Below are positions 1 to 64,000 of a stretch of DNA of 64,000 nt, in pieces. The DNA is taken from NCBI GenBank assembly GCA_017542125.1, contig JAFXXU010000068.1, positions 1 through 64,000 on the forward strand. The letters are read 5' to 3'. The notes under the pieces are model-generated. The model had not been told where the DNA came from and did no database searches. It saw only the letters and a program-made list of their open reading frames with translations. This DNA is from Ruminococcus sp. (lineage in GTDB: Bacteria; Bacillota; Clostridia; Oscillospirales; Ruminococcaceae). How positions within the stretch are numbered: the stretch's first letter is position 1; every line of letters begins with the position of its first letter. Both the position numbers and the translations under genes were made by a program.

Positions 1-294
1 ATTAAAAAGAGGAATAAGGGTGCGCCTGCATCTCACTGATAAGGTTCCGTCAGGTGCAAGGTGTCAGCCCGATCATAAGCCCATACCCTCTCCTCCGGGG
101 AGGGCAGACCAAGCCTGAGCTTTGCACAGAGTTCCGGGGGTAGGGGCATTAAAAAGAAGTATAAGGGTGCGCCTGCATCTCACTGACAAGGTTCCGTCAG
201 GTGCAAGGTGTCAGCCCGATCATAAGCCCATACCCTCCCCTCCGGGGAGGGCAAACCAAGCCTGAGCTTTGCACAGAGTTCCGGGGGTAGGGGC
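1..294. repeat. Tandem 147-bp intergenic repeat, two copies
   Basis: Positions 1-147 and 148-294 are near-identical copies; a third begins at 295 (ATTAAAAAGAGG) and breaks off inside the ribosome-binding site of the next gene. Each unit contains GGTTCCGTCAGGTGCAA, then AAGCCCATACCCTC and a GC-rich palindrome CCTCCGGGGAGG. Related copies lie near 12690, 40755 (both inverted) and 40998, so this is a dispersed family. No open frame is evident. The copy number may continue left of the window. Confidence 0.9.
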
Positions 295-314
295 ATTAAA
301 AAGAGGTGTTTGCA

Positions 315-1157
315 ATGAGAGAGATAAACGTTTCAGCCGTAGAAGAGACCGTCCGTGAGCTTTGCATCAAGGCTAACCTGCTGCTCCCCCGGGATATGGA
401 GGAGTGTATAGGCTGCGGCGCCAGGGCGGAGGAGTCCCCCGTCGGGAAAGCTGTGTTCGATGATATAATCGAGAATATCCGCGTCGCCAAGGAGGAGAAT
501 ATCCCCATCTGCCAGGACTGCGGTATGGCTGTGGTATTCATCGACATCGGCCAGGAGGTGCATTTCACCGGCGGCTCCCTCACCGATGCCATCAATAAGG
601 GCGTCTCCCGAGGCTATACCGAGGGCAGGCTCCGCTGCTCGGTGGTGGGCGACCCGCTGGAGCGGGTAAACACCGGCGACAATACCCCCGCCGTCCTCCA
701 TATCCGTATAGTGGAGGGGGATAAGGTGAATATCACCGTGGCTCCCAAGGGCTTCGGCTCCGAGAATATGTCCAAGCTCAAGATGATGACCCCCTCCGTC
801 ACCGTGGACGAGGTGGTGGATTGGGTAGTCTCCGTGGTCGCGGAGGCCGGCTCGAACCCCTGCCCCCCCATGGTCATAGGCGTGGGCATCGGCGGCGATT
901 TCGAGAAGTGCGCTTATCTCGCAAAGAAAGCCCTCTGCCGCCCTGTAAGTCAGCGCAACCCCAAGCCCCTCTATGCCGACTTAGAGGCTAAGATGCTGGA
1001 GAAGATCAACCGCCTCGGCATAGGCCCCCAGGGCTTCGGCGGAACCCAGACCTGCCTCGCCGTCAATATAGAGCAGGCTCCGACCCATATCGCCGGGCTG
1101 CCCGTATCGGTGAACGTGGGCTGCCACGTTACCAGACACGCAAGCGCTGAGCTGTAA
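315..1157 (+). CDS. Class I fumarate hydratase, alpha subunit
   Basis: 280 aa. It matches the N-terminal (alpha) half of iron-sulfur class I fumarases and tartrate dehydratases, which reversibly hydrate fumarate to malate. Visible motifs are PICQDCGMAVVF (family form usually PICQDTG), the Cys-bearing GIGGDFEKCAYLAKKAL, and ECIGCGARAEESPVG near residue 35. Cysteines of this type ligate the [4Fe-4S] cluster. I chose ATG 315 because AAGAGGTG at 301-308 is well spaced to it; an in-frame GTG at 306 overlaps that site. The beta subunit normally follows directly, but here a helicase follows, so beta must lie elsewhere or upstream. Fumarase versus tartrate dehydratase cannot be decided from sequence. 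Confidence 0.88.
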   Translation: MREINVSAVEETVRELCIKANLLLPRDMEECIGCGARAEESPVGKAVFDDIIENIRVAKEENIPICQDCGMAVVFIDIGQEVHFTGGSLTDAINKGVSRGYTEGRLRCSVVGDPLERVNTGDNTPAVLHIRIVEGDKVNITVAPKGFGSENMSKLKMMTPSVTVDEVVDWVVSVVAEAGSNPCPPMVIGVGIGGDFEKCAYLAKKALCRPVSQRNPKPLYADLEAKMLEKINRLGIGPQGFGGTQTCLAVNIEQAPTHIAGLPVSVNVGCHVTRHASAEL

Positions 1158-1173
1158 CTGCAGGAGAAATAAT

Positions 1174-4100
1174 GTGAAGCTGGATAAACTCTTGAATGAG
1201 CTGGGCAGGCTGGGCAGGATAGTCACCGCCAGCGAGCTGGATAAGCCCGCGCCGAAAAAGAGCCCCCGCAGGGCTCCCTCGCCGCGGAGGAAGGCCGCTC
1301 CGAAGGCTCCTGCCGAACCCCCTGCGCCCCCGCCGCCGGCACCTCAGAGGCGCCAGTCCTCTGCCGAGGATGAGTGGGACAGGATGTTCGAGCAGTTCCT
1401 CGACAAAAAGGAAAAGCAGGAGGGCAGGCGGATAATCAACCCCCTGAAGGAGGATCAGACCTCCCTGACCCAGGAGCGCCCCGCTGCCCCCGCCCCGCAG
1501 CCCGCTGCCTCAAAGCCCGCAGATGAGTGGGACAGGCAGTTTGAGCAGTTCATGCGGGAAAAGACCGCCTCGGAGGAGCAGGCGCGTATCGGCAGGATGA
1601 CCGAGCTCGCCGTCCCCGAGGGATATATCAACCCCTACAAGGGGGACAAACGCGCCGAGGGCGTCTACTGCGCCGAGATCCCCGACGCGCTTTCGGTGTG
1701 CCTTGACCGCCTGGGCTTCGTGGATGTGGAGTATATCTCCGAGATCACCGGCAAGGATATCTGCGAAACGGTGGGAGCCCTCCGGGGGCTCTGCTACTGC
1801 GACCCCGAAAAATGGGGCGAGTGCTTCTATAAGGGCTGGGTCACAGCCTCGGAGTACCTGAGCGGGAATATGATCAAGCGCTACAACGCCGCCAAGGCTG
1901 CCGAAAAGAAATACGGCAGCTTCTTTACGGTCAACGTTAAGGATGTGGAGAAGGCTCTGCCTCCCCCGCTGGATGCCAAGGATATCTACGCCACCCTGGG
2001 CTCACCCTGGATCCCCGCCGATGTGATCGACGATTTCATCGCCTATATCCTGGGCCCCGCCAATCCCCGCAGGGACACCTCCGAAAAGAACAAGACTATC
2101 CACGACAGCGTTACCGGCGTGTGGGAGATACCCTCGAAGAGCCGCTTCGGACATTCCTCCCGCTCGCTCTATTACGGCACCAACCGCATCGGTGCCCTGC
2201 AGCTTATGGAAAAGCTCCTGAACTGCCGTCAGGTGCAGATATTCGATACCGAGACCAACTCCCAGGGCAAGGCCGTCCGGGTGCTCAACGAGCAGGAGAC
2301 GGTCGCCGCCCTTGAATGTGAAAGGCGTCAGAGAGAGGATTTCTCAGAGTGGCTGTGGAAGGATCCCCGCCGGGGAGAGCGGCTGGAAATGATCTTTGAG
2401 AACAACTTCTCCTCCCGCCGCAGCCGGGTGTTCGACGGCTCCTTCCTCACCTTCCCAGAAATGGCTGAGGATATATCCCTCTACGATTTCCAGAAGGAAG
2501 CCGTAGCCAAGATCCTTTTCACCCCCTCAACTCTGCTGGCTCACGAAGTAGGCTCCGGCAAGACCTTCATTATGGCGGCTGCGGGTATGAAGCTGCGGCA
2601 GCTGGGGCTTTCAAAGCGGAATATGTTCATCGTACCCAACAGCCTTGTGGGGCAGTGGGAGGGCACCTTCCGCCGTATCTACCCCAGGGCGCGGATAATC
2701 GTCATCGACCCGCCCTCCTTCACAAAGGAGAAAAAGCAGCAGACCCTCCGGGCTGTCCGTGACACGGACTTCGATGCGGTGATCATCGCTTTCAGCTGCT
2801 TTGACCGCATACCCCTCTCCGACACCGCCCTCCGGCGGCTACTGACCTTCGATTACGAGGAGATCGCCCGCTGCATCGCCCAGCACGGCAGCGAGCCCAA
2901 GGCCCTGCATCAGAAGAGGATATCCCTGCTGAGCCGCATAAAGGCTCTGGAGGTCAGCGAAAAGAGCGCCGACCCGGAGGAGATGACCTTTGATGCCCTG
3001 GGCATCACGGCTCTGTTCCTGGATGAGGCTCACAACTACAAGAACATCCCCATCGACTCCTCTGCACAGCTGATCGGCGTGAATGTGAGGGGCTCGGATA
3101 AGTGCGCCCGAATGCTTGAAAAGGTGCGCCACACCCTCCGCACGGGGCGCTGCGCTGTCTTTGCCACGGGCACTCCCATAACCAACTCCATCTCCGACGC
3201 CTACACCGTTCAGAGGTATCTGCAGTTCGGAGACCTGAAAGAGCTGGGTCTGCGCAGCTTTGACAGCTGGGTAGGTATGTTTGCCGAGGCCAAGACCGAT
3301 TTTGAGATCGACGTTGACACCTCGGGCTACCGTATGTGCCGCAGGCTCAGGACATTCCACAACCTCCCGGAGCTGACCGCTCTCTTTTCGGATGCCGCCC
3401 ACTTCCACAAGACCGACGGCAACCGCGAGATCCCCGATTTTGCCGGCCACGACGACTGCACCGTTCCCAAGTGCGAGGCGCTGGCCCAGTATCTGCGGGA
3501 GATCTCGGAGCGTGCCGAGACCGTTCGCCGGGGCGAGATAGACGGCGCCGTGGACAATATGCTCAAAATAACCACCGACGGCAGAAAGGCAGCCCTGGAC
3601 ATCAGGCTGGTGGTGCCGGAGGCAGGCGAGCAGGAGAAAAGCAAGGTGCGCTTCTGCGCTCAGAACGTTTATGAGATATGGTCATCGGATGAAAAGCGTG
3701 AGAACACCCAGCTGGTGTTCTGCGATATCTCCACCCCCAAGGCGGAGTTCAACATCTACGATGAGCTGAAACGCCTGCTCACAGAAAAGGGCATCCCTGA
3801 AAAGGAGATAGAGTTCATCCACTCCTTCGACACCGACGAGGAGCGGGTGGAGCTCTTTGAGCGGGTCAATGAGGGCAAGGTACGGGTCCTTATGGGCTCC
3901 ACCTTCAAGCTGGGTACCGGCGTCAACGTTCAGAAGCGCCTCAAAGCGGTGCATCACCTGGATGTGCCCTGGAGGCCCTCGGATATGATCCAGCGGGAGG
4001 GGCGCATACTCCGTCCCGGCAATATGAACAAGAGCGTCAGGATATTCAGATACATCACCGAGGGCAGCTTCGACGCCTACTCCTGGCAGCTGCTGGAAAC

Positions 4101-4797
4101 AAAGCAGAGCTTCATCACTCAGCTGCTTGCCAACGAGCTGGTGGACCGCAGCGGCACCGAGGTGGATAATGCCGTCCTCAGCTATGCCGAGGTCAAGGCG
4201 CTGGCTGTGGGCAATCCCCTTATCAAGCAGCGCATCGAGACCGCAAACCAGCTCTCGCGGTTCAAGATACTCCAGCGGCAGCAGTGGCAGCGCAGAGCCT
4301 ACCTCCACGAGAGGCTTGAGGCTATCCCCGGCGAGCGGGAAAAGCTCCTGGAGCTCCTCGCCGCCGCAAGAGATGACCTGGAAGAGCTCCGCAAGCCCGA
4401 AAATGCCGTTACCGCCGATAACAGGACAGCCCTCCGCGAGGCGCTGGAAGCCGCCGTATCCTCCGGGACGTTCAGCACGGATACTATCTGCGAGCACCGG
4501 GGCTTTAAGGTCAGCCTCCAGCCCAATATGCTCAAAACACGCCCCGCCGTAAGGCTCGAACGCCGCGGCTGCTATTTCACCGAGCTGGGCGAAAGCCCCC
4601 TCGGATATCCTGTGAGAGTCGATAACGCCCTCGACCGCATCCCCGACTTCATCGAGGAGCAGGAGGAGCGTATCTCCGAGCTGGAACGCGAAAACGTGGA
4701 CGCCCAGACCGAGCTGGATATCAATAAGAATTACCTCGCCGATATCGAACGCTGCGAAAAAGAACTCGCCCGCATCGACACCCAGCTCTCAACCTGA
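1174..4797 (+). CDS. SNF2-like DEAD/DEAH-box helicase, methylase-less
   Basis: 1207 aa, GTG start 7 nt after CAGGAG. The N-terminus is Pro/Ala/Lys-rich and carries a duplicated motif: EDEWDRMFEQF (about residue 66) and ADEWDRQFEQF (about 116). Helicase motifs follow: Walker A EVGSGKT (about 458), VPNSLVGQW, DEAH in LFLDEAHNYKN (about 616), FATGTPITNS, and motif VI QREGRILRPG (about 940). The last 200 residues are predicted coiled coil. The region 150-300 (VTASEYLSGN, LGSPWIP) resembles the spacer of the large adenine-methylase/helicase proteins carried by conjugative elements and phages, but no NPPY methylase motif is present. It starts 16 bp after the fumarase gene. The role is unknown; DNA remodelling is inferred. 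Confidence 0.75.
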   Translation: MKLDKLLNELGRLGRIVTASELDKPAPKKSPRRAPSPRRKAAPKAPAEPPAPPPPAPQRRQSSAEDEWDRMFEQFLDKKEKQEGRRIINPLKEDQTSLTQERPAAPAPQPAASKPADEWDRQFEQFMREKTASEEQARIGRMTELAVPEGYINPYKGDKRAEGVYCAEIPDALSVCLDRLGFVDVEYISEITGKDICETVGALRGLCYCDPEKWGECFYKGWVTASEYLSGNMIKRYNAAKAAEKKYGSFFTVNVKDVEKALPPPLDAKDIYATLGSPWIPADVIDDFIAYILGPANPRRDTSEKNKTIHDSVTGVWEIPSKSRFGHSSRSLYYGTNRIGALQLMEKLLNCRQVQIFDTETNSQGKAVRVLNEQETVAALECERRQREDFSEWLWKDPRRGERLEMIFENNFSSRRSRVFDGSFLTFPEMAEDISLYDFQKEAVAKILFTPSTLLAHEVGSGKTFIMAAAGMKLRQLGLSKRNMFIVPNSLVGQWEGTFRRIYPRARIIVIDPPSFTKEKKQQTLRAVRDTDFDAVIIAFSCFDRIPLSDTALRRLLTFDYEEIARCIAQHGSEPKALHQKRISLLSRIKALEVSEKSADPEEMTFDALGITALFLDEAHNYKNIPIDSSAQLIGVNVRGSDKCARMLEKVRHTLRTGRCAVFATGTPITNSISDAYTVQRYLQFGDLKELGLRSFDSWVGMFAEAKTDFEIDVDTSGYRMCRRLRTFHNLPELTALFSDAAHFHKTDGNREIPDFAGHDDCTVPKCEALAQYLREISERAETVRRGEIDGAVDNMLKITTDGRKAALDIRLVVPEAGEQEKSKVRFCAQNVYEIWSSDEKRENTQLVFCDISTPKAEFNIYDELKRLLTEKGIPEKEIEFIHSFDTDEERVELFERVNEGKVRVLMGSTFKLGTGVNVQKRLKAVHHLDVPWRPSDMIQREGRILRPGNMNKSVRIFRYITEGSFDAYSWQLLETKQSFITQLLANELVDRSGTEVDNAVLSYAEVKALAVGNPLIKQRIETANQLSRFKILQRQQWQRRAYLHERLEAIPGEREKLLELLAAARDDLEELRKPENAVTADNRTALREALEAAVSSGTFSTDTICEHRGFKVSLQPNMLKTRPAVRLERRGCYFTELGESPLGYPVRVDNALDRIPDFIEEQEERISELERENVDAQTELDINKNYLADIERCEKELARIDTQLST

Positions 4798-4956
4798 TCA
4801 TGCCCTTTGCTCAGTTATTTGCCCCCGGCTTTCTGAGGGGTGACATTCCCTGAACAGGACTAACTGGGGGAGAGCGAAAGCCCCGGCAGCTATGAACCAA
4901 GGTATGACACCCCCGCAGAGAGGCGGGGCGAATAGATAAGTAAAGGAGGGGACGGG
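4798..4956 (+). promoter_or_regulatory. Structured 159-nt leader/spacer before histidine kinase
   Basis: No gene. A stem GGCTTTC (4827-4833) pairs with GAAAGCC (4876-4882), and a second hairpin CCCCGC (4911-4916) pairs with GCGGGG (4923-4928) just ahead of the strong AAAGGAGG site of the kinase gene. It could be read-through terminator structure for the helicase or a regulatory leader. I do not recognise a known riboswitch class. Confidence 0.4.
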
Positions 4957-6033
4957 ATGAACAGGCTTGTTGAGAAGGTTGCGCTGGCACTGCTTTGTGT
5001 GATAAGTTTCAGTTTATCGCCGTCGTCCTCGGCGCCGGTGGCGGGGCTGTTGATAACACTTGGGTGTTCGGGGGCAATATCCCTATTACAGGAATCGAAG
5101 GCGGCTTATGCGCTGGTACTGTTGAACGCCTTTGCCTGCGTACCTTTGCCGATAGTATTCTGTGCTTTGCCGCTTATACTATACGATGCATTATGGCTGC
5201 GGAAGCCTTATCTTGCGGCGCCTGCGCTGCTGACCCTGGCCGACCCGGGTGCTCTGACCACAGAGCAGCTGGTGCTTACGGCGGCGGGCTCGGCGATAGC
5301 TGTGGTGATGTATCTGCGGGTGTCCTCTCTGGAGAAAACGGTAAGCAGTCTTTTGGAGCTGCGTGACGAGGCAGAGAGCAAGAACATCCGGCTCTCCGAC
5401 CGCAACGCGCGGCTTCTGGAGGCTCAGGACAACGAGCTGCGGCTTGCGACTCTGCGGGAGCGCAACCGCATAGCTAGGGAGATACACGACAACGTAGGCC
5501 ATATGCTGACGCGGTCGCTGCTGCAATCGGGGGCGCTGCTGGTCATCAACAAGGACGAAAACCTCAAAGAGCCTCTGACCGAGCTTAAGGACACGCTGAA
5601 CACGGCGATGACCAGCATCCGCCAGAGCGTCCACGACCTTCATGATGACTCGATAGATTTTGACGCAGTAGTCAAGGAGAGCATCAGCTCCGTCTCGGAC
5701 AGGTTCAATGTCAGATACGAAAACGACGCCGGGGAGCTTCCGGTGCGGATAAGGCTGTGCTTTCTGGCAGTTATAAAAGAGGGCCTCTCCAACGCGGTGA
5801 AGCACTCAAACGGCGACAGTATAACGATAGCCGTCCGGGAGCATCCTGCCTTTTTCCAGCTTACGGTAGAGGACAACGGCTCCTGCCGGAATATGGGCAG
5901 CTCGGACGGCATAGGCCTGCAGAATATGCGTGACAGGGCGGAGTCGCTGGGGGGAGTAATAAACTTCTCAGCCTCGGAGGACGGCTTCCGCATCTTTATG
6001 ACAGTACCTAAGAAGGGGGAAAACAAGCAATGA
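4957..6033 (+). CDS. NarL/LuxR-type sensor histidine kinase
   Basis: 358 aa. The first 120 residues are hydrophobic (several membrane segments, no large extracellular domain), then a coiled coil (about 125-165), then a HisKA_3 dimerisation domain with RIAREIHDNVGH (phospho-acceptor His about 177). The C-terminal ATPase domain has an N-box (EGLSNAVKHSN) and a G-box (DGIGLQNM). The start follows AAAGGAGG with 7-nt spacing. It overlaps the next gene by 4 bp (ATGA), so kinase and regulator are translationally coupled. It should autophosphorylate and pass phosphate to that regulator. The signal is unknown; the membrane-embedded sensor resembles kinases that sense membrane or envelope state, which is inference. 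Confidence 0.9.
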   Translation: MNRLVEKVALALLCVISFSLSPSSSAPVAGLLITLGCSGAISLLQESKAAYALVLLNAFACVPLPIVFCALPLILYDALWLRKPYLAAPALLTLADPGALTTEQLVLTAAGSAIAVVMYLRVSSLEKTVSSLLELRDEAESKNIRLSDRNARLLEAQDNELRLATLRERNRIAREIHDNVGHMLTRSLLQSGALLVINKDENLKEPLTELKDTLNTAMTSIRQSVHDLHDDSIDFDAVVKESISSVSDRFNVRYENDAGELPVRIRLCFLAVIKEGLSNAVKHSNGDSITIAVREHPAFFQLTVEDNGSCRNMGSSDGIGLQNMRDRAESLGGVINFSASEDGFRIFMTVPKKGENKQ

Positions 6034-6656
6034 ACATAGTAGTCATTGACGACGACAAGCTGGTCTCGCTGTCGCTGAAGACCATACTTGAGAGCACGGG
6101 TCACATAAAAGTCACAGCGATAGGGGGCAGCGGCGAGGACGCACTCCGTCTGTACCCCGAGCACAAGCCGGAGGTGCTGCTCATGGACATCCGGATGGAG
6201 GGGATGACGGGACTTGAAGCGGGAGAGAAGCTGCTCCGGGACTATCCGGATGCGAAGATACTTTACCTCACCACCTTCTCGGACGATGAATACATAGTAA
6301 AGGCGCTGACCATCGGGGCGAAGGGCTACATCCTGAAACAGGATTTTGAGGGCATCGCTCCGGCGCTGGAGATAGTAGCCAAGGGTCAGAGCGTATTCGG
6401 CGGGAAAGTAATGGACAAGCTGCCGGAGCTTATGAAGCAGAAGCGGGAATTTGACTGGACGGAGCACGGCATCAGTGACAAAGAGCGGGAGATCATCGAG
6501 CTTGTAGCGAAGGGGCTGTCGAACAAAGAGATAGCGTCGGAGCTATATTTGAGTGAGGGAACGGTAAGGAACTATTTAAGCACATTGCTGGAGAAGCTTG
6601 ATCTGCGGGACAGAACGCAGCTGGCGGTATTTTACTATACGGAGATAAAAGGATAA
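6030..6656 (+). CDS. NarL-family response regulator
   Basis: 208 aa. The receiver domain has the acidic pair in VVIDDDK and phospho-acceptor Asp about 53 (LLMDIRMEGMTG), then the conserved Thr (LTTF) and Lys (YILKQ). The C-terminal LuxR helix-turn-helix is plain (SDKEREIIELVAKGLSNKEI, then SEGTVRNYLS). It is a DNA-binding transcription regulator paired with the kinase it overlaps. Target genes are not shown; the adjacent MATE transporter has its own strong promoter and is only a candidate. Confidence 0.93.
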   Translation: MNIVVIDDDKLVSLSLKTILESTGHIKVTAIGGSGEDALRLYPEHKPEVLLMDIRMEGMTGLEAGEKLLRDYPDAKILYLTTFSDDEYIVKALTIGAKGYILKQDFEGIAPALEIVAKGQSVFGGKVMDKLPELMKQKREFDWTEHGISDKEREIIELVAKGLSNKEIASELYLSEGTVRNYLSTLLEKLDLRDRTQLAVFYYTEIKG

Positions 6657-6678
6657 AAAGCTCCGCACAAACCAAACA

Positions 6679-6726
6679 TCAAGGCACAAAGCCCCTGGAC
6701 CTCGCAATATGGGCTTTGTGCCTTGA
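6679..6726. terminator. 16-bp perfect inverted repeat after the two-component genes
   Basis: 6679-6694 (TCAAGGCACAAAGCCC) pairs without mismatch with 6711-6726 across a 16-nt loop. It lies 22 bp after the regulator stop and probably ends that transcript, although the trailing T-tract is weak (CGCTTTCTTTG). The 17-mer CATCAAGGCACAAAGCC of its left arm recurs at 33610-33626. Confidence 0.55.
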
Positions 6727-6771
6727 CGCTTTCTTTGTGCGTAATTGTCGCTTTTTCCCACCCTCTTAGAC

Positions 6772-6800
6772 TTGACATATGACGCTCTTAGATGTATAAT
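6772..6800 (+). promoter_or_regulatory. Sigma-A promoter for the MATE gene
   Basis: TTGACA at 6772-6777, 17 bp, TATAAT at 6795-6800: a perfect consensus. It implies a leader of about 75 nt before the gene at 6882. Confidence 0.88.
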
Positions 6801-6881
6801 ATTAATATCTATGCCGCTTTAAACCGTGCGGCTTCGTGCTTGTATCTTAAATCGCTTCGTTTATAAAGGAATTCCTGCTGT

Positions 6882-8597
6882 ATGATAAAAAAACTGTTTA
6901 AACAAATGCTGCTTACGCAAATACTGTCTTCAATGACAGTTATGCTCTGTATGCTCATCGACAGCATCGTCATAGGCCGCTTCCTGGGCGTTGATTCAAT
7001 GACCGCCTATGGATTCTCAACGCCTATCCTCCTCGTCTTCGCCGCTCTGGGGAATATGGTCTCCGCCGGCGTCCAGGTGCTGTGCGGTAAGGCTATGGGC
7101 AGCGGCGACAGGAAAGGCGCCCACGCCTGCTTCTCTGTCTCGGTCTTCATTATGCTGGCGATCTCTGTCGTCGGCGTGGCTGGAGTTATGCTCTTTACCG
7201 ACCAGATCTGCGAGATCCTCGGCGCCGGTAAGCCTACCCCCGATAATGATGTCTTCTTCTTGACTAAGGATTACCTCCGCGGCTTCATCATCGGCGCACC
7301 CGCTTTCCTCTCTGCACAGATCATGGTGCCCTATATGCAGATCTCCGGCGAAAGGCTCCGGCTTGTTATCGCCGTAGCCCTTATGACCGTCTCGGATATA
7401 ATCTTCGATATCCTCAACGTCCTCGTCTTCGACGGCGGGACCTTCGGTATGGGGCTCGCCTCAAGCCTGAGCTACTACATAGCCTTTATCATCGGCGTGC
7501 TCTATTTCTTCAAGCGGGACTGCCTGTTCCGGTTCAGGCTCAGGCTCATAAAAGCCAAGGTCATCGGGCATCTTATAAGAGACGGTATGCCCACCCTCAT
7601 AAATCAGATCAGCCTCGTGCTGCTGATGTATTCGTTCAACACCATGCTGGCCGATGTGGGAGGGAACCACGCAGTTGCGGCATATTCGGTAATATCCTCC
7701 GTCGGGAACATATGCTATTCCTTCGGCTCGGGCATAGCCGCCGTGGCGCTGATGCTTTCTTCGATCTTTTACAGCGATGAGGACAGGGGCACCCTGATAC
7801 ATCTGGTGTTCACTATGACCACCGTCGCCATAGTCATATGCGGTGCGGTCACGGCGCTGGTGCTGATCTTCGCGGAGCCTATGGTAATGCTCTTCCTGAA
7901 CGATGCCGATGCAAAGGGCATGGCGATAACGGGTCTGCGGTTCTTTGCGCTTTCGCTGGTGCCCTGCGCCATAAATACCAACTTCAAGAACTTCTATCAG
8001 GGCATCGACCGCGCCGTGCTGACCCAGGCCATCTCGATACTGCAGAATTTCGCCCTGACGGCTCTGGCAGCCTTTGTGCTTTCGAGATTTATGGGCGTCA
8101 ACGGTATCTGGATGGGCTTCGTCACCGGAGAGACCCTGACGCTGGTCGTTATCTCGGCTATCGTGTTCATAAGCCGCAAAAAGGTGAAGATCTCGGGCGA
8201 GGCCTTCTCGCTGCTGCCCGACAGCTTCGGTCAAAGCGACCATACGCCCCTTGAAATGATGCTTACCTCCCCGGAGGATGTGGAAAAAGCCTCTGCCGCC
8301 GTGGCGGGCTACTGCCGGGAGAACGGCCTCGGAGAGGGGCTGGATACTGAGCTCCCCGAGGATGTGAGGGTGATGTGCCAGAGCATCGTGGAGAACGGCT
8401 TCGCTGGCAGAAAGAAGCGCTGGATCGAGATGCGCCTTATCGACAAAAACGGCACCCCCGTACTGAGGATCCGTGATAACTGCGAGAGCTTCAACCCCTA
8501 CAAGTACTTAAAGCAGACGGGCAAGGATCTTTCGCGGATAAGCGTTGCCGACTATGCCAATTCTCTGGGGCTCAACAGCCTCAAGCTCATATACTGA
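6882..8597 (+). CDS. MATE-family efflux transporter fused to ATPase-like domain
   Basis: 571 aa. Residues 1-440 form a MATE/NorM-like twelve-helix transporter (opening MIKKLFKQMLLTQILSSM, with the paired pseudo-symmetric halves). From about 445 the chain leaves the membrane and continues as a soluble domain of about 125 aa with features of the GHKL/RsbW-type ATPase fold: an N-box-like SIVENGF (about 502-508), a DN pair in IRDNCESFNP (about 532) and a terminal GLNSLKL. Ordinary MATE proteins (about 450 aa) lack this. Transport of drugs or metabolites by ion antiport is the family function; the attached domain suggests nucleotide or anti-sigma-like control, which is inference. AAAGGA lies 10-11 nt before the ATG. 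Confidence 0.85.
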   Translation: MIKKLFKQMLLTQILSSMTVMLCMLIDSIVIGRFLGVDSMTAYGFSTPILLVFAALGNMVSAGVQVLCGKAMGSGDRKGAHACFSVSVFIMLAISVVGVAGVMLFTDQICEILGAGKPTPDNDVFFLTKDYLRGFIIGAPAFLSAQIMVPYMQISGERLRLVIAVALMTVSDIIFDILNVLVFDGGTFGMGLASSLSYYIAFIIGVLYFFKRDCLFRFRLRLIKAKVIGHLIRDGMPTLINQISLVLLMYSFNTMLADVGGNHAVAAYSVISSVGNICYSFGSGIAAVALMLSSIFYSDEDRGTLIHLVFTMTTVAIVICGAVTALVLIFAEPMVMLFLNDADAKGMAITGLRFFALSLVPCAINTNFKNFYQGIDRAVLTQAISILQNFALTALAAFVLSRFMGVNGIWMGFVTGETLTLVVISAIVFISRKKVKISGEAFSLLPDSFGQSDHTPLEMMLTSPEDVEKASAAVAGYCRENGLGEGLDTELPEDVRVMCQSIVENGFAGRKKRWIEMRLIDKNGTPVLRIRDNCESFNPYKYLKQTGKDLSRISVADYANSLGLNSLKLIY

Positions 8598-8621
8598 TAC
8601 AAGGACGAAAGGAAACCAGAA

Positions 8622-11042
8622 ATGTTCGGGAAAACAGGCTTTTTAAAGCGCTCCTCGAAAAAGGGCAAGGAGCTTTATCTTAAGCTGTTCATCGTCGCCT
8701 TTGCCGCGATGATGATCTGCTTTATACCCTCGATGATCTTCAACAAGGGTATATTCCTATACTACGGAGATTTCAACTCCCAGCAGATGATGTTCTATCA
8801 GCACGCCAATGAGGTGGTCCGCGACGGCGCTATCGGCTGGGACTGGGGCACCGACCTGGGCGCCAACTTCATAGGCTCCTACTCCTTCTACCTGCTGGGC
8901 AGCCCCTTCTTCTGGCTGACCACCCTTTTCCCGCTGGGTGCGGTGGCATATCTTATGCCCTGGATGCTGGCTCTCAAGACCGCTGTGGCTGCGGTGTGCG
9001 CCTATGCCTATATCAGAAGGTTCGTTGAGAACAAGAGCGCAGCCTTTATCGGCTCTATGCTCTACGCCTTCTCCGGCTTCCAGACCTATAACGTGTTCTT
9101 CAACCACTTCCACGATGCGACAGCTTTCTTCCCACTGATGCTGCTGGGTATGGAAATGGTGATCCAGGACGGCAAGAAGGGACCCTTCGCCCTGGCGGTG
9201 GCCCTCGGCGCCATGATAAGCTATTTCTTCTTCGTGGGCGAGGTGATCTTCCTTATCATCTATTTCATCATCCGCTGCACCGACAAGGGCTTCAATATAA
9301 CCCTCAGGAAATTCCTCTGCCTGACCTTTGAGGCGGTCATAGGCTTTGTGATCTCTTTCTTCATACTGCTGCCCTCGGTAATGGATGTTCTGGAAAACCC
9401 CCGTATCACCCAGTACCTCTACGGCCTGGATCTGGCGATATACAGCGAGAATGTCAGGATCCCCCGTATCATTCAGGCGTTCTTTATGCTGCCTGATATG
9501 CCTGCAAGAGTCAATATCCTTACCTCTGACAAAGCCCGCTGGGCGTCTATGGCGGGGTACCTGCCCATGTTCTCCATGTGCGGCGTTATCGCCTTTATGC
9601 GCACCAGGAAGAAGAGCTGGCAGGGCAAGCTGATAATCACCAGCATAGTAATGGCCTGCATACCCTTCTTCAATGCCTCGTTCATACTCTTCGGCAACAG
9701 CTATTACGCCCGCTGGTACTATATGCCCATTCTGATAATGTGCCTTATGACCGCCCAGGTCATCGACGAGGACAAGGATCAGCTCCGCAAGGGCTTCATC
9801 CCCTGCGCGGCGGTGGCGGCTGTCTTCGCCCTCATAGGTCTGCTCCCGAAAAAGGAGAACGACCAGCTGGTATGGGGCAAGGTGCCGAAATACCCCGAGC
9901 TTTACTATATCCAGGTGATAGTTACCGCAATAATGACGGTGATGCTGTTCATTGCCATCTATAAGGTGGCTACCGATAAGAAGAAACAGCACGTCACCCT
10001 CTGCGTGATGACCTGCGCCGCCTGCGCCGTTTGTATGACCTCAGAGGTCATCTACGGAGTTGTGCAGGGCGATGACAACGAGGACTATATCGAGCGGGCC
10101 ATCTACGGCAGGGAGAAGGTAGACCTCTCGGAGTACGACGGGGACACCTCGGAGCTCCAGAACACCTTCTACCGCATCGACACCTCCGAGAGCGTTGACA
10201 ACTGGTGTATGTACTGGGGTCTCAGCTCCATGAGGGCCTTCCACAGCGTGGTTCCCACCTCCATTATGGACTTCTACTCCGCTATCGGTCAGACGAGAGA
10301 CGTGGCTTCCCGTATGGAGCCCAGGCTCTACGGCCTGAGAGGGCTGTTCTCGGTGAAGTATTACTTCAAGGAGTACACCACCAAACAGCTGGAGGGCAAG
10401 GAAGACCCCGAGATCCCCGAGTATATCTCCGGGCTGGCGGACTTTGAATACGTTGGTACCCAGAACAAGTTCTATATCTTCGAGAACAAGAATTTCGTGC
10501 CTATGGGCTTCGGCTATAACACTTATATAACCGCAGACGAGCTTGAAAACATCTCCGAGAACGACAAGCCCACCCTGCTCATGCATTCGCTGGTGCTCTC
10601 AAATGAGCAGGCCAAGAAATACGAGGGCCTGGTGGAGCATTTCACCATGGGGACCGAGGTAGTCTCCAAGTCCATGTATAACCGCGCCTGCGAGGATAAG
10701 CGGGATCACAGCTGCTACAGCTTCACCTATGACTCCGACGGCTTTGAAGCCAAGATCGACCTGGATGAGGGCAGGCTGCTGTTCTTCTCCGTACCCTACG
10801 AGAACGGCTGGAGCGCCGAGGTCAACGGCAAGCCCGTGGATATCGAAAAGGTAAGCTTCGGATTTATGGCTGTACCCGTTCCCGCCGGCGAGAGCACCGT
10901 TACCTTCCATTTCAAAGCCACCGGTCTGACGGCGGGCAGAGTGGCATCCTGCGTGGGTGCAGCCCTGCTTATCGGCTATATCGCAGCGGATGTTGTCCTG
11001 AGAAAGAAAAAGGAGAAGGAGGCTGCAGCAGATGCATCTTGA
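8622..11042 (+). CDS. YfhO-family multi-pass membrane protein
   Basis: 806 aa. It has many membrane helices over the first 500 residues, then an outer beta-rich domain and a last helix near residue 780, followed by a Lys-rich cytoplasmic tail. Signature segments are FLYYGDFNSQQMMFYQH near the N-terminus and GSPFFWLTTLFP. YfhO of Bacillus subtilis is needed to glycosylate lipoteichoic acid and the fold is GT-C-like; the same kind of envelope glycosylation is inferred here. A paralogue lies at 25777-28200. The gene begins 24 bp after the MATE gene and overlaps the Nudix gene by 11 bp, so the three probably share a transcript. Confidence 0.85.
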   Translation: MFGKTGFLKRSSKKGKELYLKLFIVAFAAMMICFIPSMIFNKGIFLYYGDFNSQQMMFYQHANEVVRDGAIGWDWGTDLGANFIGSYSFYLLGSPFFWLTTLFPLGAVAYLMPWMLALKTAVAAVCAYAYIRRFVENKSAAFIGSMLYAFSGFQTYNVFFNHFHDATAFFPLMLLGMEMVIQDGKKGPFALAVALGAMISYFFFVGEVIFLIIYFIIRCTDKGFNITLRKFLCLTFEAVIGFVISFFILLPSVMDVLENPRITQYLYGLDLAIYSENVRIPRIIQAFFMLPDMPARVNILTSDKARWASMAGYLPMFSMCGVIAFMRTRKKSWQGKLIITSIVMACIPFFNASFILFGNSYYARWYYMPILIMCLMTAQVIDEDKDQLRKGFIPCAAVAAVFALIGLLPKKENDQLVWGKVPKYPELYYIQVIVTAIMTVMLFIAIYKVATDKKKQHVTLCVMTCAACAVCMTSEVIYGVVQGDDNEDYIERAIYGREKVDLSEYDGDTSELQNTFYRIDTSESVDNWCMYWGLSSMRAFHSVVPTSIMDFYSAIGQTRDVASRMEPRLYGLRGLFSVKYYFKEYTTKQLEGKEDPEIPEYISGLADFEYVGTQNKFYIFENKNFVPMGFGYNTYITADELENISENDKPTLLMHSLVLSNEQAKKYEGLVEHFTMGTEVVSKSMYNRACEDKRDHSCYSFTYDSDGFEAKIDLDEGRLLFFSVPYENGWSAEVNGKPVDIEKVSFGFMAVPVPAGESTVTFHFKATGLTAGRVASCVGAALLIGYIAADVVLRKKKEKEAAADAS

Positions 11043-11568
11043 TGAAAAGAGACTCTCCGGCGAGCAGAAATTCGACGGCATAGTGGTAAAGCTCTATGTG
11101 GATCAGGTGGAGCTGGAGGACGGCAAGACCACCTTCCGCGAGGTGATAAAGCACCCCGGCGGCGTATGCGTCGTGCCGGTGAACGATAAGGGCGAGATCT
11201 ATATGGTCAAGCAGTTCCGCTACCCCTTCGGCAGGGTGCTGACCGAGATACCCGCCGGCAAGCTGGAATACGGCGAGGATCACCGGACCTGCGGGCTCCG
11301 GGAGCTCAGGGAGGAGATCGGCGCCGAGGCGGGGAGCTTTGAATATCTGGGCTGCCTCTACCCCACGGTGGCCTACGATACCGAGATCATCCATATGTAT
11401 CTGGCGCGGGAGCTCAGCTTCGGCGACAGGGATCTGGACGAGGGCGAGTTCATCGACGTGATCAGGATGCCCTTTGAGGAAGCGCTGCAGAAGGTCTACG
11501 ACGGGGAGTTCCCCGATGCCAAGACCCAGCTGGCGATACTCAAAGCCGCAAAGCTGATGGGAAAATAA
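11032..11568 (+). CDS. Nudix hydrolase, ADP-ribose pyrophosphatase type
   Basis: 178 aa. The Nudix box is complete in GKLEYGEDHRTCGLRELREE followed by IG (about residues 81-102), with the preceding EIPAG typical of ADP-sugar pyrophosphatases. It would cleave ADP-ribose or a related nucleoside diphosphate sugar, releasing AMP. The start ATG lies inside the end of the YfhO gene, with GGAGAAGGAGG upstream. An intrinsic terminator follows, so this is the last gene of the MATE-YfhO-Nudix unit. Confidence 0.92.
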   Translation: MHLDEKRLSGEQKFDGIVVKLYVDQVELEDGKTTFREVIKHPGGVCVVPVNDKGEIYMVKQFRYPFGRVLTEIPAGKLEYGEDHRTCGLRELREEIGAEAGSFEYLGCLYPTVAYDTEIIHMYLARELSFGDRDLDEGEFIDVIRMPFEEALQKVYDGEFPDAKTQLAILKAAKLMGK

Positions 11569-11577
11569 AAACAATAC

Positions 11578-11614
11578 GCCCGGGAACGGTCAGGCACCGC
11601 TCCCGGGCTTTTTT
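11578..11614 (+). terminator. Intrinsic terminator after Nudix gene
   Basis: GCCCGGGA (11578-11585) pairs with TCCCGGGC (11601-11608), extended by an inner CGGT/ACCG, and runs into TTTTTT (11609-11614). Confidence 0.93.
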
Positions 11615-11745
11615 CGTCCGCAGGGTTTTATCTTTTTCGACAATGCCAGGGCAGTTTCCTGCTGCATACTGCCGAAGGCCGGGAGATAAGTGGGAAAAGC
11701 CGCCGAAAAAGGCGAAAATCTCTTGGAATATCCGCTGGAAATATC

Positions 11746-11764
11746 TTTTCCCGGGGTGTATAAT
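11746..11764 (+). promoter_or_regulatory. Candidate Noc-type operator and -10 box
   Basis: TTTTCCCGGGGTGT (11746-11759) matches 10 of 14 positions of the Noc binding site ATTTCCCGGGAAAT known from Bacillus, and runs into TATAAT (11759-11764). The -35 is weak (TGGAAA at 11736-11741, 17-bp spacing). The start codon follows 19 bp later. Self-regulation by the Noc-like protein is inferred. Confidence 0.4.
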
Positions 11765-11782
11765 CAGCTTGGAGGTGTTAAT

Positions 11783-12667
11783 ATGAGTATTCTTAAAAAG
11801 CTTTCACATCCCCCTGCCAACGGTACCGATGCTCCCGCCGAGCTGGGAAAGATAGTCGAGCTGCCGGTGGGGAGGATAGCCCCCAACCCGGATCAGCCCC
11901 GCAGGCATTTCTCCCCCGAATCCCTGGCCGGGCTGGCAAAGAGCATCTCGCAGGACGGCATCGTCCAGCCCCTTACCGTCAGGGAGAGTACCGAGGGCAG
12001 GTATGTGCTGGTCTCGGGGGAGAGGCGGCTCCGCGCTGCAAAGCTGGCAGGGTGCAGGACGGTCCCCTGCATAATAGTCCGCATCTCGGACAAGCGCTCG
12101 GCTGTGGTGGCTCTGGTGGAGAACATCCAGCGCGCCGAGCTTGACTGCTTCGAGGAAGCCGAGGCTATAAACTCCCTGATGACCCTGTATTCCATGTCCC
12201 GGGACGAGGTCTGCCTGCGGCTGGGGCTGGCCCAGTCCACCGTTGCCAACAAGCTGCGGCTGCTGCGCTTTACCGAGGAGGAGCGCAGGCTCATCACCGA
12301 GAGCTCCCTCACCGAGCGCCACGCAAGAGCCCTGCTGCGTCTTAACGACCTCCCCCGCAGGAGAGCAGCTCTGGAGCACATCATCTCCGAGAAGCTGAAC
12401 GTTTCCCAGAGCGAGAGGTACATATCCGAGGTGATGAGCGAGGAAAAGCGCATCAAGAGCTACCGCCGCCGCTCGGCAGTCCTGGGGGACGTAAGGCTGT
12501 TTTTCAATACGGTGGAAAGGGCGGTCAAAGTGATGAAGCTGGCAGGCGTCGCCGCCACCCTTGACCGCACCGAGCACGACGGCCTGATAGAATTCCGCGT
12601 AACCGTACCGGATTGCAGAGTGCAGACGGCTTCTTCTAATTCCCCCTCCACCGGGCATTATGTTTAA
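11783..12667 (+). CDS. noc: ParB-family protein, Noc-like nucleoid occlusion factor
   Basis: 294 aa from ATG 11783, 6 nt after GGAGGTG; the frame is open further upstream but without a start signal. The ParB N-terminal domain has NPDQPRRHF, GIVQPLTVRE and the CTP-binding GERRLRAAK and ENIQRAELDCFEEA. The helix-turn-helix reads LAQSTVANKLRLL and then LTERHARALLRL. These match Bacillus Noc (QSTIANKLRLL, ITERHARAL) rather than Spo0J/ParB, which has SRPHIAN at this place. There is no parA/soj neighbour, which also favours Noc. Noc binds dispersed sites and blocks cell division over the chromosome. The short basic N-terminus (SILKKLS) may be a membrane-touching helix. Confidence 0.72.
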   Translation: MSILKKLSHPPANGTDAPAELGKIVELPVGRIAPNPDQPRRHFSPESLAGLAKSISQDGIVQPLTVRESTEGRYVLVSGERRLRAAKLAGCRTVPCIIVRISDKRSAVVALVENIQRAELDCFEEAEAINSLMTLYSMSRDEVCLRLGLAQSTVANKLRLLRFTEEERRLITESSLTERHARALLRLNDLPRRRAALEHIISEKLNVSQSERYISEVMSEEKRIKSYRRRSAVLGDVRLFFNTVERAVKVMKLAGVAATLDRTEHDGLIEFRVTVPDCRVQTASSNSPSTGHYV

Positions 12668-12775
12668 CTCCGGCTAGGTTTGCCCTCCCCTCCGGCTAGG
12701 TTTGCCCTCCCCTCCGGGGAGGGTATCGGCTTGAGATAGGGCTGATGCTTTCCACCTGACGGGACCTTGAGAGCC
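12668..12775. repeat. Dispersed repeat, inverted copy with a 22-bp tandem duplication
   Basis: It begins with two tandem copies of a 22-bp unit (12668-12689, 12690-12711) containing GGCTAGGTTTGCCCTCC, then CCTCCGGGGAGGGTAT, TTGAGATAGGGCT and CCACCTGACGGGACCTT. This is the reverse complement of the family at 1-294. The rest of the 289-bp gap (12776-12916) holds no gene that I can support. Confidence 0.8.
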
Positions 12776-12916
12776 TGGTTTGTTGGTTCGTTAATGCAGC
12801 TTATAAGCTTGTGGCCGAAGGGGGTTCGGGGTGCGATCGGAAAGCCCCCGAACCGTGGCGTGTGCCGAGCCCGCCGTTCTGCGCGCCCTGCCGTGCGTAT
12901 CACACGGCGGAAGACG

Positions 12917-12950
12917 CAAAAAATCCCTCATCTCCTAAAAGAGATGAGGG
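12917..12950 (-). terminator. Intrinsic terminator of the fatty-acid operon
   Basis: CCCTCATCTC (12925-12934) pairs with GAGATGAGGG (12941-12950), loop CTAAAA. On the minus strand the stem is followed by a T-run (complement of A 12918-12923), a few bases after the tetR stop. Confidence 0.9.
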
Positions 12951-12955
12951 TGTTT

Positions 12956-13543
12956 TTATGCGAGATCAAATTCCCTGTCTATGCTCTGGCGGACTATTTC
13001 AAGCACCTTTTCGTTGTAGGGCAGCTCCTTGTTGTCGAACATCAGCGAAGCGCCGTATATCAGCGAGCGGACGATATAGAACTTGCGCAGCCTGGTCTCC
13101 TTGTCCATACCCACCTCAGAGCAGTATTTGTCCACAAGATCAAGCGTCAGCTTGGTGGTCTTGCCGCGGCCGATGGCGGGGAACTCCTGATCCAGCTCGT
13201 CATCCTTGAGCATAAGTATCGAGCGGAAGTGGGGCTTCTCCACCAGGAACTTTATGTACCCCACGCTGAACGCCACCAACCTCTCCCGTGTGGACTCCCC
13301 GCTCTCGGAGAGGATGCGCTGCTGCTCTTCGTTCCACTGGGCGTTGACATATTCGATTATCGCCGCGACGAAGCCGTGCTTGTCGCCGAAATGCTTGGCA
13401 GGCGCCGCACAGGAAACTCCTGCCTTCTGCGCCACGCTCCGCAAAGAGAAATTGGTTATCCCGCAGCGGTTGATCTCCTCGAGCCCGGCTATTATGAGCT
13501 CTTCCCGCTTGCTGCGGCGTTTTGGTTCGTTTGGCATTTTCAT
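12956..13543 (-). CDS. TetR-family transcriptional regulator
   Basis: 195 aa. The N-terminal helix-turn-helix is SLRSVAQKAGVS, then the recognition helix region CAAPAKHFGDKHGFVAAII (about residues 33-64). The rest is an all-helical ligand domain without a recognisable subclass. It begins 9 bp after the acyl-CoA ligase stop and closes the fatty-acid operon, so the simplest reading is a feedback repressor of that operon responding to an acyl-CoA or acyl-ACP. A 7-7-7 palindrome over the operon start site (23364-23384) is a candidate operator. RBS AAGGAAG. Confidence 0.88.
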   Translation of the reverse strand: MKMPNEPKRRSKREELIIAGLEEINRCGITNFSLRSVAQKAGVSCAAPAKHFGDKHGFVAAIIEYVNAQWNEEQQRILSESGESTRERLVAFSVGYIKFLVEKPHFRSILMLKDDELDQEFPAIGRGKTTKLTLDLVDKYCSEVGMDKETRLRKFYIVRSLIYGASLMFDNKELPYNEKVLEIVRQSIDREFDLA

Positions 13544-13552
13544 TCTTCCTTT

Positions 13553-15187
13553 TCAGCCCTTGCGCTGCTCGACCTTGCGTATCTTGCCGCTGATCGTCTT
13601 GGGCATCTCGTCAACGAATTCGATGATCCTTATCCATTTGTAGTCGGAAAGCCTTGCGTTGGCCTGATCCTTTATCTGCTTTTCCAGAGCGTGATCTCCG
13701 GTCAGCCCCTTTTTGAGGACGATATAAGCCTTGATGGCCTGCCCCCTCAGCTTGTCGGGGACGCCCACCACGCTGCATTCCACGATGTCGGGGTTCTCCA
13801 TAAGCACGTTCTCGATCTCGTAGGGGCCCACGCGGTAGCCGCCGGTCTTGATTATGTCGTCAAAGCGGCCGTTGAACCACAGCCTGCCGTTTTCGTCCTG
13901 TGTGGCGGAGTCGCCGGTGTGGTAAACTCCCCCACGCCATACCTCCCGGAACAGCTCATCGTTATCAAGATAAGCCGAGAACAGCCCCGCAGGGTGCTCC
14001 CCCTCTCTTTTGGGAACGACGCAGACCTCACCCGACTCGCCGATGGGGGTGGGCTTGCAGTCTCTGTCCAGCAGGACGATGCGGTACTGGGGCGAGGGGA
14101 CTCCCATAGAGCCCGCCACCGAGGTCCCGGCATCGAAGTTGGCTGTCAGCAGGGTGGATTCGGTCTGACCGTAGCCCTCACAGAGGGAAAGCCCGGTCTT
14201 TTCCTTGAATTTTCTGAACACCTCGGGGTTGAGCAGCTCGCCTGCCGTGGTGGCGTAGGTCAGCGAGGGCATCTCAGGTATCCCGGAGCGCACCAGGTAT
14301 CTGTATACCGTAGGCGGTGCGCAGAAGGTAGTGACTTTGTATTTGTTGATGACGTGCATCATCATCTTGGGGTCGAAGTTGTCGAAATCGAAGACCATTA
14401 CCGCCGAGCCCACCAGCCATTGACCGTACAGCTTGCCCCAGGAGCTCTTTGCCCAGCCCGTTTCGGCAACGGTGAAATGCAGGCCGTTATCCAGGGCATG
14501 GTGCCAGTATTTGGCGGTGACTATATGCGCCAGCGGGTAGCTGTGGTCGTGGATGACTCCCTTGGGCAGACCTGTGGTCCCGGAGGTGAAATAGAGCAGC
14601 ATCGGGTCGTGAGACGAGGTCTTCACCCTCTCAAGCCTGGGTGAGGCCGCCTCGATGGCAGCTGTGAGGTTCTCAAAGCCCTCTTTTTCCTGCCTTATGG
14701 ACCAGAGGCGGGCGGATATGCCCGTCTGCTTTACGGCCTCCAGCACTCTGTCGCATACATCCCCCTGATGGGTGCAGACGAAGCCCTTTATGTCGGCGCT
14801 CTCGATCCTGTAAACATAGTCCTTGACCGTGAGCATATGGGTAACGGGGATCAGCACCGCACCTATCTTGTGGAGGGCTATGGAAACTATCCAGTATTCG
14901 TAATGCTTTTTGAGGGCAGCCAGAACTTTGTCGCCCCTGCCGATGCCCGCCGAGAGAAAGACGTTGGCGCAGCGGCTGCTGAGCTCGCTCAGCTCGGCGA
15001 AGGTGAACTGCCTCTCATTGCCCTCGGTGTCGCACCAGACCAGCGCCCGCTTCCGGGGTTCCTGGGCGGCGTACACATCCACCACATCGTAGCCGAAGTT
15101 GAAATCCTCGGGGCAGATAATATCGAAATCAACGAGCCTGCCGTCTCGGTCGAAGCTCTCCTTGCAGTATCTCTGATAAATCGTCAT
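13553..15187 (-). CDS. AMP-forming acyl-CoA synthetase/ligase
   Basis: 544 aa, ANL superfamily. The P-loop-like A3 motif is YFTSGTTGLPKG (about 215), the A5 motif is GYGQTE (about 340), the hinge region is NGRFDDIIKTGGYRVGPYEIE (A7/A8) and the C-terminal catalytic Lys is in ISGKIRK. It resembles medium-chain acyl-CoA synthetases more than acetyl-CoA synthetase. It would activate a free fatty acid with ATP and CoA. Its place between accA and tetR links it to use of exogenous fatty acid, or to making the ligand for the TetR regulator; both are inference. The accA stop lies 3 bp upstream. Confidence 0.88.
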   Translation of the reverse strand: MTIYQRYCKESFDRDGRLVDFDIICPEDFNFGYDVVDVYAAQEPRKRALVWCDTEGNERQFTFAELSELSSRCANVFLSAGIGRGDKVLAALKKHYEYWIVSIALHKIGAVLIPVTHMLTVKDYVYRIESADIKGFVCTHQGDVCDRVLEAVKQTGISARLWSIRQEKEGFENLTAAIEAASPRLERVKTSSHDPMLLYFTSGTTGLPKGVIHDHSYPLAHIVTAKYWHHALDNGLHFTVAETGWAKSSWGKLYGQWLVGSAVMVFDFDNFDPKMMMHVINKYKVTTFCAPPTVYRYLVRSGIPEMPSLTYATTAGELLNPEVFRKFKEKTGLSLCEGYGQTESTLLTANFDAGTSVAGSMGVPSPQYRIVLLDRDCKPTPIGESGEVCVVPKREGEHPAGLFSAYLDNDELFREVWRGGVYHTGDSATQDENGRLWFNGRFDDIIKTGGYRVGPYEIENVLMENPDIVECSVVGVPDKLRGQAIKAYIVLKKGLTGDHALEKQIKDQANARLSDYKWIRIIEFVDEMPKTISGKIRKVEQRKG

Positions 15188-15190
15188 AGC

Positions 15191-15970
15191 TTACTCCGTC
15201 CTGCCGATCCTGCGGAAGCGCTCGTATCTCTTGTCGAGCAGCTGCGGATCACCCTTCAGCACTCCGAGCTCGTGAACGAGCTGATCTTTCAGCTCGCTGA
15301 AGAATTCGGGCTGATCTATATTGTCCTCGCTGATCATATCCTCGATTATCCCCAAAGAGAGGGCATCCTTTGCGGTGAGCTTCAAACACTCCGCCGCCTC
15401 GGGAGCCTTGGCGCTGTCCTTCCAGAGGATAGAGGCGCAGCCCTCGGGTGAGATCACCGAATATACGGCATTTTCCAGCATATAGACCCTGTCGGCCACG
15501 GAAAGAGCCAATGCTCCGCCGCTGCCGCCCTCGCCTATGAGCACGGTGATAACAGGTGTGTTGAGGGTCATCATCTCGCAGAGGTTCTCGGCAATGGCCT
15601 GCCCCTGACCCCTTTCCTCGGCACCGATGCCGCAGTATGCGCCGGAGGTGTCAACAAAGCAGATAACAGGTCTTTTGAATTTCTCAGCCTGCTTCATAAG
15701 ACGCAGAGCCTTGCGGTAGCCCTCGGGGTTGGGGGCGCCGAAAAGCCGCTGCATACGCTCTCTTGCGTTGTGGCCCTTTTCTATGGCTATAACGGTTACG
15801 GGCTGCTCCTCCAGATAGGCCAGGCCGCCGATAACGGCGCTGTCATCGGCAAAGCGGCGGTCGCCGTGGAGCTCGAAGAAATGGTTGAATATACCCTTGA
15901 TGAAGTCGATGCCCGTGTAGCGCCCGGAGCTTCTCGCCTTCTTGACTATCTCATAAGCCTCCATGGTCAC
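15191..15970 (-). CDS. accA: Acetyl-CoA carboxylase carboxyltransferase, alpha subunit
   Basis: 259 aa, shorter than the 319-aa Escherichia coli protein because the N-terminal helical extension is missing, as in other Firmicutes clusters. It has the crotonase-fold motifs KRPVICFVDTSGAYCGIGAEERGQ and IGEGGSGGALALSVADRV. With accD it transfers the carboxyl group from biotin to acetyl-CoA. I take GTG 15968-15970 as the start, since GGAGGTG precedes it by about 6 nt; the in-frame ATG six bases on is too far. GTGA overlaps the accD stop (4 bp), implying coupled translation. Confidence 0.95.
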   Translation of the reverse strand: MTMEAYEIVKKARSSGRYTGIDFIKGIFNHFFELHGDRRFADDSAVIGGLAYLEEQPVTVIAIEKGHNARERMQRLFGAPNPEGYRKALRLMKQAEKFKRPVICFVDTSGAYCGIGAEERGQGQAIAENLCEMMTLNTPVITVLIGEGGSGGALALSVADRVYMLENAVYSVISPEGCASILWKDSAKAPEAAECLKLTAKDALSLGIIEDMISEDNIDQPEFFSELKDQLVHELGVLKGDPQLLDKRYERFRRIGRTE

Positions 15971-16827
15971 GCTTCACCTCCGCAGTGCATTTTGAGCAGC
16001 ATAGCCACCAGGGATTTCTGATAACGCCTGGGAGCGATTGCGTCCACAAAGCCGTGCTCCACAAGGAACTCCGCCTTCTGGAAGCCCTTGGGGAGGGTCT
16101 TTCTCGTGGTCTGCTCTATTACTCTTGCCCCCGCAAAGCCTACGGTGGCACCCGGCTCCGCCAGGATTATATCACCCTCCATAGCGAAGCTGGCGGTAAC
16201 GCCGCCGGTGGTAGGGTCGGTGAGTACAGTAAGATAGAAGAGCCCCGCATCGCTGTGGCGTTTTACGGCTCCGCTGGTCTTGGCCATCTGCATGAGAGAA
16301 ACTAAGCCCTCCTGCATCCTGGCGCCGCCGGAGACGGTATAGCCCACCACCGGGAGCCTGTGCTCCGCAGCATATTCAAAGGTGCGGGTTATCCTCTCGC
16401 CCACTGCCGAGCCCATTGAGCCCATCATAAAGTTCGGCTCCATAACGAAGAGGCAGCATTTCCTGCCGCCTATCAGCGCGGTGCCGCAGATGACAGCCTC
16501 GTTCTCGTTGCTGGCGGCACGGACGGTCTCCAGCTTCTCGGCATAGCCCTCAAAGCCCAGAGGGTCTGAGGAGACCACATCGGTGAACATCTCGCTGAAG
16601 CTGTTCTTATCGGTGATGAAGCTGATGCGCTGCCTTGCGCTCATACGGAAATGGTAGCCGCAGGTGCAGGTGTTGGCGTTGGCCCAGATCCTGCTCACGG
16701 GGATAGCCATATGGCAGTTGGGGCAGGTCTTTTCGGGCTCGCCCTGATCCTCCTGGACAGGTGCTACCGCTCTGCCGCCCTTTTCCAGCTCGTTTTTGGG
16801 CTTGTATAAGAAATTGAGAAACGGCAT
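15967..16827 (-). CDS. accD: Acetyl-CoA carboxylase carboxyltransferase, beta subunit
   Basis: 286 aa. The N-terminal zinc ribbon begins CPNCHM (about residues 35-38) but its second half reads NTCTCGYHF, a C-x-C instead of the usual C-x2-C. The carboxyltransferase core follows (SGGARMQEGLVSLMQMAKT, then GRKCCLFVMEPNFMMGSMG earlier). It forms an A2B2 enzyme with AccA. It starts 6 bp after accC and overlaps accA by 4 bp. Confidence 0.95.
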   Translation of the reverse strand: MPFLNFLYKPKNELEKGGRAVAPVQEDQGEPEKTCPNCHMAIPVSRIWANANTCTCGYHFRMSARQRISFITDKNSFSEMFTDVVSSDPLGFEGYAEKLETVRAASNENEAVICGTALIGGRKCCLFVMEPNFMMGSMGSAVGERITRTFEYAAEHRLPVVGYTVSGGARMQEGLVSLMQMAKTSGAVKRHSDAGLFYLTVLTDPTTGGVTASFAMEGDIILAEPGATVGFAGARVIEQTTRKTLPKGFQKAEFLVEHGFVDAIAPRRYQKSLVAMLLKMHCGGEA

Positions 16828-16833
16828 CAGCCT

Positions 16834-18141
16834 TTACCTGCCTTCCATAAATGTGAGATCGTAGCTGCCGTCCATAAACTTCTCGTCGCTTATGAGCCGG
16901 AGCTGCTGGTGGATGTTAGTCCTGATCCCGTCGATGACCAGCTCGCAGAGAGCGGCCTTCATCTTCCTCATAGCCTCCTCACGGGTGCCCGCACGGACTA
17001 TGAGCTTGCCTATCAGCGAATCGTAGAAGGGGGAGATCTCCACCCCCTGCACGAGATATGTGTCAAATCTTACCGAGGGACCACCCGCAACGTGGAGCAT
17101 CCCCAGCTTGCCCGTGGAAAGGGCGTTGATGCGGCATTCCACTGCCGAGCCCATAAGGGTAACATCCTTCTGTGAAAAGCGCAGAGGCACTCCCGCAGCA
17201 GTTCTTATCTGCCACTTGACCAGGTCGATGTTGGTCAGCATCTCGGTGACGCTGTGCTCCACCTGCAGGCGGATGTTCATTTCCATGAACCAGAAGCGGT
17301 TCTGCTTGTCAAGGAGGAATTCAAGGGTGCCTACACCCACATAGCCCACCCTCTTGACCGCGCGGGTGACTTTTCTGATCAGCTCCGAGCGCATGGCAGG
17401 TGAAACAGCCGGCGAGGGGGATTCCTCGATCAGCTTCTGATGCCTGCGCTGCACAGAGCAGTCCCGCTCTCCCAGGCAGACCACATTGCCCTGCTCGTCG
17501 GCGATTATCTGCATCTCGATGTGCCTTGCGGGGTAGACGTATTTCTCCATATATACCGCGCCGTCACCGAAGGCAGCCTCAGCCTCGGCGGTGGCAAGCT
17601 CAAAGCTGCCGGCAAGCTCAATTTCGTTGTTTACCAGCCTGATGCCCCTGCCGCCGCCGCCCGAGCGGGCCTTGAGCATAACAGGGTAGCCTATCTTCGA
17701 GGCAGCCGCACGGGCCTCCTCCACTCCGGGGAGGACCTCCGTGCCCCTGATAACGTCAAGACCTGCCTCTGACATAAGGTTCTTTATGGTGGTCTTGTCG
17801 CTCAGGCGCTCCATAGTCTCCGCAGCGGGGCCGATGAACACGATGCCGTTCTTTGCACAGAGCTGGGAGAAATGGGCGTTCTCGGAAAGAAAGCCGTAGC
17901 CCGCGTGGATAGCCTGGGCCTTGGATACCAGCGCCGCAGAGATTATCCTCTCCTCGTTCAGATAGCTGTCGGCAGCGGAAGCCCCGCCGATGCAGTAGCT
18001 CTCGTCGGCAAGAGCAACGTGAAGCGCGTCGCTGTCAGCCTCTGAATAAACGGCAACGGTGCTGATGCCCATTTCCTTGCAGGCGCGAATTATTCTTACC
18101 GCGATCTCGCCGCGGTTAGCTATCAGGACTTTTGAAAACAT
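16834..18141 (-). CDS. accC: Acetyl-CoA carboxylase biotin carboxylase subunit
   Basis: 435 aa. It opens with the classic FSKVLIANRGEIAVRIIRAC. The ATP-grasp core has KARSGGGGRGIR and EMNIRLQVEHSVTE; ERDCSVQRRHQKLIEE carries the glycine-rich-loop and catalytic residues. It carboxylates the biotin of AccB using ATP and bicarbonate. It overlaps fabZ by 19 bp. It is slightly shorter than the usual 445-450 aa at the C-terminus. Confidence 0.96.
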   Translation of the reverse strand: MFSKVLIANRGEIAVRIIRACKEMGISTVAVYSEADSDALHVALADESYCIGGASAADSYLNEERIISAALVSKAQAIHAGYGFLSENAHFSQLCAKNGIVFIGPAAETMERLSDKTTIKNLMSEAGLDVIRGTEVLPGVEEARAAASKIGYPVMLKARSGGGGRGIRLVNNEIELAGSFELATAEAEAAFGDGAVYMEKYVYPARHIEMQIIADEQGNVVCLGERDCSVQRRHQKLIEESPSPAVSPAMRSELIRKVTRAVKRVGYVGVGTLEFLLDKQNRFWFMEMNIRLQVEHSVTEMLTNIDLVKWQIRTAAGVPLRFSQKDVTLMGSAVECRINALSTGKLGMLHVAGGPSVRFDTYLVQGVEISPFYDSLIGKLIVRAGTREEAMRKMKAALCELVIDGIRTNIHQQLRLISDEKFMDGSYDLTFMEGR

Positions 18142-18560
18142 GATTCACGCTCCTTGAGTGCGAATGAGAACTCCGCCTTGACGCAGAGCTTGCCGTCAAC
18201 ATAGCCCTCGCCGCTGGCAAAATAAAAGGGCGGCCTGGCCTTGGTTATCCGGCAGACGGTCTCAAAGGTGTCTCCCGGCCTTACGGGGTTGCGGAACTTC
18301 ACATTGTTCAGCCCCGTGTAAAGAGGGAGCATACCCTCTCTCATCTTATCTGCAAGCAGAGCGCAGGCCGACTGGGCGAGTATTTCGCACTGTATAACAC
18401 CCGGAACGATGGGATCCCCGGGGAAGTGCCCCTTTAAAAACCATTCGTCACCTGTAACATGATATTTCCCGTGAGATTCCTCCCCCACAAGCTCTGCCTC
18501 ATCAATGAGCAGCATATTGTCGCGGTGAGGAAGTATCTCCATTATCTCTTGCTTGTTCAT
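18123..18560 (-). CDS. fabZ: 3-hydroxyacyl-ACP dehydratase
   Basis: 145 aa from ATG 18560 after AAAGGAAAC; the frame stays open upstream but only through repeat DNA. The hot-dog fold has PHRDNMLLIDE at the start and the catalytic His in GHFPGDPIVPG with the Glu of VIQCEILAQ. It removes water from 3-hydroxyacyl-ACP in the elongation cycle. There is no fabM/fabA isomerase beside it, so how unsaturated chains are made is not shown. It is the first gene after a 213-bp repeat-bearing gap in the operon. Confidence 0.95.
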   Translation of the reverse strand: MNKQEIMEILPHRDNMLLIDEAELVGEESHGKYHVTGDEWFLKGHFPGDPIVPGVIQCEILAQSACALLADKMREGMLPLYTGLNNVKFRNPVRPGDTFETVCRITKARPPFYFASGEGYVDGKLCVKAEFSFALKERESCFQKS

Positions 18561-18627
18561 AAAACTGTTTCCTTTCGTTGCCCCACCGGTGTTGTTTGGA
18601 GAACCGGCTGTTTTTGTGTCTGACTTG

Positions 18628-18762
18628 AATGCACAATGAAGGTGTGCGCCTGCGGCGCACATTATGCCCATTCGGGCACCGCAGAAAGCATTATGCTCCT
18701 GACTGTGCGTGCTATACACAACGATATATCGGCGCAAAGCGCCGATACCTTAATTGTGCATT
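18628..18762. repeat. GCAC inverted-repeat element with internal hairpins
   Basis: The 213-bp gap between accB and fabZ holds a 135-bp element bounded by AATGCACAAT (18628-18637) and its complement ATTGTGCATT (18753-18762). Inside are GTGCGCC-TGC-GGCGCAC (18644-18660) and TATCGGCGC-AAA-GCGCCGATA (18727-18747). A relative with the same termini and GAAGGTG lies at 36556-36634. It looks like a short non-coding palindromic element inserted in the operon. Confidence 0.75.
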
Positions 18763-18773
18763 GAAATAAGGTG

Positions 18774-19223
18774 TCAGACTTTCTTCATTCTGAACAATTC
18801 AGCTCCGTAGTCTACGACCTGGCCGTTCTCGACGCAGATCTCGGTGATATAGCCGTCCTGCTCGGCGGGGAGCTCGTTCATAAGCTTCATAGCCTCGACG
18901 ATACAGAGGGTCTGCCCCTTGGTGACCTTATCACCCACCTTGACGAAGGGCTCGGCGTTCTCGGCGGGGGCGGTATAGAACACGCCCACCATAGGCGATT
19001 TTACCGAGATAAAATCGGGTGCGGCGATCTCCTCTCTGGGAGCGGCGGGAGCAGGCACAGCTGCGGCTACCGCAGAGGCGGCAGCGGGTTGAGGGGGAGG
19101 CATCATCATAGGGGGAGCCACCCTCTCGAGGCGCACGTTGCCGGTGGTCTCGTTTATTTCAAGTGCGGTAAGCTCCAGCTCCTTCATAAGCTCGGCATAC
19201 CTTCTGATGCTCTGTTCGTTCAT
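18774..19223 (-). CDS. accB: Acetyl-CoA carboxylase biotin carboxyl carrier protein
   Basis: 149 aa. The N-terminal helix (residues 1-30) is joined by a flexible Ala/Pro linker (about 45-70) to the C-terminal biotinyl domain, with the biotin Lys about 113 in VEAMKLMNELP. It carries carboxybiotin between AccC and AccAD in the cytoplasm. It stands between fabF (upstream) and fabZ, with the repeat element behind it. Confidence 0.95.
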   Translation of the reverse strand: MNEQSIRRYAELMKELELTALEINETTGNVRLERVAPPMMMPPPQPAAASAVAAAVPAPAAPREEIAAPDFISVKSPMVGVFYTAPAENAEPFVKVGDKVTKGQTLCIVEAMKLMNELPAEQDGYITEICVENGQVVDYGAELFRMKKV

Positions 19224-19248
19224 AAAAACACCATTCCTTTTCGGGGGA

Positions 19249-20487
19249 TCAGGCCCTTCTGAAAGCTACGCAGGCATTGTGCCCGCCGAAGCCCAGGGAG
19301 TTTGAGAGAGCCAGGTCGATGTCGGTCTTTACCGCCGTGTTGGGGCAGTAGTTGAGATCGCACTCCGGGTCGGGTTCGTTGAGATTTATCGTCGGAGGTA
19401 TTATGCCCTCGCAGAGAGCCTTTACACAGGCGATAGCCTCGATAGCGCCCGCAGCGCCCAGCATATGTCCGGTCATGGACTTGGTGGAGCTGATAAAAGC
19501 ATCCTTAGCCTTGTCCCCCAGAGCCAGCTTGACCGCCTTGGTCTCGGACTTGTCGTTGAGGGGGGTGCCGGTGCCGTGAGCGTTGATGTAGATCCTGTCG
19601 CTGTCGGTGCAGCCTGCCTCTTCAAGAGCTTGCTTCATAGCCCTGGATGCTCCGCCCGCCTCGGGGTCGGGAGCAGTGATGTGGTGAGCATCGCAGGTGG
19701 AGCCGTAGCCCACGGCCTCGGCGTAGATCTTTGCCCCTCTGGCCTTGGCGTGCTCGTACTCCTCAAGTATCAGAGCCGCGCCGCCCTCGCCGATAACGAA
19801 GCCTCCGCGCCTCTTGTCAAAGGGCAGGGATGCAGCGTCGGGATCCTCGGAGACCGAGAGCGCCTGCATATTGATGAAGCCCGCCACGCCTATATCGGTG
19901 ATGGCAGCCTCGCAGCCGCCGGTGATGACAGCATCAGCATAGCCGTGCCTGATAGCGCGGATAGCCTCGCCTATGGCATTGGAGCCGGAAGCGCAGGCGG
20001 TTACCGCCGGGAGGGCTGCTCCCTGGCAGTTGAAGCGGATAGCGATCATTCCCGCAGCCATATTGGCGATCATCATGGGAACGAAGTAGGGGGATACCCT
20101 GCGGGGACCCTTTTCCATCAGCTTGGTGTGCTCGGCAGCAAAGGAGGATATGCCACCGATGCCGGAGCCGAAATAAACCGCGAACCTGTCGGGGTCCACC
20201 GTGCCGAGGATGCCGCTGTCGTCAACAGCCTCCTGTGCGGCGGCAAGGCCGAACATTGAGTATCTGTCGGTCTTGATGATGTCGTTCTTTTCAAGGATGG
20301 TATGGGGGTCGAAGCCCTTGACCTCGGCTGCCAGCTTGGTCTTGAAGTTTGCGGTGTCAAAGAGGGTGATGGGCGCGATGCCGTTCTTTCCCTCGATCAT
20401 TGCCTTCCAGCTCTCATCTGCGGTGAGACCTATGGGAGTTACCGCTCCGATGCCTGTTACTGCTACTCTGCGAATCTTATTATCCAT
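19249..20487 (-). CDS. fabF: 3-oxoacyl-ACP synthase II
   Basis: 412 aa from ATG 20487, placed 9 nt after AAAGGA; a TTG at 20505 overlaps that site and is rejected. The catalytic Cys lies in VTACASGSNAIG, and the two histidines in NAHGTGTPLND and KSMTGHMLGAAG. It condenses malonyl-ACP with acyl-ACP. No fabH (initiating synthase) is in the cluster. The start motif RRVAVTGIGAVTPIG is typical. Confidence 0.96.
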   Translation of the reverse strand: MDNKIRRVAVTGIGAVTPIGLTADESWKAMIEGKNGIAPITLFDTANFKTKLAAEVKGFDPHTILEKNDIIKTDRYSMFGLAAAQEAVDDSGILGTVDPDRFAVYFGSGIGGISSFAAEHTKLMEKGPRRVSPYFVPMMIANMAAGMIAIRFNCQGAALPAVTACASGSNAIGEAIRAIRHGYADAVITGGCEAAITDIGVAGFINMQALSVSEDPDAASLPFDKRRGGFVIGEGGAALILEEYEHAKARGAKIYAEAVGYGSTCDAHHITAPDPEAGGASRAMKQALEEAGCTDSDRIYINAHGTGTPLNDKSETKAVKLALGDKAKDAFISSTKSMTGHMLGAAGAIEAIACVKALCEGIIPPTINLNEPDPECDLNYCPNTAVKTDIDLALSNSLGFGGHNACVAFRRA

Positions 20488-20514
20488 TCTATTAGTTCCT
20501 TTCAATGGGGATGA

Positions 20515-21249
20515 TCACATTCCGAGGCCGCCGTCCACTCTGAGGACTACGCCCGTAACATAGGGTGAGGTCACGAGGAATGCCGCCGCGCCTGCGATAT
20601 CGTCGGGGGTGCCGGGGCGTCCGAGAGGGATCTGAGCTGCCAGAGGGTTGTTCTCGGCGCTGATGTCAGCGGTCATATCGGTCTGGATAAAGCCGGGAGC
20701 TATGGCGTTGCAGGTGATGTTCTTAGATGCGAACTCACGGGCAACGGTCTTGGTCAGACCCACCAGACCTGCCTTCGAGGCGCTGTAATTGGCCTGCCCC
20801 GCGTTTCCGCTGAGACCCGATACCGACGAGATATTCACGATCCTGCCGCACTTGTTCTTCATAAAGAGCCTTGAACAGTGCTTGATCATATTGAAGGCGC
20901 CCTTGAGGTTCACGCTGATGACGTCGTCGAACTGCTTCTCGTTCATCATCATAAGCAGACCGTCACGGGTGATGCCTGCGTTGTTTATAAGTACGGTCAC
21001 ATTCTCAAAGTCCTTGCCGACCTGTGTGATGACCTGCTTGGTCTGCTCGAAATCAGCCACGTTGCAGCTGTAGAATGCAGTCTTGACGCCGTATTCCTTC
21101 TCGCATACAGCGCAGACCTCGGCGGCCTGATCGTTGTTGCCGATGTCCAGCAGAGCGATGTCGGCCCCAAGTGAAGCCAGCTTCTTTGCGATAGCCGCGC
21201 CGATGCCGCGGGATCCGCCCGTAACGATAGCGGTGTTGCCTTTAAGCAT
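20515..21249 (-). CDS. fabG: 3-oxoacyl-ACP reductase
   Basis: 244 aa short-chain dehydrogenase. The NADP site is VTGGSRGIGAAIA (about 8-20), then NNAG, catalytic Ser in VNISSVSG, and Tyr/Lys in ANYSASKAG. The C-terminus VLRVDGGLGM is characteristic of FabG. It reduces 3-oxoacyl-ACP. It lies 12 bp after fabD. Confidence 0.96.
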   Translation of the reverse strand: MLKGNTAIVTGGSRGIGAAIAKKLASLGADIALLDIGNNDQAAEVCAVCEKEYGVKTAFYSCNVADFEQTKQVITQVGKDFENVTVLINNAGITRDGLLMMMNEKQFDDVISVNLKGAFNMIKHCSRLFMKNKCGRIVNISSVSGLSGNAGQANYSASKAGLVGLTKTVAREFASKNITCNAIAPGFIQTDMTADISAENNPLAAQIPLGRPGTPDDIAGAAAFLVTSPYVTGVVLRVDGGLGM

Positions 21250-21261
21250 AGTTGTCTCCTC

Positions 21262-22173
21262 TCAGCCGAGCTCTGCGATAACAGCGTCCAGACCCTCTTT
21301 GCTTGTTACGCAGAAGGTCCTGACGTCCTTGTCGATGCGCCCTATCAGCCCGACGAGGGTGTTGCCCGCTCCGAGCTCGATGAACGTATCCACGCCCTCG
21401 GCTATCATATTTTTAATGAGCTCCTCCCACTTTACAGGTGAGCAGATCTGCTTTGAGAGCAGCTGCTTCATATCCTCGCCGTAGGGGAGAGCGGTGTAAT
21501 TGGAGTAAAGGGGTATTGCGGGAGCATTGAGCTCAAAGCCCTGAAGCGCCTCTGCGAATTCCGCCGCTGCGCTCTCCATAAAGGGGGAGTGGAAGCCGCC
21601 GGATACCTTAAGGGGTACGGCTCTTCCCCCTGCAGCCTTGACGGCAGCGGTCAGCGCAGGGATGGTCTCTTTAACTGCGGCGCAGGTGACCTGACCCTGG
21701 CAGTTGTAGTTCACGGGGTAAGCCCGGTCAAGCTCTGCGCAGATGCTCTCCACCTGCTCGTTTGAAAGCTTGAGCACCGCAGCCATGGCAGCGGGGTATT
21801 CCTCCGCAGCCTTCTGCATCAGCTCGCCCCTCTTGCAGACGATCTTAAAGCCGTCCTCTAGGGAGGCAGCCCCCGAGTAGGTCAGTGCGGCGATCTCTCC
21901 GAGAGAGAAGCCGGCGGTCATATCTGCCTTGATGCCTGCCTCGGTCAGGGCGGCAGCTGCCGCAAGCTCCACCGCGAAAAGGCAGGGCTGGGTGTTTTTT
22001 GTGAGGGTGAGATCCTCGTCGCTGCCCTCAAAGCACATAGCCGAGGTGCCCTCTCTGAGCTCATCCAGCTTTGAGAATACCTCTCTTGCAGCCTCAGAGG
22101 CGTCATATATCTCTTTTCCCATGCCGGGACGCTGTGCGCCCTGACCCGAGAAAACGAAAGCTATCTTACCCAT
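21262..22173 (-). CDS. fabD: Malonyl-CoA:ACP transacylase
   Basis: 303 aa. The nucleophile Ser is in AGFSLGEIAAL; most FabD enzymes have GHSLGE, so Phe replaces the usual His beside the Ser. It starts with AFVFSGQGAQRPGMGKE, and the catalytic His is in SGGFHSPFM. It loads malonyl onto ACP. It overlaps fabK by 13 bp. Confidence 0.95.
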   Translation of the reverse strand: MGKIAFVFSGQGAQRPGMGKEIYDASEAAREVFSKLDELREGTSAMCFEGSDEDLTLTKNTQPCLFAVELAAAAALTEAGIKADMTAGFSLGEIAALTYSGAASLEDGFKIVCKRGELMQKAAEEYPAAMAAVLKLSNEQVESICAELDRAYPVNYNCQGQVTCAAVKETIPALTAAVKAAGGRAVPLKVSGGFHSPFMESAAAEFAEALQGFELNAPAIPLYSNYTALPYGEDMKQLLSKQICSPVKWEELIKNMIAEGVDTFIELGAGNTLVGLIGRIDKDVRTFCVTSKEGLDAVIAELG

Positions 22174-23105
22174 TTTGCAGCTCCTTTCAGCAGGGGCTCG
22201 GCTTCCTCGCAGAGCTCTCTGACTATATCCGCTGCGGGCTGAACAGCCTTAACCATAGCCGCCGACTGCCCCGCCAGGAAGCAGCCCTCCTCGGTGTTAC
22301 CGTCAACTACAGCCTTGCGCAGCGAGCCTGCACCGAGAGCCTCCAGCTCCTCGTCGGAGATCTGGGTGTACTCGGCCTTCAGGTATTCTCTCTGGAAATT
22401 CGTCCTCAGGGCTCTGACGGGATGTCCGAGCCTTCTGCCCGTTACCATAGTACAGAGATCCTTGGCCTTGACGATCTTTTCCTTGTATGTGGGGTGGATG
22501 CTGCACTCCTCGGCGGCAAGGAACCTTGTTCCCACCTGGACGCCGCAGGCCCCCAGCATAAATGCCGCAGCCACACCTCTGCCGTCGGCGATGCCCCCCG
22601 CCGCGATGACGGGTATCTTCACCGTGTCGGCGATCTGAGGCACCAGGACTATTGTGGCGAGCTCGCCGATATGCCCTCCGCTCTCGCCGCCCTCAGCGAT
22701 GACAGCCGAGGCGCCCAGCCTCTCCATCAGCTTGGCCAGCGCGGTGGAAGCCACTACGGGTATCACCTTGATCCCCGCATCCTTCCAGAGCTGCATATAC
22801 TTTGAGGGGTTGCCCGCACCGGTGGTGACCACGCTCACCTTTTCTTCCGCAACGACCTCAGCCACCGCATCGGCATAGGGTGAAAGGAGCATTATGTTGA
22901 CGCCGAAGGGCTTGTCGGTAAGCTCCTTGGCGGTCTTTATCTGTGCGCGGACATAGTCGGCGTCGGCATTTCCTGCTGCAATAATACCAAGACCGCCGCC
23001 GTTAGAAACGGCAGCGGCAAGTTTTCCGTCAGCGATCCATGCCATTCCGCCCTGAAATACAGGATACTCGATGCCGAGCATCTCGCAAAGACAGCTGTTT
23101 ATCAT
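22161..23105 (-). CDS. fabK: Enoyl-ACP reductase, FMN-dependent
   Basis: 314 aa, nitronate monooxygenase-like TIM barrel (EYPVFQGGMAWIADGKLAAA, then SGGHIGELATIVLVPQI and IPVIAAGGIADGRG for FMN phosphate binding). It is the FabK type, which reduces trans-2-enoyl-ACP with NAD(P)H and FMN and is not related to FabI. No fabI or fabL is present here. It starts 4 bp after the acpP stop, with AGGAATAAG upstream. Confidence 0.94.
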   Translation of the reverse strand: MINSCLCEMLGIEYPVFQGGMAWIADGKLAAAVSNGGGLGIIAAGNADADYVRAQIKTAKELTDKPFGVNIMLLSPYADAVAEVVAEEKVSVVTTGAGNPSKYMQLWKDAGIKVIPVVASTALAKLMERLGASAVIAEGGESGGHIGELATIVLVPQIADTVKIPVIAAGGIADGRGVAAAFMLGACGVQVGTRFLAAEECSIHPTYKEKIVKAKDLCTMVTGRRLGHPVRALRTNFQREYLKAEYTQISDEELEALGAGSLRKAVVDGNTEEGCFLAGQSAAMVKAVQPAADIVRELCEEAEPLLKGAAKWVR

Positions 23106-23109
23106 ATTC

Positions 23110-23331
23110 TTATTCCTGCTTGTTCTCGATGAACTCTACGAGATCTCCGACGGTCTCCAGCTTCTGGTCAAGCTCCAGCTCGATGCCCAGCTCGTCCTCA
23201 AGGTTCATCATCAGGTCAACGGTGTCGAGGGAGTCGATACCCAGATCTCTGAAGGTAGAGCTTGTCTTGATCTCGGAAGGATCACACTCGATCCTCTCGG
23301 CGATTATCTTAGCAACAGTTTCAAATACCAT
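23110..23331 (-). CDS. acpP: Acyl carrier protein
   Basis: 73 aa, acidic four-helix protein. The phosphopantetheine Ser is about residue 34 in LGIDSLDTVDL. It is the first gene of the fatty-acid operon, with GGAGGAAAT upstream. Confidence 0.96.
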   Translation of the reverse strand: MVFETVAKIIAERIECDPSEIKTSSTFRDLGIDSLDTVDLMMNLEDELGIELELDQKLETVGDLVEFIENKQE

Positions 23332-23363
23332 TTTTAATTTCCTCCGTCAATTAAAATATTATG

Positions 23364-23418
23364 TAGGTTATCAATGTTAACCTAAACACAGTATAGCCTT
23401 ATATCCTCTCTTTGTCAA
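23364..23418 (-). promoter_or_regulatory. Fatty-acid operon promoter with overlapping palindromic operator
   Basis: On the minus strand, TTGACA (23413-23418), 17 bp, TATACT (23390-23395). At the expected start site lies TAGGTTA (23364-23370), 7 bp, TAACCTA (23378-23384), a perfect 7-bp-arm palindrome. It does not match the FapR or FabT consensus as I know them. It is well placed for repression, and the TetR gene that ends the operon is the natural candidate. Confidence 0.82.
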
Positions 23419-23520
23419 TGAAGAACAGCCCGATTTTACAAAATATTAACTATTCCCGCGGCTGAAATCGACAGCCTCGGGAGCCCCGCCGGTATCCTTG
23501 TTTATAATGCCAAAAAAGCG

Positions 23521-23549
23521 TTGACAATACGAAAAAATTTTGATATAAT
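23521..23549 (+). promoter_or_regulatory. Sigma-A promoter for the 23593 gene
   Basis: TTGACA at 23521-23526, 17 bp, TATAAT at 23544-23549. The gene start follows 44 bp later. It diverges from the fatty-acid promoter about 100 bp away. Confidence 0.88.
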
Positions 23550-23592
23550 TTAATTCGTGGATAATATCTTTATGCTGGGAGGAGGAACAGTG

Positions 23593-24276
23593 ATGAACAA
23601 AAAAATGGCTGTGGGCGTTATACTCCTGATGCTGGGGCTGATAGCGCTGGCTCTTATAGCCACGGAAATATACGGCGTTCTGTTCAACAGGGTGAATATC
23701 GAGGATAAGACCTATTATTCCTTTGAGGAGGGCGAGCTGGGCGAATGCGAGTTGAAATATGTCCTCGGCAAGACGGGGGAGCTCAAGGTCAGAAAGACCG
23801 TATTCGGCATCCCGCTCTTGAACGCGGATGCTTCTCTCTACGCCATAGTTGACAACGGCGGGTATGTGTTCCTCCAGGTGGATAAGGACAGGGATAAGTT
23901 CGACAGCCTTATGGCTCAGACCGACAGCTACAAGTCCGGCACCGGCACCGCCTCCGAAAGCGTGAGCTTCCTGGGCAAGGCGGTGGAGATGACCGACGAG
24001 CAGATGGCCCTGGTAACAGAATACTTTGCCGAAAAGGGCGTCAGCACCGAGGTGTGGATGAACAACACCTCCCTTTACGTCCTTGTTCAGACGGATACGG
24101 TTCTGCTGATAATACAGTGCTGTATCAGCGGAGGCATGATGCTTATCGGCATTATCCTGCTGATACTCTCCAGGCGCGACAGGTTCGGTGAGACCGTTTA
24201 CGTCGGCGAGGAGCCCCCGGCTCTTGCCGAGGCTCCCGCTGAGGCTGAGACCCCTGCGGAGGGCAATGAAGAATAA
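23593..24276 (+). CDS. Two-helix membrane protein of unknown function
   Basis: 227 aa from ATG 23593, after GGAGGAAC. There is one membrane helix near residues 5-25 (AVGVILLMLGLIALALIA) and a second near 175-200 (LIIQCCISGGMMLIGIILLI), with a soluble domain of about 145 aa between them that probably faces outside, and an acidic Pro/Ala/Glu tail (PPALAEAPAEAETPAE). I do not recognise the family. It is a single-gene unit with a consensus promoter and a terminator. Confidence 0.75.
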   Translation: MNKKMAVGVILLMLGLIALALIATEIYGVLFNRVNIEDKTYYSFEEGELGECELKYVLGKTGELKVRKTVFGIPLLNADASLYAIVDNGGYVFLQVDKDRDKFDSLMAQTDSYKSGTGTASESVSFLGKAVEMTDEQMALVTEYFAEKGVSTEVWMNNTSLYVLVQTDTVLLIIQCCISGGMMLIGIILLILSRRDRFGETVYVGEEPPALAEAPAEAETPAEGNEE

Positions 24277-24285
24277 CCGATACTG

Positions 24286-24318
24286 AAAAAGGCTGTTGCA
24301 AACGCAACAGCCTTTTTT
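24286..24318. terminator. Bidirectional intrinsic terminator
   Basis: GGCTGTTGC (24291-24299) pairs with GCAACAGCC (24304-24312), flanked by A5 on the left and T6 on the right, so it can stop the gene at 23593 and the converging ABC operon. Confidence 0.94.
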
Positions 24319-24319
24319 G

Positions 24320-25102
24320 TCATATGAGCACCTTTGAAAGGAACAGCTTCGTCCTTTCGTTTTTGGGGTTTGCGAAGAACTCCGCAGGGGGAGCCTCTTC
24401 AAGGATCTGCCCGTCGTCCATAAACATAACGCGGGAGGCTACCTCTCTGGCAAAGCCCATCTCGTGGGTCACAACGATCATTGTCATACCGCTCTCGGCA
24501 AGCTGCTTCATCAGCTGGAGCACCTCGCCCACCATTTCGGGGTCGAGGGCTGAGGTAGGCTCGTCAAAGAGCATCACCTCGGGGTTCATAGCCAGGGAGC
24601 GGACGATGGCGATCCTCTGCTTCTGACCGCCCGAAAGCTGCGAGGGGTAGGAGTCGATCTTGTCGTAGAGACCCACCTTTTCCAGCAGCTCCTCGGCCTT
24701 ATTGTTGGCCTCGGCCTCGGTGAGGATACCCAGCTTTACGGGTGCCAGGGTTATATTCTTCTTGATCGTCAGGTGGGGGAAGAGATTGAAGTGCTGGAAC
24801 ACCATCCCCATAGACTGGCGCATAAAGTTGACGCCTTTTTCGTTCAGCGTGAGAAGATCCACTCCGTCAAGGATTATCTGCCCGGAGGTGGGGCGCTCCA
24901 GCAGGTTGAGGCAGCGCAGAAATGTGCTTTTTCCGGAGCCCGAGGGCCCGATGATGACTACCTTTTCCCCCTGCTTTATGGCGGTGTTTATGCCTTTCAG
25001 GATGTGCAGGTCGCCGAATGACTTGTGCAGGTCATTGACGGTTATCAGATTTTCCAGATGCTCGGGATGTACCTTGCGAGCCTGTTCTTTAGCGGCGGTC
25101 AT
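24320..25102 (-). CDS. Polar amino acid ABC transporter, ATP-binding protein
   Basis: 260 aa. Walker [15 protein letters not shown] (about 52), signature [10 protein letters not shown], Walker [14 protein letters not shown], and the switch His in VVTHEMGF. It is of the GlnQ/HisP family, powering uptake of an amino acid. The N-terminal 15 residues overlap the permease gene by 14 bp and could be shorter in reality. It is the last gene of the operon. Confidence 0.93.
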
Positions 25103-25784
25103 TCTTGGCGAGCCTCCTTTCCAGCTTACCTACCAGCGAGGTAAGGATGATTACCATAATGAGATATACGGCGGCTACTGCCAGCAGCGGCAGGAATGCC
25201 TCGTAGGTGGCGGCTCTGATGATATCTCCGCCCTTGGTGAGATCCTCCATACCGATATAGCCCGCAACGGAGGTCTCTTTCAGCAGGACTATGACCTCGT
25301 TCGCCAGCGCCGGGAGCACGTTCTTGAAGGCCTGTGGCAGGATGATGTAGAACATGGTCTTGCGGTAGGAAAGGCCGAGGCTTGAGCCGGCCTCGAACTG
25401 CCCGTTGTCGATGGACATTATTCCCGAGCGGACGATCTCAGCCACATATGCGCCGGAGTTTATACCGAAGGAGAGCACCGCCACGATGATCTTGTACTTT
25501 GAGGACAGGGTCTTGAAGATAACGAAGTACATGATCAGCAGCTGCACCACCATAGGCGTGCCGCGGATGACGGTGAGGTATATCCGGCAGAAGAAATTGC
25601 CGATCTTCAGCTTGCCCGTCTTGTCGTGGGTGGAGCGTATCATCGCCACAACAAAGCCTATGATAAGACCCAGCACCGCTGCCGCGATGGTGATGATTAT
25701 AGTGTTCAGCAATCCGTTGGTGAGGTATTTCCAGCGGTCGTCCTTGATGAACGTATCCTTTAGCTTTTGTATGAAATCACTCAT
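25089..25784 (-). CDS. Polar amino acid ABC transporter, permease
   Basis: 231 aa, HisM/GlnP family, about five membrane helices. The cytoplasmic EAA loop reads [21 protein letters not shown]. It forms a homodimeric pore with the ATPase downstream. It overlaps the YfhO gene upstream by 8 bp, tying that gene to the importer. Confidence 0.92.
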
Positions 25785-28200
25785 TTGCTTTCTCCTGCTT
25801 TACCGATTTTTTTCTCAGCATTATGCCGGCTGCGATATATACCGCGAAGATGACCGCTCCCCCAAGGGTGATGAGCGCTCCCGCTTCAAGGTATTTGTTG
25901 CGGTAGGTGAAGGTGATGCTGCTCTCGCCCGCCTCGCATTTTACCGCCATCATTCCGTTATCCACGTTCTCGATCTCGGCTTCCCTGCCGTTGACCTCGG
26001 CGCTCCAGCCCTCGGAATAGGGTATGGAGAAGAAGACGAGGGAGGGCTTTTCAAGGGTTATCTTGGCATCGAAGCGGCTTTTGCCCTCCTTGAATTCCGA
26101 GCAGGCCATTGAGCGGCGCTCCTCGCAGATCTCGTGATAGCGCTTGGCTGCGGTCTTGATATCCTCCGTGTCATAGTGGGTGAGGATATCGCCGTACTTC
26201 TCAATCTGCTCATCCGAGAGCACCAGAGCCTCCAGATAGGCGAGGCCTTTTAATACCGAGGGCTGGCCCCAGAGCTCCGCATTGGTGGAGTAGCTGTCGA
26301 AGGCAAAGCCCATAGGCAGGAACTCGGTGTTCTCGTAGAAGTTCATATCGTTTTTCTGATACATTATCTTGTAGGTATCAGCCGTTCCCGTAAGATACTC
26401 CGAGGGCTCCTTAAGGTTGCCGTCCATATCGTAGTAGCCGCCGTCGATGTAGTATTTCACCGAGAGCAGCTCCATTATGGCGTATTCTGTCGGCTCGTAG
26501 TCGGACTTGACTGTCCGCTCGAATTCAAAGGCGTTGTAGAAATCCGCTATGGAGGATTCAACGGTGGAGTTGAAATACCTGACCGTCTTATATCCCCAGA
26601 TAACGGGCATATTCATCAGGTTGCTCTCGCAGGAGGTGCGGTAGAAGCTGTCGTCCTCGATGCGGTCGCCGCTCTCGGCATAGTCGTAGACGTAGTTCAT
26701 CTTGTAGCTCTCCGACTCGCCCCTGAACAGATAGGAGCACCATACCACCAGACACATCCCCGCGGCAGCGAAGGCTACCGAGCGGTTTATCAGAGCCTTG
26801 GTTATCGCATCCTTGTTCGGATCGGCGGGCTTGTAGAGGGTCATCCACAGGAAAGCCAGGGCCGTCAGAGTGAATACTATCTGCACATAGGCATAGGTGT
26901 AATTCTCGAAGCCCACGTTTATAACGCCGTACTTCGCCAGCATTATTACCGCCAGCGAGGCTGCGGTCACAACTCCCGTTACCGCAGCGGTAGGGATGAA
27001 GCCCTTCTTGATATCCGTTTCGTCCTTCTGCCAGCGCTCCACGGCCAGAGCCGTCATAATGCAGGCTATCAGCACCGGCATAAAGAACCAGCGCCCGTAG
27101 AACTTGGAGTTCATAAAGGAGAAGCTCTGATTGAGGAAGGGTACCATCATTATGACGCCGCATACAGCCAGCAGCACCTTGAAGAGATCCTTGCCCTTGA
27201 CTCCTCTGTAATAGGCGAATACCCCGCAGAAGGAGAAGAAGTGTATATAGAAGGAGTGGTAGTTGTTCTGCAGCTCGTTCGCCCTGTCAACGCCGAAATT
27301 CTTCAGCAGCGTGATATCGGGCAGCATGAACATATTCTTAATGATGTAGAGGTATATCGACTTGTAGTCGTAAACAAACAGGTCGCTGCCCGAGAGCATA
27401 TCATCTATGCGGGGGTTGTTTACCACCGCCATAGCCGAGGGCAGAAGTATCACTCCCGCCAGCATTCCGCCCAGCACGCCCTCAAAGAATATCTGCAAGA
27501 GCTTCTTCGGCGAGAAGGTGAAATGCCCCGTTATCACCGCTACGACATAGTAGAGGACAAGGAATATTACCTGCCCGAAGAAGAAATAGTAATTTATGCA
27601 GGCAGCCAGCGCCACCGTCAGCGCGAAGAAGCCCCGCCTGCCGTCCTTGACCAGCATCTCCAGCGCCAGCAGCATAAAAGGTATCATCAGCACCGCATCG
27701 TGGAAGTGGTTGAACAGCAGATTGGCCGAGTTGTAGGAAGAAAGCCCGAACAGCACCGCCGCGATCAGCGAGGCGCTCCGGCTCTGGCAGAACCGCCTGG
27801 TCAGCGCGTAGGCTCCCACCGCAGCAATGCCCGATTTTACCGCGATAAGCACGGGCATCACCGATACTATCAGCGATGAGGGCAGGGGTATGGTCAGCCA
27901 GAAAAAGGGGCTCCCCAGCAGATAGAAGGAAAAGCTGGATACCGTGTCAGAGCCCAGATCCACCATATGATCCCAGGCCGCCAGATCTCCCCCGCGGACA
28001 AGGTCGTGCAGGTGGGTGTAGAACATTATCTGCTGCTTGTTGTAGTCGCCGTAATAGAAGAACCTGCCGCCGTTTACCGCCATAATTGGGATCAGTGCGA
28101 TCATAGCAGCCCCGAAAACGATCAGGAATGCCCGAAGATAGTATTCCTTCTGCTTCTTTTCAGCCACCTGCCTCACCGCCCTTTCAGCGCATAAGCGCAC
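25777..28200 (-). CDS. YfhO-family multi-pass membrane protein, second copy
   Basis: 807 aa from the furthest GTG (28200); weaker alternative GTG starts lie at 28176 and 28167. It parallels the copy at 8622-11042: FFYYGDYNKQQIMFYTH, GSPFFWLTIPLP, and C-terminal FFSIPYSEGWSAEVNGRE before the last helix and a Lys-rich tail. Envelope glycosylation in the YfhO/GT-C sense is inferred. It sits between the binding protein and the permease of an amino acid importer, overlapping the latter, which is an unusual place. Confidence 0.83.
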   Translation of the reverse strand: MRLCAERAVRQVAEKKQKEYYLRAFLIVFGAAMIALIPIMAVNGGRFFYYGDYNKQQIMFYTHLHDLVRGGDLAAWDHMVDLGSDTVSSFSFYLLGSPFFWLTIPLPSSLIVSVMPVLIAVKSGIAAVGAYALTRRFCQSRSASLIAAVLFGLSSYNSANLLFNHFHDAVLMIPFMLLALEMLVKDGRRGFFALTVALAACINYYFFFGQVIFLVLYYVVAVITGHFTFSPKKLLQIFFEGVLGGMLAGVILLPSAMAVVNNPRIDDMLSGSDLFVYDYKSIYLYIIKNMFMLPDITLLKNFGVDRANELQNNYHSFYIHFFSFCGVFAYYRGVKGKDLFKVLLAVCGVIMMVPFLNQSFSFMNSKFYGRWFFMPVLIACIMTALAVERWQKDETDIKKGFIPTAAVTGVVTAASLAVIMLAKYGVINVGFENYTYAYVQIVFTLTALAFLWMTLYKPADPNKDAITKALINRSVAFAAAGMCLVVWCSYLFRGESESYKMNYVYDYAESGDRIEDDSFYRTSCESNLMNMPVIWGYKTVRYFNSTVESSIADFYNAFEFERTVKSDYEPTEYAIMELLSVKYYIDGGYYDMDGNLKEPSEYLTGTADTYKIMYQKNDMNFYENTEFLPMGFAFDSYSTNAELWGQPSVLKGLAYLEALVLSDEQIEKYGDILTHYDTEDIKTAAKRYHEICEERRSMACSEFKEGKSRFDAKITLEKPSLVFFSIPYSEGWSAEVNGREAEIENVDNGMMAVKCEAGESSITFTYRNKYLEAGALITLGGAVIFAVYIAAGIMLRKKSVKQEKANE

Positions 28201-28250
28201 CCACCCGCAGTATGAGATGGATGCGCCGTAAAGTCTTATTTGTCAGTTGA

Positions 28251-29033
28251 TTATTTCTTTCTTACTATGATCACCTGAACGCCGGTGGCGTAGGAATCGG
28301 AGAAGAGGACGTTCTTCTTTCTGTCCTCGGTAACGGTCATACCGGCAGCCACTACGTCAGCCTTCTTGGACTGCAGCTCGGGGATAAGGGAGTCAAAGCC
28401 GATGTCCTCGATCTCCAGGGTCATACCCAGCTTGTCGGCTACTGCCTGCATGATGTCAGGGTCGATACCGACGATCTTGCCCTCTTTCTTAAGCTCGTAG
28501 GGAGGGAACTCTGCGTTGGTAGCCATCTTCAGAGTGCCGTTGTCGCGCTTGGTGTCAGCGGGGGACTCATAGCTCTTCTCGTCAGCGCTGTCGCCGATCC
28601 AGTGCTTGATGATACCGTCGATGGTACCGTCAGCCTTGAGCTCCTTGAGAGCCTCGTTCACCTTGCCCTGGAGCTCGGTGCTCTCAAGATTGAAGGCCAT
28701 AGCATAATCCTCGGTAACGAAGGGATCGTCAAGGATCTTAAGCTCGTCGTTCTTGGATACGAATACCTTTGCAGGCTCGTTGTCGATGATAACAGCGTCG
28801 ATCTTGCCGTTTTTCAGAGCCTCAACAGCGTCGGCACCCTTGTTGTACTTCTCAACGGTGGCGTCCTTAACGTCCTCGGCATAGATCTGACCGGTGGTAC
28901 CGATCTGAACACCGATGGTCTTGCCCTCGAGATCGTCAATGGAGTGTACCTGATTATCGGGAACTCCGCAGGAAGCCAGCATAGTCACGGACATAGCGCC
29001 CGCCAGCAGAAGTGAAGCGATTCTTTTTTTCAT
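28251..29033 (-). CDS. Amino acid ABC transporter substrate-binding lipoprotein
   Basis: 260 aa from ATG 29033 after AAGGAAAGG; upstream in-frame ATGs overlap the promoters. It has a lipoprotein signal peptide with lipobox LASC (Cys about 22). The bilobed family-3 binding fold follows, with EGKTIGVQIGTTGQIYAED and VGIDPDIMQAVADKLG. It would bind a polar amino acid outside the cell and hand it to the permease two genes downstream. The exact ligand cannot be read off. Confidence 0.92.
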   Translation of the reverse strand: MKKRIASLLLAGAMSVTMLASCGVPDNQVHSIDDLEGKTIGVQIGTTGQIYAEDVKDATVEKYNKGADAVEALKNGKIDAVIIDNEPAKVFVSKNDELKILDDPFVTEDYAMAFNLESTELQGKVNEALKELKADGTIDGIIKHWIGDSADEKSYESPADTKRDNGTLKMATNAEFPPYELKKEGKIVGIDPDIMQAVADKLGMTLEIEDIGFDSLIPELQSKKADVVAAGMTVTEDRKKNVLFSDSYATGVQVIIVRKK

Positions 29034-29048
29034 GTTCTTTTCCTTTCC

Positions 29049-29124
29049 TTGACATAGGATGTCAAAAAGCATTTTTACTATCTCATTATAGTACATTATA
29101 TCCCAAAATGCAAGCACTTTTCAA
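29049..29124 (-). promoter_or_regulatory. Two overlapping promoters and a 5' palindrome, amino acid importer
   Basis: Promoter A: TTGCAT (29108-29113), 17 bp, TATAAT (29085-29090). Promoter B: TTGAAA (29119-29124), 18 bp, TATAAT (29095-29100). Between these and the start codon lies TTGACAT-AGG-ATGTCAA (29049-29065), a 7-bp-arm palindrome that could be an operator or a leader hairpin. Confidence 0.75.
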
Positions 29125-29203
29125 AAAAGCCTCTTAAAAGTCTTTGGGAGGGGTCCCCAAAATAGCTCTGCACAAGGTAATAACCCCCGGCAGCAAGCCG
29201 CGC

Positions 29204-30487
29204 TCAGAGGACTGCGTTGGCGAGCATGAGCTTGATACGGTTCTCCTGGTTTACTTTGGTGGCGCCGGGGTCGTAGTCTATGGCTACGATATTGGCGTCG
29301 GGGTAGGCCTGCTTGATCACGCGGCTCATTCCTTTAGCCACGATATGGTTGGGCAGGCAGCCGAAGGGCTGGGTGCAGATGATATTCTTGGTGCCGGTCT
29401 CGGCGAGGGCAGCCATTTCGGCGGTGATGAGCCAGCCTTCGCCCATCTTCACGCCCTGGTGGATGTACTTGTCGGCGCAGCGGCGGAGATGCTCGAAATC
29501 GTGGGGGGGCTGGAACACGCCGTGCTCCTTGATGACCTTTATCTGCTGGCGCTGGAAGCGCATAAGCACCTTGTAACCTATCTGGTAAGCCGCAGTCATG
29601 GGGGTCGTGACGTCATAGAGCTCCCTGTCGTTGAGCAGGTCGGAGCAGCAGTAGAGAACGAAATCCAGAAGCCCCGGAACGTTGGGCTCGCAGCCCTCGG
29701 AGATCAGGAAGTTGTTCAGATCGTTGTTTGCAAGGGGGGAGTATTTTACATATATCTCCCCGACGATGCCCACCTTGGGCTTCTTGATGTCAAGCCTCGG
29801 GATAGCTGCGAACTCCCGTAGCATTGCCCGGTAGACCGGCGTGGGGAAGAGATAATCGCTCTTGTCAAGCATCTTTCCGAGGCGGTGCTGCCACCGTGCA
29901 AGGAGGCGGTCGGTCTCGCCCTCGTTCTTTTCATAGGGCTTGCACTGGTTGTAGAGCAGCATCAGCATATCGCCGTACATCACCGCGTAAATGAGCCTCA
30001 GCGCTATGGCAGGGGTCATGGGGAATGCCGGGTTCTTTTCAAGGCCGCTGAAATTCAGGGAGATCACCGGCACCTGCGGGAACTGGGAGGCTACCGCCTT
30101 CCTGATAAGATGTATGTAGTTGGAGGCACGGCAGCCGCCGCCTGTCTGGGACATAACGAGAGCCACCTTGTTAACATCGTACTTGCCGCTCTTGAGGGCA
30201 TCCATAAACTGCCCGATGACCAGCAGCGCGGGATAGCAGGCATCGTTGTGGGTGTTCTTCAATCCCTCGTCGATGACGTTGCGGGAGGTGTTGGTGAGCA
30301 GCTCCATCTTGTAGCCGTACTTCTCGTATATCTTGATTATCAGCTTGAAATGAATGGGCAGCATATCGGGTATGAGGATGGTGTAGCCCTTTCGCTTCAT
30401 CTCCTCGGTGAAAACGGTCTTGAACACTCTGTCAGAGCCGCCCATAGCCTTTCTTGCTATCTCTTCACCGCTCAGTTTCTTTCTCAT
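29204..30487 (-). CDS. Acyl-CoA dehydratase activase-related protein, C-terminal part
   Basis: 427 aa. It corresponds to the C-terminal region of the very large (about 1400 aa) acyl-CoA dehydratase activase proteins of clostridia, which is related to the 2-hydroxyglutaryl-CoA dehydratase fold. Cysteines are in NDACYPALLVIGQF, SQTGGGCRASNYI and ICTQPFGCLPNH, plausible [4Fe-4S] ligands. It overlaps the activase gene by 4 bp and is co-translated with it. The substrate is unknown; no 2-hydroxyacyl-CoA dehydratase subunits are nearby. Confidence 0.8.
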   Translation of the reverse strand: MRKKLSGEEIARKAMGGSDRVFKTVFTEEMKRKGYTILIPDMLPIHFKLIIKIYEKYGYKMELLTNTSRNVIDEGLKNTHNDACYPALLVIGQFMDALKSGKYDVNKVALVMSQTGGGCRASNYIHLIRKAVASQFPQVPVISLNFSGLEKNPAFPMTPAIALRLIYAVMYGDMLMLLYNQCKPYEKNEGETDRLLARWQHRLGKMLDKSDYLFPTPVYRAMLREFAAIPRLDIKKPKVGIVGEIYVKYSPLANNDLNNFLISEGCEPNVPGLLDFVLYCCSDLLNDRELYDVTTPMTAAYQIGYKVLMRFQRQQIKVIKEHGVFQPPHDFEHLRRCADKYIHQGVKMGEGWLITAEMAALAETGTKNIICTQPFGCLPNHIVAKGMSRVIKQAYPDANIVAIDYDPGATKVNQENRIKLMLANAVL

Positions 30488-33435
30488 TTGCTGTTCTCCT
30501 CCTTTTCCTCCAGCGCTGCCGCAAGAGAGCGGAGCCTTATCTTTGCCGCTCCGAGGTTGGTTATCTCGTCTATTTTCAGCTGGGTGTAGAGCTTGCCCTT
30601 TTCTTCAAGGATAGCTCTTACCTCGTCGGTGGTGACGGCATCTATGCCGCAGCCGAAGCTGACCAGCTGCACCAGCTGCATATCCTCGTTCCTGCAGACA
30701 TACTCAGCGGCGCGGTAAAGCCTGGAGTGGTATGTCCACTGATTGAGCACATCCAGCGGGGGAACGTCCACCAGGTTGGAAACGCTGTCCTCGGTCACGA
30801 CTGCAAAGCCCAGGGAGGCTATCAGCTTGTGGATGCCGTGGTTGATCTCCGGGTCGATGTGGTAAGGCCTGCCCGCCAGGACGATTATCTTTCTGCCCTG
30901 CTCCCGGGCCTTCTGCATTATCTCCCCGGCCTTCTTCTCGATGCGTCTGCGGAAGCGTATCTGCTCCGAATAAGCCTTGTTGAGCACCGAGAACACCTGC
31001 TTTTCGGTGATGCCGTACTTTGAAAGCGCCCTCGCCACCGCAGTGGAGACGTGCTTCTTCATATTGATGTTCAAGTAGGGGGCGATGAAGTTATCGTTGT
31101 TCAACTCGGGCATATTGGCGCGGAGCAGCTCGGGATAGTAGGCTACAACGGGGCAGTTGTAATGGTTGTCGGAGCCGCCCTCGTCGATGTTGTAGCTCAT
31201 GCAGGGGTAGAAGATGAAATCAACGCCCTTGTCAAGCAGGCTCTGGATATGCCCGTGGGTTATCTTTGCGGGATAGCAGACTGTATCCGAGGGGATTGTC
31301 TGCTGACCCTTGTAATAGGTGTCTCTCGTGCTTTCCTCGGAGAGGACTACCTCGAAGCCCAGCTCGGTGAGCAGGGTGTGGAAGTAGGGCATAAGGTCGT
31401 AGAAGGAGAGTGCCAGCGGCAGCCCGACCCTTGCCTTGGGATGAGCGGGCTTCTTTTCGGCGTAGGCCTTGACCTCCGCGTACTTGAACTCCACCATATT
31501 CTCCACCTTGTTCTCGATCTTGATGCCTGCGCCCCTCTCGCAGCGGTTGCCGGAGACGAAGCGGTGGCCGTCGTTGAAGCGGATAATGGTAAGATTGCAG
31601 TGAGCCGTGCAGCCCCGGCACTGGGTGGCGAAGGAGTTGTAAGCGAACTCGCGCAGCTGCTCGGCGTTCAGCACCTTAGAGCGGGAGGCGGGGTCGTTCT
31701 TGCACTTCTCCTTGGCAAACAGCGCACATCCGAGGGCACCCATAAGTCCTGCGATGGCGGGGCGGATAACGTTTCGGCCCAGCTCGATCTCAAAGGAGCG
31801 CAGCACGGCGTCATTCAGGAAGGTACCGCCCTGAACGACGATGTTTTTGCCCAGCTCGTCTATGGACTTGGCTCTTATTACCTTATAGATAGCATTCTTG
31901 ATTATGGATGAGGACAGACCCGCCGAGATATCCTCAACAGAGGCGCCGTCCTTCTGGGCCTGCTTTACTGAGGAATTCATAAACACCGTGCAGCGGGAGC
32001 CCAGCTCTACGGGAGCCTTTGCGAAGAGACCGAGCCTTGCAAAATCGGCGATCTCATAGCCCATAGCCTGGGCAAAGGTCTGTATGAAGGATCCGCAGCC
32101 GGAGGAGCAGGCCTCGTTGAGCATTATGCTGTCGATGGCGTTGTTCTTGATCTTGAAGCACTTTATGTCCTGCCCGCCGATGTCGATGATGAAATCAACG
32201 TCGGGGCAGAAGTAGGCAGCAGCCTTGTAGTGGGCAACGGTCTCAACTATGCCGTAGTCCACTCCGAGACCCGCCTTGATGAGATCCTCGCCGTAGCCGG
32301 TAACTGCCGAGGCACGGATAACAAGGCCGTCGGTGGCAAGGGAGTAGATCTCCTCCAGCTTGGCAGCGATGACATCCAGGGGCTGACCCTTGTTTGAGCC
32401 GTAGTATTGATAGAGCAGCCTGCCCTCGGGGGTGATGAGCACCAGCTTGGTGGTGGTGGAGCCGGCGTCGATGCCCAGGTAGGCGTCGCCGCGGTAGGTC
32501 TGGATGTTCTCGTATTTCAGGTCGGACTGCTTATGCCTCTCCACGAACTCGCGGTAATCCTCCCGGGAGGTAAAGAGGGGCTTGCCGGTAACTATGGTAT
32601 CGTTGGCCTTGGCGTTGACGATCTTGTCGATAGCCTCGTCAATGGTCATCTCGTCGCCCATCTTCGCAGCGTGGAGAGCCGAGCCGTAGGCCATAAAGCA
32701 GGGGGCCAGCTCGGGGAACACGGCGTGCTCCTCATCCAGCTTCAGGGTATCGACGAATGCCTTGCGGAGCCCCGAAAGGAAGGAGAGGGGGCCTCCGAGG
32801 AAGAGCACCTTGCCCTCCAGCTTTCTGCCCTGAGCGAGACCGGATACGGTCTGATCGACCACCGCCTGATATATCGAAGCGGCGATATCCTCTTTCTTGG
32901 CGCCCTGATTGAGCAGCGGCTGGATATCCGACTTGGCGAAAACGCCGCATCTGGAGGCGATGGGGTAGATCTTGGTAGCCTTGAGGGACATAGCGTTCAT
33001 CTCGTCGGCGGTGACGCCCAGCAGGCTTGCCATTTGGTCGATAAAGGCACCGGTGCCGCCTGCGCAGGTCCCGTTCATTCTCTGCTCTACGCCGCCGGTG
33101 AGGAAGATTATCTTAGCGTCCTCGCCGCCCAGCTCAACGACCACATCGGCGTCGGGGTAGGTCTCGCTGACGGCGGTGAAAGCCGAGAATACCTCCTGGA
33201 CGAAGGTTATCCCGCAGGCTTCCGCGATACCGAGGCCGGCGGAGCCGGTGATAGCTATTTTAAATCTGGCGCCGGGGTAGAGCCTGCCGATGGCGGCAAG
33301 CTGCTCCGCGACCGTCTCACGGACTCTCGAGAAGTGGCGCTCATACTTATTGTATATTATCTGTCCCTCATCGAGAATAACGGTCTTGACTGTGGTAGAG
33401 CCCACATCGACGCCCAAGCTGTATATCTTTTCCAT
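30484..33435 (-). CDS. Acyl-CoA dehydratase activase (tandem BadF/BcrA-type ATPase)
   Basis: 983 aa. There are two actin/hexokinase-fold ATPase modules: the first opens YSLGVDVGSTTVKTVILDE with the Cys motif NGTCAGGTGAFIDQ, the second (about residue 315 on) opens LGIDAGSTTTKLVLI with EACSSGCGSFIQTF. After about residue 600 comes a Cys-rich DUF2229-like region (CRGCTAHC, GNRCERG, YPAKITHGH). The family couples ATP hydrolysis to low-potential electron transfer into a dehydratase-type iron-sulfur enzyme. Elsewhere this protein and its neighbour are one polypeptide. Anaerobic metabolism is implied. Confidence 0.85.
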   Translation of the reverse strand: MEKIYSLGVDVGSTTVKTVILDEGQIIYNKYERHFSRVRETVAEQLAAIGRLYPGARFKIAITGSAGLGIAEACGITFVQEVFSAFTAVSETYPDADVVVELGGEDAKIIFLTGGVEQRMNGTCAGGTGAFIDQMASLLGVTADEMNAMSLKATKIYPIASRCGVFAKSDIQPLLNQGAKKEDIAASIYQAVVDQTVSGLAQGRKLEGKVLFLGGPLSFLSGLRKAFVDTLKLDEEHAVFPELAPCFMAYGSALHAAKMGDEMTIDEAIDKIVNAKANDTIVTGKPLFTSREDYREFVERHKQSDLKYENIQTYRGDAYLGIDAGSTTTKLVLITPEGRLLYQYYGSNKGQPLDVIAAKLEEIYSLATDGLVIRASAVTGYGEDLIKAGLGVDYGIVETVAHYKAAAYFCPDVDFIIDIGGQDIKCFKIKNNAIDSIMLNEACSSGCGSFIQTFAQAMGYEIADFARLGLFAKAPVELGSRCTVFMNSSVKQAQKDGASVEDISAGLSSSIIKNAIYKVIRAKSIDELGKNIVVQGGTFLNDAVLRSFEIELGRNVIRPAIAGLMGALGCALFAKEKCKNDPASRSKVLNAEQLREFAYNSFATQCRGCTAHCNLTIIRFNDGHRFVSGNRCERGAGIKIENKVENMVEFKYAEVKAYAEKKPAHPKARVGLPLALSFYDLMPYFHTLLTELGFEVVLSEESTRDTYYKGQQTIPSDTVCYPAKITHGHIQSLLDKGVDFIFYPCMSYNIDEGGSDNHYNCPVVAYYPELLRANMPELNNDNFIAPYLNINMKKHVSTAVARALSKYGITEKQVFSVLNKAYSEQIRFRRRIEKKAGEIMQKAREQGRKIIVLAGRPYHIDPEINHGIHKLIASLGFAVVTEDSVSNLVDVPPLDVLNQWTYHSRLYRAAEYVCRNEDMQLVQLVSFGCGIDAVTTDEVRAILEEKGKLYTQLKIDEITNLGAAKIRLRSLAAALEEKEENSK

Positions 33436-33483
33436 AAAACACCCTCATTTTTTTAGATATATCAAATTGCATATACAAAATTC

Positions 33484-33512
33484 ATTATAACACATTTGTA
33501 TGAACAATTCAA
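33484..33512 (-). promoter_or_regulatory. Sigma-A promoter for the activase operon
   Basis: Minus strand TTGAAT (33507-33512), 17 bp, TATAAT (33484-33489), about 50 nt before the activase ATG. Confidence 0.82.
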
Positions 33513-33555
33513 GCCCTTTTTGGCGCAATCTTTCCAGCAGATCATAGGGGGGTGC

Positions 33556-33584
33556 TTGACACATTCGAGAGGGAGTGGTAAAAT
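33556..33584 (+). promoter_or_regulatory. Sigma-A promoter for the FMN-barrel gene
   Basis: TTGACA (33556-33561), 17 bp, TAAAAT (33579-33584). The leader is about 155 nt and contains the 17-mer CATCAAGGCACAAAGCC (33610-33626) also seen at 6677, and a CGCGG/CCGCG hairpin followed by T7 near 33690 that may be an attenuator. Confidence 0.72.
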
Positions 33585-33748
33585 GAGAAAAAGAGAAGCA
33601 TAAGCCCGGCATCAAGGCACAAAGCCAGATACTTCGCAGATCCAAGGGCTGACCGCCCCCTTTGAACCGCGGTCTGTGCTCCGCGCCCGTTTTTTTCGCA
33701 TTAGTTTGGTTTTTAACCGTTATTATATTTTTAAAGGAGGAATCCCCT

Positions 33749-34141
33749 ATGAATGAAGTCCTGGAGTTTCTGAAACAAGCCGGTACCTATTACCTCGCTA
33801 CCGTCGAGGGCGATCAGCCCCGTGTCCGCCCCTTCGGTACCGTTGAAGTCTTCGAGGGTAAGCTCTATATCCAGACCGGTAAGGTCAAAAGCGTCTCCAA
33901 ACAGATCCGGGCTAACCCTAAAGTTGAGCTCTGCGCATTCAAGGACGGTACCTGGATCCGCCTCTCCGGTGAGCTCGTCCGCGATGACCGCATCGAGCCC
34001 AAAGCCCATATGCTCGATGCCTACCCCTCTCTCAAAGGTATGTACTCCGCCGAGGACGATAACACCGAGGTGCTCTATTTTAAGAACGCCGAGGCCACCT
34101 TCTCGTCCTTTACCGCTCCCCCGAGAACCGTGAAGCTCTGA
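33749..34141 (+). CDS. Pyridoxamine 5'-phosphate oxidase-family FMN-binding protein
   Basis: 130 aa from ATG 33749, 8 nt after AAAGGAGG; the frame extends upstream without a start signal. It is a split-barrel flavin fold: AGTYYLATVEGDQPRVRPFGTV at the start, then LYIQTGKVKSVSKQIRANPKVELC. Many small members bind FMN or F420 without being true PNPOx enzymes. The substrate is unknown. It is a single gene with its own promoter and terminator. Confidence 0.87.
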   Translation: MNEVLEFLKQAGTYYLATVEGDQPRVRPFGTVEVFEGKLYIQTGKVKSVSKQIRANPKVELCAFKDGTWIRLSGELVRDDRIEPKAHMLDAYPSLKGMYSAEDDNTEVLYFKNAEATFSSFTAPPRTVKL

Positions 34142-34185
34142 ACAGGGGAAATGGGGAAAATGCAGCTCCCGAATTGAGTAATAAG

Positions 34186-34218
34186 AAAAAGCCTTACTGT
34201 CAGCAGTAAGGCTTTTTT
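34186..34218. terminator. Bidirectional intrinsic terminator
   Basis: GCCTTACTG (34191-34199) pairs with CAGTAAGGC (34204-34212), with A5 before and T6 after; it serves both the FMN-barrel gene and the converging serS. Confidence 0.94.
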
Positions 34219-34226
34219 GTCGTGTC

Positions 34227-35519
34227 TTATTTTCCCTCGGGAACAGTGATAACGGACTTGCCGCCCATATACATTCTCAGAGGCTCGGGGATGCGGATGC
34301 TGCCGTCCTCGTTGAGATTGTTCTCCAGGAATGCGATCAGCATTCTCGGGGGAGCCACCACCGTGTTGTTGAGGGTGTGGGCGAAGTAGTTGCCGTTCTC
34401 GCCCTTGATGCGTATGCCGAGACGCCTTGCCTGAGCATCGCCCAGGTTCGAGCAGGAGCCGACCTCGAAATACTTCTTCTGTCTCGGGCTCCAGGCCTCA
34501 ACATCGCAGCTCTTGACCTTAAGATCCGCAAGGTCGCCGGAGCAGCACTCCAGAGTTCTTACGGGGATGTCCAGAGTGCGGAAGAAATCAACGCTGTTCT
34601 GCCAGAGCTTATCGTACCAGGCCTTGCTGTCCTCGGGCTTGCAGACAACGATCATTTCCTGCTTTTCAAACTGGTGGATGCGGTAAACGCCGCGCTCCTC
34701 GATGCCGTGGGCGCCAACCTCCTTGCGGAAGCAGGGGCTGTAGCTGGTGAGGGTCTGGGGCAGGTCGCTCTCGGGGGTGATGGTGTCGATGAACTTGCCT
34801 ATCATCGAATGCTCCGAGGTGCCGATGAGGTAGAGATCCTCGCCCTCGATCTTATACATCATATTTTCCATCTCGGAGAAGCTCATAACGCCGTTGACAA
34901 CAGCCGAGCGGATCATAAAGGGCGGGATGAAATAGGTGAAGCCCCGGTCGATCATAAAATCTCTTGCATAGGAGAGTATGGCGGAATGGAGCCTTGCGAT
35001 ATCGCCCTTGAGGTAATAGAAGCCGTTGCCGCTGGTCTGCCTTGCGGAATCCAGGTCGATGCCGTTAAGGCGCTCCATTATGTCAACGTGGTAGGGTACT
35101 TCAAATTCGGGCACGAAGGGGTCGCCGAACTTTTCGATCTCAACGTTCTCCGAGTCGTCCTTGCCGATGGGGACAGAGGGGTCGATGATATTGGGAATGA
35201 CCATCATCCTCTTCTTGATCTCGCCCTCCAGGACTACCTCGCGCTCCTCAAGCCTGGGGAGCTCCTCGCCCAGCAGCTTGACCTCGGCCTTGACCTTCTC
35301 GGCCTCCTCCTTCTGACCCTTGGCCATAAGACCGCCGATCTCCTTCGAGAGCTTGTTTCTCTTGGCGCGGTACTCATCGCACTTGGTCTTGGTGGCGCGG
35401 TACTCCTTATCGAGCTCGACTACCTCGTCTACGAGGGGGAGCTTTTCATCCTGGAACTTCTTTTTGATGTTTTCCTTTATCAGCTCCGGCTCGGTTCTGA
35501 ACAGCTTGATATCCAGCAT
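34227..35519 (-). CDS. serS: Seryl-tRNA synthetase
   Basis: 430 aa. An N-terminal coiled-coil arm (about 30-105) binds tRNA-Ser. The class II core follows: motif 2 CFRKEVGAHGIEERGVYRIH and QFEKQE, then SCSNLGDAQARRLGIR. Motif 3 reads HTLNNTVVAPPRMLIAFLENN, whereas most bacterial enzymes have LNGSGLAVGR; the Arg is kept but the Gly-Ser-Gly is not. It charges tRNA-Ser. It may be a variant SerRS lineage or a second copy. There is no T-box in the short leader. Confidence 0.93.
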   Translation of the reverse strand: MLDIKLFRTEPELIKENIKKKFQDEKLPLVDEVVELDKEYRATKTKCDEYRAKRNKLSKEIGGLMAKGQKEEAEKVKAEVKLLGEELPRLEEREVVLEGEIKKRMMVIPNIIDPSVPIGKDDSENVEIEKFGDPFVPEFEVPYHVDIMERLNGIDLDSARQTSGNGFYYLKGDIARLHSAILSYARDFMIDRGFTYFIPPFMIRSAVVNGVMSFSEMENMMYKIEGEDLYLIGTSEHSMIGKFIDTITPESDLPQTLTSYSPCFRKEVGAHGIEERGVYRIHQFEKQEMIVVCKPEDSKAWYDKLWQNSVDFFRTLDIPVRTLECCSGDLADLKVKSCDVEAWSPRQKKYFEVGSCSNLGDAQARRLGIRIKGENGNYFAHTLNNTVVAPPRMLIAFLENNLNEDGSIRIPEPLRMYMGGKSVITVPEGK

Positions 35520-35559
35520 TTTAATATCTCTCCTTTTAGAGTAAAAAGTATCTTAATAG

Positions 35560-35588
35560 ATTATATAACGTTTCCCCTGCAAAGTCAA
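35560..35588 (-). promoter_or_regulatory. Sigma-A promoter for serS
   Basis: Minus strand TTGACT (35583-35588), 17 bp, TATAAT (35560-35565). The start codon follows about 40 nt later, with GGAGAG as the ribosome-binding site. Confidence 0.87.
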
Positions 35589-35594
35589 GGGGCA

Positions 35595-36527
35595 TTATCT
35601 GAGGGTGATGTAGATTATATAGCCTGTGTAGGCAGTCAGCATCAGTGCGCCCTCCCAGCGGACCAGTTTCAGCTTCGTGGAGCAGAACACGATGGCGAGG
35701 ATGCTCATAAGTATCAGCGCTATGGTGTCCACCGTATTGTTGAACAGGAAGCTTACCGGCGAGATGGAGGCTGCGATGCCCAGCACGAACAGGATGTTGA
35801 AGATGTTCGAGCCGATGATGTTGCCCAGCGCCAGATCGGTCTCGCCCTTCTTGGCTGCGACTATCGAGGTGAAAAGCTCGGGCAGGCTGGTGCCGAAGGC
35901 TACTATCGTCAGGCCGATGACGTTCTCGGAAATGCCGAAGGAGCGTGCGATATTCGACGCAGCGTTGACTACGAACCGCCCGCCGAAGGCAATGGCAGCA
36001 GCGCCGCCGACTATGTATATGGTGCAGAGCCAGCCCGGCATCAGCTTGCCGGTGACCTTCTCGGTGTCCTCGCTGTTGCGGGCTCTCTTGGCAGCCACTA
36101 CCGTATAGAACATAAACACCAGGAACAGGCAGAGCAGGATAATGCCCTCAAGCCTGCTGATACCGCTGTCGATAAGTCCGAAGCAGAGAAGTAAGCCTGC
36201 CACGATAACCGAGAACGGGAATTCGTGCAGAAGGGTCGAGCGCTTGATCTCCATAGGAGCGATCACCGCGCAGACACCGATTATCACCATGAGATTGAAC
36301 AGGTTCGAGCCTATCGCATTGCTTATCGAGAGATCGTTGCACCCCGATATAGAAGCGCTGACGCTCACCGCCGCCTCGGGAAGGCTTGTTCCCATAGCCA
36401 CAACGGTAAGACCGATCACCATAGTCGGCACCCTCAGACGCTTTGCAAGCCCCGAGCTGCCGTCAACAAAGAAATCAGCTCCCTTGATAAGCAGAATAAA
36501 ACCCACTATCAGCATAAAGTATTGCAT
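35595..36527 (-). CDS. CaCA-family Na+(K+)/Ca2+ exchanger
   Basis: 310 aa, about ten membrane helices in two inverted halves. Both alpha-repeats are clear: VAMGTSLPEAAVSVSAS with NAIGSNLFNL (alpha-1, residues about 43-80) and VAFGTSLPELFTSIVAAKK with NIIGSNIFNI (alpha-2, about 205-245). It resembles YrbG/CaxA. It would export Ca2+ against a Na+, K+ or H+ gradient. No promoter was found; the upstream side is the repeat at 36556. Confidence 0.92.
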   Translation of the reverse strand: MQYFMLIVGFILLIKGADFFVDGSSGLAKRLRVPTMVIGLTVVAMGTSLPEAAVSVSASISGCNDLSISNAIGSNLFNLMVIIGVCAVIAPMEIKRSTLLHEFPFSVIVAGLLLCFGLIDSGISRLEGIILLCLFLVFMFYTVVAAKRARNSEDTEKVTGKLMPGWLCTIYIVGGAAAIAFGGRFVVNAASNIARSFGISENVIGLTIVAFGTSLPELFTSIVAAKKGETDLALGNIIGSNIFNILFVLGIAASISPVSFLFNNTVDTIALILMSILAIVFCSTKLKLVRWEGALMLTAYTGYIIYITLR

Positions 36528-36555
36528 ATCTATTCTCCGATCAGTTTATTATTTG

Positions 36556-36634
36556 CAATGCACAGCTGCACAACGAAGGTGACCGTTCCGCGGACGATAA
36601 ATGCGCCGAAGGCGTACACAATAATTGTGCATTG
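36556..36634. repeat. GCAC inverted-repeat element, second copy
   Basis: CAATGCAC (36556-36563) and GTGCATTG (36627-36634) bound a 79-bp palindromic stretch with CAACGAAGGTG like the element at 18628, and a GCGCC-GAA-GGCGT hairpin. It lies between the exchanger and the lipoprotein gene. Confidence 0.65.
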
Positions 36635-36656
36635 TTAATTGTGCAATTTAAGCAAG

Positions 36657-38093
36657 TCAGGGCCCTAGGGGTTCGGGGTCGTTGGCGGTGCGGACGGCGT
36701 AGTCCAGCTGGGTACGGATGCCGGAGGCTGTCTCCTGCCAGGGCACGGCGCTGCCGCTTTCAGGGAGGACGGCCGAAGCCGCCTTATCCGCCATAGCTCC
36801 GAATTCCGGGAGGGGCATACCCTCCGCGCAGGAGAAGACGGGGCATTCTCTTGCCAGGCGGACACATTCCTCAAACATCCGCTCGGAGGTATCGGTGACC
36901 TCGCTGCGGAGGCGGAGCTCCAGCTCAGCCAGGGAAACATCCCTTGCCGCAAGCTCGCAGTCGATGAAGCTGACCGCGCCTTCGGGGTTCTGAGAGCCCG
37001 CCAGGATGTAATAGCCGTGCAGGTATGCCGGCATATACTGCCCGCCTCCCGCCGAGGGCAGGGGGACTATCCCTGCATTTACGGGGAGAGCCTTTCCTCC
37101 TTCGGACAGGATATCCCGCAGGGATACCACCTCAAACAGCAGGCTGCCGTCCTCGGAAAGCTCGGTGCCGTAGCGCACCGATATCTTCTCACCCAGGGAG
37201 TATATCCACTCCTGGGTCTTGACCAGGCTGTCGTCGTTCACGTTTGAGACTACCTTGCCGTTCTCCATAGTCAGCAGAGCCGAGCCGCCCGCCATTGAGA
37301 GAGCCTTGGCGATGTCCTTGCCGCCCAGGGCTGTGCCGCCTGTGAAAGCGGTACACATAGCCTCGAAGCTGTCTCTGTTCCAGTTGCCCGCTTCGTAAAG
37401 CTCCAGAGGGTCGGGCAGAGAGGCCTGCTCCGCCGTGTTCGGGCTGTATGCTAAGAAATAGGCCGGCAGGGAGTCGGTGACCGCTGCATAAAGATTGCCG
37501 TTGAAACTGAAATAGGGATGAGCTTCCTCCTCCGACGAGAGCTCCGTGTTGAGCGGCATAAACAGCTGCTTCGAGGCTCCGATGGGGAAAGCGTCCATAC
37601 CGTCGGTGGGGAAGATGTCCGGGGAGTCCCCCGACAGGGCGTAAGCCGCAAGAGCGTCAAAGCGATCCTCCCGGGAGGCCTTGACCCACTCTATGCTCCC
37701 GCCGTACTTCTCTGCAAACAGCGCCGCCGCCGCCCCGGGACTGCCGTCCGGCAGGGGCGAGAGGTCAGCCTCCGCAAAGCGCTTGACGGAGGTGTTTTCA
37801 AGCTGACGTTCGGGGAGCCTCTCCGCAAGGCTTTCGATCAGCTGACTGCGCAGCTCTGCCTCATCGGGCGCGGAGCTTTCATCCTCGGCGGTCACAGCCT
37901 CCGTCACCGTTTCCGGGGGAGGGGCGGTCTGCTCCGGCGCCTCTGTTTTGGATACCGAGGTCTGCACCGAAGCAGAGGTCTCGGCCCCGGTGCTTTTTTC
38001 CGAGGAGCTGTCCCCGGAGGCTGCGCAGCCTGTGACGGAGGCGCACATCAGCGCCGCCGCAGCTGCCGCCCCGAGACGTTTGATAAGCCTCAT
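36657..38093 (-). CDS. Extracellular solute-binding-like lipoprotein
   Basis: 478 aa from ATG 38093, 8 nt after GGAGG (a GTG three codons earlier overlaps that site). It has a lipoprotein signal with lipobox VTGC (Cys about 23), then a Ser/Thr/Glu-rich linker to about 75. The rest looks like a family-1/8 solute-binding protein: SIEWVKASREDRFDALAAY, ALSGDSPDIFPTDGMDAFP and a late VPLPSAGGGQYMPA. No ABC permeases are adjacent. It is the last gene of an operon with a TerB-like protein, a coiled-coil protein and an exonuclease, so it may act as a sensor or surface partner. The assignment rests on motif-level resemblance. Confidence 0.65.
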   Translation of the reverse strand: MRLIKRLGAAAAAALMCASVTGCAASGDSSSEKSTGAETSASVQTSVSKTEAPEQTAPPPETVTEAVTAEDESSAPDEAELRSQLIESLAERLPERQLENTSVKRFAEADLSPLPDGSPGAAAALFAEKYGGSIEWVKASREDRFDALAAYALSGDSPDIFPTDGMDAFPIGASKQLFMPLNTELSSEEEAHPYFSFNGNLYAAVTDSLPAYFLAYSPNTAEQASLPDPLELYEAGNWNRDSFEAMCTAFTGGTALGGKDIAKALSMAGGSALLTMENGKVVSNVNDDSLVKTQEWIYSLGEKISVRYGTELSEDGSLLFEVVSLRDILSEGGKALPVNAGIVPLPSAGGGQYMPAYLHGYYILAGSQNPEGAVSFIDCELAARDVSLAELELRLRSEVTDTSERMFEECVRLARECPVFSCAEGMPLPEFGAMADKAASAVLPESGSAVPWQETASGIRTQLDYAVRTANDPEPLGP

Positions 38094-38108
38094 AGAGGGC
38101 ACCTCCGC

Positions 38109-38510
38109 TTATCCGAATACGAATTCGTTTATCCTGGCATAGAGCTCGGTGAGCTCACCGAGGGTGGCAACAAGGCTGTCCAGCTCCTCCTTGGAGACGC
38201 CTACCTTGGCGGCAAAGCCCTCAAAGAAGGCCTTTTCGTCCTCGTCGTAGAAGTTGTCGGAGAGGATCAGCGAGGCTGTCTCCAGCAGCACGATGCGCAG
38301 GTCGGAGGGAGAGCTGATCTCCAGCAGCCTTTCGGCTACCTCGGCCTCGGTATGCTGCTCGTCAAAGCGGACGTCTATCCTCATCTCGTCGCAGTACTGC
38401 TCGATAACGAGCTTTTCGGCGTCGTCGAAATTATCGTTGGATTTTGAGGCGTGTATGCAAAGATCAAGGAAAAGCTCCTTCTGCTCGCCTGAAAGTCTGT
38501 TCAGAAACAT
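38109..38510 (-). CDS. TerB-like all-helical protein
   Basis: 133 aa, acidic and helical. The N-terminal LFLDLCIHASKSNDNFDDAEK followed by IEQYCDEM, and a later LSDNFYDEDEKAFFEGFA, have the repeated acidic loop-plus-helix look of TerB/DnaJ-N-type domains. Such domains bind metals and occur in stress and envelope-associated complexes. It begins 2 bp after the coiled-coil gene and ends 15 bp before the lipoprotein gene. Confidence 0.6.
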   Translation of the reverse strand: MFLNRLSGEQKELFLDLCIHASKSNDNFDDAEKLVIEQYCDEMRIDVRFDEQHTEAEVAERLLEISSPSDLRIVLLETASLILSDNFYDEDEKAFFEGFAAKVGVSKEELDSLVATLGELTELYARINEFVFG

Positions 38511-38512
38511 GG

Positions 38513-39577
38513 CTATACTTCCTTTCTTTTTATGAGTTCGATGTAGAATACGCTGTTCTTGTCGGGTGAGGGCACACGCTGGGATTTGATGTCGATATCA
38601 CGCAGCTTGTCCAGCACCCTGCGGGCTCTGGGCTGTGTTACCTCCTGCAGGATCGAGACGTTGGAGTTCATCCTGAGCTTTTCAAGGATGGGGGCAGTCT
38701 GATCCCGGTTTATGGGCAGGAGCTCGCCCAGCTTGTCCTCCAGGCGGTAGCAGTAGTTGAAATAGGACCTGGCATCGCCTCTGAGGATAACGTCGTATAT
38801 CTCGCCGTGGTACTCAAAGCCCTTGTTTGAGCAGAGTGCCTCAGCCTTATCCATAAGCTCCTTAACGGCGCTCTCGTTGATCCATTCGGTGTCGGGCTTG
38901 TTCTCGTCCTCGGCGATGAGCTCGGCTCCGCACATCTCCAGCAGCAGCACAGCCAGTTGGATAGCGTTCTGGGTGGCGAACTTCTCGGTCTCGTTGTAGT
39001 CGAGCCAGTCGGTCTTGCCGGTCTTCTGCCTGAACTGATCCAGCACCGAGAGATGCTTCTCGTATATATCCCGCACAGAGGCTATGGAGGCTGCATATCT
39101 CTCGGCAAGGCTCTGGAGCCTGTCGTAGTATCTGAACTGCCCGTAGATGCGCTTTTCGTCCTCGATTACCTGGATCCACGCCTTGGCGGCATCCTCGGTG
39201 ATCTCCATGGGGGCAGCAGTCTCCAGCAGATAGCTGCCGGCGTCGTTGCGCTTGCTCTTCAAAAACCACTCGGGCTCTGAGGATACCTTGCGCAGCTCCT
39301 CCTCGTCATAGGGCAGGAGCCTTACGTTTGAGAAGCTGATGTAATCCAGCTTCGGCTTGTTTCTTATCAGAGCTGTTCTCTCGGCAATGCCCGCAAGGCC
39401 CCGCAGGGCTGTGAGCTTTTCCGCCTCGAGAGCGTTCATGGCCTCGGTGCAGTCGGATTCCTTGATCCTGAGCTTTTCAAGATCGCCGTTATGCTTTTTT
39501 ACGGCTTCCTTTACCGAGCCCTTCTTGTTCTTGTTCTTTATCGACGCAAGACCGCCGATCAGAAACGGTAATGGCAT
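38513..39577 (-). CDS. Coiled-coil protein of unknown function
   Basis: 354 aa. The N-terminus is short and apolar (PLPFLIGGLASIKNKNKK), possibly a membrane anchor. Helical coiled-coil stretches lie at about 25-70 and 140-185, and there is a C-terminal winged-helix-like part with LEKLRMNSNVSILQEVTQ and RARRVLDKLRD. I do not recognise a family. Its neighbours are an exonuclease (upstream, separated by a strong hairpin) and a TerB-like protein (2 bp downstream). Confidence 0.7.
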   Translation of the reverse strand: MPLPFLIGGLASIKNKNKKGSVKEAVKKHNGDLEKLRIKESDCTEAMNALEAEKLTALRGLAGIAERTALIRNKPKLDYISFSNVRLLPYDEEELRKVSSEPEWFLKSKRNDAGSYLLETAAPMEITEDAAKAWIQVIEDEKRIYGQFRYYDRLQSLAERYAASIASVRDIYEKHLSVLDQFRQKTGKTDWLDYNETEKFATQNAIQLAVLLLEMCGAELIAEDENKPDTEWINESAVKELMDKAEALCSNKGFEYHGEIYDVILRGDARSYFNYCYRLEDKLGELLPINRDQTAPILEKLRMNSNVSILQEVTQPRARRVLDKLRDIDIKSQRVPSPDKNSVFYIELIKRKEV

Positions 39578-39605
39578 ATTATCCCTCCTGTTGATCTTTG
39601 CTCCC

Positions 39606-39665
39606 GAGCTGTTCCCCTGCCAATATCCGCGGCAAAAACCGTGGGCATTGGCAGGGGGACAGCTC
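39606..39665. other. Very stable intercistronic hairpin
   Basis: GAGCTGT (39606-39612) pairs with ACAGCTC (39659-39665), and CCCCTGCCAAT (39614-39624) with ATTGGCAGGGG (39647-39657), joined by a T-G wobble, then an inner CCGCGG/CCGTGG stem. This gives about 25 bp in 60 nt with no T-tract, so it is not a terminator. It lies between the exonuclease and the coiled-coil gene. Confidence 0.85.
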
Positions 39666-39672
39666 CGGGGCG

Positions 39673-40638
39673 TCAGTTTCTTATTGGTACCTTCCGCTTG
39701 CTTTCGGAGAGCAGGATACGGTCAAAGGTGTTCCTGTCAAAATCCGTAACGTCGGCAGCGGGGTACTTTTCGCTGTCAAATCTTGATGCGGCAGCGAGCT
39801 TTGTTCTGCGGGGGGCGTGGAGGACGATGAATTTGAAGCGTTCCTCCTCCGGGAAGCGGGAGAACATATTCATCAGCCGGAAGCGCAGCTTCATATAGTC
39901 GTTCTTATCCGACTCATACCGCAGGGTGGGGAGGTATTTCTGCTCCTTTTCGGTAAGGGGGATAAGCATGGTCAGCTCACGGCGGCGCTGCTCGGCGGCC
40001 TGCTTGTCGGCCTCGATCTTGTCAAGGCGCTGCTGCTTGAGAGCTAAGAATTTCTCGCAGGAATAGATATCCGTGGTCCACACCGCCTTTGAGACGGTAT
40101 AGAGCGCCATAGCGTCGTTCAGGGCGTTATGGAAAGTGCCCTGCTCTGGGGTGTAATCGAAGGCGATGGCCAGATCCTTGATGTTTATCGCCTGGGGCAG
40201 CTTCATCTTCCTGACGGTCTCGCTCTGGATGTCCCGCACCAGCCTCAGCACTTTGCTTACCGAGGATGCGCTCCTTTCGGCTCTGGCGTGCTGGCGGATA
40301 TCCGAGAGCAGCCCCGGGCGGTCAAAATTCCCCCAGACGCCTACCTCCCGTATCCCGTAGCGGGTCAGGAGCTCATACACCTCGGTCATCACTACGTTGG
40401 AGTCGGCAGAGGCGTCGATCTCCTCCTGGGTGAGCTTGGTGAGCTTGCGGCACTGGCGGGTCAGCTTCCTGCGGATGCAGGGCTTGACCGTGCGGTAATA
40501 GGTATCAAGGACGGTATAATCGCTGCCGCAGATCACGAGCCCCACGCTTAGCAGCTCGCTCCTTGCCTTATCGTCGTAGAAGCCGCAGGTAAACTCAAAA
40601 TCTGCAAAACAAAGGTTATCAACGGGCAATTCGTTCAA
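39673..40638 (-). CDS. DEDDh-type 3'-5' exonuclease
   Basis: 321 aa. Exo I is CFADFEFTCGF (Asp-x-Glu), Exo II is WGNFDRPGL, and Exo III is FHNALNDAMAL (His-x4-Asp), all in the first 210 residues; a Lys/Arg/Gln-rich helical C-terminus follows. It degrades DNA or RNA from the 3' end. The start is TTG 40638, after AGGAGGTG with 7-nt spacing: the ATG at 40671 lies inside the -10 box and cannot be translated from this promoter. It heads the four-gene operon down to 36657. Confidence 0.85.
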   Translation of the reverse strand: MNELPVDNLCFADFEFTCGFYDDKARSELLSVGLVICGSDYTVLDTYYRTVKPCIRRKLTRQCRKLTKLTQEEIDASADSNVVMTEVYELLTRYGIREVGVWGNFDRPGLLSDIRQHARAERSASSVSKVLRLVRDIQSETVRKMKLPQAINIKDLAIAFDYTPEQGTFHNALNDAMALYTVSKAVWTTDIYSCEKFLALKQQRLDKIEADKQAAEQRRRELTMLIPLTEKEQKYLPTLRYESDKNDYMKLRFRLMNMFSRFPEEERFKFIVLHAPRRTKLAAASRFDSEKYPAADVTDFDRNTFDRILLSESKRKVPIRN

Positions 40639-40669
40639 TTCTTCACCTCCTTCGGGCAATATATATATC

Positions 40670-40698
40670 ATTATATCACGTTTTTTATAGGATTTCAA
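40670..40698 (-). promoter_or_regulatory. Sigma-A promoter of the exonuclease operon
   Basis: Minus strand TTGAAA (40693-40698), 17 bp, TATAAT (40670-40675). The expected leader is only about 25 nt and decides the TTG start of the exonuclease. Confidence 0.88.
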
Positions 40699-40754
40699 GA
40701 GCTTTTTTTACTTCCCTCTCCCCCATCCCTTTAGGGTAGAACTCCGGCTTGGCT

Positions 40755-41062
40755 TGCCCTCCCCGGAGGGGAGGGTATGGGCTTGAGACAGAGCTAAAAG
40801 CTTTGCACCTGACGGAACCTTGCGGGCTTTGCTCGCTGGTTCGTTAATAACCTTCTGCTTTATGTCCGAAAGGGTTTGGGAGTGACAGAAAAGCCTCCGA
40901 AAGGGGTGTACTCCAAGTCTGCCGCTCCGTCCAGCCCTTTGGGCGCATTATTACTCTCTGACGAGGCTTTGTAAACGAACCCGCAAGTCTCGCCTGCAAG
41001 GTTCCGTCAGGTGCAAAGTGACAGTACGATCACAAGCCCATCCCCTCCCCTCCGGGGAGGGC
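40755..41062. repeat. Pair of dispersed repeats in head-to-head inversion
   Basis: 40755-40821 (TGCCCTCCCCGGAGGGGAGG to GACGGAACCTT) is the inverted form, and 40998-41062 (AAGGTTCCGTCAGG to GGAGGGCA) the direct form, of the family at 1-294. About 175 bp lie between them. The 450-bp gap 40699-41149 holds no gene; the pair could fold into a large cruciform or hairpin. Confidence 0.85.
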
Positions 41063-41108
41063 ATATTAAGCCGGAGCTGTGCAGAAAAGGATAGTGGGTG
41101 GGGGAATT

Positions 41109-41136
41109 AAAAAATCCCGACCGAAAAGGCCGGGAT
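41109..41136 (-). terminator. Intrinsic terminator after ddh
   Basis: ATCCCG (41114-41119) pairs with CGGGAT (41131-41136), extended past one mismatch by CC/GG; read on the minus strand it ends in a T-run (complement of A 41109-41114). Confidence 0.9.
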
Positions 41137-41149
41137 CTTTTGGATGTTA

Positions 41150-42139
41150 TCAGAGCATCGCTGCTCTCAGCTCTTCGCCGGAGAGGGGCGAGAGGTATGC
41201 GGGAGCAATGTCGAAGGCAGTGCGGCAGCCGCGCTGGCCTTCCTCGTAAAGACGAGCCATAGCTCTTGCATAGCAGCAGAGCACGCTTGCGGTGAATTCG
41301 GGGTTTGACTCCAGCTTCAGGGAGTATTCGATCATCTGGTGGGTCTTCTCGCCGTCACCGGTGAGGCCGCTTCTCATAACGAAGCCGCCGTGAGGCATAC
41401 TGGTGTGATCCCTCTCGAACTCCTCCTCGGAGATGAAGTTTACGGTGGTATCGTACTGATCGAAGTAGTTCTTCATACCCTTGATCTCAGCCTCGATAGC
41501 CGCCTTGTCGGCACCCTCCTCGGCTACCACGTAGCAAAGACGGGTGTGCTTCTCACGGGTGGAGAGCTCGGGCTGTGTCCCGCTCCTGACAGCGTCCATA
41601 GCTGCCTGTACGGGGCAGGTGTACTGGATGCCGCGCTTAACGCCCTTTACGCGCCTGATAGCATCCGAGTGGCCCTGGCTTACGCCCTTGCCCCAGAAGG
41701 TATAGCTCTTGCCGTTGGGGAGGATGGACTCTGCATAGAGGCGGTTGAGGGAGAAGAGACCCGGATCCCAGCCCAGGGAGATGAAGGCGATATGGTCGTT
41801 ATCACGGGCAGCCTTGTCAACATTCTGAAAATGCTCGGGGATGCGGGCATGGGTATCAAAGCTGTCGATAACGTTGAAATACTTGGCCAGCTCGGGGGTC
41901 TGCTTGGGAAGATCGGTGGCGCTTCCGCCGCAGATGATGAGGACATCTATCTGTGCTGCCAGCTTCTGAGCCTCGCTGATGTTCCACACGGGAACGCCTG
42001 CGGTGAGGGGCTTGACCGAAACGGGGTCGCGCCTGGTGAAGATCCCCACCAGCTCCAGGTCGTCGTTCTGCCTGATGGCCAGTTCAACGCCTTTGCCGAG
42101 GTTGCCGTAGCCTGCAATTGCAATTCTTGTTTTTTTCAT
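41150..42139 (-). CDS. ddh: meso-Diaminopimelate dehydrogenase
   Basis: 329 aa from ATG 42139, 8 nt after GGAGG. The NADPH Rossmann motif is IAGYGNLGKGVELAI (about 8-22), then FTRRDP. Family-typical segments are LICGGSATDLP, SFDTHARIP, SLGWDPGLFSLNRLYAES and WGKGVSQGHSDAIRR. It makes meso-DAP in one step from tetrahydrodipicolinate, giving the peptidoglycan cross-linking residue and a route to lysine. It is a single-gene unit with its own promoter and terminator. Confidence 0.93.
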   Translation of the reverse strand: MKKTRIAIAGYGNLGKGVELAIRQNDDLELVGIFTRRDPVSVKPLTAGVPVWNISEAQKLAAQIDVLIICGGSATDLPKQTPELAKYFNVIDSFDTHARIPEHFQNVDKAARDNDHIAFISLGWDPGLFSLNRLYAESILPNGKSYTFWGKGVSQGHSDAIRRVKGVKRGIQYTCPVQAAMDAVRSGTQPELSTREKHTRLCYVVAEEGADKAAIEAEIKGMKNYFDQYDTTVNFISEEEFERDHTSMPHGGFVMRSGLTGDGEKTHQMIEYSLKLESNPEFTASVLCCYARAMARLYEEGQRGCRTAFDIAPAYLSPLSGEELRAAML

Positions 42140-42172
42140 TTGAGATCCCTCCAAAACTAGATTTCAACCTAT

Positions 42173-42201
42173 ATTATATCACATATCCCCGCGCTTGTAA
42201 A
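42173..42201 (-). promoter_or_regulatory. Sigma-A promoter for ddh
   Basis: Minus strand TTTACA (42196-42201), 17 bp, TATAAT (42173-42178), about 35 nt before the ATG. The following 42202-42407 holds no gene I can support, only a GCAGGATT/AATCCTGC hairpin (42359-42382). Confidence 0.82.
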
Positions 42202-42407
42202 GGCCTTTTCGGTACTTTTTTGTCAGCGGACGCCCGGCGCTCAAACCGCGCATCTTCGGCAAAGCGGCGGCAGTGGGCATCTTCCTTGCAAAAAGTTTAC
42301 AAAATCCTTCGGCAGGAGGCTCCTGCGGCGGGGAGGACGGAGGCTCCCATTCGGATATGCAGGATTGCCTCCAGAATCCTGCAAAACAGGACCGCGCCTC
42401 TCCGGGT

Positions 42408-42609
42408 TTGACAACGCCGTGAGAACGTTGTATAATAAGGTACAGATCATCATGTTCGGGTGTTCGTAAGCCCCGGCAGGAAATGCTCTCCCCGCCGTCA
42501 GGCGGCGAGGACATGGACCGTAATTGAAATGATCGTAACACCATTTGTAATCGCACGGGTCTCAGTGCTTGCAATTGGATCTCATCAGACCCGCAAGGAG
42601 GGCTCCCCT
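42408..42609 (+). promoter_or_regulatory. Consensus promoter and structured leader of the CYTH gene
   Basis: TTGACA (42408-42413), 17 bp, TATAAT (42431-42436), then a leader of about 165 nt. It contains a CCGCC-GTCA-GGCGG hairpin (42492-42505), a five-codon reading frame ATG...TGA at 42513, and CGGGTCT (42556-42562) pairing with AGACCCG (42587-42593) two bases before the Shine-Dalgarno AAGGAGG. This suggests translational control, with no class I can name. Confidence 0.6.
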
Positions 42610-43149
42610 ATGCTTGAAAAGGAGATAAAGCTGATACTCTCACAGGAGGAATATGACAGGCTCACCGAGGCTCTGACCTTCGACGGCGAGCTTTTGCAGG
42701 TCAATCACTATTACCACAGCCACCTCTGCTCCGAGAGGCGGATAAGCGTCCGGGTGAGAGAGGTGGAGGGCAAGGCTCTCCTGCAGGTGAAGCTCCCCGT
42801 CAGCACACAGGGCTCCCTGGCCGTAAGAGAGGAGCGAGAGCGTGAGCTGGAGGCCGTCCCCGAGAGGATAACCGCCGGGCAGCTCTCGGAGATCTGCGGC
42901 ATCGAGGACGAAGCCGTAAGGCTGGGCTCCCTCACCACCCTCAGAAAGCTCTCCCACCAGATCGAAGGGGTGGAGTTCTGCCTGGATAAGAACGACTATC
43001 TGGGTGTTACCGACTACGAGCTGGAGGCCGAGTACACCGGCGACTATCCAAAGGAGGCGGTAGAGCTCCTTGAAAGCCTGGGCATCTCCTCCGACAGACC
43101 CGCAAAGGGAAAGTATGCACGCTTCTGGGACAAGCTGTATAATATATAA
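42610..43149 (+). CDS. CYTH-domain triphosphate tunnel protein
   Basis: 179 aa from ATG 42610, 8 nt after GGAGG. The N-terminal EKEIKLIL is the ExExK signature; paired basic/acidic strands follow (ISVRVREVEGKALLQVKLP, VREERERELE, DYELEAEY). Members hydrolyse inorganic or thiamine triphosphate or make cAMP; which applies here is unknown. The frame stays open to 42460, and an in-frame ATG at 42529 would add 27 hydrophobic residues, but neither has a ribosome-binding site. Confidence 0.85.
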   Translation: MLEKEIKLILSQEEYDRLTEALTFDGELLQVNHYYHSHLCSERRISVRVREVEGKALLQVKLPVSTQGSLAVREERERELEAVPERITAGQLSEICGIEDEAVRLGSLTTLRKLSHQIEGVEFCLDKNDYLGVTDYELEAEYTGDYPKEAVELLESLGISSDRPAKGKYARFWDKLYNI

Positions 43150-43259
43150 TAAGGTATAGAAGTGCTTTCCGGGGCAAAAAAACCCTGTTTTGTGCAATGT
43201 CGATAAAAAACCGCAGAGATGTAGTGAAAATTTCTCTGCTGAAAATTTCGTTAAAGGGC

Positions 43260-43288
43260 TTGAAAATCAGGCCCTTTTATATTATAAT
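43260..43288 (+). promoter_or_regulatory. Promoter of the S10-spc-alpha superoperon
   Basis: TTGAAA (43260-43265), 17 bp, TATAAT (43283-43288). It is the only strong promoter I find before rpsJ and implies a leader of about 440 nt. Confidence 0.88.
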
Positions 43289-43290
43289 AT

Positions 43291-43716
43291 ATCTTGCGTG
43301 ACTGCACAGATCGCTGCAGGCAGCGATCGGGAGTTTCTGCGAAACTCCTGCAATCAAAGCAGGCGGCGGTCACAAAAGATATGCGATGAAGCGAAAGGTT
43401 GCCGGCGGTGCGCCGGGTAATTTTCGTGGAGTATGTCCGATTTTAAACCGGGCGACTGTAATACCAAACACAGTATGTGCTTATGCTTCTTGCGAAGGGC
43501 AGGCTTTGTCTGCTTTTGGCATGGGTGCATCGGCTGCGCTGTTTTTGAGATCTACGTCCTCCGAATACCGAAAGGTAGTTCGGATTTTTTAATGGGCAGA
43601 TCAGGGAACACACGGCAGGGTGTAAATCGAATATCCGACGTTTGCAGGGTCTTCGATCCAAACCACAAGGTATTGCATAGGAACAATGTTCCTGCCCCCA
43701 TATTTTGAAAAGCACT
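43291..43716 (+). promoter_or_regulatory. Long structured S10 operon leader
   Basis: Visible pairings: closing stem GTGACTGC (43298-43305) with GCGGTCAC (43366-43373), enclosing GATCGCTG/CAGCGATC (43309-43328) and GGAGTTTC/GAAACTCC (43330-43348), a three-way junction. Then come CCGGCG-GTG-CGCCGG (43402-43416), the terminator at 43560, and a domain closed by GGGCA...GGAAC (43594-43609) with GTTCCTGCCC (43688-43697). The Shine-Dalgarno lies just after, near 43718. Autogenous attenuation by a ribosomal protein is inferred. Confidence 0.75.
43560..43590 (+). terminator. Terminator-like hairpin inside the S10 leader
   Basis: TCCGAATACC (43560-43569), loop GAAA, GGTAGTTCGGA (43574-43584, one bulged G), then T6 (43585-43590). 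It lies about 140 nt before rpsJ, so it must be conditional. Confidence 0.82.
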
Positions 43717-43732
43717 AAGGAGGCGATTTTAA

Positions 43733-44047
43733 GTGGCAGTCAATGAAAAGATCAGGATCAAGATCAAGGGCTACGAGCACGCAGTTGTTGATGCAGCTGC
43801 AAAGAAGATCGTGGAGGCTGTTAAGCGTTCCGGCGCACAGGTAAGCGGCCCCATCCCGCTCCCCACCGACAAGGAGATCGTTACTATCCTGAGAGCAGTT
43901 CACAAGTACAAGGACAGCAGAGAGCAGTTCGAGCTGAGAACGCATAAGAGACTTATCGACGTTCTCCGTCCGACCAAGGAGACCACCGCAGCTCTCGAAG
44001 GCCTTGACCTTCCTGCAGGCGTGAACATCGTAATGGAGATCAAGTAA
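43733..44047 (+). CDS. rpsJ: Ribosomal protein S10 (uS10)
   Basis: 104 aa. [21 protein letters not shown] at the start and [27 protein letters not shown] are diagnostic. It assembles late into the 30S head and also takes part in antitermination as NusE. GTG start after AAGGAGGCG. It is the first gene of the superoperon, behind the long attenuator-like leader. Confidence 0.98.
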
Positions 44048-44056
44048 GCTCCAAAA

Positions 44057-44114
44057 TGAGATCGCGTGCGATCTCACAGCGATGTATGCAGGTCATGTCG
44101 GGTAAGCCCCGACC
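44057..44114 (+). promoter_or_regulatory. Two hairpins between rpsJ and rplC
   Basis: TGAGATCG-CGTG-CGATCTCA (44057-44076) and GTCGGG-TAAGC-CCCGAC (44097-44113) fill most of the 90-nt gap. The 11-mer GTCGGGTAAGC is repeated exactly at the hairpin before rpsD (57572). Confidence 0.7.
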
Positions 44115-44137
44115 AATAACCGATAGGAGGAATAAAA

Positions 44138-44773
44138 ATGCAAAAGGGAATCATCGGCAAGAAGATCGGTATGACTCAGATCTTCGATGAGACGGGCAAG
44201 GTCATCCCCGTCACCGTTGTTGAAGCAGGCCCCTGCGTTGTCGTTCAGAAGAAGACAGTCGAGAACGACGGCTACGACGCAGTTCAGCTGGGCTTCGGCG
44301 ACATCAGAGCCAAGAGGCTCAACAAGCCCCTCAAGGGCAAGTTCGAGAAGGTAGGCGTTGCTTTCAAGAGAACTCTCAAGGAGTTCAGGCTTGACGACAC
44401 CTCCGCACTCAATGTAGGCGACCTGGTAAAGGCCGACACCTTCGCTGAGGGCGACATCGTTGATGTCAGCGGCACCAGCAAGGGTAAGGGCTACGCAGGC
44501 ACCATCAAGCGTCACAATAACGCAAGACTTAAGGAAACTCACGGTACAGGCCCTGTTCACCGCCACGCCGGCTCCATGGGCGCCTGCTCTTCGCCCTCCA
44601 GGATCTATAAGGGCAAGGGAATGCCCGGACACCTCGGTGCCGAGAAAGTGACCGTACAGAACCTGAAGATCGTAAAGATCGACGCTGAAAATAACCTTAT
44701 CGCAATCAAGGGCGCGATCCCCGGCCCCAAGAACGGGACCGTTACCATCGTTGACTGCGTTAAGAAGGCTTAG
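44138..44773 (+). CDS. rplC: Ribosomal protein L3 (uL3)
   Basis: 211 aa. [23 protein letters not shown] opens it, and the long loop [19 protein letters not shown] reaches the peptidyl-transferase region of the 50S subunit. It is an early assembly protein binding 23S rRNA. The ATG follows AGGAGG. The stop is 17 bp before rplD. Confidence 0.98.
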
Positions 44774-44790
44774 TGGAAGGAGGAGTCAGA

Positions 44791-45414
44791 ATGTCACAGA
44801 TCACCGTATTCGATATGGCAGGCAACAAGGTTGCCGACACTGAGCTCAACGACGCTGTTTTCGGCATCGCTCCCAATACAAATCTGATGCACGCAATGGT
44901 AGTTTGCTACCTGGCAAATCAGAGGCAGGGCACACAGTCCACACTGACCAGAACTGAGGTCAGCGGCGGCGGAAGAAAGCCCTGGAGACAGAAGGGCACA
45001 GGCCATGCAAGACAGGGCTCTATCAGAGCTCCGCAGTGGGTACACGGCGGCGTTGCACTCGGCCCCAAGCCCAGAGATTACAGCTACTCGCTCAATAAGA
45101 AGGAGAAGAGGCTTGCAATGAAGTCCGCTCTTTCTACCAAGGTGCTGGATAACAACCTCGTAGTAGTGGATGCTATCAAGACCGAGGAGTTCAAGACCAA
45201 GACGATCGTTGCGATGCTCGAGGCTCTCAAGGTAGAGGGCAAGGCTCTCATCGTTACCGCCGAGGCCGATAAGAAGGTCGTAAAGAGCGCAGGCAACATC
45301 CCCGGCGTCAAGACAGCCACCGTAAACACCCTGAACGTTTACGATATCCTCAACTACGATAAGTTCATCGTTGCAAAGGACGCTGTAGCTAAGATCGAGG
45401 AGGTATATGCATAA
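44791..45414 (+). CDS. rplD: Ribosomal protein L4 (uL4)
   Basis: 207 aa from ATG 44791 after GGAGGAG; an in-frame GTG-like upstream extension overlaps that site. The loop [20 protein letters not shown] lines the exit tunnel. In Escherichia coli L4 represses its own S10 operon, so it is a candidate effector for the long leader here. Stop and rplW start overlap (TAATG). Confidence 0.98.
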
Positions 45415-45707
45415 TGAGTAAGCTTGCACAGGATATCATTCTGAAGCCGGTCATTACTGAGGACTCCATGGAGAGACTCCCCAACGGCAAGTACACCTTT
45501 GAAGTAGCAACAGATGCCACCAAGGTCGATATCAAGAAGGCTGTCGAGCAGCTCTTCGATGTCAAGGTCGCTAAGGTAAATACCATCAGCGTAAAGGGCA
45601 AGCAGAAGAGAATGGGCAGATACGTCGGCTACAGACCCGACCGCAAGAAGGCTATCGTTACCCTCGAGGGCGATAAGACCATCGAGTTCTTCGACGGTAT
45701 GTACTAA
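45414..45707 (+). CDS. rplW: Ribosomal protein L23 (uL23)
   Basis: 97 aa. [21 protein letters not shown] and [19 protein letters not shown] are diagnostic. It sits at the tunnel exit and is the docking point for trigger factor and SRP. It is followed not by rplB directly but by a 249-bp spacer. Confidence 0.98.
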
Positions 45708-45710
45708 GAA

Positions 45711-45945
45711 GTAGGCAGGGTAAAAGCCCGGCCGAAGGTGCGGCGGAAAGCTGCACAGCTCCGAAAGCTCCGTAAAGACCGAGGAGCTGCGGAAAGCGCC
45801 TGCGAGGCAGTGAGGACTGCTGGGCGTAACGCCCCCATCCCGCAAGGGATAAGCCCTTGGATGCAAGGGTAATGACCGCAGGATGTATGTATGGAGCCGG
45901 TCTTGGGATAAGCCTTTGACCGCTTCGCAAAACTGAATACAAGGA
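45711..45945 (+). other. Hairpin-rich 249-bp spacer between rplW and rplB, candidate structured RNA
   Basis: No open frame of note. Consecutive hairpins: GTGCGGC/GCTGCAC (45738-45756), AGCTCC/GGAGCT (45757-45788), GCAGT/ACTGC (45807-45820), GGGCG/CGCCC (45822-45834), ATCCC-GCAA-GGGAT (45837-45850, tetraloop), CCCTTG/CAAGGG (45854-45869), and GACCG/CGGTC (45874-45902). AAGGAG then precedes the rplB ATG. Other gaps within this operon are mostly under 30 bp. I recognise no known RNA class. Confidence 0.7.
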
Positions 45946-45956
45946 GTGTATCAAAA

Positions 45957-46790
45957 ATGGCAATAAAGAGCTACAAGCCTACTACTGCCGGCAGAAGAGG
46001 TATGACAGTTACCGATTACTCCGGCCTTAGCAAGGTCGCTCCCTGCAAATCGCTGCTCGAGCCCATGGATAAGCACAGCGGCAGAAACAGCTACGGCAGG
46101 ATCACCGTCCGTCACAGAGGCGGCGGCGAGAGAAGAAAGTACCGCGTAATTGATTTCAAGAGGAACAAGCTCGATATGAACGCTAACGTTCTCACCATCG
46201 AGTACGATCCCAACAGATCCGCCTTCATCGCCCTCATCCAGTATGAGGACGGCGAGAAGAGATACATCATCGCTCCCAACGGCCTTAAGGTCGGCGATGT
46301 TGTAAGAGCAGGCGACGGCGCCGACATCAAGCCCGGCAACGCCCTCGCACTCGCAAACATCCCCGTTGGTACCTTTATCCACAACATCGAGCTCTACCCC
46401 GGCAAGGGCGCTCAGCTCGTAAGATCAGCAGGCAATATGGCTCAGCTGATGGGTAAAGAGGATAAGTACGCGCTCGTTAGACTCCCCTCGGGCGAGATGA
46501 GAAAGATCCCGATCAACTGCATGGCTACCATCGGTCAGGTCGGCAACATCGACCACGAGAACGTAAACATCGGTAAGGCAGGAAGAAAGCGCCATATGGG
46601 CTGGAGACCTACCGTAAGAGGTTCCGTAATGAACCCCTGCGATCACCCGCACGGCGGTGGTGAGGGCAAGTCGCCTGTCGGCAGACCGAGCCCTGTAACA
46701 CCTTGGGGCAAGCCTACTCTGGGCTACAAGACCCGCGCTAAGCATCATCGCTCCGATAAGTTTATCGTTAAGCGCAGAAACGGCAAGTAA
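45957..46790 (+). CDS. rplB: Ribosomal protein L2 (uL2)
   Basis: 277 aa. It opens [19 protein letters not shown]. The conserved C-terminal GVVMNP-like region appears as [20 protein letters not shown], containing the His next to the peptidyl-transferase centre. It is needed for subunit joining. It is preceded by the unexplained structured spacer. Confidence 0.98.
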
Positions 46791-46812
46791 TGCGAAAGGA
46801 GGCAGATGAATA

Positions 46813-47097
46813 ATGAGCAGAAGCGTAAAGAAGGGCCCCTTCGTCGAAGAGAGCCTGATGAAGAAAGTTCTCGCTATGAATGAAGCTGGCGAGAAGAAGG
46901 TCGTAAAGACCTGGAGCAGAGCTTCAACTATTTTCCCTCAGTTCGTTGGTCACACCTTTGCTGTTCATGACGGCCGCAAGCACGTTCCCGTGTATGTAAC
47001 AGAAGATATGGTGGGTCACAAGCTGGGTGAGTTTGCCCCCACGAGGACATTCAAGGGTCATGCAGGATCCAAGACCTCTAACAACGGCAAGAAGTAA
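46813..47097 (+). CDS. rpsS: Ribosomal protein S19 (uS19)
   Basis: 94 aa. [18 protein letters not shown] and [22 protein letters not shown] are diagnostic. It lies in the 30S head next to S13. The stop abuts the rplV leader; GGAGG precedes the start. Confidence 0.98.
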
Positions 47098-47115
47098 TTG
47101 AAAGGAGAGATACAG

Positions 47116-47451
47116 ATGGAAGCAAAGGCAATACTCAGAAACGCTCGTATCGCTCCCCGTAAGGTCCAGATCGTTCTCGATCTGATCAGAGGCAAGGATT
47201 ACGAGGTCGCTATGGCGACAGTAAAGCATACACCCAAGGCTGCCAGTGAGTATCTGGAAAAGCTCCTCAAGTCCGCAGCTGCAAACGCTGAGAACAACCA
47301 CAACATGGATAAGAACAACCTCTATGTTGCAGAGTGCTACGTTTGCCCCGGACCGATAATGAAGAGGATAATGCCCAGAGCACAGGGCAGAGCCTACAGG
47401 ATCCTGAAGAGAACATCACACGTTACCGTAGTTCTCAAGGAAAAGGACTAA
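47116..47451 (+). CDS. rplV: Ribosomal protein L22 (uL22)
   Basis: 111 aa from ATG 47116, after AAAGGAGAG; a TTG directly behind the rpsS stop overlaps that site. [22 protein letters not shown] and the C-terminal hairpin [19 protein letters not shown], which reaches the exit tunnel and affects macrolide binding, are clear. Confidence 0.97.
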
Positions 47452-47471
47452 GCTGAAAGAGGAGGTTTATT

Positions 47472-48293
47472 ATGGGCCAGAAAGTTAACCCGCACGGACT
47501 GAGAGTCGGTGTAATCAAAGATTGGGATTCCCGCTGGTTTGCAGATAAGAGCACTTTCGGCGACACACTTGTTGAGGACTATAACATCCGCGAGTATGTG
47601 ATGAAGACTCTTAACAGACGTTCCAAGAATATGAACGATAAGTGCGTCTATGCAGGCGTTCCCAAGGTTGAGATCGAAAGATTCAACGACGCCGACGGCG
47701 GACAGAAGGTAAAGATCCATATCCACTGCGCTAAGCCCGGTATCGTTATCGGACAGAAGGGCGCCGCGATCGAGAAGATCAGAGAGGATATAGAGAAGAA
47801 GATAGGCAAGAAGGTTGCTATCAATATCGTCGAGGTAAGAACACCCGATATCAACGCTCAGCTCATCGCTGAGAAGATCGCGCATGACCTCGAGGACAGA
47901 GTTTCCTTCAGAAGAGCTATGAAGCAGGCCATCGGCAGAGCTATGAAGCTCGGCGCTAAGGGCATCAAGGTAAGAGCCTCCGGCCGTCTCGCAGGCGCTG
48001 AGATCGCCAGAAGCGAGACCTACCACGAGGGCACTATCCCGCTTCAGACCATCAGAGCAGACATCGACTACGGCACCGCAGAGGCACACACCACCTACGG
48101 CAGACTCGGCATCAAGGTCTGGGTATACAGAGGTGAGGTCCTCAAGGGCGAAGTAGCCGCTTCCGACAGGAAGGACACCGGCGACCGCAACGACCGTAAG
48201 CCCCGCAGGCCCCGTCAGAACGACAGGAGCAAGGATAACCGCAGGGACTTCAATAAGGCTCGCCAGATGAAAAGAGAAGGAGGTAACGCATAA
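47472..48293 (+). CDS. rpsC: Ribosomal protein S3 (uS3)
   Basis: 273 aa, about 40 longer than Escherichia coli S3. The KH domain has [19 protein letters not shown] and the C-domain [21 protein letters not shown]. From about residue 225 there is a low-complexity tail of Asp, Arg, Lys and Asn ([20 protein letters not shown]) not needed in the canonical fold. It lies at mRNA entry with S4 and S5. It shares ATAATG with rplP. Confidence 0.97.
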
Positions 48294-48724
48294 TGCTGCT
48301 TCCAAAGAGAGTTAAGTACAGAAGAGTTCAGAGAGGTCGTCTCAAGGGCAAGGCAATGAGAGGCAACACCGTGACCTACGGTGATTTCGGTCTCCAGGCA
48401 CTCCAGCCCGCTTGGATCACCTCCAATCAGATCGAGGCTGCCCGTATCGCCATGACCAGATATATCAAGCGTGGCGGTCAGGTTTGGATCAAGATCTTCC
48501 CCGATAAGCCCGTTACCGAGAAGCCTGCCGAGACCCGAATGGGTTCCGGAAAGGGTTCCCCCGAGTACTGGGTAGCAGTCGTTAAGCCGGGCAGAGTGAT
48601 GTTCGAGATCGCCGGCGTTCCCGAGGAGACTGCAAGAGAGGCTATGCGTCTTGCAATGCATAAGCTGCCCATCAAGTGCAAGTTCATTAAGAAAGAGACT
48701 GCAGAAACGGTAGGTGAGCAATAA
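48293..48724 (+). CDS. rplP: Ribosomal protein L16 (uL16)
   Basis: 143 aa. [20 protein letters not shown] opens it; [20 protein letters not shown] and [19 protein letters not shown] are diagnostic. It is a late 50S protein near the A site. Its start and stop overlap its neighbours by one base each. Confidence 0.98.
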
Positions 48725-48918
48725 TGAAGGCAAACGAGATCAAGGAAATGTCCGCAGCAGAGCTGAACGAGAAGCTCGCAGAGCTGAAGCAGGAGCTTTT
48801 TAACCTTCGTTTCCAGCACGCCGTAAATCAGTTGGAGAACCCGCTGAGAATGAAGGCTGTCAAGAGAGATATTGCTCGTGTTAAGACTTTCATCCGCAAG
48901 CAAGAGTCGGTTCAGTAA
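48724..48918 (+). CDS. rpmC: Ribosomal protein L29 (uL29)
   Basis: 64 aa two-helix protein: AAELNEKLAELKQELFNLRF and NPLRMKAVKRDIARVKTFI. It lies next to L23 at the tunnel exit. ATG overlaps the rplP stop (TAATG). Confidence 0.98.
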   Translation: MKANEIKEMSAAELNEKLAELKQELFNLRFQHAVNQLENPLRMKAVKRDIARVKTFIRKQESVQ

Positions 48919-48939
48919 TCTGGAAGGGAGGATCAACCT

Positions 48940-49197
48940 GTGAGCGAAAGAAATCTCAGAAAAACCAGAGTGGGCAAGGTCGTTTCCAATAAGATGGACA
49001 AGACTATCGTCGTTGCCATCGAGGATAACGTTCGGCACCCCCTGTACAAGAAGATAATCAAGAGAACTGTTAAGCTGAAGGCGCACGATGAGGAGAATGT
49101 TTGCAACATCGGCGATAAGGTTGAGGTAATGGAGACCCGTCCGCTTTCCAAGGATAAGAGATGGCGTCTTGTAAAGGTTCTCGAGCAGGCTAAGTAA
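48940..49197 (+). CDS. rpsQ: Ribosomal protein S17 (uS17)
   Basis: 85 aa with a GTG start after [30 protein letters not shown] and [18 protein letters not shown] are diagnostic of the OB-fold primary binder of 16S rRNA. It is followed by an 84-bp gap with a GGCAG/CTGCC hairpin before rplN. Confidence 0.97.
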
Positions 49198-49281
49198 GCC
49201 ACGGTCATCAAACAATTTAATAGGGACTGACGGCAGATAAGCTTCTGCCGCAGCCCAATGTTTTGAAAGGAGGAACGCACT

Positions 49282-49650
49282 GTGATACAGATGCAGACTT
49301 ACCTGAAGGTCGCAGACAACTCCGGAGCTAAGGAGCTTATGTGCATCAGGGTTCTCGGCGGTACACGCAGAAAGTATGCAAACATCGGTGACGTTGTAGT
49401 TGCTTCCGTTAAGAAGGCAACACCAGGCGGCGTTGTTAAGAAGGGCGATGTTGTCAAGGCAGTAATCGTTCGTTCGGCAAAGGGTCTCAGAAGAGCAGAC
49501 GGAACTTATATCCGCTTCGATGAGAACGCTGCCGTAATAATCAAGGAAGATAAAAACCCCAGAGGTACCCGTATCTTTGGACCGGTAGCCAAGGAGCTCC
49601 GTGAGAAGGATTATCTGAAGATCCTCTCCCTCGCTCCCGAGGTACTTTGA
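49282..49650 (+). CDS. rplN: Ribosomal protein L14 (uL14)
   Basis: 122 aa. GTG start ([20 protein letters not shown]) after [28 protein letters not shown] and [12 protein letters not shown] are diagnostic. It contacts 16S rRNA at an intersubunit bridge. Confidence 0.98.
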
Positions 49651-49668
49651 TCAGGAGGTGTCGTTAGA

Positions 49669-49992
49669 ATGAATAAGGTACACGTAAGAACCGGCGACAC
49701 CGTCGTTGTCCTCTCCGGTAAGGATAAGGGCAAGAAGGGCAAGGTGCTCCAGGTATCTCCCAAGGAGAGAAAGGTCATCATCGAAGGCCTGAATATCGCT
49801 ACCAAGCACGTTAAGCCCAGAAACGCACAGCAGCAGGGCGGCATCGTAGAGGCCGAGGCTGCAATGTATGCCGATAAGGTTCAGATCATCTGCCCCAAGT
49901 GCGGCAAGCCCACCAGGATCGGTCACAAGATCCTCGAGGACGGCACTAAGGTAAGAGTTTGCAAGAACAGCGGCTGCGGCGAAGAGTTTTAA
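49669..49992 (+). CDS. rplX: Ribosomal protein L24 (uL24)
   Basis: 107 aa. The KOW part is [20 protein letters not shown]. The C-terminus carries [13 protein letters not shown] and then [10 protein letters not shown], a zinc-ribbon-like set in which the last pair is C-x4-C. It is an early assembly initiator of the 50S. Confidence 0.97.
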
Positions 49993-50010
49993 TTAAGGAG
50001 GAGAATTACG

Positions 50011-50553
50011 ATGGCTGCAAGACTTAAGGAATACTATGTTAGCACCGTAGCTCCCGCTCTTATGAAGAAATTCGGCTACGCTAACGTAATGCAGATCCCC
50101 AAGCTCGACAAGGTTGTAATCAACGTCGGCTGCGGAGCTGATAAGGATAATAAGAAGGTTATCGACGCCATTATGGCAGACCTCGCTGCGATCACCGGTC
50201 AGAGACCTGTGACCTGTAAGGCTAAGAAGTCCGTTGCGAACTTCAAGCTCAGAGACGGTCAGATCATCGGCGTAAAGGTAACTCTCAGAGCGGAGAAGAT
50301 GTATGAGTTCGTTGACAGACTGTTCAACGTGGCATTTCCCCGTGTAAGAGACTTCAGGGGCATCAACGGCAACTCCTTTGACGGCAGAGGAAATTACTCC
50401 ACCGGTATCAAGGAGCAGCTGATCTTCCCCGAGATCGAATACGATAAGATCGACAAGGTTCGCGGTATGGATATCAACTTCATCACCACCGCTAACACCG
50501 ACGAAGAGGCTAAGGAGCTGCTCTCGCTGCTCGGCGCCCCCTTCGCAAAGTAA
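50011..50553 (+). CDS. rplE: Ribosomal protein L5 (uL5)
   Basis: 180 aa. [19 protein letters not shown] and [20 protein letters not shown] are diagnostic. It binds 5S rRNA and the P-site tRNA region. RBS AAGGAGGAG. Confidence 0.98.
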
Positions 50554-50573
50554 GATAAGAGGAGGATATAATA

Positions 50574-50759
50574 ATGGCTAAGAAGGCTATGATAAACAAG
50601 CAGCAGGCTGCGCCTAAGTATTCAACTCGTGCTTACAACAGGTGCAAGATCTGCGGAAGACCTCACGCTTATCTCAGGAAGTTCGGCGTATGCCGTATCT
50701 GCTTCAGGGAGCTCGCTCATGACGGCCAGATCCCCGGAGTTAAGAAGGCAAGCTGGTAA
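50574..50759 (+). CDS. rpsN: Ribosomal protein S14, zinc-binding type Z (uS14)
   Basis: 61 aa, the short zinc form. [20 protein letters not shown] gives four Cys ligands, and [18 protein letters not shown] is the fixed C-terminus. It lies in the 30S head. Confidence 0.98.
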
Positions 50760-50774
50760 AGGAGGTTAACAAGC

Positions 50775-51173
50775 ATGCAGATCACAGATACAATTGCTGA
50801 TTTACTGACCAGGATCCGTAACGCAAGCACTGCAAAGCACGCAACAGTTGACGTTCCTGCGTCCAACGTCAAGAAGGCTATAACCCAGATCCTCGTAGAC
50901 GAGGGCTATGTTAAGGACTTCAAGGTGATCGAGGACGGCAAGCAGGGGATCATCAGGATCACACTTAAGTACGACGAGAACAGAAATTCCGTAATCTCGG
51001 GTCTGAGAAGAGTTTCCAAGCCCGGTCTGCGTATCTACGCGAGCTGCGAGGATATGCCCAAGGTAATGAAGGGCCTCGGCACCGCGATCGTTTCCACCTC
51101 GAAGGGCATCGTGACCGATAAGAAGGCCAGAGAGCTCAACGTAGGCGGAGAAGTTCTCGCATTTGTTTGGTAA
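50775..51173 (+). CDS. rpsH: Ribosomal protein S8 (uS8)
   Basis: 132 aa. [20 protein letters not shown] and the C-terminal [19 protein letters not shown] with EVLAFVW are diagnostic. In Escherichia coli S8 regulates the spc operon; no leader for it is obvious here. GGAGG precedes the start. Confidence 0.98.
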
Positions 51174-51187
51174 GGAGGACTAATACT

Positions 51188-51739
51188 ATGTCAAGAATCG
51201 GATTAAAGCCTATTAGTGTTCCTGCCGGCGTAGAGGTAAACGTTGCAGACGGCAACGTGGTTACCGTAAAGGGCCCCAAGGGCACACTTACAAAGACCTT
51301 TAACAAGGATATGGTCATTTCCGTTGAGAACGGCGAGATCAAGGTATCCCGTCCCACCGAGGATAAGCTCCACAAGAGCCTCCACGGTCTCACCAGGACC
51401 CTTATCCACAATATGGTCGAAGGCGTTACCAACGGCTTCACCAAGACGCTCGAGATCGTCGGCGTCGGTTACAGAGCTCAGAAGCAGGGCAATAACCTTG
51501 TTATGAACCTCGGCTATTCACATCAGGTGATCGTTCCCGAGACCGACGGCATCAAGATCGATGTTCCCCAGCCCAACCAGATCGTTGTAACGGGCATCGA
51601 CAAGCAGCAGGTAGGTCAGTTCGCCTGCGAGATCCGCGAGAAGCGTCCTCCCGAGCCTTATAAGGGCAAGGGCATCCGCTACACCGGCGAGTATATCATC
51701 CGCAAGGAAGGTAAGGCCGGTAAGGGCAGCAAGAAGTAA
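51188..51739 (+). CDS. rplF: Ribosomal protein L6 (uL6)
   Basis: 183 aa from ATG 51188 after AAGGAGGAC; the frame runs back into rps[21 protein letters not shown] and the C-terminal [17 protein letters not shown] are diagnostic. It stabilises the factor-binding region. Confidence 0.98.
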
Positions 51740-51758
51740 TTAAAAGGAGAGAATCACT

Positions 51759-52118
51759 ATGGTGAAAAAGCTTGACAGAGCAAAGGCAAGAGCGAAAAGA
51801 CACCTCAGAGTCCGCAACAAAGTCAGCGGCACTCCCGAGTGCCCCCGCCTGAACGTATTCCGCTCCTCAAAGCATATCTATGCTCAGATCATCGATGACG
51901 TAAACGGTGTTACACTTTGCGCTGCTTCCTCAATGTCCAAGGATTTTGAGGGCAACGGCGGCAACAAGGAAGGCGCTCGTAAGGTCGGCGAGATGATCGC
52001 AAAGGCAGCAGCCGATAAGGGTATCGAGACTGTCGTATTCGACAGAGGCGGTTACCTCTATCACGGCCGCGTACAGGAATTGGCAGACGGAGCCCGCGAA
52101 GGCGGACTTAAGTTCTAA
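51759..52118 (+). CDS. rplR: Ribosomal protein L18 (uL18)
   Basis: 119 aa. [20 protein letters not shown] and [20 protein letters not shown] with REGGLKF are diagnostic. It forms the 5S rRNA complex with L5. RBS AAAGGAGAG. Confidence 0.98.
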
Positions 52119-52134
52119 AAGGAGGGTGTAACTT

Positions 52135-52632
52135 TTGGCTAATATAGATGCTTCAACCGAGCTTACCGAAAAGGTAGTAGCCATTAACAGAGTATCGAAG
52201 ACTGTTAAGGGCGGCCGTATAATGAAGTTCTCGGCACTCATCGTGGTCGGAGACGGCAACGGGACCGTAGGCTTCGGCATCGGTAAATCAAGCGAAGTTC
52301 CCGACGCTATCCGCAAGGGTATCGAGGATGCCAAGAAGAACCTGGTAAAGGTTTCTCTGAAGGGCACAACGATCCCCCACGAGATCGTCGGCAAGTTCGG
52401 CGCAGGCGAGGTCCTCCTCAAGCCCGCTGCAAAGGGTACCGGAGTTATCGCAGGCGGTACTGTAAGAGCAGTCGTAGAGGCTGCCGGTATCAAGGATATC
52501 AGAGCGAAGTCGCTTCGTTCCAATAATCCCTGCAACGTAGTAAGAGCTACGGTCAACGGTCTGGCCGCAGTCAAGTCTCTTGACGAGGTGGCTGCTAAGA
52601 GAGGAAAGACCGCACAGGAAATTACAGGTTAA
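52135..52632 (+). CDS. rpsE: Ribosomal protein S5 (uS5)
   Basis: 165 aa. The start is TTG (MANIDAST...), set by AAAAGGAGGGTG upstream. [20 protein letters not shown] and [20 protein letters not shown] are diagnostic. It acts in decoding accuracy and mRNA unwinding. Confidence 0.97.
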
Positions 52633-52645
52633 GGAGGAGAGAGAC

Positions 52646-52825
52646 ATGGCAAACTTGAAGATCACACTGATCAAGAGCCTTAACAATAAGGTCGAGAAGC
52701 AGGTTCTTACAGCTTATTCTCTCGGACTCAAGAAGATCGGTGACGTGACCGAGCAGCCCGATAATGCACAGACCCAGGGCAAGATCAAGGTCATCTCGCA
52801 CCTTATAAAGGTCGACGAAGCGTAA
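52646..52825 (+). CDS. rpmD: Ribosomal protein L30 (uL30)
   Basis: 59 aa from ATG 52646, after AAGGAGGAGA; the longer frame overlaps rpsE and is rejected. LKITLIKSLNNKVEKQVLTA and the C-terminal VISHLIKV are typical. Confidence 0.97.
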   Translation: MANLKITLIKSLNNKVEKQVLTAYSLGLKKIGDVTEQPDNAQTQGKIKVISHLIKVDEA

Positions 52826-52844
52826 AGCAAGGAGGTGCTAAACA

Positions 52845-53285
52845 ATGAAACTGCATGAGTTATCACCCAATGCAGGCTCCAAGTCGGCTTCCAAGAGAGT
52901 CGGCAGAGGACACGGCTCCGGCTGGGGCAAGACTGCAGGCAAGGGCCACAAGGGTCAGAAAGCCCGTTCGGGCGGCGGCGTAAGGCCGGGCTTTGAGGGC
53001 GGTCAGACCGCACTGGCAAGAAGAATCCCCAAGCGTGGCTTTAACAATATCTTCGCTACTGAGTATACCGTTGTAAACGTTTCGGATCTCGAGAGATTTG
53101 TTGACGGCACAGTTGTTGACACCGAGCTGCTCAAGGCTGCCGGCCTTGTAAAGAAGGAGCTCGACGGTGTAAAGGTTCTCGGAAACGGAGAGCTTACAAA
53201 GAGCCTTACTGTTAAGGCAGCAGCATTTTCCGCTTCTGCAAAGGAAAAAATCGAAAAGGCAGGCGGAAAGGCTGAGGTGATGTAA
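52845..53285 (+). CDS. rplO: Ribosomal protein L15 (uL15)
   Basis: 146 aa. [20 protein letters not shown] and [20 protein letters not shown] with PKRGF are diagnostic. It is a late 50S assembly protein. The stop is 2 bp before the secY GTG. Confidence 0.98.
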
Positions 53286-53287
53286 TT

Positions 53288-54595
53288 GTGATAGAGACAT
53301 TTCGTAATGCCTGGAGAGTTCCTGAGCTGAGAAGAAAGCTTCTGTTTACACTTTTCATCATCATCATCTACAGGATCGGCGGCGCCGTTCCCGTTCCCTA
53401 TCTGGATACGGAGGCGATCAAGAGCTGGTTCTCTACCAACGATGCGACAGGTAACTTCTTCAGCTACCTCAACGTCCTTTCGGGCGGTAATATGGGTAAG
53501 GCTACCCTGCTCGCCCTTTCGGTAGGCCCCTATATCAATGCACAGATCATCATCCAGCTGCTTTCATATGCGCTCCCTCCCCTTGAGAGACTTACCAAGG
53601 AGGGTCCCGAGGGCAGAAAGAAGCTGAACAAGATCACAAAGTATACCGCGCTGGGCATCTCGGTGTTCCAGGCGTGGGCATATTACAGAACACTCGGCTC
53701 CAGCTCCGTAAACGCCATCGTTTACACCTCGGGCTGGGAGAAGTGGTTCTCCGAGATCGTTATCATCGTGTGCTTCACGGCGGGCGCTTCGCTCACCATC
53801 TGGCTCGGTGATCAGATCAGCGAAAAGGGTATCGGCAACGGCATCTCTATGCTGCTGTTCGCAGGTATCATCGCAAGAGGACCTTCCGCAGTATGGAACC
53901 TCATCATGCTGATGAAGACAGGCGAGGCCAAGTATATCGTCCTCGTTCCTATCATCCTCATCACGTTCCTGCTGATGATCGCGTTCATCATCTTTATGAA
54001 CGAGGCCGAGAGGCGTATCCCGATACAGTACGCCAAGAGAGTCGTAGGCAGAAAGCAGTACGGCGGCCAGAACACCTTCATCCCCATCAAGGTTTGTATG
54101 AGCGGCGTTCTCCCCATCATCTTCGCTATGGCATTCATGTCGCTGCCCTCCACTCTTGAAATGTTCATCGGCAAGCCCGAGAGCGATACTGGCTTCTATG
54201 CGGGTCTGCTGCGCTGGTTCGGATATACCCATCCGTTCTATGCGATACTGTATTTCTTCCTGATAATCGGATTTAACTATTTCTATGTTTCGATGCAGTA
54301 TAACCCCGTCGAGATCGCTAACAACCTGCGTCAGCAGAACGGCGGCGTACCCGGTATCAGACCCGGTAAGCCCACCAGCGATTACTTCAAGAGGATCCTC
54401 TCGAAGATCACTCTCGTCGGCGCGGTGTTCCTCGGTATCATCGCCATATTCCCGATCATATTCGGCGCTATCAGCGGAATACAGATCGCTATGGGCGGTA
54501 CCTCCATACTCATCGTTGTAAGCGTAGCACTTGAAACTGTAAGGACAATGGAATCCCAGATGATGATGCGTCACCATAAGGGCTTCCTCGAGTAA
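53288..54595 (+). CDS. secY: Preprotein translocase channel subunit SecY
   Basis: 435 aa, ten membrane helices. It opens RNAWRVPELRRKLLFTLFII; ALPPLERLTKEGPEGRKKLN and the cytoplasmic loop NEAERRIPIQYAKRVVG needed for SecA/ribosome contact are present. It forms the SecYEG pore that exports signal-peptide proteins such as the dockerin proteins at the window end. GTG start, with GAGGTGA inside the end of rplO. Confidence 0.98.
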   Translation: MIETFRNAWRVPELRRKLLFTLFIIIIYRIGGAVPVPYLDTEAIKSWFSTNDATGNFFSYLNVLSGGNMGKATLLALSVGPYINAQIIIQLLSYALPPLERLTKEGPEGRKKLNKITKYTALGISVFQAWAYYRTLGSSSVNAIVYTSGWEKWFSEIVIIVCFTAGASLTIWLGDQISEKGIGNGISMLLFAGIIARGPSAVWNLIMLMKTGEAKYIVLVPIILITFLLMIAFIIFMNEAERRIPIQYAKRVVGRKQYGGQNTFIPIKVCMSGVLPIIFAMAFMSLPSTLEMFIGKPESDTGFYAGLLRWFGYTHPFYAILYFFLIIGFNYFYVSMQYNPVEIANNLRQQNGGVPGIRPGKPTSDYFKRILSKITLVGAVFLGIIAIFPIIFGAISGIQIAMGGTSILIVVSVALETVRTMESQMMMRHHKGFLE

Positions 54596-54610
54596 GAAAA
54601 GGAGTAACTT

Positions 54611-55243
54611 ATGAACCTTATTTTATTGGGCGCTCCCGGTGCAGGCAAAGGCACACAGGCAGAGGTCATCTGCAACGCTTTGAACATTCCGACTATTTCA
54701 ACAGGCAATATGCTCAGAGCCGCCGTTAAGGCAGGCACTGAGTACGGCCTGAAGGCTAAGGCCGCTATGGATGCGGGCGCTCTTGTCTCCGACGATATCG
54801 TAATCGGTATCCTCAAGGACAGGATCAAGGAGCCCGATGCTCAGAACGGCTTTATACTCGATGGCTTCCCGAGGACAGTTCCTCAGGCGGAAGCACTCGA
54901 CGCTATGGGCGTCAAGATCGACAAGGTGGTAGAGATCTATGTTCCCGATGAGACCATCAAGCAGAGGCTCAGCGGCAGAAGAGTTTGCCTCGACTGCGGC
55001 GCTACCTACCACGTTGATTTCAAGCCCAGCAAGGTCGAGGGCGTCTGCGACGTCTGCGGCAAGGAGCTCGTTATCCGCAAGGACGACCAGCCCGAGACCG
55101 TAATAAGCAGACTTAAGACCTACCACGAGCAGACCGCGCCCCTCAAGGATTACTATATGGCTCAGGGCAAGCTCGTAACGGTCGAGGGTCAGGATAATGT
55201 AGAGGATACCTCAAAGCTCACTCTTGAGGCAGTAAATTCGTAA
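54611..55243 (+). CDS. adk: Adenylate kinase
   Basis: 210 aa. P-loop [14 protein letters not shown] (about 5-18), NMP site [10 protein letters not shown], and [13 protein letters not shown]. The LID carries four zinc Cys ([10 protein letters not shown] and VCDVCGKEL), the Gram-positive form. It interconverts AMP, ADP and ATP. It starts 15 bp after secY. Confidence 0.98.
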
Positions 55244-55274
55244 GAGCTTACAGGCTTATAGAAAGAAGCGCAAC

Positions 55275-56021
55275 ATGATCCTAATCAAATCAAGCAAGGA
55301 GATAGCCAAGCTCCAGCGTGCAGGACAGATCACCGGCGAGGCGCTTATGCTCGCGGGAGAGGTCATAAAGCCCGGCATGACTACCAAGGAGCTTGACAAT
55401 ATCATCCGTAAATTCTATACCTCGCATGGCGCGAAGGCGGGATTTCTGGGCTACGGCGGGTTCCCCGGCGCTGCCTGCATCTCCGTCAACGACGAGGTCA
55501 TCCACGGGATCCCGGGGTCAAGAAAGCTGGTCGAGGGCGATATCGTGTCGGTAGATACGGGAGCCTATATCGACGGCTATTACGGAGATTCCTGCAAGAC
55601 CTTTGCAGTCGGTGAGATATCCGATAACGCAAAGGCACTGCTGAAGTCCACCGAGGAAAGCCTTTACATCGCCATTGAAATGGCTAAGCCGGGCGTAAGG
55701 CTCGGAGATATCGGTGCGGCGATCCAGAAGCATAACGAGAGCAACGGCTACGGAGTCGTCAGAGAATATGTGGGACACGGAGTCGGTAAAAACCTTCACG
55801 AGGAGCCTGAGGTGCCTAACTTCGGCAAGGAGGGCCACGGCGTGAAGCTGCAGGCGGGTATGGTCATCGCCATCGAGCCGATGATCAATGAGGGTACAGC
55901 CAGGGTAAAGGTACTTCCCGACGGCTGGACCGTGAAAACCCTGGACGGCAAGCTCTCGGCTCACTTTGAGCACACGATCGCCATAACCTCAACAGGCAAT
56001 GTGATACTCACTAAGGTCTGA
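55275..56021 (+). CDS. map: Methionine aminopeptidase, type I
   Basis: 248 aa. Metal ligands are visible in order: Asp in VDTGAYIDGYYGDS (two Asp), His in GHGVGKNLHEEPEVPN, Glu in IAIEPM, and the last Glu in HFEHTIAIT. It removes the initiator Met from new proteins. It shares TGATG with the next gene. Confidence 0.97.
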   Translation: MILIKSSKEIAKLQRAGQITGEALMLAGEVIKPGMTTKELDNIIRKFYTSHGAKAGFLGYGGFPGAACISVNDEVIHGIPGSRKLVEGDIVSVDTGAYIDGYYGDSCKTFAVGEISDNAKALLKSTEESLYIAIEMAKPGVRLGDIGAAIQKHNESNGYGVVREYVGHGVGKNLHEEPEVPNFGKEGHGVKLQAGMVIAIEPMINEGTARVKVLPDGWTVKTLDGKLSAHFEHTIAITSTGNVILTKV

Positions 56022-56314
56022 TGAGGGAAGGCGTTGTGGAAAGCATAAGGGTCGGCTCTGTGGTCAGAGCGCTGGCAGGCCGTGAAAAAGGCCGCTGCTT
56101 CGTTGCTGCGGCGGCAGACGGCGGCTTTGTGTACCTCGCGGACGGCAGGGAGCGCAAGCTCTCGAAGCCCAAGAAGAAAAGCACAAAGCACATTTCACCT
56201 GCGATAGCGTTCATCAGTACCGAGGGGCTGACGAACAAGGAACTCAGAAGGCTTCTGCGCGAGCTTGAGACCCAAGGCTCCGGGGAAGCAGACCACCGCT
56301 GCAAAGACGAGTGA
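56021..56314 (+). CDS. KOW-domain RNA-binding protein (L14e-like)
   Basis: 97 aa. SIRVGSVVRALAGREKGRCF is a KOW motif and GFVYLADGRERKLSKPKKKS the basic second strand, as in archaeal/eukaryotic L14e. Small proteins of this kind occur between map and infA in many clostridia. It probably binds rRNA or the nascent-chain region; the exact role is unknown. The ATG overlaps the map stop by one base. Confidence 0.85.
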   Translation: MREGVVESIRVGSVVRALAGREKGRCFVAAAADGGFVYLADGRERKLSKPKKKSTKHISPAIAFISTEGLTNKELRRLLRELETQGSGEADHRCKDE

Positions 56315-56335
56315 GAAGGGAAAGGTAATTACAGT

Positions 56336-56554
56336 ATGTCAAAGGAAGATGTTATTGAGCTTGAGGGAACAGTGACCGAAGCGCTTCCCGGCGCAAAGTT
56401 CAATGTTCAGCTCGCCAACGGACATATGATCCTTGCTCACGTTTCGGGCAAGCTTCGTATGAATTATATTCGTATAGTACCCGGCGACAAGGTAACGGTG
56501 GAAATGTCACCTTATGACCTGAACAAGGGTAGAATCACCTGGAGAGCCAAGTAA
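56336..56554 (+). CDS. infA: Translation initiation factor IF-1
   Basis: 72 aa OB-fold. [20 protein letters not shown] and [20 protein letters not shown] with [11 protein letters not shown] are diagnostic. It binds the 30S A site during initiation. RBS GGGAAAGG. Confidence 0.98.
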
Positions 56555-56615
56555 GGCTTTCCGTTCGTAAGCGGCGGCTGCCAGGCCGCCTTGGAAAACA
56601 AAAGGAGGTATTTCA

Positions 56616-56729
56616 ATGAAAGTAAGACCTTCAGTTAAGCCTATCTGCGAGAAGTGCAAGGTTATCAAAAGAAAGGGCAAGATAATGGTTATCTGCCAGA
56701 ACCCCAAGCACAAGCAGCGTCAGGGTTAA
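56616..56729 (+). CDS. rpmJ: Ribosomal protein L36 (bL36)
   Basis: 37 aa, starting [20 protein letters not shown] and ending [11 protein letters not shown]. The zinc set is Cys11, Cys14, Cys27 and His32, the C+ form. The start is 6 nt after AAAGGAGG. Confidence 0.97.
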
Positions 56730-56758
56730 CAAACAGTTTATGGAGGTGCAGCTAAATT

Positions 56759-57127
56759 ATGGCTCGTATTGCTGGTATTGACCTGCCTAAGGATAAGAGA
56801 GTCGAGATCGGCCTCACTTATATCTACGGCATCGGTCAGAAGACTGCTGACAAGATCCTCAAGGAGACAGGCATTGACCCTGATATCAGAGTCAAGGATC
56901 TCTCCGAGGACGATGTTGCAAAACTGAGAGAATATATTGACCATAACCTGACTGTTGAGGGCGACCTGAGAAGAAACGTTGCTCTTAACATCAAGAGACT
57001 CGTCGAGATCGGTTGCTACAGAGGCGTTCGCCACAGAAGAGGCCTGCCCGTAAGAGGACAGAGGACCAAGACGAATGCAAGAACCCGCAAGGGCCCTGTA
57101 AAGACCATCGCAAATAAGAAGAAGTAA
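56759..57127 (+). CDS. rpsM: Ribosomal protein S13 (uS13)
   Basis: 122 aa. [20 protein letters not shown] and [20 protein letters not shown] with ARTRKG are diagnostic. It lies in the 30S head, contacting tRNA and the 50S. GGAGGTG precedes the start. Confidence 0.98.
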
Positions 57128-57141
57128 GGAGGATGTGAAGT

Positions 57142-57540
57142 ATGGCTCAGCCTAAGAAGAAGACGACTATCCGTCGCCGCCGTGAAAGAAAGAATATCGA
57201 GCAGGGACAGGTTCATATCCAGTCTACCTTCAACAACACCATCGTTACCATCACCGATATGCAGGGCAATGCAATCTCGTGGGCTTCCGCAGGCGGTCTC
57301 GGTTTCAGAGGCTCCAAGAAGTCTACTCCCTTCGCTGCTCAGACTGCTGCAGAGACTGCTGCAAGAGCTGCCAAGGAGCACGGCCTCAAGATCGTTGAGG
57401 TATTCGTAAAGGGACCCGGCGCAGGCCGTGAGGCTGCTATCCGTGCTCTGCAGAGCGAGGATCTCGAGGTAAGGCTCATCAAGGACGTTACCCCGATCCC
57501 CCACAACGGTTGCCGTCCCCCCAAGAGAAGAAGAGTTTAA
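57142..57540 (+). CDS. rpsK: Ribosomal protein S11 (uS11)
   Basis: 132 aa. [20 protein letters not shown] and [15 protein letters not shown], ending [17 protein letters not shown], are diagnostic. It lies on the 30S platform at the mRNA exit. Confidence 0.98.
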
Positions 57541-57629
57541 TAACAGATTTGAGTTTTTAAGTTTGCTCAAAGTCGGGTAAGCATAAGGCTAAGACCCGAT
57601 ACCGAAATGAAAAACGGAGGTTTATCACT
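57541..57629 (+). promoter_or_regulatory. Hairpin leader before rpsD
   Basis: TTTGAG/CTCAAA (57548-57571) and TCGGGT (57573-57578) with ACCCGA (57594-57599). The second begins with the same 11-mer GTCGGGTAAGC as the hairpin before rplC. An S4-responsive site is conceivable. Confidence 0.55.
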
Positions 57630-58229
57630 ATGGCAGTAAGCAAGGAACCAATTTACAAGAGATGCAGATCCCTTGGCATCAGCCCCATGGTAATGGGCGT
57701 TACCAAGGAGTATAACAAGCGTAACCCCGACGCCAACAAGCGCAGGAAGGTTTCCGAGTACGGCCTTCAGCTGAAGGAAAAGCAGAAGCTGAAGTTCATC
57801 TACGGAATGCTCGAGAAGCAGTTCTATCACCTGTTCGAGATCGCTCAGAAAATGGAGGGTCAGGCCGGTGAGAACCTTATCACCCTTCTTGAGACCAGAC
57901 TCGATAACGTAGTATTCAGAATGGGTCTTGCATCCACCAGAAGAGAGGCTCGTCAGCTGGTCGTTCACGGTCACTATGACGTAAACGGCAAGAGAGTCGA
58001 TATCCCCTCCTACAGGGTAAAGACCGGTGACGTTATCTCCCTCAGAGAGAACAGCAAAAAGAGCGAGAAGTTCAAGCAGATCGCAGAGACTACCGCAGGC
58101 AGGCTCACCCCCGAGTGGCTCGACGTCAACAAGGACGCTCAGAGCGCAAAGGTAGTCCGTATGCCTGTCAAGGCTGACCTCGATTACGAGCTGGAGGAGC
58201 ACCTCATCGTCGAGCTGTACTCCAAGTAA
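57630..58229 (+). CDS. rpsD: Ribosomal protein S4 (uS4)
   Basis: 199 aa, the zinc-less form (only CRSLGIS near the start). S4 RNA-binding domain: LLETRLDNVVFRMGLASTRR, then EARQLVVHGHYDVNGKRVD. It starts 30S assembly, helps accuracy, and often regulates its operon. It stands between rpsK and rpoA as in other Firmicutes alpha operons. Confidence 0.97.
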   Translation: MAVSKEPIYKRCRSLGISPMVMGVTKEYNKRNPDANKRRKVSEYGLQLKEKQKLKFIYGMLEKQFYHLFEIAQKMEGQAGENLITLLETRLDNVVFRMGLASTRREARQLVVHGHYDVNGKRVDIPSYRVKTGDVISLRENSKKSEKFKQIAETTAGRLTPEWLDVNKDAQSAKVVRMPVKADLDYELEEHLIVELYSK

Positions 58230-58313
58230 TCGCGGAGCTGACGCGACGATCATCCGAATACAGGGCTGTGCCTATGCGGCATAGTCCGAGTTACGAAACA
58301 GGAGGGTTAATAA

Positions 58314-59282
58314 ATGCTTGAAAAAATAGAAAAGCCTGAAATCGAAACAGCTGAGCTCAAAAGCAACGGGACATACGGCAAGTTCATCCTCGAGCCATTA
58401 GAGCGCGGCTACGGTATAACTCTGGGCAACTCGCTCAGAAGGGTACTGCTCTCCTCTTTGCCGGGTGTCGCTGTTACATCTGTAAAGATCGACGGCGTTC
58501 ACCATGAGCTGTCTACGATCCCCGGAGTTAAGGAGGATGTAACCGAGATCATCCTTAACCTGAAGGGTCTGACTGCCAAGCTTTACGGTGACGGCCCCAA
58601 GACCGTCTATATCGAGGCAGAGGGCGAATGCGTCGTAACTGCCGGAGACATCAAGACCGATTCCGAGGTCGGGATACTCGTTCCCGATATGCACATCGCT
58701 ACGCTGGGCGCGGGCGCAAAGCTCTATATGGAGATCGTTCTCGATAAGGGCAGGGGCTATGTCTCTGCCGAGAAGAACAAGGCTCTCATGCAGAAGCAGG
58801 GCAATGTTCCCATAGGCCCCATAAGTGTTGACAGCATCTACACACCGGTACTGAAGGTGAACTACACAGTAGATAATACCCGTGTAGGCCAGATCACCGA
58901 TTACGATAAGCTCACCCTCGAGGTATGGACCGACGGTACCATATCCGCAAAGGAAGCTGTATCGCTCGCAGCCAAACTCCTCAACGAGCATCTGAATCTC
59001 TTCATTGATCTCTCTGAAGAGACCAGCACTGTTGAGATGATGGCCGAAAAGGACGATAAGGGCAAGGAGAAGATCCTGGAGATGACCATTGAGGAACTTG
59101 ACTTATCGGTGCGTTCGTTCAACTGCTTGAAGCGTGCAGGCATCAACACCGTAAATGACCTGATCGGAAAGTCCGCCGAGGAAATGATGAAGGTCAGGAA
59201 CCTTGGTAAAAAATCATTTGACGAGGTCAAGGAAAAGCTTCAGTCTCTGGGCTATGACCTCAGTTCTGAAGAAGATAACTAA
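58314..59282 (+). CDS. rpoA: RNA polymerase alpha subunit
   Basis: 322 aa. The N-terminal assembly domain has [20 protein letters not shown] and VTEIILNLK; the C-terminal domain, which contacts UP elements and activators, has [20 protein letters not shown]. An 84-nt leader with a TCGCG/CGCGA hairpin precedes it. GGAGGG is the ribosome-binding site. Confidence 0.98.
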
Positions 59283-59300
59283 TTTAAGGAGTGAATATCT

Positions 59301-59642
59301 ATGCCAGGCACAAGAAAGCTGGGAAGGCCCACCGACCACAGAAAGGCAATGCTCAGAGCTATGGTCACCTACCTTCTCGAAAACGGTAAGATAGAAACCA
59401 CTGTAACAAGAGCTAAGGAAGTAAGCGCCATGACCGAGAAAATGATCACTCTCGGCAAGCAGGGCGACCTCCATTCCAAGCGCCAGGTGCTCTCTTATAT
59501 CACTAAGGAGTCTGTTGCCAAGAAGCTCTTCGACGACATCGCTCCCGGATATTCGGGCAGGCAGGGCGGCTACACCAAGATCATCAAGACCGGCCCCCGC
59601 CGCGGCGACGCTGCTGAGATGGCGATCATCCAGCTGGTTTGA
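59301..59642 (+). CDS. rplQ: Ribosomal protein L17 (bL17)
   Basis: 113 aa. [20 protein letters not shown] and the end [20 protein letters not shown] are diagnostic. It is the last gene of the superoperon, directly ahead of a strong terminator. Confidence 0.98.
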
Positions 59643-59664
59643 TATCAATTTAGCATTATTACTA

Positions 59665-59695
59665 TACGCTCCCGCAAAAGCGGGGGCGTATTTTT
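59665..59695 (+). terminator. Terminator of the ribosomal superoperon
   Basis: TACGCTCCCGC (59665-59675), loop AAAA, GCGGGGGCGTA (59680-59690), then T5 (59691-59695). Confidence 0.95.
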
Positions 59696-59803
59696 GTGGG
59701 CTGAACTCGGGTATGCCGCGAAGCTGCGCGGTTTGCGGCGATGGGATGAAAAAGTGCCAAAGCCGCTGTTATTGGGCAAATGTACTAAAATTTTAACATG
59801 CTA

Positions 59804-59832
59804 TTGACTTTTTCGCCTGACGGTGATATTAT
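59804..59832 (+). promoter_or_regulatory. Promoter of the AraC-family gene
   Basis: TTGACT (59804-59809), 17 bp, TATTAT (59827-59832), preceded by TG as in an extended -10. The flanking CTATTGACTTT recurs at the promoter of the cohesin gene (60895). Confidence 0.78.
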
Positions 59833-59897
59833 ATAATAGGAAAATATGAAATTGCAGCCAGCCGTGGCTGCGCAAATTCGGAGAGAGGTGAGTATAG

Positions 59898-60728
59898 ATG
59901 ACGGATTACTGTTACCCCGTTGTAGGTGACGAGGTCAACCTTCCCATGTATCTGCTGGGAGCAGGTGCAAGAGATCAGGAGTTTCATTTTATCAGAGAGG
60001 ATGGCTATCCCAACTATCAGATCATATACTGCGTAAGGGGCAGCGGTGTCCTGAGACTGGAGGGCGTGGATACCCCCATCCGTGAGGGCGACGCATTCTA
60101 CCTCCCCCCAAACGTGCCCCATGAGTATTTCCCCACCGAGGAGATCTGGGAGACCCACTGGGTGGCCTTCGACGGCAGGGAGAGCGAGGCGGTGCTGAAA
60201 TTCATCGGGCTCGACAAAGCCAAGGCCTTCAAGATCCACGACATCAATGCCGTTGATGCCATCTTCAAGAAGATACTCTACCTGATGAAGACGAACTACT
60301 ATTACAGCGGCTGCCAGTGCTCGGCTCACCTCTATCAGTTCCTGATAGAGCTCAACAGAGTTATGAATATGCAGTCGGGTGCGAAGGACGGTGCCAAGCT
60401 CAACCAGCTCACGCCCGTTATCGAGTACATCGACAAGAACTATGAAAAGGATCTTACGCTGGCGGAGCTCTCGGATCTTATCGATCTCTCGCCGCAGTAC
60501 CTTTGCAGGCTGTTCAAAGAGTGCCTGAATATGCGTCCCTTTGAATACCTGGCAAGGAAGAGGATCTCTCAGGCCAAGCTGCTGCTCCTCGAGGACAAGA
60601 TGAACGTCAACGAGATCGCCAGAGCAGTGGGCTATAACGATTGCAGCTACTTCTGCGCGGTGTTCAAGAAGCACGAGATGCTCTCACCCGCCGAATTCCG
60701 CTCGCTCCATAAGAAAGCCACAGGCTGA
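59898..60728 (+). CDS. AraC-family transcriptional regulator
   Basis: 276 aa. The N-terminal cupin domain (residues 1-150) has EGDAFYLPPNVPHEYFPTEE, typical of sugar-sensing AraC proteins. The C-terminal pair of helix-turn-helices is LAELSDLIDLSPQYLCRLFK and VNEIARAVGYNDCSYFCAVF. It likely senses a carbohydrate. The next genes are dockerin/cohesin proteins, which makes control of extracellular saccharide degradation plausible but unproven. GGAGAGAGG precedes the ATG. Confidence 0.9.
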   Translation: MTDYCYPVVGDEVNLPMYLLGAGARDQEFHFIREDGYPNYQIIYCVRGSGVLRLEGVDTPIREGDAFYLPPNVPHEYFPTEEIWETHWVAFDGRESEAVLKFIGLDKAKAFKIHDINAVDAIFKKILYLMKTNYYYSGCQCSAHLYQFLIELNRVMNMQSGAKDGAKLNQLTPVIEYIDKNYEKDLTLAELSDLIDLSPQYLCRLFKECLNMRPFEYLARKRISQAKLLLLEDKMNVNEIARAVGYNDCSYFCAVFKKHEMLSPAEFRSLHKKATG

Positions 60729-60757
60729 ACGCGGGCGCGTTTATATGGTTTTTCAGG

Positions 60758-60791
60758 GCACTTCCGCCGTATCAGGGCGGGAGTGCTTTTT
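60758..60791 (+). terminator. Terminator after the AraC-family gene
   Basis: GCACTTCCGCC (60758-60768) pairs with GGCGGGAGTGC (60776-60786, one T-G pair), followed by T5 (60787-60791). Confidence 0.92.
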
Positions 60792-60897
60792 GTATCTTTG
60801 CGAGGTGTGCCCCGGAGCTGATGATATCTGTAAAAATGATACAGGTTAATATTGTTAAAAACTATAAAATCCCAATGGCGAAATGGGCACAAATCTA

Positions 60898-60926
60898 TTG
60901 ACTTTGCTGCAAAAATGAGGTATAAT
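60898..60926 (+). promoter_or_regulatory. Promoter of the cohesin-dockerin gene
   Basis: TTGACT (60898-60903), 17 bp, TATAAT (60921-60926). The start codon is 67 bp further. Confidence 0.87.
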
Positions 60927-60992
60927 TATAATTGAAATAATATGGGGCGGTATCCCCATACGGCTATATGCCGCGAAAGGAATGGTAAAAAT

Positions 60993-61826
60993 ATGAGAAA
61001 AAAGCTGATCGCAGCGATGACCGCTGCGGTAACGCTGGCAAATTGCTTTGTGTTCAACGTATCGGCGGCGGGAGGGGTGAACCTTGCCCTCGAGTATAAG
61101 ACCGATGCTCTGAGCGCAGGCGATACCGTCGAGGTAGCCGTCAGGATGAGCAACAATACCGGCCTCTCGGGCTGGAGAGTGTTTGTCGGCTACGCAAAGG
61201 ATACCTTCGAGTATGTTGATTTCAAGCCCGGTGTGTTCGGGTCGGAGCTTACCTTCGCCAGCCTGGAGGAGTATGAGGCCTGTCCCTTTGCCATCGCATT
61301 CACCAATCTGGATGAGATGAAGGACGTGACTGCCAACGGCATCGTCGGAACCGTCACCTTCAAGGTGAAGGAGGGCGCCGCTCAGGGCAATTACAGCTTC
61401 TGGCTCAACTACAATCCCGAGGATTTCTTTAAGGTGGGAGAACCGACGGCGACTGTTGAGGTATCGGGCGTTACCGGCCCCACAGAGGGGATACCCGTAG
61501 GCCACAGCCATAATTATACGATACTCCAGTCCTACACCGTTCCCACCGGTTCTACCAAGGGCAAGGCGGTATATGCCTGCACCTGCGGCGATACCGTGGA
61601 GAGGGAGGTAATCTTCAGGGGCGATGTCAACGGCGACGGCTACATCGACCTTTCGGATTACAGCGATCTTGCCAAGTATATGTCAGAATGGCCCGGCGTG
61701 ACCATAGACGAGGAAGGCGCTGATGTTGACGGCAACGGAACAGTGGATCTGAACGATCTTTCCTCCCTTGCCAAGTATATTGCCGACTGGGTGGGGTATG
61801 ATCAGCTTATCGTCCCCATAGCATAA
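60993..61826 (+). CDS. Secreted cohesin-dockerin protein
   Basis: 277 aa from ATG 60993 after AAAGGAATGG. Signal peptide MRKKLIAAMTAAVTLANCFV, cleaved near VSAAGG. Residues about 28-145 look like a cohesin domain (ALSAGDTVEVAVRMSNNTGL, YAKDTFEYVDFKPG, GTVTFKVKEGAAQGNYSFWL). A His/Cys module follows (HSHNYTIL, YACTCGD), then a type I dockerin with two Ca2+ loops (GDVNGDGYIDLSDYSDLAKY and ADVDGNGTVDLNDLSSLAKY). Carrying both modules, it could act as a small adaptor scaffoldin. The cohesin assignment is by motif and size. Confidence 0.78.
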   Translation: MRKKLIAAMTAAVTLANCFVFNVSAAGGVNLALEYKTDALSAGDTVEVAVRMSNNTGLSGWRVFVGYAKDTFEYVDFKPGVFGSELTFASLEEYEACPFAIAFTNLDEMKDVTANGIVGTVTFKVKEGAAQGNYSFWLNYNPEDFFKVGEPTATVEVSGVTGPTEGIPVGHSHNYTILQSYTVPTGSTKGKAVYACTCGDTVEREVIFRGDVNGDGYIDLSDYSDLAKYMSEWPGVTIDEEGADVDGNGTVDLNDLSSLAKYIADWVGYDQLIVPIA

Positions 61827-61865
61827 TAAGACCGTTACCGGAACGTTACGGAGAGGAGAGTGCTT

Positions 61866-63731
61866 ATGGACCTGTTTAAAAAGCTGATAGCGGGGCTTAT
61901 GTCCGCCGCTGTTGCATTGGCATCTTCTGCGGCGCTGATCCCCGCATCCGCGGAAACGGCAGCGCAGAGCAGCTCTGCGTCCTCAGCAGCTTCGCTGAGC
62001 ATCAGCGAGATCGCAGCCAAGGCCTCCACCGACTACGGCTATAAGGATCTGGCGCAAAGATCCAACGGCTCTGCCAGGCAGAGCTTCTACAATCGGCTGC
62101 TCAGCTTCTCTCTCGATTTCTGGGAGAGCGATGAGGACGTTACCGAGCTCTACGGCAACAGGATAATACTAAACAAATTCGACCACACAGGCCTTACCTC
62201 CGACGAGGCGGTGGAGACCTATCTGGTATTCAGAGACGATAACCCGCTGTTCTATTTTATGACGGGTGATATGCTCAGGGGCTCCACCACGCTTTGGGTG
62301 GAGATCGATGCGGAGATCGCCAGCGCGGCCTACCGCAAGACCCTCCAGCAGAAGATCGTCGCCTATATCGACACGGCGATGGGAAGGCTCTCGGGGCTCA
62401 CTACGAGATACGAGAGGGCTCTCAGGATCAATAATATCCTGGTGGGCAGCCTGGATTATGCCATCGACAGCAGCGGCAATGCTGAAAGCGCTATGTGGGC
62501 GCACAGCATAGCGGGTGCCATAGATCACAGCGCCGGCGTCTGTGAGACCTATTCCAAGACCGCCCAGATGCTTATAAATTATTCCGGCGGCGACGCAGTA
62601 ATGGTCATCGGTAAGGCCAACGGCGGCAGCCACGCCTGGCTGGTGGTCAAGATGGACAACGGCAAATACTACGGCCTGGATGCGACCTGGAACGATACTG
62701 CAAAGACCAGCAAGTTCTTTGCAGCGGGCAAGACCTTGATGGACTCCCAGCACACCGCCTATTCTCCCAGCAATCAGGGGAAGTATTTCCTTTACGAGCT
62801 GCCGCAGATCCCCGACAGCGACTACATCCCCGCCAAGTATGCGGAGCTGCTTGCCAGCTACGAATACTACATCGAGGGCGAAACTGCGGTAGTGACCAAG
62901 TACAAGGGCAGCGGCGGGAGCGTGGTCATCCCCGATGAGCTTTTCGGCTTCCCTATCGCCGAGATCGGTGAGTTCGCATTTATGAATGCCGAGGTGCTCA
63001 CCTCGGTAAAGCTCCCCTCGGGCTGCAAGAAGATCGACGCCGGTGCCTTTGCCTGCCAGTATCAGCTCAAGACCGTCACCTTCCCCGAGGGCCTGACCGA
63101 TATAGGCAATGACGCATTTTACGGCGACAGCAAGCTCACGGGCGTCACCCTTCCGAGGAGCCTCAGAAGGATCGGCTCGGCTGCCTTCTTCAACTGCTTC
63201 TACAGCGGCACTAGAGAGATAACGATCCCCTACGGTGTCAGCAAGATCGGGCAGTATGCCATAGGCTACGGCTACGGCTCTGGCGGCGGCTCCTACAAGT
63301 TTGACGGGGATTATTCCGCCGTCAGCAAGACCAGGCTCACCAATTTTACGGTCAAGTGCTATTCCGGCACCAAGGGACACGATTACGCCAAGAGCAACGG
63401 CTTCACAATAGTGCTGCTGACCCATACACACATCTATAAGGATACCGTCATCGAGCCCACATACGAGCACGGCGGCTATACCGTCCACATTTGCGAGGAG
63501 TGCGGCGCTTGCTATTCCGACAGCTTTACGTCTAAGCTCATCCACCCTGCCGATGTTGACCGCAGCGGCACCGTGGACGAGGAGGATTGCCGGCTTATGA
63601 GAGCCTTCCTCACCGGCGGCGACACAGGCCTGGAGGAGACCGCCTTCGATGTTGACGGCGACGGCAAGGTGACAATGGTAGATTACGGCCTCATGCGGGC
63701 AGTCCTTGCGGGCAGGGATATCCGCTTTTGA
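61866..63731 (+). CDS. Secreted transglutaminase-like, LRR and dockerin protein
   Basis: 621 aa from ATG 61866, 7 nt after AGGAG. Signal peptide (LIAGLMSAAVALASSAALIP, then ASA). The transglutaminase/cysteine-protease fold has Cys about 226 (GVCETYSKTAQML), His about 256 (GSHAWLVV) and Asp about 272 (GLDATWND). At about 355-460 are BspA-type leucine-rich repeats (LTSVKLPSGCKKIDAGAFA, LKTVTFPEGLTDIGNDAFYG). Then a HTHIY...CEECG module and a dockerin (ADVDRSGTVDEEDCRLMRAF, FDVDGDGKVTMVDYGLMRAV). It is probably tethered to a cellulosome-like complex; the substrate is unknown. Confidence 0.87.
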   Translation: MDLFKKLIAGLMSAAVALASSAALIPASAETAAQSSSASSAASLSISEIAAKASTDYGYKDLAQRSNGSARQSFYNRLLSFSLDFWESDEDVTELYGNRIILNKFDHTGLTSDEAVETYLVFRDDNPLFYFMTGDMLRGSTTLWVEIDAEIASAAYRKTLQQKIVAYIDTAMGRLSGLTTRYERALRINNILVGSLDYAIDSSGNAESAMWAHSIAGAIDHSAGVCETYSKTAQMLINYSGGDAVMVIGKANGGSHAWLVVKMDNGKYYGLDATWNDTAKTSKFFAAGKTLMDSQHTAYSPSNQGKYFLYELPQIPDSDYIPAKYAELLASYEYYIEGETAVVTKYKGSGGSVVIPDELFGFPIAEIGEFAFMNAEVLTSVKLPSGCKKIDAGAFACQYQLKTVTFPEGLTDIGNDAFYGDSKLTGVTLPRSLRRIGSAAFFNCFYSGTREITIPYGVSKIGQYAIGYGYGSGGGSYKFDGDYSAVSKTRLTNFTVKCYSGTKGHDYAKSNGFTIVLLTHTHIYKDTVIEPTYEHGGYTVHICEECGACYSDSFTSKLIHPADVDRSGTVDEEDCRLMRAFLTGGDTGLEETAFDVDGDGKVTMVDYGLMRAVLAGRDIRF

Positions 63732-63748
63732 CGAAAGGACAGAATGAA

Positions 63749-64000
63749 ATGAAAAAGATCAGGGCTCTGGCCGTTATAACGGCTTTTGCCGTGCTGACAG
63801 TCTGCGGTACGATGACCGCGGCCGCCCTTACCGACGGCGGGAGCACCTCCCCCGATGAGAAGGAGCTTTCGGTCATCGGCGACCTCAACGGCGACGGCAA
63901 GCTGAATATGGTGGATTACGGCCTTATGAGAGCATATCTCGCGGGGAAAAGCGTTACAATTGACCTCGCGGCAGCCGATGTTGATAACAACGGCGAGATA
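63749..64000 (+). CDS. Secreted dockerin protein, cut by the window end
   Basis: 84 codons are visible, open at the right edge. Start ATG 63749 after AAAGGACAG (the ATG at 63744 meets TGA at once). Signal peptide MKKIRALAVITAFAVLTVCG, ending near TAAA. Dockerin starts about residue 50: GDLNGDGKLNMVDYGLMRAY, then ADVDNNGEI at the edge. It begins 17 bp after the transglutaminase gene and shares MVDYGLMRA with it, so a local duplication of the dockerin is likely. Confidence 0.85.
   Translation, partial: MKKIRALAVITAFAVLTVCGTMTAAALTDGGSTSPDEKELSVIGDLNGDGKLNMVDYGLMRAYLAGKSVTIDLAAADVDNNGEI

Follow-up and report, generated by a model that had tools for sequence, protein, structure and literature searches.

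The window, a stretch of 64,000 nucleotides from a Ruminococcus genome, carries an S10 operon in which Pfam identifies S10, L3, L4, L23, L2, S19, L22 and S3. The rplW gene (L23) ends at 45707 and rplB (L2) starts at 45957. The 249 nt between them (45708–45956) hold no forward-strand open reading frame of at least 60 amino acids, in agreement with a sequence-only reading of this DNA that had described a non-coding spacer of about 250 nt. The short gaps which that reading saw elsewhere in the operon were also found: from rplC to rpsQ the other intergenic gaps measure about 0–22 nt. The rpsJ–rplC gap (44048–44137, 90 nt) is the exception, and the sole other long gap between rpsJ and rpsQ. The features on which the first part of the analysis bears are as follows.

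43378–43458, forward strand: ribosomal leader of the S10-Clostridia family (RF03136), which heads the operon and scores 48.4 bits (cut-off 35.1).
45708–45956, forward strand: rplW–rplB spacer RNA, the whole putative leader, 249 nt (215–282 nt in relatives of the genus).
45941–45948, forward strand: Shine-Dalgarno region of rplB, AAGGAGUG.
45957–46790, forward strand: rplB, encoding ribosomal protein L2 (PF03947 and PF00181), the presumed ligand and first target.

When the window was searched with Rfam at gathering level, no match fell within the spacer, consistent with the sequence-only reading, which had recognised no known class there. The sole hit of a permissive search (E up to 10) over 45600–46050 was SorY on the other strand, whose 18 bits fall far below its cut-off of 111. 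No promoter- or terminator-like sites were found in 45400–46100.

We then compared the spacer with those of relatives, as the sequence-only reading had proposed. Of 16 genomes of the genus searched, 14 yielded rplB, and every one of these has a long spacer of 215–282 nt. The first set of 121 rplB loci yielded 120 spacers, one locus (L119) having no rplW, and 91 of these were distinct, with lengths of 43–298 nt. For most near relatives this contradicts the earlier statement that rplW and rplB usually abut, which does hold for some members of the family (0–23 nt). In 89 of the 91 distinct spacers a common core could be parsed directly 5′ of rplB. It consists of a strand whose last four letters are GUAU, a stem and a strand GC(A/U)AA, with close variants of both sequences allowed, and lies a short way ahead of the Shine-Dalgarno sequence. 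The two spacers that lack it, L073 and L147, are both 43 nt long.

Among 40 further family genomes the core was recovered in 25 by script and in another 10 by eye, some of them degenerate. The cores found by eye were those of L300, L301, L303–L306, L308, L309, L314 and L323, several of which had CUAU or UUAU, and GAUAA, GACAA, GAAAA or GCCAA, at the two strands. Neither script nor eye recognised a core in the remaining five (L292, L311, L313, L324 and L326). It is likewise absent from four genomes of one genus of the family (L200, L201, L203 and L204), where the spacers measure 13–21 nt; these genomes offer a natural control for the leader’s effect. Since L073, L147, the four genomes of that genus and five of the 40 further genomes do without it, the core is dispensable.

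NCBI places the named relative in the Oscillospiraceae, Eubacteriales. At the level of the order, rplB was found in 142 of 147 genomes and 84 loci were taken (L193–L276, some from the window’s own family), ten of which could not be parsed for rplB (L229, L232, L237, L240, L248, L249, L260 and L268–L270). Three other families carried the core, in 9 of 9 genomes examined (f24), 1 of 1 (f23) and 8 of 8 (f13). GGAU or AUAU replaced GUAU in two f24 genomes, and UUAU and GAUAA occurred in several f13 genomes. Apart from one genome of family f20 (L236, below), the core was absent from the fetched spacers of the order’s remaining families. Of 152 genomes with rplB sampled across the class, 28 loci (L165–L192) were taken, and only L165, from the same order, had the core. 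One record titled Alistipes sp. (L131) contains an rplB that is 85% identical to the window’s and has the core in its spacer; it is probably a mislabelled or mixed genome bin.

Genome-wide searches with a covariance model of the core (R1) indicated a preferred place. Among 61 family genomes, some of which had contributed to the training of R1, 22 yielded a total of 25 matches. Sixteen of these, including the nine best, lay directly 5′ of rplB, and the other nine were located elsewhere or in genomes where rplB was not found (G016, G031 and G076). This filtered search gave no match in 39 of the 61 genomes, including the window’s own, which carries the core. Across the phylum, 7 of 348 genomes matched (E 0.002–0.036; 348 × 0.05 = 17 would be expected by chance), and none of the seven 3-kb loci contained rplB. 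Because the core carriers G102 and the window’s own genome were missed too, the filtered phylum search is weak evidence of absence.

Taken as a single mRNA, which we assume, the locus thus has a conserved structured RNA directly 5′ of a ribosomal-protein gene, the arrangement by which r-leaders are recognised. The spacer RNA is very likely a ribosomal leader.

The sequence-only reading had also entertained a selfish structured RNA, and the length of the spacer is indeed unusual for a ribosomal operon. A DNA search of the own genome detected no second copy, the next best match being 23 nt, so a selfish element is not supported. Mobility is also hard to reconcile with conservation at the same place across genus and family, and we consider a mobile or selfish RNA highly improbable.

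Folding of the spacer was compared with shuffles on both strands. On the forward strand its minimum free energy was better than that of 200 of 200 dinucleotide shuffles (z −4.8), and the complement folded less clearly (z −1.6; 12 of 200 shuffles were as good). More than seven stems were predicted, in keeping with the at least seven drawn earlier, and they include the hairpin with a GCAA loop. The array of hairpins is not conserved as a unit: only the 3′ core (45881–45936) and one junction (45799–45882) are conserved, and the other hairpins vary or are absent among relatives. The elements are listed in order.

45738–45756, forward strand: 5′ hairpin GUGCGGC/GCUGCAC, which varies among relatives.
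45760–45793, forward strand: hairpin with ACCGA (45778–45782) on the loop side.
45799–45882, forward strand: junction closed by the helix CCUGCG/CGCAGG (45799–45804 with 45877–45882) around variable hairpins, a Ruminococcus-type extension.
45806–45821, forward strand: GAGG-loop hairpin within the junction, almost invariant, with 97.5% of cells paired in 24 sequences.
45837–45850, forward strand: GCAA tetraloop hairpin, variable and not conserved, the one singled out by the sequence-only reading.
45881–45936, forward strand: core (model R1), a candidate mimic of the internal loop of 23S rRNA helix 66 in circularly permuted order.
45886–45892, forward strand: loop strand UAUGUAU (GACGUAU in rRNA).
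45893–45926, forward strand: core stem P2 with the genus-type UUGG...CUUUGA extension; 92.9% of P2 cells are paired in other members.
45927–45931, forward strand: loop strand GCAAA (in rRNA, GCUAA in Ruminococcus and GCAAA in E. coli).

The leader therefore comprises two layers: a widespread core, and a domain closed by CCUGCG/CGCAGG that is added in Ruminococcus-type spacers. The core consists of a strand NANGUAU, a covarying stem and a strand GC(A/U)AA, and is situated directly 5′ of the rplB Shine-Dalgarno sequence. When the window was searched with R1 unfiltered, the core, which was not part of the training set, ranked first with 22.3 bits (E 0.0024), followed by a match of 14.3 bits.

The sequence-only reading had suggested covariation as a check on its stems, and we measured it against shuffles for both layers. 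Alignment A1 contained 24 sequences chosen by eye as Ruminococcus-type. In its domain and core stem 98.2% of cells were paired and covariation was 0.357, compared with 86.4% and 0.137 for shuffles, and on none of five measures did any of 500 shuffles come as high. Pairing dropped to at most 54% when the partners were shifted by one column. The junction helix was paired in 100% of cells, with changes on both sides in four of its six pairs. Alignment A2 comprised 55 of the 69 cores with a short P2, drawn from several families; the 14 left out were mostly near-duplicates, and cores with a long P2, such as the window’s, were excluded by script. Here 76.6% of cells were paired with a covariation of 0.565 (shuffles 58.2% and 0.217; 0 of 500 as high). 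Two other measures were weaker: at least as many pairs with two-sided changes occurred in 97 of 500 shuffles, and at least as many pair types in 1 of 500. Covariation is thus strong in both the core and the genus-type domain.

Within the core the first three stem positions paired in 89 of 89 cases and the next four displayed GC, AU, CG and UA types, figures that are favoured by a parser that picks the best stem. The outer stem P1 was paired in 44% of A2 cells, complete in 13 of the 55 members and not formed in the window’s copy. Where formed, its outer three pairs covary (U-A, U-G and C-G). The unpaired loop positions rank among the most conserved of all.

Further sequence elements are conserved outside the helices discussed so far. 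In the 24 aligned members the CC of ACCGA is invariant and the whole motif near-invariant. Both ACCGA (45778–45782) and UUGG...CUUUGA (45902–45919) are conserved in the Ruminococcus-type leader. A pairing of ACCGA with UUGG was dropped, because L069 and L134 keep ACCGA without UUGG. A hairpin drawn around the window’s Shine-Dalgarno sequence (45937–45949) was likewise rejected, as it was not seen in the sequence of the aligned relatives.

The two strands of the core resemble a site in 23S rRNA. The E. coli 23S sequence at about nucleotides 1799–1820 reads ACUGU-GCAAA-CAC-GAAA-GUG-GACGUAU-ACGG, and that of a Ruminococcus sp. (L159) reads CUCU-GCUAA-AUC-GAAA-GAU-GACGUAU-AGGG. This GACGUAU/GCAAA stretch is what we take to be helix 66 (H66). 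Among the leaders, one group has GGU-GAUGUAU-stem-GCUAA-ACC (or -GCC) and another has GGC-AACGUAU-stem-GCAAA-GCC. Judged by sequence, the core looks like the 7+5-nt internal loop of H66 with its strands in circularly permuted order, since both loop strands are joined through the other stem than in 23S rRNA. The loop (GACGUAU with GC(U/A)AA) and the stem register look the same in both RNAs. They differ in that, where rRNA has the 3-bp stem capped by GAAA, the leader has other helices or a 3-bp stem that is open, and P2 carries a cap instead.

Each of the 13 leaders (of 55) with a complete outer stem matched 11 of the 12 loop positions of one rRNA version, and the mean over all 55 was 9.8 of 12. 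The window’s loop (UAUGUAU and GCAAA, strings that it shares with L069) agreed with the E. coli version at 10 of 12 positions, with P2 present and P1 absent. Scans of rRNA for the likeness covered 23S rRNA. We used a signature of NANGUAU plus GC(A/U/G)AA, in either strand order and flanked on each side by a stem of 3 bp or more, which occurred once in each of two 23S sequences of the family, at H66. Among 20,000 Markov sequences as long as 23S rRNA, 45 contained it by chance, in a test that was written after the likeness had been seen; when the stems were relaxed to 2 bp, 100 of 4,000 random sequences passed. A weight matrix of the leader strands ranked H66 as the best 23S site in L159 and the second in L160, in a scan that was not significant (154 of 300 random 23S sequences reached the H66 score). 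No convincing copy of the conserved GAGG-loop hairpin was found in 23S rRNA, and H66 mimicry does not account for the genus’s large 5′ extension.

In one of nine f20 genomes (L236) we noticed, by eye, GCAAA and ACGGUAU between two stems 5′ of rplB, in the native strand order of H66. An independent origin of this loop is possible.

We also examined whether the loop that caps P2 could reach the ribosome binding site. In some relatives its sequence complements that of the linker or the Shine-Dalgarno region: CUCAUAAA with UUUAUGAG in L325, CUCAUAA with UUAUGAG in L322, UAUGA with UCAUA in L300 and UAAUG with CAUUA in L107. Up to 8 Watson–Crick pairs extend over the Shine-Dalgarno sequence in L314, L323 and L325. 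The four leaders L314, L322, L323 and L325, with 7–8 such pairs to the rplB Shine-Dalgarno region, contain a candidate pseudoknot switch. Over 114 sequences the longest Watson–Crick match averaged 3.96, compared with 3.42 across 300 shuffles, none of which went above 3.61 (kinship ignored), and a set of 68 sequences gave the same outcome (0 of 500 shuffles as high, kinship again ignored). Five pairs or more were present in 36 of the 114, some surely by chance. The predicted pairing is convincing only in some lineages, and not in the window, whose leader has no clear pseudoknot between P2 loop and Shine-Dalgarno sequence; a pairing of its CUUUG (45914–45918) with CAAGG at the Shine-Dalgarno sequence is only a suggestion. 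The pairing in some members points to repression.

These observations bear on a reading without a protein ligand, in which the hairpins would shield or cut the mRNA, or an enhancer would keep the start of rplB open. The spacer is rich in hairpins, promoter and terminator matches are missing, and many parts vary freely among relatives, all of which such an element would allow. It would leave unexplained why conservation ranks among the highest at unpaired loop positions, given that a plain hairpin barrier or an RNase III site has no need of them, and why the loop can pair with the Shine-Dalgarno sequence in some members, which suggests repression. We therefore regard a purely structural or processing element as unlikely.

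The combined evidence argues for an autoregulatory leader of ribosomal protein L2 (uL2), to which we assign a probability of about 0.78; L2 as the ligand, repression and translational coupling are what we infer from the sequence comparisons. uL2 wraps around H66, which is described as ‘critical for uL2 binding’ (PMC12560758). The 3′ core would rebuild the asymmetric 7+5-nt loop of H66, with the capped stem P2 on the opposite side from the GAAA stem of rRNA. Once L2 exceeds free rRNA, it would bind this copy in the mRNA, just 5′ of the rplB Shine-Dalgarno sequence, and block initiation at rplB by covering the site. Since the core ends only a few nucleotides before the Shine-Dalgarno sequence, bound protein would obstruct the 30S subunit. 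In some relatives L2 may in addition stabilize the pairing of the P2 loop with the Shine-Dalgarno sequence or its 5′ flank. Translational coupling would lower the expression of rpsS, rplV, rpsC and the genes after them together with that of rplB. One option raised by the sequence-only reading, a ribosomal-protein leader acting on rplB, is thus the one that same-place conservation, covariation and the match to the L2 site in 23S rRNA support.

The ligand could instead be another protein of the operon (L23, L4, S10, S19 or L22) or an assembly factor. According to the consulted part of PMC7247131, the ligands of operons in E. coli and B. subtilis are often not the product of the next gene, and the E. 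coli S10 operon is under uL4 control in the excerpted text of PMC10931766. Such a ligand would have to be squared with a conserved loop that matches the L2 helix H66, with an operon head that already has its own leader, and with the location at rplB of the nine best among the 25 genome-wide R1 matches. We think it improbable that a protein other than L2 is recognized; the ligand is probably L2.

A comparable candidate is listed in Table 1 of PMC7247131, where an Alphaproteobacterial L2 leader lies upstream of rplB, rpsS, rplV and rpsC with L2 as the likely ligand. In that table the ligand is called a ‘best guess’, made on the nearest gene, the motif is rated ‘?’ and no mark for rRNA likeness is given. 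The two candidates share the position at the gene and the likely ligand and come from different lineages. Within the window’s own organism, RF03136 is also a ribosomal leader of the same operon, with the difference that it sits at the operon head and does not match the rplW–rplB spacer. With an S10-Clostridia leader at the head, two leaders would control one operon. The S15 and L20 leaders, as presented in the consulted part of PMC7247131, work alike in copying part of an rRNA site on a different scaffold, and concern other proteins and other rRNA sites. The spacer leader would be an ordinary kind of regulator, comparable in action to known ribosomal-protein leaders built on copies of rRNA sites, in an unexpected and well-conserved design. 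A 2024 review (PMC10931766) describes uL2 as encoded in the uL4-regulated S10 operon and as having moonlighting roles, and the part of it available to us mentions no autoregulation. In the mostly open literature that was accessible, partly as excerpts, we found no L2/rplB leader or circularly permuted leader closer than the Alphaproteobacterial candidate.

A more far-reaching reading would have L2 control its own mRNA in Oscillospiraceae-type Clostridia through the permuted H66 copy acting as a switch, in which binding locks the hairpin and the loop forms a pseudoknot with the Shine-Dalgarno sequence, and would have the loop arise a second time in native order (L236), so that L2 feedback was built twice from opposite permutations. 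We hold this combination to be doubtful.

An autoregulatory L2 leader would allow direct tests of two points: whether L2 needs no more than a circularly permuted rRNA loop, set in a new scaffold, in order to bind, and whether control of the S10 operon is split into two separate blocks. If the proposal is true, this would be, as far as the open literature shows, the first L2 leader with support from rRNA mimicry, and a regulatory RNA that is common in bacteria of the gut and rumen but so far unlisted.
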